Shown here piece by piece: positions 1 through 25,076 of a stretch of 25,076 nucleotides of DNA. Origin of the DNA: a virus. Position numbers and translations under genes: made by a program. The notes below the pieces were generated by a model, which was not told the DNA's origin, made no database searches, and was given only the letters and a program-made list of their open reading frames with translations. The stretch is from the IMG/VR virus record IMGVR_UViG_3300013120_000268, positions 1 through 25,076 of that record; one strand, written 5' to 3'. Position 1 is the first letter of the stretch, and the number at the start of each line of letters is the position of its first letter.

Positions 1-27
1 GTATCTACAAATATAATACAGTATCTA

Positions 28-45
28 GTATATATACTTTTCTAT
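28..45 (-). promoter_or_regulatory. Archaeal-type TATA promoter of the left module (copy 1)
   Basis: On the minus strand this reads AATAGAAAAGTATATATA, an A-rich BRE-like flank followed by a TATA core. The same 18 nt occur at 967-984. It lies just downstream of the zinc-ribbon gene stop at 42, so it should drive a gene left of the window. Further downstream, GTATCTA occurs on the plus strand at 1-7 and 21-27, a possible operator pair. The exact duplication of the block makes a functional promoter likely. Confidence 0.6.
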
Positions 46-329
46 TCTCCTCCAAGAAGCTTACCATAATCATTCCTAGACTTCCCTTTACCAGCAATCC
101 GAACATACTCCTTACCCAAATACTTACACCTAGGACACTCATACAAATCATAATTATACATCGCATTAGCACTCCGCTCACGAAAATTCCCTTGATAATC
201 CATCTTCACCTTGTAACCCTTCTGCGCACACTGAATACACCAATGCTTTTTTCTAGCCGTCTTACCACTCAAAGGAGCCTTCTTTCTCTTCCACAAACCA
301 AGAGCAATCTGAGTATCTGCATACGTCAC
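42..329 (-). CDS. Small zinc-ribbon protein
   Basis: This encodes a 95-residue basic protein with two CxxC knuckles (CIQC near residue 31 and CPRC near residue 66) separated by about 30 residues. That spacing fits a single structural zinc ribbon, as in many small viral nucleic-acid-binding proteins. The start is taken as GTG at 329: GGTGG lies about 4 nt upstream and GTG overlaps the TGA of the preceding gene as GTGA, so the two are probably translationally coupled. The basic N-terminus and C-terminal GKGKSR stretch fit DNA or RNA binding. The family was not recognised, and a precise role cannot be assigned. Confidence 0.75.
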   Translation of the reverse strand: MTYADTQIALGLWKRKKAPLSGKTARKKHWCIQCAQKGYKVKMDYQGNFRERSANAMYNYDLYECPRCKYLGKEYVRIAGKGKSRNDYGKLLGGE

Positions 330-481
330 TCTTCCACCTTAACCAAATCATACCCTTGTTCTAACAATTTCTCTTTAACCTTGTTCAAACAAACCCATGC
401 GCGCATGCAAATAATCCTATCTTTACAACCACACGTACAGGCTTCTTCTCCAAAAACCCATCTATGATACTTTATGCCCAT
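326..481 (-). CDS. Small cysteine-containing protein of unknown function
   Basis: This is a 51-residue ORF from ATG at 481 to TGA at 326. It carries a CTCGC cluster (residues 15-19) plus C25 and C31, arranged like a small metal site, followed by a charged helix (residues 31-51). An AGG-AAGTGAT Shine-Dalgarno-like stretch precedes the ATG. Its stop overlaps the GTG of the next gene, and it begins about 25 nt downstream of the tRNA-like element. The overlap, spacing and coding character support a real gene; the function is unknown. Confidence 0.55.
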   Translation of the reverse strand: MGIKYHRWVFGEEACTCGCKDRIICMRAWVCLNKVKEKLLEQGYDLVKVEE

Positions 482-506
482 TACTAATCACTTCCTATTC
501 TAAATT

Positions 507-583
507 GCACACGCTGGGACTCGAACCCAGTTACATTCCATTATAAGTTCTTTCGGGATGTGAAATTATTGCAATGCGTGTGC
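507..583 (-). tRNA. tRNA-like element, atypical or degenerate
   Basis: The minus strand holds a perfect 7-bp acceptor stem (577-583 with 507-513) and a perfect T arm (5-bp stem CTGGG/CCCAG around loop TTCGAGT) at 514-530. The total length is 77 nt with an A at the discriminator position and no encoded CCA. The interior is not canonical: there is no D arm and no GG. The only anticodon-like arm is TTTC/GAAA around loop ACATCCC, which lacks U33. A weak TTATA/TGTAA hairpin could act as a variable arm. It may be a D-armless tRNA, a decayed tRNA, or a tRNA-derived attachment or processing signal, so no isotype is assigned. Confidence 0.4.
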
Positions 584-655
584 TTGAACCCAATCTTTGA
601 CTGAGTCCATCTGGTAACCAATTACTTGGCTTATTATACTCCCGCAGGAATAATC

Positions 656-757
656 CTAAATTAAATTAGCAAGAGTTTTACTCTTGTTAATTCCATATTT
701 TAATCGGTATGCTTCTCTAACTGCATACATGTTTACTGTTTGGCCATTGAAATTCAT
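656..757 (-). CDS. Very small ORF, unknown
   Basis: This is a 33-residue ORF whose ATG at 757 overlaps the TGA of the 754-915 gene as ATGA, the coupling arrangement seen throughout this window. The product is short, basic and tyrosine-containing (VREAYRLKYGINKSK in the middle), resembling a single helix-turn-helix-sized fragment. No family was recognised. Support comes only from the overlap and composition, so it may be a chance ORF. Confidence 0.3.
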   Translation of the reverse strand: MNFNGQTVNMYAVREAYRLKYGINKSKTLANLI

Positions 758-915
758 TCTATCACCAGTTCGGTTTGTTCCATTTCCATTTGCCATTCAG
801 CTTCGTCTTCAGCGTCTCGTTTAGCTTGCATTTCTCTATCAACTTTTGCCTGGATATAATCATTCCAGTATTTTGCTTTTTCTTTTTCTTCTTTTGTTAT
901 TACAATATTACTCAT
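754..915 (-). CDS. Small acidic/charged helical protein
   Basis: This encodes 53 residues from ATG at 915, preceded by GGATGTGA about 5 nt upstream, a close match to the archaeal Shine-Dalgarno. The sequence is highly charged and predicted helical (KEEKEKAKYW, then DAEDEAEWQMEMEQ). It is the first gene after the TATA element at 967-984, with a leader of roughly 30 nt containing the tandem octamer at 944-959. No family was recognised. Its position as the first gene of a promoter suggests a small early protein, but that is inference. Confidence 0.6.
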   Translation of the reverse strand: MSNIVITKEEKEKAKYWNDYIQAKVDREMQAKRDAEDEAEWQMEMEQTELVIE

Positions 916-943
916 TTTTTTTCACATCCTAAAATCATTTGTT

Positions 944-959
944 TATAACAATATAACAA
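944..959 (-). repeat. Tandem octamer over the predicted transcription start
   Basis: TATAACAA is repeated directly twice (944-951 and 952-959), about 20-28 nt downstream of the TATA core at 967-976, where an archaeal TSS is expected. Such placement is typical of a repressor operator. The two winged-helix genes immediately upstream (981-1441) are candidate binders by proximity only. Confidence 0.45.
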
Positions 960-966
960 CTACATA

Positions 967-984
967 CTATATATACTTTTCTAT
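967..984 (-). promoter_or_regulatory. Archaeal-type TATA promoter of the left module (copy 2)
   Basis: The minus strand reads AATAGAAAAGTATATATA, identical over 18 nt to the element at 28-45. The core lies about 55 nt upstream of the ATG at 915, giving a short leader that carries a Shine-Dalgarno. The element overlaps the stop region of the winged-helix gene at 981. Identity of two such blocks outside coding sequence argues for a conserved promoter class distinct from that of the structural genes. Confidence 0.65.
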
Positions 985-1241
985 TTTATCATCTTCCACT
1001 CATACAACGCCAAATGCTCCAACGACAAAGAATACAAACCAGGCTTAACCTCAACAACAACCCCCTTCCTAATCAACCGCTTCAAAGACCGCCTAAAATA
1101 ACACACACTCGAAATCCCAACAGACTCCTGCAAATCAGAAAACCACACAGCATTAACATTACCAAGAACAGCAATAATCTTCAAAGCATTATTCAGATTA
1201 TGCCTCTCAGCATCAACAAACCTCTCATCCGTCCAAATCAC
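981..1241 (-). CDS. Winged helix-turn-helix protein
   Basis: This 86-residue protein has a wHTH layout: helices around residues 15-28, a SDLQESVGISS turn with a recognition-helix region (35-55), then a wing with KGVVVEVKPGLYSLS (residues 59-73). The start is taken as GTG at 1241, two nt after the stop of the preceding wHTH gene, so expression is probably coupled; other starts are possible. It is most likely a DNA-binding regulator acting on viral or host promoters, perhaps the adjacent one at 967-984. MarR/ArsR-like small archaeal viral regulators are the closest general type; no specific family is claimed. Confidence 0.65.
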   Translation of the reverse strand: MIWTDERFVDAERHNLNNALKIIAVLGNVNAVWFSDLQESVGISSVCYFRRSLKRLIRKGVVVEVKPGLYSLSLEHLALYEWKMIK

Positions 1242-1243
1242 CT

Positions 1244-1441
1244 CTAATAATAAACATGCTTCAATCCATCCCTATCAACAACAATAACTCCAGATTTTTG
1301 CAACTCTAACAAACGCCTGCCAATCGGCCCAGTAGAATAATTAAACCGATCCATGATCTGCTGTCTAGTACAACCAGGGTTTTTCTTAATAAACTTAATC
1401 AACTCAGGAACAACATTATTAGAATTACTACCCTCAATCAA
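1244..1441 (-). CDS. Small winged helix-turn-helix protein
   Basis: This 65-residue protein is almost entirely a wHTH: helix 1 (VPELIKFIKKNPG), helix-turn-helix (TRQQIMDRFNYSTGPIGRRLLEL) and a short wing (GVIVVDRDGLKHVYY). The start is a TTG at 1441 directly abutting the TAG of the upstream membrane protein gene, with GGTGAT 5 nt before it. Together with the next gene it forms a pair of tandem wHTH regulators. The paired arrangement could give a heterodimer or a cross-regulating pair; this is inference. Confidence 0.65.
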   Translation of the reverse strand: MIEGSNSNNVVPELIKFIKKNPGCTRQQIMDRFNYSTGPIGRRLLELQKSGVIVVDRDGLKHVYY

Positions 1442-1585
1442 CTAATCACCCTTCAAATCTCCAAACAAACAAACTAGCGCCAACAAAACAACCCCTCCAA
1501 AAAATAAATACTCTTCGCTCGACAATATACCAATAGAAAAACATAACAAACCCAAAAGCAAAATAACTAAATGCCTATAATTCAA
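1442..1585 (-). CDS. Two-helix small membrane protein
   Basis: This is a 47-residue ORF starting at TTG 1585, which overlaps the TGA of the nuclease-like gene as TTGA and has GGTGATC just upstream. The product has two hydrophobic stretches (residues 6-20 and 27-41) separated by a short acidic SSEEY turn, so it is a likely hairpin membrane protein. It sits between a nuclease-like protein and two DNA-binding proteins, an unusual place for a membrane protein. It could be an early-expressed host-modifying factor. No family was recognised. Confidence 0.5.
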   Translation of the reverse strand: MNYRHLVILLLGLLCFSIGILSSEEYLFFGGVVLLALVCLFGDLKGD

Positions 1586-1908
1586 CCGATCACCTTCTCT
1601 ACAAAATCTAAACTTAATTCTTGCAACACACTAACCCCACGAACTTGACATTTATAATTCTTTGCTTTTTTCTCAAGATTAGACTCCTTCTCAGAATCCA
1701 AAACCTCAACCGCCAAATCCCTACTAGGAATATAAATATCCGCCCTACTATGCTTATTCAGACGCGCTTCCGTATAGAAGTCAATTCCTAAAAACTTTAA
1801 AAAATAACAAAACTCCAACTTCTTCATAGCATGCTTTAAACTTTCAGTACGCACACTAAAATTAATCACGTTTCTTTTATTATTCTGAACAACACGCCAA
1901 TCAATCAT
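1582..1908 (-). CDS. Putative PD-(D/E)XK-like nuclease
   Basis: This 108-residue protein starts at ATG 1908, which overlaps the preceding stop as ATGA; an upstream in-frame TTG at 1923 is less likely. Middle residues show a restriction-endonuclease-like pattern: a glutamate in YTEARL, then ADIYIPSRDLAVEVLDSE (Asp in a strand, a gap, then Glu in the next strand), followed by a lysine-rich helix. The usual Lys of the E-x-K motif is replaced (EVL), so catalysis is uncertain. This layout is known in Holliday-junction resolvases and small phage nucleases. A structural homologue without activity is possible. Confidence 0.45.
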   Translation of the reverse strand: MIDWRVVQNNKRNVINFSVRTESLKHAMKKLEFCYFLKFLGIDFYTEARLNKHSRADIYIPSRDLAVEVLDSEKESNLEKKAKNYKCQVRGVSVLQELSLDFVEKVIG

Positions 1909-2213
1909 TCTTTCACAGCCCAATCACTAAACACACGCTCACGCACCTTCCGCCTAGAAATAACATCCAAATCAGTAGGCAACAACCTACCCTCCTTATT
2001 CTGAATCTTACGCCGACAACGAGAAACCGTCTCAAAACTAGGAAACTTCTCAAACAACTCAAACGGGATAAAAATATTCTTATCGTGCGCCTTTGCAATT
2101 TCCTGAAAAACAAGATAACATAACCACTTATCCGAATTTCTAGCCTTCTCATTTACACTTAAAATGTTTTCAATTCTCTGCTTAGTATTCAATATTTCTT
2201 TAGTAGTGTCCAT
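1905..2213 (-). CDS. Conserved small phage-type protein, DNA-binding candidate
   Basis: This encodes about 102 residues from ATG 2213 (an in-frame ATG at 2228 would add five). The first half is helical. The second half contains FPSFETVSRCRRKIQ followed by LLPTDLDVISRRKVRERVFSDW. The pattern of a helix-turn-helix-like TVSRCRRK segment, a LxPTD motif and a basic helix recurs in small proteins of bacterial phages and may bind nucleic acid. The start lies inside the 3' end of the upstream HNH gene. Function is unassigned and the family name was not recalled. Confidence 0.6.
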   Translation of the reverse strand: MDTTKEILNTKQRIENILSVNEKARNSDKWLCYLVFQEIAKAHDKNIFIPFELFEKFPSFETVSRCRRKIQNKEGRLLPTDLDVISRRKVRERVFSDWAVKE

Positions 2214-2679
2214 GATGTACCGCCCCATGACAAGTTTTGCATAATGTCATTCCATTATTAGCATTAAACAACCCATATTCATATCTTTTGATATCTTCTA
2301 AGCCTTTGATATCATAATATTTAACGTGTTTATGTAACTGAATAATATGATGCACATGTAGTTCTTCTCTTTTAACCCGACATATCTGACAAGTATATTC
2401 GTCTCTATCCAAACACATCTTCATCCATCTTTGATATCGCCCAGTTCGTCTAATAGTCCTTAATATCGGGGTCAATCCTCTATATCTGGCTTTACTCATT
2501 TTTTCTCTAGTACTAGCACTCAGTTGTTTACCTTTCCAATATCTTGCATTGTTTTTACTAATTTTATCTTTTGTTGCATCTGATCTTTTTAATCCCGTGT
2601 GTGATTTACTCATTTTATCACACATTCTTTTTGTGGGAACATGACCCTTTACAAATCTACCGTTTCCATCTCTGTTCAT
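2200..2679 (-). CDS. HNH homing endonuclease with NUMOD3-type repeats
   Basis: The 159-residue protein has a lysine-rich N-terminal region with repeated short NUMOD3-like DNA-binding helices (KMSKSHTGLKRS, KISKNNARYWKG, KMSKARYRG). These are followed by a C-terminal HNH domain with CQIC, HVHHII and the closing CKTCH motif near residue 149. This is a free-standing homing endonuclease that cleaves cognate DNA lacking the insertion. ATG at 2679 overlaps the upstream TGA (ATGA) with GAGGTGAAT as ribosome site. Its 3' end overlaps the next gene. Two other genes of this architecture are at 15878 and 23665. Confidence 0.85.
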   Translation of the reverse strand: MNRDGNGRFVKGHVPTKRMCDKMSKSHTGLKRSDATKDKISKNNARYWKGKQLSASTREKMSKARYRGLTPILRTIRRTGRYQRWMKMCLDRDEYTCQICRVKREELHVHHIIQLHKHVKYYDIKGLEDIKRYEYGLFNANNGMTLCKTCHGAVHHGHY

Positions 2680-2951
2680 TTATTCACCTCTTCTTCAATC
2701 ATCTTAACAGTAATCTCACGCTCAGACGCCAAACCCTGCAACTCATCTTTGAAATCAAAGATCTTCTCATCAAGCTCGCGAATCTTCTTATTTAAAGTAG
2801 CGATCTTATTATCTTCACTGTAAATAACCTTGGCTTCGTTCACAAGTTTACTTCTCAAATTACTAACCTTATTACCAGCCAGTTTCATAATTAGTTTCTT
2901 TTCCCAGTCAAAACATCTAAATTGAATTAAACAGTTCCTAGTCTCTTTCAT
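2676..2951 (-). CDS. Coiled-coil protein, unknown function
   Basis: The 91-residue protein begins at ATG 2951, chosen because GGTGATAG lies about 7 nt upstream; a GTG at 2960 is the alternative. Residues from about 30 to the end form a strong heptad-patterned coiled coil (NKIATLNKKIRELDEKIFDFKD in consecutive segments), preceded by a short segment with two cysteines. It overlaps the preceding gene by 14 nt and the HNH gene by 4 nt. Oligomerisation is likely; a partner or role cannot be inferred. Confidence 0.6.
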   Translation of the reverse strand: MKETRNCLIQFRCFDWEKKLIMKLAGNKVSNLRSKLVNEAKVIYSEDNKIATLNKKIRELDEKIFDFKDELQGLASEREITVKMIEEEVNK

Positions 2952-3129
2952 CCCTATCACCTATACTATTCAAAACTTTACTTTGCTTTACTTCTTTTCT
3001 ATTAAAACTCAAGGTTTCACCCCTGAGCGTATCAATATGAATTTCAACATCATCTAAATTAGTTATTTCACCAGTATAGAAAATTTTTCCATACAATTCA
3101 AATTTTCTTACTTCACCTATTCTATACAA
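2938..3129 (-). CDS. Small beta-rich protein, first gene of the left operon
   Basis: This 63-residue ORF uses TTG at 3129 as start, with GGAGAGG 7-10 nt upstream. The sequence alternates short strands (EVRKFELYGKIFYTGEITNL, VEIHIDTLRGETLSFNRKEV), which suggests a compact SH3- or Sm-like barrel. It follows the TATA element at 3186-3196 and the decamer array, so it is the first gene of the accessory module. Early viral genes often encode such small host-interacting proteins, but no family was recognised. Confidence 0.55.
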   Translation of the reverse strand: MYRIGEVRKFELYGKIFYTGEITNLDDVEIHIDTLRGETLSFNRKEVKQSKVLNSIGDRDERD

Positions 3130-3185
3130 AGACTATCCTCTCCTGCGGCCAATTTTTGGCAACACATTACTAAGGAAGTAAGTAG

Positions 3186-3196
3186 TATATAAGCTT
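3186..3196 (-). promoter_or_regulatory. Putative TATA box for the left operon
   Basis: The minus strand reads AAAGCTTATATACTAC, a BRE-like AAAG followed by TTATATA. It resembles the structural-gene promoters (AAAGTTTATATAGTAG) with a few changes. A TSS about 25 nt downstream would leave a leader of about 35 nt carrying the GGAGAGG site before the TTG at 3129. The decamer repeats lie directly upstream (3214 onward), where archaeal activators bind. Confidence 0.5.
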
Positions 3197-3213
3197 TGCC
3201 TATCCACAATGGA

Positions 3214-3511
3214 TTTGTAATACGAATTTTGTAATACGTGTCATACATACATACTTTTTTTCAGAGCACACACAAAACGCAAAAATAGCTAATAAAAATA
3301 CAAAAATCAGATATAGCCTACGCTATGCAAAATACTATAATCTGAAGATAATATAAAACTATCTCTTTCTTTTTGTCATACTTTTTCTTTCTAGTATTAC
3401 AATTATGGTTTTGTCATACGCGACCTAACCCCCACGACAAATGCATTGTTTTGTGCTTGCTGTGTTTTATTTTGTCATACATACATACAAAGTATTACAA
3501 ATTTGTCATAC
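3214..3511. repeat. Decamer repeat array TTTGT(A/C)ATAC (iteron- or operator-like)
   Basis: The largest non-coding gap (3130-3533) holds copies of TTTGTMATAC on the plus strand at 3214-3223, 3228-3237, 3372-3381, 3410-3419, 3471-3480 and 3502-3511. A partial copy lies at 3239-3246. Inverted copies are at 3394-3402 (partial) and 3492-3501. The last pair forms GTATTACAAATTTGTCATAC, a 20-bp palindrome with one mismatch. A 16-nt unit of TGTCATAC plus ATAC repeats recurs at 3239-3254 and 3473-3488. No ORF fits. It may be a replication origin, a regulator binding array, or both. Confidence 0.65.
3307..3345. other. Nested hairpin within the repeat region
   Basis: Inside the intergenic region, ATAGC (3313-3317) pairs with GCTAT (3322-3326) around a 4-nt loop. 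Outer arms TCAGAT (3307-3312) and ATCTGA (3340-3345) could close a larger structure. It lies between the two clusters of decamer repeats. It may be a cruciform in an origin or part of an unannotated RNA; the sequence alone does not decide. Confidence 0.3.
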
Positions 3512-3512
3512 T

Positions 3513-3544
3513 TTTAAAAAATAGAATGGGGGTTTAACACCCCA
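3513..3544 (-). terminator. Terminator-like hairpin ending the structural operon
   Basis: On the minus strand, GGGGT and ACCCC arms (3529-3543) form a short GC-rich stem that includes the stop codon region of the last structural-module gene. It is followed by ATTCTATTTTTT, a T-rich tract as in archaeal and bacterial intrinsic termination. Its place between the last membrane gene and the repeat array fits the end of the long right-to-left transcript. Confidence 0.5.
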
Positions 3545-3896
3545 AATTTAAATCAAAAATACTCTGATTCAAATCTCTATAAAACCAAGTAATTGAATCG
3601 TTCAGATCCCTGTAGTTCTCAGCAAAATCAGTTAACCTACTCTGGCAATAATTCCTAGCATACAAAACATCTTCATACTTGTTTTCCCATAAAGAATCTA
3701 ACTGTTCAACATATGCTTCCCAAGTCCTAGTATTCTCTTTCAACAGCTTACCACATTCTCTGTCTTTACTAGCTATCAAATTATTCTTTTGAATTTCTTC
3801 CATGTTGATAAATCTAGGTTCACCAAAAGCCATTCCGATACCTGCTCCAACAAGCAACGCTATTACTAACATTACTCCTACGTGCCAATATTCCAT
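3534..3896 (-). CDS. Membrane-anchored coiled-coil protein
   Basis: The 120-residue protein begins at ATG 3896 after an excellent AAAGGAGGTG site. Residues 5-25 form one hydrophobic helix. The rest is a charged, largely helical ectodomain (MEEIQKNN through YRDLNDSITW) ending with a cysteine. Topology is probably N-in with an exposed C-terminal domain, like the shape of phage Rz-type spanins, although archaea generally lack the outer membrane spanins act on. It is the last gene of a row of five small membrane proteins after the transglutaminase-like peptidase, so a role in virus release is plausible but inferred. Confidence 0.65.
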   Translation of the reverse strand: MEYWHVGVMLVIALLVGAGIGMAFGEPRFINMEEIQKNNLIASKDRECGKLLKENTRTWEAYVEQLDSLWENKYEDVLYARNYCQSRLTDFAENYRDLNDSITWFYRDLNQSIFDLNLGC

Positions 3897-3955
3897 GTCT
3901 TACACCTCCTTTTGATTAAAAAAATGGGTCCTACCAGCCCCAAAACTAATTGGTT

Positions 3956-4141
3956 CTATGGTATTAGATTCACAGCTATTTGCAATGCATCTTCTAATAA
4001 TTCTAGTCCAATTTCACCGAAACTTACAATCGCAACCAATACGATAATTCCTATTAATAACCATCCGTAAGCTTTTAAAGCACCCACAATTACTTGTGCT
4101 AAACTTCTTCCTGCTTCTTGAACAATGTTTTCCTCAGCCAT
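3956..4141 (-). CDS. Small single-span membrane protein, holin candidate
   Basis: This encodes 61 residues from ATG 4141, chosen because GGAGGTG lies 6 nt upstream; the longer in-frame reading from 4210 lacks a ribosome site. A short amphipathic N-terminus (residues 1-20) precedes a strong hydrophobic helix (GWLLIGIIVLVAIVSFG), followed by an acidic and then hydrophobic amphipathic tail. Size and shape suit a pore-forming or accessory lysis protein. The family is not identified. Confidence 0.6.
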   Translation of the reverse strand: MAEENIVQEAGRSLAQVIVGALKAYGWLLIGIIVLVAIVSFGEIGLELLEDALQIAVNLIP

Positions 4142-4155
4142 GTCTTCACCTCCAC

Positions 4156-4257
4156 TTACAGTAAAAATATAATACTTAGTAAGATTAAATCTATCCCCCA
4201 ATATACGCATACAGCCTTACGGCTAAACAAAATCGATACAAAACTAGATTTTGACAT
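4156..4257 (-). CDS. 33-residue single-span membrane peptide
   Basis: This is a short ORF from ATG 4257 to TAA 4156. The ribosome site GGAGTGATC, an almost exact complement of the archaeal 16S 3' end, lies 4 nt upstream. The peptide has a basic N-terminal half with SRK and a hydrophobic C-terminal half (GIDLILLSIIFLL) predicted to span the membrane. It is wedged between two holin-like genes. The strong ribosome site is the main evidence that it is translated. Confidence 0.5.
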   Translation of the reverse strand: MSKSSFVSILFSRKAVCVYWGIDLILLSIIFLL

Positions 4258-4277
4258 TCTAGATCACTCCAAGTGTC

Positions 4278-4287
4278 CTATAAATAG
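4278..4287 (-). promoter_or_regulatory. Possible weak internal TATA element
   Basis: The minus strand reads CTATTTATAGG about 25 nt upstream of the ATG at 4257, in the gap after the 4294-4524 gene. The flank (ACACA) is not purine-rich and the sequence differs from the main promoter class. It could give independent expression of the small membrane genes or be chance in AT-rich DNA. Confidence 0.25.
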
Positions 4288-4293
4288 TGTGTT

Positions 4294-4524
4294 TTATTTC
4301 GAGTTATCAACCTCTGAAGCCCAATAATCAACAATATCTTCTATTGCAGTTATTATTATTGTTCCAACACCACCAGCAACAAAATACGGTGCCAACGATG
4401 GAAATATTGCACTCAGAGAAATTACTGCCCCCAGCACAATCTTGATTTCTTTCTTGTTTCCAGCCGCCCACTTCTTAACATCCCATCCTTGGAATGAAAA
4501 TCTTGGACTTACATTCAAACTCAT
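4294..4524 (-). CDS. Holin-like membrane protein
   Basis: The 76-residue protein starts at ATG 4524 after GAGGTGATTT. It has an aromatic N-terminus (SPRFSFQGWDVKKW), a basic segment, then hydrophobic stretches (KIVLGAVISLSAIFPSLAPYF and VAGGVGTIIITAI) forming one long or two short spans, and an acidic C-terminus. Its position next to a peptidase and other small membrane proteins is typical of a holin in a lysis cassette. Assignment rests on topology and context only. Confidence 0.6.
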   Translation of the reverse strand: MSLNVSPRFSFQGWDVKKWAAGNKKEIKIVLGAVISLSAIFPSLAPYFVAGGVGTIIITAIEDIVDYWASEVDNSK

Positions 4525-4540
4525 TAAATCACCTCAAATA

Positions 4541-4876
4541 TCATACTTTTGGTACATACTGTAAAGCAATACCAAAAATTGTAACAATTGTTATCAAAGC
4601 ACCAATACCCGCAGTCATCAACCAATGCACAACATTCCGCCTAGTACTCGCTTGTATTCTAAAAGTCGTATTCTCTTCTATAGCTTTTTCTTTACCATTC
4701 ACTTCTTCTTGAAGACGAACAATACTACCATTAATACTTCTTTGATGCTCTTCTAACTTAGTAACCGTCTTATCTACCTTAAAAATGCTCTCGCTTAAAG
4801 TCTTATTAGATTCGTAGATAGCCTGACTTAACTCATCAAATCTACCATGAATACCCTCTAAATCTACTTTACCCAT
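4541..4876 (-). CDS. Coiled-coil protein with C-terminal membrane anchor (XhlA-like layout)
   Basis: This encodes 111 residues from ATG 4876, preferred over 4882 because GAAGGA lies 6 nt before it. Residues 1-75 are a charged helical coiled coil (DELSQAIYESNKTLSESI, then LEEHQRSINGSIVRLQEE). Residues 83-105 are hydrophobic (VVHWLMTAGIGALITIVTIFG). This layout matches the small haemolysin XhlA-type lysis accessory proteins of bacterial phages. The coil may tether the cassette to the peptidase, which also has an N-terminal coiled coil; that pairing is inference. Confidence 0.6.
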   Translation of the reverse strand: MGKVDLEGIHGRFDELSQAIYESNKTLSESIFKVDKTVTKLEEHQRSINGSIVRLQEEVNGKEKAIEENTTFRIQASTRRNVVHWLMTAGIGALITIVTIFGIALQYVPKV

Positions 4877-4894
4877 ATACATTCCTTCTCATCT

Positions 4895-5869
4895 CTATTT
4901 CCAGAACTTGTTGATCTCCCTCTTCTTTTTACCAAATTCTTTTTTAGATTTAACCACGTGTCTTTCTTTCACTTGTTCTCCAGTCATCCTCTCACTCCTT
5001 ATAGCAACAGCAGTCGTTGAATCCCACCACTCTAAATCTTCGTTAATCTTAAAATCGTGCCAGAATGAATTATTCCCCCAATCACACCAATACACATTTT
5101 TACAATCTTTTAATTGCTTAGCGTCTCTTTCTTTAGAAAGCGTAGCTTCTCCAATGTATAATGCTTTTTCAAAATCATTTACGTCTTTCAAATACAAGCA
5201 AGGAAATCCGTGTCCAAACTTTTGTGAAAATAATCCTGTTCCAATAAATGCGTACGCTTCGTAATACATGCTTCGGGTTAGTTTGTAATATTCAAATGTG
5301 CTTATTACAACTCCTGCTAAACTTTCACAATCATCTTTTTTAGTAGCTAAAACTAATTCGGGAGGAGTCCAGTTTTCTGCGTGTCTTTCTCCCCATTGAT
5401 TTTTGTCATAACTGTACGAATAGTTTTTTTGTACAGCTTTTAGTATTTTGTTAAAGCATGTCAAAGCCGTTTCATTTCCTTTTAGTTTAGCTTGTTTTAT
5501 TACTTTTTCTAAATAACTTGTTAAGCATAAGTGGCTTCCGCCTTTTTCTGGAGCTAGATAATATGATTTGTGTCCGTTTTTTTCTTTTGTCCATGTGTGG
5601 AAGCCACCTTTATATACTTTGTTTGTTTTCGTAAAGACCTGAGGCAAAACAGGAATAATATAACAATTATTAAAAGACTCTAACAATGCTTCGATTTCTC
5701 TATCTTTTCCCAAAATATCTTGTTTTAACTTATCTACTTGATTAGATTTTCGAGTTAGATTAGATTTTAAGTTAATTTCACGCACACGGACTACTGCTAA
5801 TTCATTACGTAACCTTAACAGTTCCGTTCTGGCCCCAGTAACCGCCCAAATTAACTCAATAAAATCCAT
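4895..5869 (-). CDS. Transglutaminase-like cysteine peptidase, endolysin candidate
   Basis: The 324-residue protein has an N-terminal coiled coil (residues 11-65) followed by a transglutaminase-like core. The nucleophile motif is KKDDCESLAG with Cys181, a downstream FGHGFP gives His220, and YIGEATLS supplies an acidic residue near 241, in the expected Cys-His-acid order. The archaeal virus pseudomurein endoisopeptidases PeiW and PeiP are known cysteine peptidases of this fold. This protein lacks obvious pseudomurein-binding repeats, so its substrate is unknown. It stands directly before five small membrane protein genes. The start ATG 5869 overlaps the previous stop as TAATG. Confidence 0.7.
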   Translation of the reverse strand: MDFIELIWAVTGARTELLRLRNELAVVRVREINLKSNLTRKSNQVDKLKQDILGKDREIEALLESFNNCYIIPVLPQVFTKTNKVYKGGFHTWTKEKNGHKSYYLAPEKGGSHLCLTSYLEKVIKQAKLKGNETALTCFNKILKAVQKNYSYSYDKNQWGERHAENWTPPELVLATKKDDCESLAGVVISTFEYYKLTRSMYYEAYAFIGTGLFSQKFGHGFPCLYLKDVNDFEKALYIGEATLSKERDAKQLKDCKNVYWCDWGNNSFWHDFKINEDLEWWDSTTAVAIRSERMTGEQVKERHVVKSKKEFGKKKREINKFWK

Positions 5870-6036
5870 TATTCAACCTGCTTAAATTTACTCCTTAAAC
5901 TAGCAAGCTCCGCTTTCTTTTTCGTAGAACTCTTTTTTGCCAAATCTAATTCTTCCACATCAGACTTAACCCTAGCCAGTCGTTTCAAATAATACTCTTT
6001 ACTTCTTACTATCTTCTTTGGTTTTGTTATTCCCAT
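5869..6036 (-). CDS. Small basic coiled-coil protein
   Basis: This encodes 55 residues from ATG 6036, preceded by AAGGGGG at about 7 nt. It overlaps the 3' end of the glycosyltransferase gene by 38 nt and ends in a TAATG overlap with the peptidase gene. It is lysine-rich with a helical heptad pattern (SDVEELDLAKKS, KKKAELASLRSKF). Its coupling to the peptidase, which begins with a coiled coil, suggests a partner or regulator; no family was recognised. Confidence 0.55.
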   Translation of the reverse strand: MGITKPKKIVRSKEYYLKRLARVKSDVEELDLAKKSSTKKKAELASLRSKFKQVE

Positions 6037-6955
6037 CAAAAAACCCCCTTAATTCTTTTAACCAAGCCAACGGAAACTCATTAACTCCCTTGTTCTTGTT
6101 AACATAATACGCATGATCATGAGGAATCCTATTCGGCTCAATTTCAACTCCTTCTCGAGCAACCAAATTCAGATGTTCCGCATAACCAAGATTTTTAGCA
6201 CTTGTAGCCCCCCAGAGCACAGCGGTAGGAACTGGACTCTGAAGTGCTGCACTTGCGTGATGCAAGAATGAATCACATGCAACTACTCCATCAACAAACG
6301 GTATAAGAGCAATTACCTTTCTAACATCTGGCATTTGCACTACCTTTGTTCCTTTAAACGCAACCTGAGGCACTTGTTTTCCATTATAATTAGCAGTAGA
6401 TTGAACGCTCAAAATAACATAGTCTTTTTCAAATTCACTAACAAACTTTCTAAAAAAACCAGTTCCAAAACTTCTATAAGTTTCATCAACCTTAACTTTG
6501 GGCTCGTTGTTTTCATTGGCTATTTGTATTCCGCCAGTTGATCCCCATGGTTGAATCATTAAGATCTTTTTCTTTTCTTTCTTTCGCATGTCATCAACAA
6601 AAGCTTTAGCTTCGTCTAATTCGTTTTGAGTTAAAACAATTTTAGGTTGTACAAATTCAACTTTGCCTTCAAGTTTTTTATTAAAAACACCAGATAAATG
6701 TTCCATTTCCTTATAATAAGCAATATCATTATACGGTTCGGGTTCTTGAAATATGCCTTTACTAATATAGTCTTCGTACAAGTATTCTTGACCGATCCTA
6801 TAAATCCTATTTACTCCAGTTAACCCATTGAATATTTGAGGAAAACTAGAAACTACATTAACTTTTTGCTTGTGTGATTGAGCATATTTGTCAATCACTC
6901 CTGTAGCAGCAATTACTCTTCCAATTCCCCCATCTATTTTAATATATTCTTCCAT
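5999..6955 (-). CDS. GT9-like (heptosyltransferase-type) glycosyltransferase
   Basis: The 318-residue protein has a GT-B layout typical of glycosyltransferase family 9. The N-terminal domain opens with GGIGRVIAATGVIDKYA. The C-terminal nucleotide-sugar domain starts at KKILMIQPWGSTGG and contains VVACDSFLHHASAALQSP followed by AVLWGATSAKNLGY, close to the family's D-S-xx-H-xA-A and phosphate-binding signature. It would transfer a sugar from a nucleotide donor. It lies between the Cys-rich virion protein and the peptidase, so it may glycosylate a tail protein or a host surface glycan. The ATG at 6955 follows GGTGATTTAA. Confidence 0.75.
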   Translation of the reverse strand: MEEYIKIDGGIGRVIAATGVIDKYAQSHKQKVNVVSSFPQIFNGLTGVNRIYRIGQEYLYEDYISKGIFQEPEPYNDIAYYKEMEHLSGVFNKKLEGKVEFVQPKIVLTQNELDEAKAFVDDMRKKEKKKILMIQPWGSTGGIQIANENNEPKVKVDETYRSFGTGFFRKFVSEFEKDYVILSVQSTANYNGKQVPQVAFKGTKVVQMPDVRKVIALIPFVDGVVACDSFLHHASAALQSPVPTAVLWGATSAKNLGYAEHLNLVAREGVEIEPNRIPHDHAYYVNKNKGVNEFPLAWLKELRGFFDGNNKTKEDSKK

Positions 6956-6980
6956 TTAAATCACCTACCATTTGATCTTA

Positions 6981-8549
6981 CTAAGCCTCACCCGCGAGCA
7001 AAGCATAAGATTTAATACAAGTATAATTGTCCGAACATTGAACTATTTCATACTTGTGACAACATACACAACAAGTCATAGGATACAAACAATTTAGAGG
7101 AACATCACATGCAATACAACTACCTGTAGTTGCGTTAACAACATTGTAAACTGCCGTTCCTATACCTGTTTGTTCATCAGTCAAATAAACAGTAGAAATT
7201 GGATTTTCGTACTGGGTTTCACAAACCATTATTTTTGTTTCCACTGCTCCACAATGCGCAAATATGTCACCATATTCAACAAGAGCGTAAGTATACTTAG
7301 TGTGATACGTTCCGCTTGTTGAGCCACACGTACTTATTAAAATATTTGGAAATCCTCCTGTTAAGTCTACTTGACAAACACACACCCCATTTTTATAAAA
7401 GTCCCAACAACAAGTTGCTCCATCTCTGCAATATTCATAACAATTTGTTACATTCATATTTGTTCCTGCACAATTAGAATTATCATGCGATGCAGTTATT
7501 GTGTAGCATGAAGTCGCCGTTCCTTCTGCACCAACATTACAATTACAAACATAACATCTTGCACAAAAACAAACATATACCTGGTTTGCTAAATCTAAAT
7601 TATTTGCACAAATACACGTTTCTGAACAAGCCAGCGCATTGGTGCCAACTGTTGTTTGTACATACGCACAATAATCTCCATAACAAGCACTTGCAGTTCC
7701 GAGCGCGCCTGGTGTTTCAACACAACAAGTTTGAAAACCACACCACGTGATCGTGTCTAAAACTACATTTGTGTAGTAACCATTTAAACCACTTGAGAAA
7801 TATTGGGAGGTTGTTTGTAGATCGTCACAATAATAATAATTTGCTTCAACAACACGAGATATTGTTCTCACACTAGCTGTGTTAGTATAAGCAAACACAT
7901 CAACACAAGTCGGTGGAAAAGCAGTTCTTGTTACTTGGCACTTGCATGTTCCATTACAATAAAAATCCCAGCAATTCGCACTGTCGCAAATATAACAATA
8001 ACAATTAGTCACATTCATAACCGTAACACTTTCACTAGAACCAAGCGTGCAAGAGATGTCACAACAAGCTAAATTATCTTCACTGCACGTAATTCCAATT
8101 CTTAAACAACCACATCCTCCACTAGGATCAGCACAATAACAACCAAAACAGGTCAAGCAATAACCAAACTCTTTTACTCTATCGTAACAAGTAGGCACAA
8201 AACTAGCCCACCCAATAGCACAATTAGTATCGGGGTTTCCTGAAGCATTTGTACAAACACAATAATCGCCAACGGCTGCTCCGCCACCCGAGGTACACGT
8301 ACCGACTCCATACAACCCTGTCGTATAACAAGATGGATCACATACGGTATCGTTCCAACCGTTAGAGTCTTGAAACATGTCAACGACCATGTAGTCGTGA
8401 GTAATATCTGTAACACCTTGGCAGTACTGCAGTTTTGCAATATTCATTGCATTTTCGACAGTAGCTTCTGCACTAGACATCCAAAAGTTGGCATGACATG
8501 CGCTCAAGGTCTGGCCATCACAGCCATTAGGATAAACGTAACTAGTCAT
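6981..8549 (-). CDS. Cysteine-saturated tail fibre/receptor-binding candidate
   Basis: The 522-residue protein contains about 62 cysteines (roughly 12%), far above every neighbour. They often alternate along predicted beta strands, as in YVCFCARCYVCNC (residues 325-337). Two copies of a beta-domain are visible near residues 178-206 and 365-394, sharing NVTNCY, CWDFY, NG and CQV; cysteines in one copy align with Lys, Glu or Val in the other. Several N-x-S/T sequons are present and there is no signal peptide. ATG 8549 overlaps the previous TGA with GAGGGTGA upstream. By position after the tail hub it is probably a virion surface protein with many disulfides or metal sites. Confidence 0.65.
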   Translation of the reverse strand: MTSYVYPNGCDGQTLSACHANFWMSSAEATVENAMNIAKLQYCQGVTDITHDYMVVDMFQDSNGWNDTVCDPSCYTTGLYGVGTCTSGGGAAVGDYCVCTNASGNPDTNCAIGWASFVPTCYDRVKEFGYCLTCFGCYCADPSGGCGCLRIGITCSEDNLACCDISCTLGSSESVTVMNVTNCYCYICDSANCWDFYCNGTCKCQVTRTAFPPTCVDVFAYTNTASVRTISRVVEANYYYCDDLQTTSQYFSSGLNGYYTNVVLDTITWCGFQTCCVETPGALGTASACYGDYCAYVQTTVGTNALACSETCICANNLDLANQVYVCFCARCYVCNCNVGAEGTATSCYTITASHDNSNCAGTNMNVTNCYEYCRDGATCCWDFYKNGVCVCQVDLTGGFPNILISTCGSTSGTYHTKYTYALVEYGDIFAHCGAVETKIMVCETQYENPISTVYLTDEQTGIGTAVYNVVNATTGSCIACDVPLNCLYPMTCCVCCHKYEIVQCSDNYTCIKSYALLAGEA

Positions 8550-8962
8550 GGATTCACCCTCTTATACGTAGTAGTTATGTATACTTGCACAACACTAGTC
8601 TTCGTAATCGCAGTACTAAAAACTTGTCGTCCACTCATCAACGGCGATCCGTCTGTATTAAAATCACCATACTCAATAATACTATTTCCATTAGCCTCTG
8701 TAGGCCCAATAAAGCCTTGAACACTTACTTTTTGATTAGACGTATCAAAACTTGGATAACCACCCACATAATCTTTGTAATCGCCTGCAGCCCCAGTCCA
8801 CCCCGTAATCGCAGTATCTAACGCAGTATCGTTTTCGGTAGGCGTAGTAGAACCTGTTCCAATCCCAAATCTCGAAGGAACCGTGTAATCAGGAGCCGAT
8901 TTAAAAGCCCTGTTCAAAATCGCATTAAATCCATTTTTAGTTAAAACTGCTCCAGAAGCCAT
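8546..8962 (-). CDS. Tail fibre/baseplate structural protein
   Basis: The 138-residue protein starts with MASGAVLTKNG. It shows a pattern seen in phage tail-tip proteins: FGIGTGSTTPTENDTAL near residue 35, then FNTDGSPLMSGRQVFSTAITKT and a final TTYKRV strand. The start at 8962 is chosen because the TATA core is centred 27.5 nt upstream, matching the other two leaderless promoters; an in-frame ATG at 8974 would lie upstream of the expected TSS. It opens the tail-fibre/egress transcript and overlaps the Cys-rich gene by 4 nt, so it may be that protein's attachment base. Confidence 0.7.
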   Translation of the reverse strand: MASGAVLTKNGFNAILNRAFKSAPDYTVPSRFGIGTGSTTPTENDTALDTAITGWTGAAGDYKDYVGGYPSFDTSNQKVSVQGFIGPTEANGNSIIEYGDFNTDGSPLMSGRQVFSTAITKTSVVQVYITTTYKRVNP

Positions 8963-8985
8963 ACACACCACCATATTTATTCTAC

Positions 8986-8998
8986 TATATAAACCTTA
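8986..8998 (-). promoter_or_regulatory. Structural-class promoter overlapping a stop codon (tail-fibre/egress)
   Basis: The minus strand reads GGTAAGGTTTATATAGTAG. The TAA inside the BRE-like GTAAGG is the stop codon of the tail hub gene (8996-8998). The TATA core centre is 27.5 nt from the ATG at 8962, implying a leaderless mRNA. The same design recurs at 14828-14841 and 20976-20988. Confidence 0.75.
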
Positions 8999-11074
8999 CC
9001 ACGTTTCAGTCGTTGTGCTATAAGTAGTAACTCTATCCCCCAATCCATTCAAACCAATTTTATCAGACTCATTACAAGTCAAATAATCAAAAGTCACACT
9101 TCCCGAATCTGTTACTGCACAAGTTACCCTTAACGTTGTTACACTAGTCCAATCAAGAGTACCACTCGTATTACTAGGATCGTCTAAATCAAACAATACG
9201 TACGTTCTACCATCACTTAGAGCAAAAGACGTGTCAACGTATTCTTTCTGCGCAAAATGCTCTCCTGTAAATTCTTGATAATTAGTACCATCACTAATTC
9301 TAAGCGTAATACTACTTACTTTATCTTCATCTGTTGTGTACACCCAAAGCCCTACCGTTCCTTTAGTTGCCGCTCCACTAGCACTTCCGCTAGCATTACT
9401 CATGTCATAACTCAAGCCAGTTTGCTCCATGTACGGACTGCCTGTGGCAACCCAACCAAAACTAACTCCTTGAGTACCAATCCAAAAATGTCCTACAGTA
9501 GAATCATTTCCAAGAGTAGCATTAGTTCCAGTCCAATTAGTATGATCTTCCATTTCTTCTAAAATAAAAGCTTCAGAATCTACTGCTCCGCTATGTAAAA
9601 TTCCATTATCATAATGACTCGTATCTCCTAAAGTAAAACCATCGTTAATCAATTCTAATCCAATATCTGTAGTATCAGGCAAAACATTAAATTCTACATC
9701 AACACTTTCTATTTCAGTAACTGCTACTCCACTAGAACTCAAAGATTGTTCAAGTCTTTTTACTCTTTCCAAAACATTAGCTTGATACTCATCAATCGTA
9801 AACTGTTTATCACCAACCTCAATTTCTGTAATATTTTCAGGCCAATAATCTCTAGTTTTATAAATAGTAAAATCTTGATCAATAGTCGGTTGCGAAACAC
9901 TATCAACTACCCTGATCTGTTGTCCTACTCGCAAGCCAAGTGAATTGGTCCACAAAACAGTTAACTTAGCAGACTTAAACGGATTCGCATATTTAGCAAG
10001 AATATTTTCTCCTCTTTTCCAAGCATCATCTAAAGAGTCAACATCAGTAAATCCAACTGTTTTTTCATACGTACCATATTGTGATATGCTTGCACTGTTC
10101 TTTAACCTTACTGGAATCGGAGCAATATACGAATATTCAACAAGAATATTGTTCGTTGCGCTTGCAGGCGTAAATGTAATAAATTCAATTTTTTTTCTTT
10201 CTCTATCAACTTCTACTGTGTGAGTTCCTGTAGCATCTTTAACATCAATAGTTTCAGCATCTGCTTGAGTTCTTGCAGTAGTACTAAAATTAGTACTCGC
10301 ATCATAAAACACCGCAAGATCTTGAGGAATATTAGTTAAATCAAATTCTGTTTCACTAGCATCTCCACTAAACAATTCAAACGTTTGCACTAACTGATTA
10401 GCTCCCTCAACACGCACAATATTAATCATTTCAGATTTATCAAATTCCCAAGTTGGAATCTTAACAACGTTTCCTCCAACTGTTAAGGTATTCGAATTAA
10501 CAGTATAATTCTTAGGCTCAAAATAAACATAATCTGTATCTGCTCGATAATAAAAAACCCAATTCAACGTCTCCGCAAGCTTCTTACAACGCTCAAACGG
10601 GTCTGCATGATTACACACAAACTTGGACAAAACTACATCTGTTCCTGAGTCTTGTACGGTCGCTCCACTATTCGTGTCAAGACCACCATAAGTTTCAACA
10701 ATATCAATAAAGATATCAGAGATCTTTCCATCAGGATAACTAGGATCACTCGGCACGTTTTTGTCATATACCTGCGTAACTTCCAAATCAATTAGTTTAG
10801 CTAATTCATCTTTACAAGTAACACGCATTACTCCGTTTTCTTCTTTATAATCATCGATCTGCCCTTTAAACACAAGTGTAGTAGGCGGGGTACTCGAATC
10901 TAAATAAACTTCTACCGCTACTCCAGGCTCAATAGTTACAACATCGTTTACTTGTTGAGCAAACTCCATTTCGTAGACTGCAACACTATACCCGTAAGTC
11001 TCTGTTTTCACACATTTCTTCAAGTAACTTGTTACATCATTAGAATCAAATTCTACTTTAATATTCTTCGCCAT
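8996..11074 (-). CDS. Tail hub / baseplate protein with C-terminal jelly-roll
   Basis: The 692-residue protein begins with a gp27/GpD-like hub pattern: a short strand-rich domain (residues 1-90), then ISDIFIDIVETYGGL and DPFERCKKLAETLNWVFYYRADTDYVYFEP, typical of phage tail hub proteins. Residues about 225-320 are an inserted beta domain (LFSGDASETEFDLTN to ILVEYSYIAP). A linker helix (VLERVKRLEQSL) leads to a C-terminal region (about 500-680) that looks like a carbohydrate-binding jelly-roll (GVSFGWVATGS, DGRTYVLFDLDD, VTTLRVTCAV). It should form the tail tip and contact the host glycan. The gene ends inside a promoter. Confidence 0.75.
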   Translation of the reverse strand: MAKNIKVEFDSNDVTSYLKKCVKTETYGYSVAVYEMEFAQQVNDVVTIEPGVAVEVYLDSSTPPTTLVFKGQIDDYKEENGVMRVTCKDELAKLIDLEVTQVYDKNVPSDPSYPDGKISDIFIDIVETYGGLDTNSGATVQDSGTDVVLSKFVCNHADPFERCKKLAETLNWVFYYRADTDYVYFEPKNYTVNSNTLTVGGNVVKIPTWEFDKSEMINIVRVEGANQLVQTFELFSGDASETEFDLTNIPQDLAVFYDASTNFSTTARTQADAETIDVKDATGTHTVEVDRERKKIEFITFTPASATNNILVEYSYIAPIPVRLKNSASISQYGTYEKTVGFTDVDSLDDAWKRGENILAKYANPFKSAKLTVLWTNSLGLRVGQQIRVVDSVSQPTIDQDFTIYKTRDYWPENITEIEVGDKQFTIDEYQANVLERVKRLEQSLSSSGVAVTEIESVDVEFNVLPDTTDIGLELINDGFTLGDTSHYDNGILHSGAVDSEAFILEEMEDHTNWTGTNATLGNDSTVGHFWIGTQGVSFGWVATGSPYMEQTGLSYDMSNASGSASGAATKGTVGLWVYTTDEDKVSSITLRISDGTNYQEFTGEHFAQKEYVDTSFALSDGRTYVLFDLDDPSNTSGTLDWTSVTTLRVTCAVTDSGSVTFDYLTCNESDKIGLNGLGDRVTTYSTTTETW

Positions 11075-11076
11075 TT

Positions 11077-11562
11077 CTAAACACTTGTTGAACCATTACA
11101 TTCAATCATACTAATCGAATATCGAAGACCTTGTGTGTTTCCAGCTTCTCCATCAACACTAACATCCAATATGTAAACTACAATACCTGAATTGACTCCA
11201 CGATTCCTATTGTATAATTCTGAAAGATAATTATATCCTCCTCCGCTGTTATACCCATTCGTTCCTTGTGCTCCGTTAATCAAAGTATCTGTTCCGAGAC
11301 CTACCAAATCATCCGCGTATTTGTACAAGTCTGAAACATCACTAGCTGTGACAACACCTTCAATTGTAATATTTCTACTAGCACCCATCAGATCCATTAT
11401 AATTCTTTGATCTGAATCTTGAGTAGGAATGGGAAATTCTATTAAATTACTAGCTTTGCTAACCGTTTCCGATCGAACACCATACAAAGTTAAAGTACTC
11501 GTTCCGCTGCTTGCAAAAGTTTTTCCACTTCCTCCTTCTAAAGTAGGATTAGTTACCGTCAT
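11077..11562 (-). CDS. Baseplate / distal tail protein
   Basis: This encodes 161 residues from ATG 11562, which has AAAGGTGG 5 nt upstream; a GTG at 11571 is less suited. The protein is beta-rich with LTLYGVRSETVSKASNLIEFPIPTQ split around residue 30 and ASRNITIEGVV near residue 65, a pattern found in small distal-tail or tube-capping proteins between tape measure and hub genes. Positional evidence is strong (tape measure, small protein, this gene, hub), but family assignment is tentative. It overlaps the preceding gene by 14 nt. Confidence 0.65.
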   Translation of the reverse strand: MTVTNPTLEGGSGKTFASSGTSTLTLYGVRSETVSKASNLIEFPIPTQDSDQRIIMDLMGASRNITIEGVVTASDVSDLYKYADDLVGLGTDTLINGAQGTNGYNSGGGYNYLSELYNRNRGVNSGIVVYILDVSVDGEAGNTQGLRYSISMIECNGSTSV

Positions 11563-11752
11563 TCTTACCACCTTTTTCTAAAATACTAACTAGTTTAATT
11601 AAACTATCTCTAATCTCTTTCAGCAATTCTTTATTTTCTTTATCGCTTTCTGCCAACTGATTCAAACCGTACTGAATCGTGTTTATTTTTATCCCGTATG
11701 TTGAAAACTTATTTTTCATATCTTTTAATTCTTTTTCAAACTCTTCATGCAT
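11549..11752 (-). CDS. Small coiled-coil tail-module protein
   Basis: This encodes 67 residues from ATG 11752, with GGTGG 5 nt upstream; a longer reading from 11767 is possible. It is almost wholly helical (HEEFEKELKDMKNKF, LAESDKENKELLKEIRDSLIKL) with heptad hydrophobics. The start overlaps the end of the tape-measure gene. Small coiled-coil proteins at this position in siphoviruses are usually tail-tip or assembly factors; no family was recognised. Confidence 0.6.
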   Translation of the reverse strand: MHEEFEKELKDMKNKFSTYGIKINTIQYGLNQLAESDKENKELLKEIRDSLIKLVSILEKGGKNDGN

Positions 11753-13076
11753 AGAAACCACCAACATAACTTAGTCTGTCTCTTAAAGACTTAGCCATCG
11801 CTCTGTTATTTTCTTCAAACAATTTCTTTAATCTAGTCGCATCTGCACCAGCATCAACATTGTACGTATTGCTGACATTAACCACTGTGCCTCTGTTTGC
11901 TCCGCCAATATTAGCAGGGTTCTTAACTCCAATAATCGTATCATCTGAACTAAACGAAGTTACTTGTCCACCAGGACGCATAACAAAGTCTTGACCAGTA
12001 AACGCACCCGTAACAAATCCAGCGATTCCTCCAACGAGTCGTTGTCCAGCACTAACTGCACTATTTATTGCATCCAACCCAGATTGTAACGCACCAGCAA
12101 TACTTTGAATAGTATTAAAAATTATGTTCCATACTGCGCCAAACACATCCTCAGCCATAAAATCAATAGTGTCTGCAATTTGTTTCCAAATAGGATTGAA
12201 GAACACATCTTGAACTAATATATTCAATCCTTCTTGTGCTTGTTCAATAAACAAAGTCCATTGAACTAATAACGCATCATAAATCGCTGTCAAAGCATCT
12301 CCGAGAATAGTCTGCAAATTTGTTGGAAATTCCGTTCCAAAGTAAGCATTTATAGTCGCTAATAACATTTCAAACGGAATACCAAAAAATCCAAGAGGAT
12401 CAGTAAACATTTGTAAACTCAACAAACCATCTATAAAAGCTTGATATTTATCAGCTACTACTTGTAAATTGTCTAAGATTTTAATATTTTCTTGATATTG
12501 CGCATCAGTAATATCCCCCGCATCCTTCATTACATCTAGAGCGCTCCTAACATCTGCAATAGCTTGGTCCATACCTTCAGTAACGACTTCACCAGGCGTG
12601 CCTCCACCTAAAAAGAAATCTAAAATGTCTCCTAAAATCTTTGCGGTATTAATAATAGATTTAACAACTTCACCAAGAACGGGCGCTAGCCTCTTAATAA
12701 ACGGAGCCAACAGTAATAAGAAGAATACAACCAATACTTTAGACAATAACTTGATAATCGGGCCCACCGCTTCAAAGAAAGCACTCACAACAAACTGTAA
12801 CGCAACAAGCGCTAATACTGCCCCAGCAATCACACCCAGTAAACCAATGATTCCACCAGCGCCACCGCCAACTCCGCCCGCACCAGCAGCAGCTCCTGCT
12901 CCTTCGCCTATACCAGTAATACCTTTTAAAGATTCGCCAACTTTTCCAAGAACGTCCTTTAAATCTAATCCTTTAAATTTTTCTTGAAATTCATTAACAA
13001 AACCTTCAGCGCTTTTCTTCATACTAGCTTCGGTTGGAATCAACTCAACATAAACCTTTACGTCACCTTCTGGCAT
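11745..13076 (-). CDS. Tail tape measure protein (short)
   Basis: The 443-residue protein has a Gly/Ala-rich segment (residues 58-80) and long hydrophobic helices (about 77-130, with VVFFLLLLAPF). Helical repeats follow, and near the C-terminus comes FVMRPGGQVTSFSSDDTIIG (about residues 355-374), a signature common to tape measure proteins. It lies directly after the two chaperone frames, the conserved position. At about 1.5 angstrom per residue the tail would be only about 65 nm long. ATG 13076 overlaps the upstream gene. Confidence 0.85.
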   Translation of the reverse strand: MPEGDVKVYVELIPTEASMKKSAEGFVNEFQEKFKGLDLKDVLGKVGESLKGITGIGEGAGAAAGAGGVGGGAGGIIGLLGVIAGAVLALVALQFVVSAFFEAVGPIIKLLSKVLVVFFLLLLAPFIKRLAPVLGEVVKSIINTAKILGDILDFFLGGGTPGEVVTEGMDQAIADVRSALDVMKDAGDITDAQYQENIKILDNLQVVADKYQAFIDGLLSLQMFTDPLGFFGIPFEMLLATINAYFGTEFPTNLQTILGDALTAIYDALLVQWTLFIEQAQEGLNILVQDVFFNPIWKQIADTIDFMAEDVFGAVWNIIFNTIQSIAGALQSGLDAINSAVSAGQRLVGGIAGFVTGAFTGQDFVMRPGGQVTSFSSDDTIIGVKNPANIGGANRGTVVNVSNTYNVDAGADATRLKKLFEENNRAMAKSLRDRLSYVGGFYA

Positions 13077-13275
13077 TCTTCATCATCTCTTTCTCCGCTT
13101 CTGATTTAGCATCTAGTATTGTTCCAAGTCCTTCTAACAAAACAACATCCATTTTGTCTACTTGTTCAGGAGTCCATCCAAAAGCATCAGCATAACGATA
13201 ATAACTCAAATATTCTATAGTCTCATTATCCCGAGTACTTATTGGAAAACTCTTTGCAATATTTAGCCTAATCAT
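13063..13275 (-). CDS. Tail assembly chaperone, downstream frame (gpT-like)
   Basis: This is a 70-residue frame with an LSYYRYADAFGWTPEQVDKMD segment, the usual small helical part of the second tail chaperone ORF. Its ATG at 13275 directly abuts AGGAG with no spacer, so independent initiation should be poor. The frame is open upstream and is in the -1 frame relative to the gene before it. It is therefore probably made as a frameshift extension (about 191 residues in total) that recruits the tape measure and tail tube subunits. Confidence 0.7.
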   Translation of the reverse strand: MIRLNIAKSFPISTRDNETIEYLSYYRYADAFGWTPEQVDKMDVVLLEGLGTILDAKSEAEKEMMKNARR

Positions 13276-13280
13276 CTCCT

Positions 13281-13637
13281 TTATTCTTCTTTTTTTTTAA
13301 TTTCTATGGTATTAAATTCTTTGATTTCTTTTTCTAGCCAATCAACTAGAAACGGCGGTAATTCTCTAATCGCATTCAAATCTTCTAATGCCCATGGTGC
13401 TTCTACAATAGCTTTTACAACACTCAGATCACGATAATCTGCACTGTTAACATCAGCACTAATATTGTTTGACGTAGAAGTAGCCTTTATTTTAATACAT
13501 TCTTGTTGAATACGAGTAATATCGCCTCTAAGAAATCGTTTGATAACAACTTTACTACTTGGTAAATCAATTTCAAACTCAGTCTTACACAGTTCCATGT
13601 ACTCCTCTGGAATACTTACTTCTTTAGTTTTTCCCAT
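13281..13637 (-). CDS. Tail assembly chaperone, upstream frame (gpG-like)
   Basis: The 118-residue protein starts at ATG 13637 and ends shortly after an uninterrupted run of nine A residues on the coding strand (13290-13298). Its mixed alpha/beta N-terminal part (KEVSIPEEYMELCKTEFEID) and acidic helical C-terminus fit tail assembly chaperones. These lie between the major tail protein and tape measure in most siphoviruses and commonly carry a -1 frameshift near the 3' end. Function: prevents aggregation of the tape measure during tail assembly. Family membership is inferred from position and the frameshift arrangement. Confidence 0.7.
   Translation of the reverse strand: MGKTKEVSIPEEYMELCKTEFEIDLPSSKVVIKRFLRGDITRIQQECIKIKATSTSNNISADVNSADYRDLSVVKAIVEAPWALEDLNAIRELPPFLVDWLEKEIKEFNTIEIKKKEE
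13288..13298 (-). promoter_or_regulatory. Probable -1 ribosomal frameshift site (A9 run)
   Basis: The coding strand reads ATT followed by nine A and GAAGAATAA in the upstream chaperone frame. Slipping one base back gives AGA AGA ATA AAG GAG and then the ATG of the downstream frame, with no stop between. A homopolymeric A slippery site at this exact place is the classic gpG/gpGT arrangement. Confidence 0.65.
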
Positions 13638-13659
13638 ATCTAACCAACTCCTCTGGAAT

Positions 13660-13684
13660 TATTAAATAAACCCCCTCTGGGGGC
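13660..13684 (-). terminator. GC hairpin after the major tail protein gene
   Basis: CCCCC (13671-13675) and GGGGG (13679-13683) form a tight stem with a 3-nt loop. On the minus strand it is followed by TTTATTTAATAATT. It lies 14 nt after the major tail protein stop and before the chaperone gene. It probably acts as a partial terminator or 3'-end stabiliser, raising major tail protein output relative to the genes beyond it. Confidence 0.5.
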
Positions 13685-13696
13685 TTAATTAAACAT

Positions 13697-14668
13697 TTAC
13701 AACGGCGAAGCAGTATTGTTAACTACCACAATGCTCGTTAAGCTTCTAGCTCTCATACTAGCAACTAATCTAATTACTTCTTCTGGGGCTCTTGAACTAT
13801 CAACAGTTTCAACCATTACATTAGCAAAAGTAATAGTATAGCTTCTTTCATCAGTTCCTGACTCTCCATTAGTAACAGTCAAAACAAGCGTGGCCGCTTC
13901 AGTAGGCACAGCAGTCGGAGCAGTTGTACTCCCTAAGAAATCATCTAAAACATCCGAGTCTTGCTCATAAGCCATATCCATGCTCATAGTATACTCTCTT
14001 TGTTTAGAAACATTCTTTTGAGCAAATCTACTTCCTAGACCCCAAACAAACTCATTATTTCTATTAACTGTTATTTCAAAAGACTGTACTTCTGGCATAG
14101 TAGTTCCACTAGGCAATTCTAACGTAGCCTGTTGGAAATACAAAGGTTCTTCAACCGCAGCAACAGCACTAGTTAAACCAGTGTCCTTACTTAAATTAGC
14201 AAAAGCTCCATCTAACTTAACTCTCACAGGTTCTCCTACACTAGCTGTCAAAGTCATTGAATTAGCAATACAACCCAGTAAATTCTTATCAGAATCCGTG
14301 TCTAGATCATCAGCAACATTCATACTAAAACTAGTTTGAACCTCATTTATTCCATTCGTAGTATTATACGTATGTGTATACGGACCGCTTCCTGTCGTAG
14401 TAGGCGCAGCACCAAGAATAGCCCTCAAAAACCAAGGATCACTTAACAAAAAATCTACACTAAAACTTCCTTTAAATTCTTTAGCATATTGTCTCTGCAA
14501 TTCTTGCGAACCTACTTGATACACTTGATCATTAGTGTTATCCATATTAAACGTAGACAATTTAACGCCCTGTCCAAAGGCCTTATCAAAACCTGAGGAA
14601 ATAGTACCAAACGTAGTTTCCCAACCATAACTAACATCAGTAGCGTAACCTCCAACGGCACTTACCAT
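13697..14668 (-). CDS. Major tail (tube) protein
   Basis: The 323-residue protein starts with a conserved-looking GGYATDVSYGWETTFGTI and contains FKGSFSVDFLLSDPWFLRAILG. Beta-rich segments (TLELPSGTTMPEVQSFEITV) and a C-terminal Ig-like strand set (ATLVLTVTNGESGTDERSYTI) follow. Position between the terminator candidate and tail chaperones, and the high predicted yield (own promoter two genes upstream, hairpin downstream), identify it as the tube subunit. ATG 14668 overlaps the previous stop as TAATG, with GGAGAGTGAT upstream. Confidence 0.8.
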   Translation of the reverse strand: MVSAVGGYATDVSYGWETTFGTISSGFDKAFGQGVKLSTFNMDNTNDQVYQVGSQELQRQYAKEFKGSFSVDFLLSDPWFLRAILGAAPTTTGSGPYTHTYNTTNGINEVQTSFSMNVADDLDTDSDKNLLGCIANSMTLTASVGEPVRVKLDGAFANLSKDTGLTSAVAAVEEPLYFQQATLELPSGTTMPEVQSFEITVNRNNEFVWGLGSRFAQKNVSKQREYTMSMDMAYEQDSDVLDDFLGSTTAPTAVPTEAATLVLTVTNGESGTDERSYTITFANVMVETVDSSRAPEEVIRLVASMRARSLTSIVVVNNTASPL

Positions 14669-14805
14669 TATTCATCACTCTCCGAGTCTTTAACCTTAGG
14701 AGTCTCTCCCAAAGTAATAAGTATATCTTGTTTTAATTTATAGAAATCTACTAGACTAGTAGTTTCTTTGATTTGCTTAATCAATTTTGAATTTTTCTTA
14801 ACCAT
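14668..14805 (-). CDS. Small charged protein, first gene of the tail operon
   Basis: This encodes 45 residues from ATG 14805, which lies 26.5 nt from the centre of the TATA core at 14828-14835, so its mRNA is predicted to be leaderless. The protein has a basic helical N-terminus (VKKNSKLIKQIKE) and an acidic C-terminus (VKDSESDE). It ends in a TAATG overlap with the major tail protein gene. It may serve mainly as a translated leader for that gene or as a small tail factor. Confidence 0.6.
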   Translation of the reverse strand: MVKKNSKLIKQIKETTSLVDFYKLKQDILITLGETPKVKDSESDE

Positions 14806-14827
14806 ACATCCACCATCCTTATTCTCA

Positions 14828-14841
14828 TATATAAACCTTTA
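14828..14841 (-). promoter_or_regulatory. Structural-class promoter overlapping a stop codon (tail operon)
   Basis: The minus strand reads CGTAAAGGTTTATATATGAG, where TAA at 14839-14841 is the stop codon of the tail-terminator candidate. The TATA core is centred 26.5 nt from the ATG at 14805. The flanks match the promoters at 8986 and 20976. It would boost expression of the tail tube. Confidence 0.75.
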
Positions 14842-15498
14842 CGTTTCAAAAGCAAATTGTAGCTCAAAATCAATACCCCGCTCCCTAATTTTCCTCTTAA
14901 ACTCTTCATGAGGAATCAAAGGAGTAATAGTACTCATTTTGACAAATTTATAATAATAAAAAGACTTTTGGTTATCTTTGATAGCTTGCCTTAATGTGGT
15001 CATAGCTCTGTCAATAACGCTTGTCTTATTATCATAAACACGCACATTCATTAATTTAGAAGACATATAATTCGTGTCTCCAATCCCAAGCGGTTCACTT
15101 ACACTGCTAATAAAATCAAATCCTACTCTTGGAAAATCTCCTGCGTCTAGTTCGCCAAGCTCTGGATAATCTCCCCAAATAGCTTCAGTAGCTCCTGTTG
15201 AATAATCATAGCTTACTGTAATATTATCTGTTCCGCTTGCAAAAGTTCCACTGACCGTAGTAGTGCTTGCGCTATAACTAGGAGTATAATCAGAATAAGC
15301 TGATTTAGCACTTCCATCGTTCACGCTTCTAATGTTTCTAACAACATTGTTCGTTAAAGTCAAAACTTGTGGTGCTCCTGTTCCACTAAAAGTTTCACTA
15401 GTAGTCGTAACCCCTCGCTCCGCAACTGTCAAAATATCAGAGTTACGCATGAAAACAACCATTTCTTCTTTTACATTACCTTCATCAACTACACTCAT
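14839..15498 (-). CDS. Tail terminator candidate with inserted beta domain
   Basis: The 219-residue protein sits after the HK97 gp10-like gene and before the tail tube, the usual place of the tail terminator. The N-terminal helix (residues 7-25) and C-terminal part (FPRVGFDFISSVSEP, then IDRAMTTLRQAIKDN) fit the terminator fold. Residues about 30-100 look like an Ig-like beta insertion (TSETFSGTGAPQVLTLTNN to NITVSYDYSTG) that resembles the inserted domain of the tail hub. ATG 15498 overlaps the upstream stop with GAGGTGTTTA before it. Assignment rests on position. Confidence 0.6.
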   Translation of the reverse strand: MSVVDEGNVKEEMVVFMRNSDILTVAERGVTTTSETFSGTGAPQVLTLTNNVVRNIRSVNDGSAKSAYSDYTPSYSASTTTVSGTFASGTDNITVSYDYSTGATEAIWGDYPELGELDAGDFPRVGFDFISSVSEPLGIGDTNYMSSKLMNVRVYDNKTSVIDRAMTTLRQAIKDNQKSFYYYKFVKMSTITPLIPHEEFKRKIRERGIDFELQFAFET

Positions 15499-15878
15499 CT
15501 AAACACCTCTTTAAAGAATTTAGGAAAATCAAACTTTCTTTCAAACAACGCAGTACGTAAAAACGGTAATTCTTGTCCGACACCATCTCTAGTTCTTAAA
15601 GCTTCCCACGTCACAACAGGATTTTTAGGATCATGTTTACCGTGTGCTCTAATCATTGGCCCAGTTCCAAATTCAACAAACTTAGCATAAGGAACCCCCA
15701 TAGTTCCAATACTATATCCATCCCCTTCTTTTTCAAGACGAATACTCGCTCTAAGCTTTCCGCTATCAACGGGCGCTTTTTCTTTAGCAGTATTTTGTAC
15801 ACTCAAAGCACATTTAAACAGTCCTTTTGCTAGTTTACTGCGAAATACAGCATCATCAATCTTTACTATTTTACTCAT
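15495..15878 (-). CDS. HK97 gp10-like neck/tail completion protein
   Basis: The 127-residue protein carries the family hallmark VPYAKFVEFGTGP (about residues 72-84) after an N-terminal helix ending in NTAKEKAPVDSGKLRASI. HK97 gp10 family proteins act at the head-tail junction during tail completion. The ATG at 15878 overlaps the stop of the inserted HNH gene as TAATG, and the ribosome site AAAGGTGAAT is formed by the last HNH codons. Confidence 0.85.
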   Translation of the reverse strand: MSKIVKIDDAVFRSKLAKGLFKCALSVQNTAKEKAPVDSGKLRASIRLEKEGDGYSIGTMGVPYAKFVEFGTGPMIRAHGKHDPKNPVVTWEALRTRDGVGQELPFLRTALFERKFDFPKFFKEVFR

Positions 15879-16327
15879 TAATTCACCTTTTCTCTCTCTT
15901 TATATTTCCCCCAAATTGCTATGTCTGCTTTTTTGTGACAACTTTGGCACAAAACTATCAAAGTATCAATGTCAACTGTTTCAGAATCACGATTAAATAT
16001 ATCATCGTGAGGTAAATGCAATTTTCTAATATTTTCCACTTTTCCACAATACTGGCACTTACTTTCAGGACACAACATTCTCTTTACTAATAAGCCATAA
16101 TTATAAGGACTGATTCCTCTTTTCATATCTTCAGTAACAGAATTAACTGAAACTTTCATGCCTTTTCTTTTACCCTTATTAGCATTTCCAATCTTTCTTT
16201 TGTGTTCTTCTGATAAGGGCTTTCCTTTTAATTTGCACTTATACCCTGGTCTTTTTGATGGGTGTATTGCCCCTGGTTTTGTAAGCCATTGTGTTTTAGG
16301 CGCTCTTGACTTTCCATTATAAACCAT
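15878..16327 (-). CDS. HNH-type homing endonuclease with NUMOD3 motif
   Basis: About 149 residues from ATG 16327 (an ATG at 16339 would overlap the head closure gene). The N-terminus is lysine-rich with a NUMOD3-like KPLSEEHKRKIGNANKGKRKG split over residues 35-55. The C-terminal half holds CQYC, the metal/active-site region LHLPHDDIF and CQSCHKKAD, a zinc-stapled HNH variant. It interrupts the connector genes between head closure and gp10-like protein, as a mobile, free-standing homing endonuclease would. Base use differs from its neighbours (longer A/T runs). Confidence 0.75.
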   Translation of the reverse strand: MVYNGKSRAPKTQWLTKPGAIHPSKRPGYKCKLKGKPLSEEHKRKIGNANKGKRKGMKVSVNSVTEDMKRGISPYNYGLLVKRMLCPESKCQYCGKVENIRKLHLPHDDIFNRDSETVDIDTLIVLCQSCHKKADIAIWGKYKEREKVN

Positions 16328-16328
16328 A

Positions 16329-16703
16329 TTATGTACCATCCACTCGAAAGAGAACGTAATGATTGAACATGTTGTACGCTCCCATGTACCTCTTTATTTT
16401 AATAGACTCGTCAGTTAATTCAAACGTGTCTCCATCATAAATAACTCGATCACCAATACTCATCGTATCCGTAGTTGGAATAAAACACTCAGCGTCTCCA
16501 ATATTCACTAAGCCTGTTTTGTCCCATTTTATATTTGATCTGAACTTGTAGAAAATCCACTCTTTGCTCACTGCAGCTGCATAAGAATAAGTAGTATCTC
16601 CACTAATAGGATCTGTGCTAGCCGTAGCTGCATAATAAGAAACAGTGACCTTAGCATCATTAAGAATTGCAGTAAAATCTGCACTTAAATCAGGAAAAGC
16701 CAT
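16329..16703 (-). CDS. Head closure (head-tail joining) protein
   Basis: The 124-residue protein follows the adaptor gene and has a small beta-barrel pattern: VTVSYYAATASTDPISGDTTYS, EWIFYKFRSN, DAECFIPTTDTMSIGDRVIYDGDTFELTD. This strand order, with the IGDRVxYDGDxFEL element, is that of SPP1 gp16/HK97-type head closure proteins that seal the connector and receive the tail. ATG 16703 has GGTGATGT upstream. Family placement is by pattern and gene order. Confidence 0.7.
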   Translation of the reverse strand: MAFPDLSADFTAILNDAKVTVSYYAATASTDPISGDTTYSYAAAVSKEWIFYKFRSNIKWDKTGLVNIGDAECFIPTTDTMSIGDRVIYDGDTFELTDESIKIKRYMGAYNMFNHYVLFRVDGT

Positions 16704-16704
16704 G

Positions 16705-17541
16705 TTACATCACCGAAGGTCTTTGTCTCAACGCCTTCAAAATACCATCATATTCTTTTCTTAACTGAACAGTTACTTCTCTCCATTGAGTATAAGGCTC
16801 ACCCTTTTGTACACTCAATTCTCCAATACTATACCCAGTTAATTCATCAAACGATTGTCCAACAATACGTGCAACTCCCATCATTGCAGTCATAATCTCA
16901 ATAAACCTAATTACTATTCCAGGCGTAATAACTTTAGTAACAAGACTTCCAGATTCATGATCCACAGCAATATTATCTACAGTAATGTGTGTAGAATCAG
17001 CAATAGCAGTTATTTTCACAGTTTCTTGATATCCATCAAAACCTTCGATTTGTACATAATCATTAACCGAAAAAGCATCCGAGTCAGCTACTTCAATACT
17101 AACCGTGTCTCCAGCAGTTGCATCTGCGCTCGTAGTTGTTTGAGTAGTAGTATTATCTAACAAACCATGATCATACTTTATTTTTGTAAGCTTTTTATTA
17201 CCCGCTTTTGTTAAAAATTGTGTCTTATCCGCAGTATTTTCTAACCAAATAGTTCCAGATTCTTTATCCCAACGAATATCATCGATAGTAACAGTAGTCG
17301 TGTCAATCTCTAAAGCTCTAACTTTTAGCAAAGGATTTTTCAAAACCACATATCTTTCAGAATTGTCTCCATTAGTTAATTCCATGCGCGTAGTAGGTAT
17401 GAACACAGTATTCATTATTCTTTCCGCTTCGTACTCTGCACTTTCAATTAATTGTGCAAAATCTTTATCACTAATGAACGAGCTAGAAATTCCACTAACC
17501 GCTCTAACTTTATTAGGATCTATGCAATACCTACTAACCAT
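16705..17541 (-). CDS. Head-tail adaptor with inserted beta domain
   Basis: The 278-residue protein begins with a helical adaptor segment (IDPNKVRAVSGISSS, DKDFAQLIESAEYEAERIMN) and ends with helices (FIEIMTAMMGVARIVG, WREVTVQLRKEYDGILKAL), the layout of HK97 gp6/SPP1 gp15-type adaptors that bind the portal. Residues about 130-205 are an inserted beta domain (TAGDTVSIEVADSDAFSVND, then VQIEGFDGYQETVKITAI), making it longer than the common 100-residue adaptors. ATG 17541 follows GGTGG at 4 nt. Confidence 0.7.
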   Translation of the reverse strand: MVSRYCIDPNKVRAVSGISSSFISDKDFAQLIESAEYEAERIMNTVFIPTTRMELTNGDNSERYVVLKNPLLKVRALEIDTTTVTIDDIRWDKESGTIWLENTADKTQFLTKAGNKKLTKIKYDHGLLDNTTTQTTTSADATAGDTVSIEVADSDAFSVNDYVQIEGFDGYQETVKITAIADSTHITVDNIAVDHESGSLVTKVITPGIVIRFIEIMTAMMGVARIVGQSFDELTGYSIGELSVQKGEPYTQWREVTVQLRKEYDGILKALRQRPSVM

Positions 17542-17552
17542 TATACCACCAA

Positions 17553-17723
17553 TTATGCATCATAAATCAAAACTCCAACAAAAGAATTATTCTGATACAC
17601 TACATTTAGTAACCTAATAGTTTTAGCTTCATCAATTGTTTCAAGTTTTGTTTCCAATTCATCCAAAACCGTTTGTACTTTAGTACTACTAGTCTTGTAT
17701 GTTACCACACTGTAATTTGCCAT
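17553..17723 (-). CDS. Small protein between head and connector genes
   Basis: This encodes 56 residues from ATG 17723 with AGGTGATTG just upstream. The sequence has an N-terminal strand (NYSVVTYKTSS), an amphipathic helix (VQTVLDELETKLETID) and a C-terminal strand pair (TIRLLNVVYQNNSFVGVLIYD). Short proteins of this alpha/beta shape occur near capsid genes of several tailed viruses, but the function is unknown. It ends 12 nt before the adaptor gene. Confidence 0.6.
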   Translation of the reverse strand: MANYSVVTYKTSSTKVQTVLDELETKLETIDEAKTIRLLNVVYQNNSFVGVLIYDA

Positions 17724-17731
17724 TCAATCAC

Positions 17732-17959
17732 CTACTTTTTCCTTTTTCTTGTTGTTTTCTTTCTAGTAGTCTTTTTCTCAACCACTACTTCTTTTACTTC
17801 TTCTACAGGCGAAAGACCAGAAGCTTCATAAGACTGCGCATAAACAATATCATACGCTTCAATTTTATCACCGTTATTCAAGGTTTTCCAAACAATCTCA
17901 TTAGCATTTCGATACTGAACTTTAATCTTTTCACTCGTATTATTCACATATTCTACCAT
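17732..17959 (-). CDS. Small beta protein with lysine/arginine-rich tail
   Basis: This encodes 75 residues from ATG 17959, chosen for GGAGGAATCAAG just before it; longer in-frame readings lack a site. Residues 1-40 form short strands (VEYVNNTSEKIKVQYRN). The end is a dense basic tail (KKTTRKKTTRKRKK), which could contact packaged DNA. It lies among capsid-associated genes, so a minor head protein or connector factor is plausible. Confidence 0.6.
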   Translation of the reverse strand: MVEYVNNTSEKIKVQYRNANEIVWKTLNNGDKIEAYDIVYAQSYEASGLSPVEEVKEVVVEKKTTRKKTTRKRKK

Positions 17960-17994
17960 CTTGATTCCTCCATAATAATAAATGGAAAGTATTT

Positions 17995-18261
17995 CTACTT
18001 CCCGATCGCAAACCATTGACCATCTTCATTGTCAGCAGTAACTATTGTAATTGCATTTCCTGCTGCAGGTAAAGTTTCATTAACTGTCGCAGCTGTAGCG
18101 ATAGCTGAAGCTCCGCCAGGTTGTAAAAGCATTACATGAACGTTAGTTAAACCAGTGTTTACATTTCCACCAGTATCTCCAGAACCATTAGTGTAAGTTC
18201 CCCAGGCAACTTTATAAGCTCCCATTACTCCAGTTTTTGTTATTGCACTTGCAAAAGCCAT
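17995..18261 (-). CDS. Head decoration-type structural protein
   Basis: This encodes 88 residues from ATG 18261 (GGGAGGATTG upstream). The order of motifs, YKVAWGTYTNGSGDTGGNVNT, then TVNETLPAAGNAITIVTA and GQWFAIGK, recurs in small proteins directly downstream of capsid genes in many tailed phages, often annotated as head fibre or decoration. It is probably a surface beta-protein stabilising capsomers. The next gene upstream has a similar strand layout and may be a diverged paralogue. Confidence 0.65.
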   Translation of the reverse strand: MAFASAITKTGVMGAYKVAWGTYTNGSGDTGGNVNTGLTNVHVMLLQPGGASAIATAATVNETLPAAGNAITIVTADNEDGQWFAIGK

Positions 18262-18300
18262 ATTATCAATCCTCCCAAATTGTCTTTCACTATTTGTACC

Positions 18301-18348
18301 CCACAATTTTATTGTGGTTCAGAGGAAGGGCGTGAAAGCCCTAACTCT
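18301..18348 (-). other. Two stem-loops between the decoration-type genes
   Basis: CCACAA/TTGTGG (18301-18317, 5-nt loop) and AGGGC/GCCCT (18327-18342, 6-nt loop, extendable by AGAG/CTCT across an internal loop) fill the roughly 100-bp gap before the 88-residue gene. No U-tract follows, so RNA stability or partial attenuation is more likely than termination. Confidence 0.4.
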
Positions 18349-18361
18349 AAGAAAAAGCTAA

Positions 18362-18667
18362 TTATTTAGCTCCTCTTCCTTTAATTACATAAACTCTCTT
18401 TTTGTTAGAAACCGTAGATCCTCCAACTGTAACTGTTAAAACACCTGCTGCAACAGCAGAAGTTGGTGCTTCCGCAACAACAACGCTCCCCTCAGTAGTG
18501 TGCACATAACCTTCAACAGAAAGAAAATCAGTAATTCCATAACCTGAAAGAGTCAATACAACCGTGTCTGCAGTATCTGCAGTGTTTGGAGTTTCAACAA
18601 TAATTTCAGTATCTCCTACTGTTGTAGCTCCATATCTTATTGTACATGTACTTGTAATATCTCCCAT
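18362..18667 (-). CDS. Small capsid-associated beta protein
   Basis: The 101-residue protein starts at ATG 18667 after GGAGGAATTAAC. It is nearly all short strands (TVGDTEIIVETPNTADT, TVVLTLSGYGIT, GVLTVTVGGSTVSN) and ends in KKRVYVIKGRGAK. The central ...GSVVVAEAPTS... and final ...VYVIKG strand resemble the layout of the following decoration-type protein, suggesting duplication. Placement right after the major capsid gene, flanked by hairpins, fits an abundant capsid cement or decoration subunit. Confidence 0.6.
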   Translation of the reverse strand: MGDITSTCTIRYGATTVGDTEIIVETPNTADTADTVVLTLSGYGITDFLSVEGYVHTTEGSVVVAEAPTSAVAAGVLTVTVGGSTVSNKKRVYVIKGRGAK

Positions 18668-18693
18668 GTTAATTCCTCCATAATTTTCATTTT

Positions 18694-18714
18694 AAGGGCT
18701 TTTAGAGAGCCCTT
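18694..18714 (-). other. Stem-loop downstream of the major capsid gene
   Basis: AAGGGCT (18694-18700) pairs with AGCCCTT (18708-18714) around a 7-nt loop, 9 nt after the capsid stop codon. It is followed by AAAATG on the minus strand, not a U-tract. It may protect the capsid mRNA 3' end or mark a processing site. Confidence 0.4.
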
Positions 18715-18722
18715 CAACTCAT

Positions 18723-19883
18723 TTATGTTAAGTTGTCAATATACGAATTGAAACTTGGTGCTTTAACTACAAGAGTTTCATATTGTTTCAACATGAATTT
18801 TCTTGAGTCGTTTGTTTTTGCTAGATCTTCGTAAGTCATGTCTTGCAGTACTCTGAAAGCAATTGTGTTCATGTCTAACATAAACATTTGTTTACTTCCA
18901 CTAGTATTAGTCAAATACATGCTTGGCAATAGAGGAACAGGTCCAACCATTGTGTCCATGATTACTCTAGAAGGCACACCGAATGTCATATCGTTAGATA
19001 CTCCACCAGCCCATCTTTGTTGATCTCTCATGATTTTTCTAACATCAGTAACTGCAGAACTTCCAGCACCTGCAACATTTGGTCTTCCACCGTCATCAAA
19101 CGCATATCTCATTGTTGTTTCAATATCATCCCAAGATAATACATCAGAAACATCGTTTTGATTAGTAGTTGACTGTTGACTTATAATACCGTCAAACTCT
19201 GTTCCGTTAGGATTTCCAGTAATACCACTTGTAGTACTGTTTCCGTTCCAAAACAAGTTTTCTTCCATTTCTTTCAAAGCTCTTGCTTTTACAAGCACTT
19301 CTGTTTGAAGTCCGTTAGGAGCATTCACGTTTTGGAAAGTACTTCCTACGTACCCTGCACCGTTTGCTTGGAATCCTTCCAACATATATGGTGGGATTGC
19401 AGCATTTCCAGGACCAGTAATTCTACCAACACTGTATAAGTATTTGATATCTTTACTAGCTCTGTCGTAAGTGTCATTAGTTTCAGCTAATGCAGCATCT
19501 TCAGCAGCAGTGTACGCTCCTCCCTTAGTTTGTAGAATATTGTAATCTGCAGTGATTCCAATATTTGTTTCTCTAGGTGTTACTTCAACCATAGGAGTGT
19601 ATTTCCTTGATATATCAGTAATTCTAGGATCAACTGCAACAGGAATTAAAGCGTATCCAGCAGTACCAGCACCACCAGTAGTAGTACCCATAGCTTTTGC
19701 TTCAACGATCTCTTTTCCTTTGTCATACGCAGCTTTTAGCTGTGGTCTTAAGTCCACTTCGTTCAATTTATCAACATAAGTTGTTTGGTTTGCAAGTGCA
19801 CCAAAAGAAACAGCATAGTTTCCACCAGAAACAACAGACTTTAAATCTGCGAATCCAGTTGTCGTAACTTCATCTTTAGCCAT
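18723..19883 (-). CDS. Major capsid protein, HK97 fold
   Basis: The 386-residue protein follows the protease-scaffold gene, the canonical order. It has a helical N-terminal arm (residues 1-60), an RKYTPMVEVTPRETNIGITADY segment (E-loop/spine region), helix LVKARALKEMEENLFWNGN (spine helix) and a C-terminal P-domain/A-domain run ending VVKAPSFNSYIDNL. ATG 19883 is chosen since GAGGAGG lies 9 nt upstream; a TTG at 19901 inside that site is not credible. No proteolysis site can be fixed, though the adjacent protease implies removal of the N-terminal part or of scaffold. Confidence 0.85.
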   Translation of the reverse strand: MAKDEVTTTGFADLKSVVSGGNYAVSFGALANQTTYVDKLNEVDLRPQLKAAYDKGKEIVEAKAMGTTTGGAGTAGYALIPVAVDPRITDISRKYTPMVEVTPRETNIGITADYNILQTKGGAYTAAEDAALAETNDTYDRASKDIKYLYSVGRITGPGNAAIPPYMLEGFQANGAGYVGSTFQNVNAPNGLQTEVLVKARALKEMEENLFWNGNSTTSGITGNPNGTEFDGIISQQSTTNQNDVSDVLSWDDIETTMRYAFDDGGRPNVAGAGSSAVTDVRKIMRDQQRWAGGVSNDMTFGVPSRVIMDTMVGPVPLLPSMYLTNTSGSKQMFMLDMNTIAFRVLQDMTYEDLAKTNDSRKFMLKQYETLVVKAPSFNSYIDNLT

Positions 19884-19897
19884 TTTCATCATCCTCC

Positions 19898-20278
19898 TCA
19901 ATTAATCATATCCAATGGACCTTTTGACTTAACCTCAGCTTCAGGTGCTTTTGCCTCTTGTTTTTCAACAATAGCCTTATACTGTGGTTCAGCAAGTTTA
20001 GCCTTCAACTCTGCATTTTCTTTCTGCAAAGCTTTGACTTCTTCACTAACTTCAGGTTCTGCTGGTTCAGCAGCGGGTTCTTCAGCAGGGGGAGCTTCTT
20101 CAGCTTCCTCTTCTTCCAACTTCGCTTTTAATTCAGCATTTTCTTTAGTTAAAGCGTCAACCCTTTCTTTAAGGGATTTAGTTTCTTCCTGTGTTTCTGG
20201 AGCTTCTTCTGCAGGAGCTTCTTCAGCTTCTGCCTTAGGAGCTTCTTCTTCAACAGGCTTTTTTTCTTCTTCAGTCAT
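19898..20278 (-). CDS. Scaffold protein from an internal in-frame start
   Basis: Within the protease gene, GGAGGAATCTCA precedes an in-frame ATG at 20278 (protease residue 226), giving the reading MTEEEKK. The ribosome site is as strong as those of separate genes here and the position is exactly the protease/scaffold boundary. The 126-residue product would be scaffold alone, in excess over the fusion, as with Nu3 inside gene C of lambda. The sequence supports initiation, not yet its level. Confidence 0.65.
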   Translation of the reverse strand: MTEEEKKPVEEEAPKAEAEEAPAEEAPETQEETKSLKERVDALTKENAELKAKLEEEEAEEAPPAEEPAAEPAEPEVSEEVKALQKENAELKAKLAEPQYKAIVEKQEAKAPEAEVKSKGPLDMIN

Positions 20279-20953
20279 TGAGATTCCTCCAATTATTTTG
20301 TTAACTTCCGTCTCATCAAACTCAAACTCTCGCAGAGATTTAAGTGCAACGTTAGTAAAAGTCGCTTCAGTATTCACAGGAATACCAGTAAAACAACCGT
20401 TCAATAATCTAACTTTATCAACAATCCTGTGTTTTACGCCATCAATCGTAATTGATTTTGTTTCTACAGGAATGAAAGCAAAGCTAAATGAATGTAAAAA
20501 CCCTTCCTTAATACTAGACTTAATTTCTGCATATCTCTTATGGGCCTTATTTAGAATAGTCTTCACATGAACTCTTACCCCATCCAGGGTTGCATCAGTT
20601 ACCTTAGCTAAAGGATTAAAACTTCTAAACCTTTGCTCTTCAGGAACTTCTTTAAACGATTCATGATTATCATCGATAGTAATAGGAAGGGCTTTTAGTT
20701 GACTAACCATATCTTTCAGGCAGCCTTCTGTTAAGATGTCATTATACCGATCAGGGTGTCCAGTCGCAAAGCTTCCTTCAACAACATCTTCACTTATCGA
20801 TTTTAGTTCTTCACTCAGGAAATAGTATGCCTTCATTTCGGGGTCAATGTTTTCTTTATTTACCCAAGCCCAGAAAACTTGTTCACCTTTCTTTTTTCCG
20901 TACTGGGAAACCATTTCTTTTCTTATCTTTCGATATTTTTCTTTTAAAGGCAT
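19898..20953 (-). CDS. Prohead protease fused to scaffold domain
   Basis: The 351-residue protein has an N-terminal HK97-type prohead protease (residues about 40-225) with the catalytic His in TIDDNHESF (His97) and Ser in GFLHSFSFAF (probably Ser157). A Glu/Ala/Pro-rich, coiled-coil C-terminal scaffold (about 226-351, with ALTKENAELKAKL and ALQKENAELKAKL repeats) follows. It directs prohead assembly and then digests scaffold. The gene is first after a leaderless-type promoter (TATA centre 26.5 nt upstream of ATG 20953). Confidence 0.85.
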   Translation of the reverse strand: MPLKEKYRKIRKEMVSQYGKKKGEQVFWAWVNKENIDPEMKAYYFLSEELKSISEDVVEGSFATGHPDRYNDILTEGCLKDMVSQLKALPITIDDNHESFKEVPEEQRFRSFNPLAKVTDATLDGVRVHVKTILNKAHKRYAEIKSSIKEGFLHSFSFAFIPVETKSITIDGVKHRIVDKVRLLNGCFTGIPVNTEATFTNVALKSLREFEFDETEVNKIIGGISMTEEEKKPVEEEAPKAEAEEAPAEEAPETQEETKSLKERVDALTKENAELKAKLEEEEAEEAPPAEEPAAEPAEPEVSEEVKALQKENAELKAKLAEPQYKAIVEKQEAKAPEAEVKSKGPLDMIN

Positions 20954-20975
20954 GCTCTTGTAATACTTACACTAC

Positions 20976-20988
20976 TATATAAACTTTA
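20976..20988 (-). promoter_or_regulatory. Structural-class promoter overlapping a stop codon (head operon)
   Basis: The minus strand reads GAGTAAAGTTTATATAGTAG. TAA at 20986-20988 is the stop codon of the preceding 42-residue gene and part of the BRE-like flank. The TATA core centre is 26.5 nt from the ATG at 20953. It matches the promoters at 14828 and 8986. Confidence 0.75.
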
Positions 20989-21114
20989 CTCTAAATTTGC
21001 TAAATATTCTTCAAAAGCGTCAGTCAAAGTTTTTTTAGATAATTTACGCTGGTTTTTTCGCTCTTCAAGAGTTTCTTTTCGTAATACATTACTTACTTTT
21101 TCTTTCTTTCCCAT
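20986..21114 (-). CDS. Small basic helical protein
   Basis: This encodes 42 residues from ATG 21114, with GAGTGAT about 5 nt before it. It is predicted to be one or two charged helices (GKKEKVSNVLRKETLEERK, then KKTLTDAFEEYLANLE). The stop codon lies inside the head-operon promoter. It is spaced 6 nt after the preceding small gene, so co-expressed with the tail spike. No family was recognised. Confidence 0.55.
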   Translation of the reverse strand: MGKKEKVSNVLRKETLEERKNQRKLSKKTLTDAFEEYLANLE

Positions 21115-21120
21115 AATTAA

Positions 21121-21351
21121 TCACTCTGTTAAATTATCAATCTGTCCCTGCAAATCATCTAACAACATTTGCTCTTCTTGCTGTCTCAACTCTTCAACCG
21201 ACAACAAATTAGCAATATCTCCTTGCATATCTTCCAATGTCTTTTCAGAATCATATTTTAAAACATGAACTTCTCCATTATCACAAACAACTTTGTGCCT
21301 GTATTTTCCTGCAATATCCTGTTCAACTTCAATTAATTCTGTTCCAATCAT
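21121..21351 (-). CDS. Small protein after the tail spike
   Basis: This encodes 76 residues from ATG 21351; an ATG at 21366 inside the spike gene would add five. The N-terminal half is beta-like (ELIEVEQDIAGKYRHKVVCDNG, HVLKYDS) and the C-terminal half is a glutamine/glutamate-rich helix (VEELRQQEEQMLLDDLQGQI). Small proteins next to tail spikes are sometimes chaperones or attachment factors. Function is unknown. Confidence 0.55.
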   Translation of the reverse strand: MIGTELIEVEQDIAGKYRHKVVCDNGEVHVLKYDSEKTLEDMQGDIANLLSVEELRQQEEQMLLDDLQGQIDNLTE

Positions 21352-21356
21352 TTTAA

Positions 21357-23672
21357 TCAACTCCACCCATGCGAAGTAGTTACAGCTGCAGGAGCAGCTC
21401 CACCCATATCATTAACAACAAAAGGCCCGTTTTCTAAAAAAGCTACATCCATAGTAGTTACAGAATCAGAATATCCCCCAGTAATGCTAACATCATCCAC
21501 ATATCCGTTGTATGTTGTTCCACCGTATGCTTGTGCATAAATCTTAACAACACCCGTATCTGTTGGAGTAAAGGTAATGCTTAATTCTTCCCAAGTATCT
21601 ACAGCAGCAGTAATTGAATCAGAATAATCAGTTGTCATTCCAGTCAATTGGTCTGATTTAGCAATCAAACTCATGCTTAAGCCAGTATTGTCTCGTCTAA
21701 ACCACGCTTTTACTGTAACTGCAGTGTTAGCAATACAAACAACTTCAGCTATTTGAAATTCAACAGGAGTATTTTCCTTCCAATACGTTGAACTAGTAGG
21801 AGAAACTTTCCACGCGATTCCACTAGCCGTGTGTCTGACAGACGCTTCTGACGATACTGTTGCATAACTATAAAATATCTTATGATTATCTGTGGTGCCG
21901 TCATGGTTTATAGAAACTACACTTGCCTTAGAAGATGCTGTGTGGCCGCTTGTTTCTGATGCTTCGCCCATAGTAAAATCGTAAACGTGGACTGTACCTC
22001 TGTTAGAATATATTGATTGTGTATGCCCCGAAGTTGAACCTCCATAAATATGAGTATTATCTTCGTAAGCTGACGTAAAGCCAGAACTGGCAGTCCCGCT
22101 GGTCTTAGCAGATGTATAATCTATCCATTTATTTCTAGTGCAGACTAAAGAATAAACATCAAAAGTAGTGTTGTTTTGCACCGTGATTGTATCAATTTCA
22201 TTATCACAAGAATAATGCATGTACCAACCATAATCACCATTGTCCTCAATTGTAACATTGTTAAATTTGTTATTTATTATGTGATAAGAATATAATCCAT
22301 AATCTCCATTATTGCAACAAGATAAATTTGTAATTGTATTTCCTCTATTACTTGCTACGCCAGCAAATTCTAGGCCATCATCAGCATTATTTTCTAAGTA
22401 CATATCTGTAATTGTGACGTTTAACAATCCATTACAATTCCAACCATCGGCTGTGTTATTCATACTATAAACTGTATCAAAGTTAGTAGTGTGTCCAGTA
22501 CTATAAACTGTATAGATGCCTGAGTTCACGTGCCCGATAAACGAAGCATTGCTAATAGTGCAATTGTTCGAATTGGTCCCTAAATTTACGCCTTGATATC
22601 CTCTGACAAAACTTAACTTATTTATCTTATTCCATTGTTTATTCACCATTCTTAATCCATATCTTGAGCCGCTATAATTATCCCACCAAGTTTCACCATC
22701 TTGTACTGTTGTTGAAGTATTCCATCCTCCTTGATATTCAATCTCACTACCCGAAGATCCGTTATCGGTTAGTTCAAAATGATATTGTGTCCCTGCCGCC
22801 TGTGTCCCAGTGACCCTTATTGCTTCTCTCTTCCATGTTGTAACTGTCTCGCTTGCAGTATAAGCTCCTCTTCCAACAGTTGAACCATACGTATTGTTTC
22901 CATTGTCAATTGCTACAGTAGTACCATCTATATATTTAATTGGATACCATTTACCATCATTCTTTCCAATCAAACTCGAAAGCGTAAGACTATCAGCACT
23001 TGAAGAATCTTTACTAGCAACAATATTATCAAAATAAAAAGTAGTAGAAGCACAATTTCCTGTACAATATATTGCAACAGATTGAATTGAGCCTCCCAAA
23101 GCGCCCCCAGTATCAATAGTTAGATTATGAGAATAATTTAACTCAAGATAAGGTAGTGTAATTGTATCAACAACCGTATCGCCAGTTGTATCTGAACATA
23201 AATTAACTGTAATTAATCCATCAGCCATATCTTTAGATGGTCTAATAATCCACAAACTTATTTGTTGATATCCTGAATAATCTGAATTAGTCGTTGCCGC
23301 GTAACATAATTTTTGAGCACCAGTCACACTCGCATTTGTTGTAACTGAACAAGCATATGTGCCCATCTTCTCATAAGAAGCATGTCTACTTGTAGTACAA
23401 TTTGTCCCAGCAGTCCAAATTGCCTCACAAGGTTCAATCTCTGAATTTAATGCACTTGCTAAAGTTAATGTAAGGCCCCCATCTGTCCAAGTCCCATTTA
23501 TTCCTAAAGACGTGGGATCTGGGCTTTTGGCTATTCGCATGACGTCACCAGCAGCAATTCTTGCAGCAGTTGCTCCGTACTTCATAGTTTGCCAAGCATT
23601 AGCCCAATCTGCCCCTGAATTAGCATCATCTCCATTCTCATAATCTAAATAAAAAATTGTAATTTTAACCAC
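21357..23672 (-). CDS. Right-handed beta-helix tail spike
   Basis: The 771-residue protein begins FYLDYENGDDANSGADWANAW, with TAARIAAGDVMRIAKSPDPTS nearby, an N-terminal pattern common in viral tail-spike proteins. Residues about 330-540 are parallel beta-helix rungs rich in Asn and Gly (CTISNASFIGHVNSGIYTV, NADDGLEFAGVASNRGNTIT, NNGDYGLYSYH), as in pectate-lyase-like depolymerases. The C-terminal part (about 600-740) looks like a carbohydrate-binding sandwich. Many Cys lie in the first 220 residues. It probably binds or cleaves host surface glycans. The true start may be the ATT at about 23663 instead of GTG 23672. Confidence 0.75.
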   Translation of the reverse strand: MVKITIFYLDYENGDDANSGADWANAWQTMKYGATAARIAAGDVMRIAKSPDPTSLGINGTWTDGGLTLTLASALNSEIEPCEAIWTAGTNCTTSRHASYEKMGTYACSVTTNASVTGAQKLCYAATTNSDYSGYQQISLWIIRPSKDMADGLITVNLCSDTTGDTVVDTITLPYLELNYSHNLTIDTGGALGGSIQSVAIYCTGNCASTTFYFDNIVASKDSSSADSLTLSSLIGKNDGKWYPIKYIDGTTVAIDNGNNTYGSTVGRGAYTASETVTTWKREAIRVTGTQAAGTQYHFELTDNGSSGSEIEYQGGWNTSTTVQDGETWWDNYSGSRYGLRMVNKQWNKINKLSFVRGYQGVNLGTNSNNCTISNASFIGHVNSGIYTVYSTGHTTNFDTVYSMNNTADGWNCNGLLNVTITDMYLENNADDGLEFAGVASNRGNTITNLSCCNNGDYGLYSYHIINNKFNNVTIEDNGDYGWYMHYSCDNEIDTITVQNNTTFDVYSLVCTRNKWIDYTSAKTSGTASSGFTSAYEDNTHIYGGSTSGHTQSIYSNRGTVHVYDFTMGEASETSGHTASSKASVVSINHDGTTDNHKIFYSYATVSSEASVRHTASGIAWKVSPTSSTYWKENTPVEFQIAEVVCIANTAVTVKAWFRRDNTGLSMSLIAKSDQLTGMTTDYSDSITAAVDTWEELSITFTPTDTGVVKIYAQAYGGTTYNGYVDDVSITGGYSDSVTTMDVAFLENGPFVVNDMGGAAPAAVTTSHGWS

Positions 23673-24204
23673 CTCTGTTTTTATAATTACTTGTTCTTTT
23701 ATGGCATGCCCTACATAGCGTTACTCCGTTTTCCAAATCCCAAAAGAATTTATGTTTTTTTGCTTTATCAATATTTTGTAAGTTGTTCTCTCTAATTATA
23801 GTTGCCAGTCCTATAATGTGGTGTGCTTCTAAATCCCCTTCTGATTTTTTTAAACATGTCTGACATCGCCATTTATCTCGAGCAAAAACATTACTTCGCC
23901 ATTGTTTATACTTCTCACAAGCCCTAATAGATAAAATCAATTTTGTTTTTCCACCTTTCCAATTCGGATTTTTTTTACCAGTTCTTGCTTTAGCCATTTT
24001 TCTTAAGGCTTTTTTTACTTTTTCACATCTTGGTTTTCCTATTTTGGATTTGGCAATATTATCTTTCCATTCTTTTGACATCTTTCTTCCTTTATTGGCT
24101 TTGCTTATTTTATCTTTTTGATTTTTAGGCATTTTTCTTCCTAAAACGGCCAGCTTGTTTTTTTTACGTATTTCGGTAGTCCTAACATATTTCCCTTTTG
24201 TCAT
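23665..24204 (-). CDS. HNH homing endonuclease with NUMOD3 repeats
   Basis: The 179-residue protein has several lysine-rich NUMOD3-like repeats (KDKISKANKGRKMS, KDNIAKSKIGKPR, KMAKARTGKKNPNWKGG). A classic HNH domain follows: WRSNVFARDKWRCQTC, LEAHHI, then LENGVTLCRACHKR. It lies between tail fibre and tail spike as a free-standing mobile gene. ATG 24204 overlaps the fibre stop (ATGA) with GGTGACAAAGAC before it. Its last codons (AGA GGT GGT TAA) form the only ribosome site for the spike. Confidence 0.88.
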   Translation of the reverse strand: MTKGKYVRTTEIRKKNKLAVLGRKMPKNQKDKISKANKGRKMSKEWKDNIAKSKIGKPRCEKVKKALRKMAKARTGKKNPNWKGGKTKLILSIRACEKYKQWRSNVFARDKWRCQTCLKKSEGDLEAHHIIGLATIIRENNLQNIDKAKKHKFFWDLENGVTLCRACHKRTSNYKNRGG

Positions 24205-25076
24205 GTCTTTGTCACCTTCAAAATAATAGACAACTCTTCAATAGTAGAACAAGAATCAACATTAAAAACAAGAATATCTCCAGCACTCACACTAGTAGTC
24301 CAACCACTCAAAGTAGAATCCTGCGACTTATTAGAAGCACTAATAGTCGGCACCGCACTAGCAGTAATCGAGTCCACATCAGTCGGCGGATAATTAGCGT
24401 ACGTATCTTTCCAAATATCAACAACAGCACTTCCTGATTGATCTGCAAGCATAGTAACTTGAGTAATCGTACAAGCATAAGGCACTTCTACTCTAAATTG
24501 CTTATCGGCAGATATTGCACTTCCTCCACCATCAAAACTAGCACCAATACTTGCAGTAACAGTTCCTCCTGCTGCAGCTTCTAAACTAATTTGTCCAGTC
24601 CCGTTATCATAAGTTAAAACATAGTTGTCTTGTCCTGCGCCCACTGTTTGGTCTGCATCAAACTCATAATTTCCAGCAGTCATTATTCCAACGTTAAACG
24701 TAATTGCTTGACCTGCTGCGGTCGCAGCAAATGTTCCGTAAATCAAAGATAACGCTTTGTCTCCAGCAGTGTTTGTTCTGTTTTGATTATTCACGTAAAA
24801 AGCATTGCTTCCAGTTTCATAAGCTCCTGCGTAATACCCAAGTGCTATGTTACTTGCACCTGTTATATTAGAGAAAAGAGATAAAGCGCCAATACCAACA
24901 TTGTTAGCACCCGTAGTGTTTCCTAAAGCATAATATCCAATCCCTGTATTATTACTAGCAGTTATTGCGTCTTTTAAAACATTACTTCCTACCGCTACGT
25001 TAGTGTCTCCTGTAGTATTAGAACCAAGAGCATCATATCCCATTGCGACATTGTGATATCCTTCTGTATTTGCATA
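24201..25076 (-). CDS. Tail fibre with YadA-head-like repeats, partial
   Basis: The reading frame is open to the window edge at 25076, so the N-terminus is missing. The visible start has YadA/Hia-type head repeats (GSNTTGDTNVAVGSN, ASNNTGIGYYALGN, TTGANNVGIGALS, TGASNIALGYYAG), which form trimeric left-handed beta-rolls. A small C-terminal beta domain follows (about VTASIGASFDGGGSAIS to ELSIILKVTKT). Trimeric host-binding fibre is the likely role. It is followed by a separate HNH gene. No S74 chaperone domain is seen at the end. Confidence 0.8.
   Translation of the reverse strand, partial: YANTEGYHNVAMGYDALGSNTTGDTNVAVGSNVLKDAITASNNTGIGYYALGNTTGANNVGIGALSLFSNITGASNIALGYYAGAYETGSNAFYVNNQNRTNTAGDKALSLIYGTFAATAAGQAITFNVGIMTAGNYEFDADQTVGAGQDNYVLTYDNGTGQISLEAAAGGTVTASIGASFDGGGSAISADKQFRVEVPYACTITQVTMLADQSGSAVVDIWKDTYANYPPTDVDSITASAVPTISASNKSQDSTLSGWTTSVSAGDILVFNVDSCSTIEELSIILKVTKT

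Follow-up and report, generated by a model that had tools for sequence, protein, structure and literature searches.

The window analysed here is a complete IMG/VR record of 25,076 bp, which carries on its minus strand the structural module of a tailed virus, including an SU10-type major capsid protein, a tape measure and a tail protein. Within this module, a gene encoding a highly Cys-rich protein lies next to a gene encoding a GT9-like glycosyltransferase (hereafter the GT). The features of this region are:

8996..11074, minus strand: 692 aa tail/baseplate-like protein, upstream (phrog_3558 tail protein, E 5.6e-6)
8546..8974, minus strand: 142 aa tail-module protein of unknown function (PHROG match, phrog_5417)
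6981..8549, minus strand: Cys-rich tail-module protein, 522 aa with 62 Cys, a proposed S-glycosylated fibre or adhesin (composition; homologous Cys-rich pair in the related contig L002, described below)
8325..8549, minus strand: N-terminal module, residues 1-75, common to both L002 paralogues (sequence comparison)
7881..8366, minus strand: repeat copy A, residues ~62-223, WDFYCNG core (self-alignment)
7314..7796, minus strand: repeat copy B, residues ~252-412, WDFYKNG core (self-alignment)
6984..7289, minus strand: C-terminal module, residues ~421-522, common to both L002 paralogues (sequence comparison)
5999..6955, minus strand: GT, 318 aa, phrog_8954, the proposed modifier of the Cys-rich protein (profile comparisons)
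4895..5869, minus strand: 324 aa protein, transglutaminase (TG)/cysteine-peptidase-like by eye (DDCESLAG), no database match; 50% identical in L002, where the order is the same

The stop of the 142 aa gene and the start of the Cys-rich gene overlap by 4 bp (ATGA), and the GT gene starts 25 bp past the Cys-rich stop, in agreement with an original prediction, made from this sequence, that a glycosyltransferase directly follows. The 142 aa gene is the opener of the Cys-rich operon, and TTTATATA, which lies ~12-19 bases 5' of its start (upstream of window position 8974, minus strand), resembles an archaeal TATA box. The TG-like protein is followed by three small ORFs (window 3956-4882), some of which seem to encode membrane segments; together with that protein as endolysin they could perhaps form a lysis cassette. 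Three HNH/NUMOD3-type homing endonuclease-like ORFs were recognised by eye across the structural module (2200-2679, 15878-16339 and 23665-24204), an unusual density for 25 kb. A YadA-head-repeat fibre at 24201-25076 has 2 Cys only, so Cys enrichment is not a feature of every fibre of this virus.

The Cys-rich protein (ORF 8549-6981, minus strand) contains 62 Cys in 522 aa (11.9%), encoded by 52 TGT and 10 TGC codons. All other ORFs of the window together contain only 71 Cys in 6796 aa (1.04%), and the excess is therefore far beyond chance (binomial P of at least 62 Cys = 3e-44). An altered genetic code is unsupported, as Cys codons are abundant in this gene only. The protein is also rich in Thr and Asn, while Lys and Arg together make up only 2.9%, which is an extracellular-type composition. 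Residues ~62-223 and 252-412 align locally with a score of 164, compared with a maximum of 113 in 300 shuffles, and in the best-conserved stretch of these repeats (NVTNCYCYICDSANCWDFYCNGTCKCQV / NVTNCYEYCRDGATCCWDFYKNGVCVCQV) Cys stands opposite Glu, Arg or Lys. The original prediction of about 62 Cys (~12%), scarce Cys in the neighbours and two internal copies with Cys facing unrelated residues was thus accurate, on the minus strand, but its description of strand-alternating Cys was not, as i,i+2 pairs are not enriched (10 versus 7.3 in shuffles, a count reached by 16% of shuffles). Overall, Cys spacing in this protein is near random.

No known Cys-framework domain (knottin, EGF or zinc array) was matched by the Cys-rich protein, as had been anticipated; it has no Pfam or PHROG match, and hence no Gly_rich_2 match, and a PDB sequence search returned no significant match (best E 0.83, a tail terminator). 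A LamG/ConA-like beta-sandwich was considered for the repeats, based on a W-D-F-Y-x-N-G motif only, with no profile match. AlphaFold confidence was low for both the full-length protein (pLDDT 30) and the repeat domain (pLDDT 35.5). A multiheme protein was rejected, as there is a single CxxCH, and a diversity-generating retroelement was also considered, with no reverse transcriptase recognised among the window proteins.

Single-sequence scans with the Cys-rich protein found no direct relatives in viral contigs, phages or genome contigs. When an alignment of the two repeats was used as the query, one relative was identified among 2.9 million viral contigs (IMGVR_UViG_3300035698_029194, L002), and scans with capsid, tail, A3 and GT+TG alignments found nothing further; the window's own Cys-rich family is known from these two contigs. 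Gene order in L002 is as in the window: a tail protein, a 175 aa protein, two Cys-rich genes, the GT (53% identity) and the TG-like protein (50% identity). The first Cys-rich paralogue has 178 aa (9.0% Cys) and the second at least 303 aa (10.9% Cys). The short paralogue lacks the repeat domain and consists of the N- and C-terminal modules, a base into which two repeat copies seem to have been inserted in the window protein. Between the window and L002 proteins, 20/43 and 10/29 Cys columns are kept, and the residues at Cys sites in the relative include Ala, Thr, Glu, Ser, Lys and others; Cys richness is retained, but individual Cys columns are not strictly kept.

The extreme composition of the Cys-rich ORF could in principle reflect a frame or assembly error, or a shadow ORF. 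This is refuted by L002, a second IMG/VR virus, where Cys-rich homologues occur independently amid matching gene neighbours, which also disposes of the concern, named in the original prediction, of an assembly artefact with no conservation. The frame is also intact, with the 4-bp overlap upstream and 25 bp to the GT, and the probability of an artefact is practically negligible. The second L002 gene features an in-frame TAA at codon 42 (L002:9446-9571), where other copies have Tyr or Phe (LQ[Y/F]CQ); this copy may be broken, may start further downstream at 9605 or may contain a sequence error. The L002 contig also encodes ERCC4-, SNF2- and PD-(D/E)XK-type proteins and, read by eye, a family-B-like polymerase; these gene types hint at a possible archaeal host for L002 and perhaps for the window virus. 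Intein-like signatures occur inside a tail-module gene and an SNF2 helicase of the same contig (L002/L007/L008).

The window GT scores 18.0 bits against Pfam Glyco_transf_9, below the cut-off of 22, and its homologue in Vibrio phage SBP1 exceeds this cut-off with 25.4 bits. The window GT is only 22-25% identical to phage GTs outside L002. A GT profile found LPS heptosyltransferases I and II as its nearest PDB matches, weakly (E ~0.01-0.04; WaaC 2h1f, E=0.01), and hhalign aligned the GTs with Escherichia coli WaaC/WaaF (E 1.4e-6) over 85 columns of the C-terminal donor-binding half only. In a joint MAFFT alignment of 15 GTs, the WaaC donor-site residues D261 and H266 are kept in 15/15 and the position of K192 is Arg in 15/15. 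At the position of the WaaC catalytic base D13, 14/15 feature Arg (Arg13 in the window GT) and 1/15 Lys; this N-terminal correspondence comes from MAFFT, as hhalign covered the C-terminal half only. D13 is reported in all heptosyltransferases, and a D13A mutation lowers WaaC activity ~4700-fold (PMC5713226). An Arg at this position could stabilise a thiolate, and a thiol would need less help from a base than a hydroxyl. The phage enzymes therefore resemble WaaC and WaaF in their donor-site region but differ in both D13 and K192, in the sub-threshold Pfam score of the window GT and in genomic context, as their neighbours are tail proteins rather than LPS core genes.

GT homologues are recognisable in cyanophages, other marine phages, an Aeromonas phage and Vibrio Schitoviridae. 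The first nine loci read came from annotated or single-cell phages, and eight of these (Marine virus AG-345-O18, AG-345-P14 and AG-345-F15; Synechococcus phages S-CAM1, S-CAM3, S-SSM7 and Sf-FS3; Aeromonas phage HJ05) encode ORFs with 16-25 Cys per 150 aa (hyper-Cys ORFs) close upstream of the GT. In the ninth, AG-345-L05, the GT is divergent and of the Lys type, and a mildly Cys-enriched fibre is encoded 15 kb away. P-SSM2 and P-SSM5 likewise have hyper-Cys ORFs by the GT. Among the 199 ORFs of S-SSM7, the only non-shadow hyper-Cys ORFs are three tandem genes no more than 5 kb upstream of the GT. Further hyper-Cys ORFs were found in HJ05 (two) and S-CAM3 (five), all but one on the strand opposite to the GT; the opposite-strand ORFs resemble shadows of real genes, and the one left over, in S-CAM3, resembles a short zinc-cluster protein.

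A scan of IMG/VR viral contigs identified at least 585 GT relatives, and the closest 80 of these were taken, which form one marine clade with 57-89% identity to the S-SSM7 GT. All 65 loci in this set with at least 3 kb of upstream sequence encode a hyper-Cys ORF within 5 kb upstream of the GT, compared with a background of 2/638 ORFs in the same loci. Since they belong to one clade, the 65 loci do not count as separate events; they demonstrate that the association holds invariably within the clade, and the independence of the pairing comes from the other lineages. At E<1e-5, the hyper-Cys partners fall into seven mutually unlinked sequence groups, where the window and L002 proteins constitute a group of their own, and a Vibrio tail protein brings this to at least eight unrelated types. 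Two Kyanoviridae Cys-rich partners that were tested pass the 24.3-bit cut-off of Pfam Gly_rich_2 (PF21722) with 26.4 and 40.4 bits; some partners therefore belong to this group of phage proteins, to which the window protein does not, but they differ from it in carrying ~10% Cys laid over the domain. All 17 records matched by a Kyanoviridae Cys-rich query are phages in the GT list. The position of its gene in the tail module supports a tail or fibre location for the window protein, as do the partners of homologous GTs, which are annotated as tail or fibre proteins or feature Gly_rich_2. The original assignment as a virion tail protein therefore stands as regards tail or fibre; that it is part of the virion is suggested by gene position.

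The association is graded rather than absolute, as in Pelagibacter phages HTVC111P and HTVC112P the fibre next to the Lys-type GT is YadA-like and contains only 1.5-1.9% Cys; across the fibres of the Pelagibacter phages and AG-345-L05, Cys is mildly enriched (1.5-2.8%). The Lys-type GT subgroup (GGxGK; L015:11971-12867, L069:11983-12864 and L070:11998-12879) goes together with YadA-head-like fibres, where Cys occurs in the turns of GxNTAxG repeats. A Lys-type GT paired with a YadA-head-like fibre is a possible intermediate case.

Most of the Kyanoviridae clusters examined also contain genes for nucleotide-heptose synthesis. These clusters continue with a carbamoyltransferase, phosphoheptose isomerase, sugar kinase, nucleotidyltransferase and epimerase, and the sugar genes of P-SSM5 are annotated as ADP-heptose synthesis. 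In Sf-FS3 and S-SSM7 (L017 and L018), carbamoyltransferases and prolyl-4-hydroxylase-like 2OG oxygenases lie beside the GT, with a tryptophan halogenase also beside it in S-SSM7; these enzymes may further decorate the sugar or the fibre. In S-SM2, heptose-synthesis genes (T4-GC 304-308) are present with no GT match and no sense hyper-Cys ORF of the kind that partners the GT.

Vibrio Schitoviridae provide a comparison between homologous tail proteins. In D505, K479 and SBP1, the GT is directly upstream of a large tail protein; its helical region, a predicted coiled coil, contains up to 12 Cys per 120 residues. The first 270 aa of these proteins contain 16, 16 and 14 Cys, whereas the homologues of 1.261.O, 1.004.O and PG11, which had no GT match, contain 3, 0 and 2; two of these three records are labelled partial genomes, which makes GT absence there tentative. 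Cysteines are therefore lost in tail homologues of phages where the GT was not found, and their sites are occupied by Thr, Gln, Val, Asp, Ser or Ala. Together with the L002 relative, this bears out the expectation that homologues would feature other residues at the Cys sites.

One explanation for these loci is that the GT and the Cys-rich proteins are independent members of a host-recognition island, where the GT acts on host LPS or a different glycan (in superinfection exclusion, for instance) and the cysteines serve adhesion or folding. The many sugar genes of the Kyanoviridae clusters, the carbamoyltransferase and the oxygenases could act on LPS, and the clustering of tail and host-recognition genes makes chance adjacency more likely. 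However, the 65/65 linkage among the closest 80 of at least 585 relatives, the unrelated partners and the low Cys content of the GT-less Vibrio homologues are hard to explain without a functional link, and S-SM2 has the sugar genes with neither the GT nor Cys-rich genes. We consider an island of independent members quite unlikely.

The cysteines might instead pair after lysis to stabilise the adhesin, with the GT modifying Ser, Thr or Asn of the same fibre, so that both would harden it. O- or N-linked acceptors exist, as the window protein has an extracellular-type composition rich in Thr and Asn. Across Kyanoviridae, Cys is the most conserved of the residues compared, exceeding Trp and Gly at equal divergence. 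This overturned an earlier result from 11 pairs, where Cys appeared to turn over like average residues. Disulfides are therefore still feasible, although clusters would give the same pattern. In contrast, about half of the Cys columns are unshared at 30-39% identity, and only 42-52% are shared in S-CAM1/S-CAM3 pairs (79% at 50-59% identity elsewhere), which is fast for a disulfide core. In addition, a ladder is a poor match for CC and CCC runs and for cysteines placed in a predicted coiled coil, and disulfides leave unexplained the Cys loss in tail homologues where the GT was not found. A disulfide-armoured fibre is thus unlikely, though worth keeping in view. A metal-thiolate or Fe-S surface, in which Cys clusters bind Zn, Fe or Cu on the virion, would be in keeping with the high Cys density and the CC and CxC motifs, but ligand spacing is not conserved across the unrelated partners and is near random in the window protein, and the GT is left unexplained; we regard such a surface as very unlikely. 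The disulfide ladder or multi-metal surface originally proposed is therefore not the best reading, as the one thing that unrelated hyper-Cys proteins have in common is an adjacent GT, which the original prediction named only briefly.

The enzyme is shared, its Cys-studded tail-region partners are unrelated, and the cysteines are missing where the enzyme was not found; most simply, the cysteines would be GT acceptors. The 522 aa protein would be a tail-module adhesin or fibre component whose surface cysteines are acceptor sites, and the adjacent GT9-like enzyme would move a sugar from a nucleotide-sugar donor onto their thiols before lysis, while these are still free in the reducing cytoplasm. 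This would leave the fibre densely S-glycosylated. In Kyanoviridae, the donor would probably be a nucleotide-heptose made by genes of the same cluster; no nucleotide-sugar genes were recognised in the window, whose virus would draw its donor from the host. We infer the action of the GT on the Cys-rich protein, the linkage to Cys and the identity of the sugar from gene content and context, and the glycan might function in adhesion, shielding or stability. Judged on sequence data, dense S-glycosylation of the fibre cysteines has roughly even chances of being correct. The broader scenario, in which a GT9-derived transferase with its base changed to Arg acts on dozens of adhesin cysteines, separate lineages built such fibres independently and cyanophages added their own heptose pathway, is proposed tentatively, with chances slightly short of even.

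The proposed system is reminiscent of the bacterial autotransporter-modifying heptosyltransferases TibC and AAH (BAHT; adhesins TibA and AIDA-I), GT-B fold enzymes that hyperglycosylate a surface adhesin in the cytoplasm from ADP-heptose, with Ser identified as the acceptor (PMC4358343). As in BAHT, where the target is an adjacent adhesin, the phage GT lies beside a gene for a tail-region protein. However, the phage GT has Arg or Lys in place of the Asp base. The four-Cys iron finger of TibC/AAH is also absent from the window GT, in which there is only a single Cys; CxxC motifs are missing from this GT as well as from the L002 GT, whose four Cys are scattered. The GG-x-GR motif of the window GT begins so early (residue 9) that a TibC-like N-terminal barrel could not be accommodated. 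With neither iron finger nor Asp base, the phage GT falls outside BAHT. Glycocin S-glycosyltransferases are GT2 family enzymes that modify one Cys of a small bacteriocin, unlike the GT9-like enzyme, tens of Cys and large fibre of the phage case. For the pallidocin/sublancin type, enzymes that attach sugar to the Cys thiols of a bacterial peptide have been described (PMC6405829). The 'LPS gene clusters' of large cyanophages, whose function was left open as 'stuffer DNA' or functional (Sullivan et al. 2010, PMC3037559), are the same loci, comprising T4-GC 302 (the GT), 303 (the carbamoyltransferase) and 304-308 (the heptose genes), which are here tied to Cys-rich tail-region proteins.

Neither S-glycosylation of phage tails nor a GT/hyper-Cys linkage was found described in open-access papers. 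If the proposal is correct, the GT would be, as far as could be found, the first protein S-glycosyltransferase encoded by a virus, and it would be hyper-acting, modifying tens of sites on each protein. Such a system would provide a function for the large-cyanophage 'LPS' clusters, open since 2010, explain the recurrence of hyper-Cys proteins beside one enzyme family and give phages a further means of coating their fibres. Even with a different chemistry, the tight linkage between the GT and hyper-Cys proteins offers a testable annotation rule for many hypothetical tail-region proteins of marine phages.
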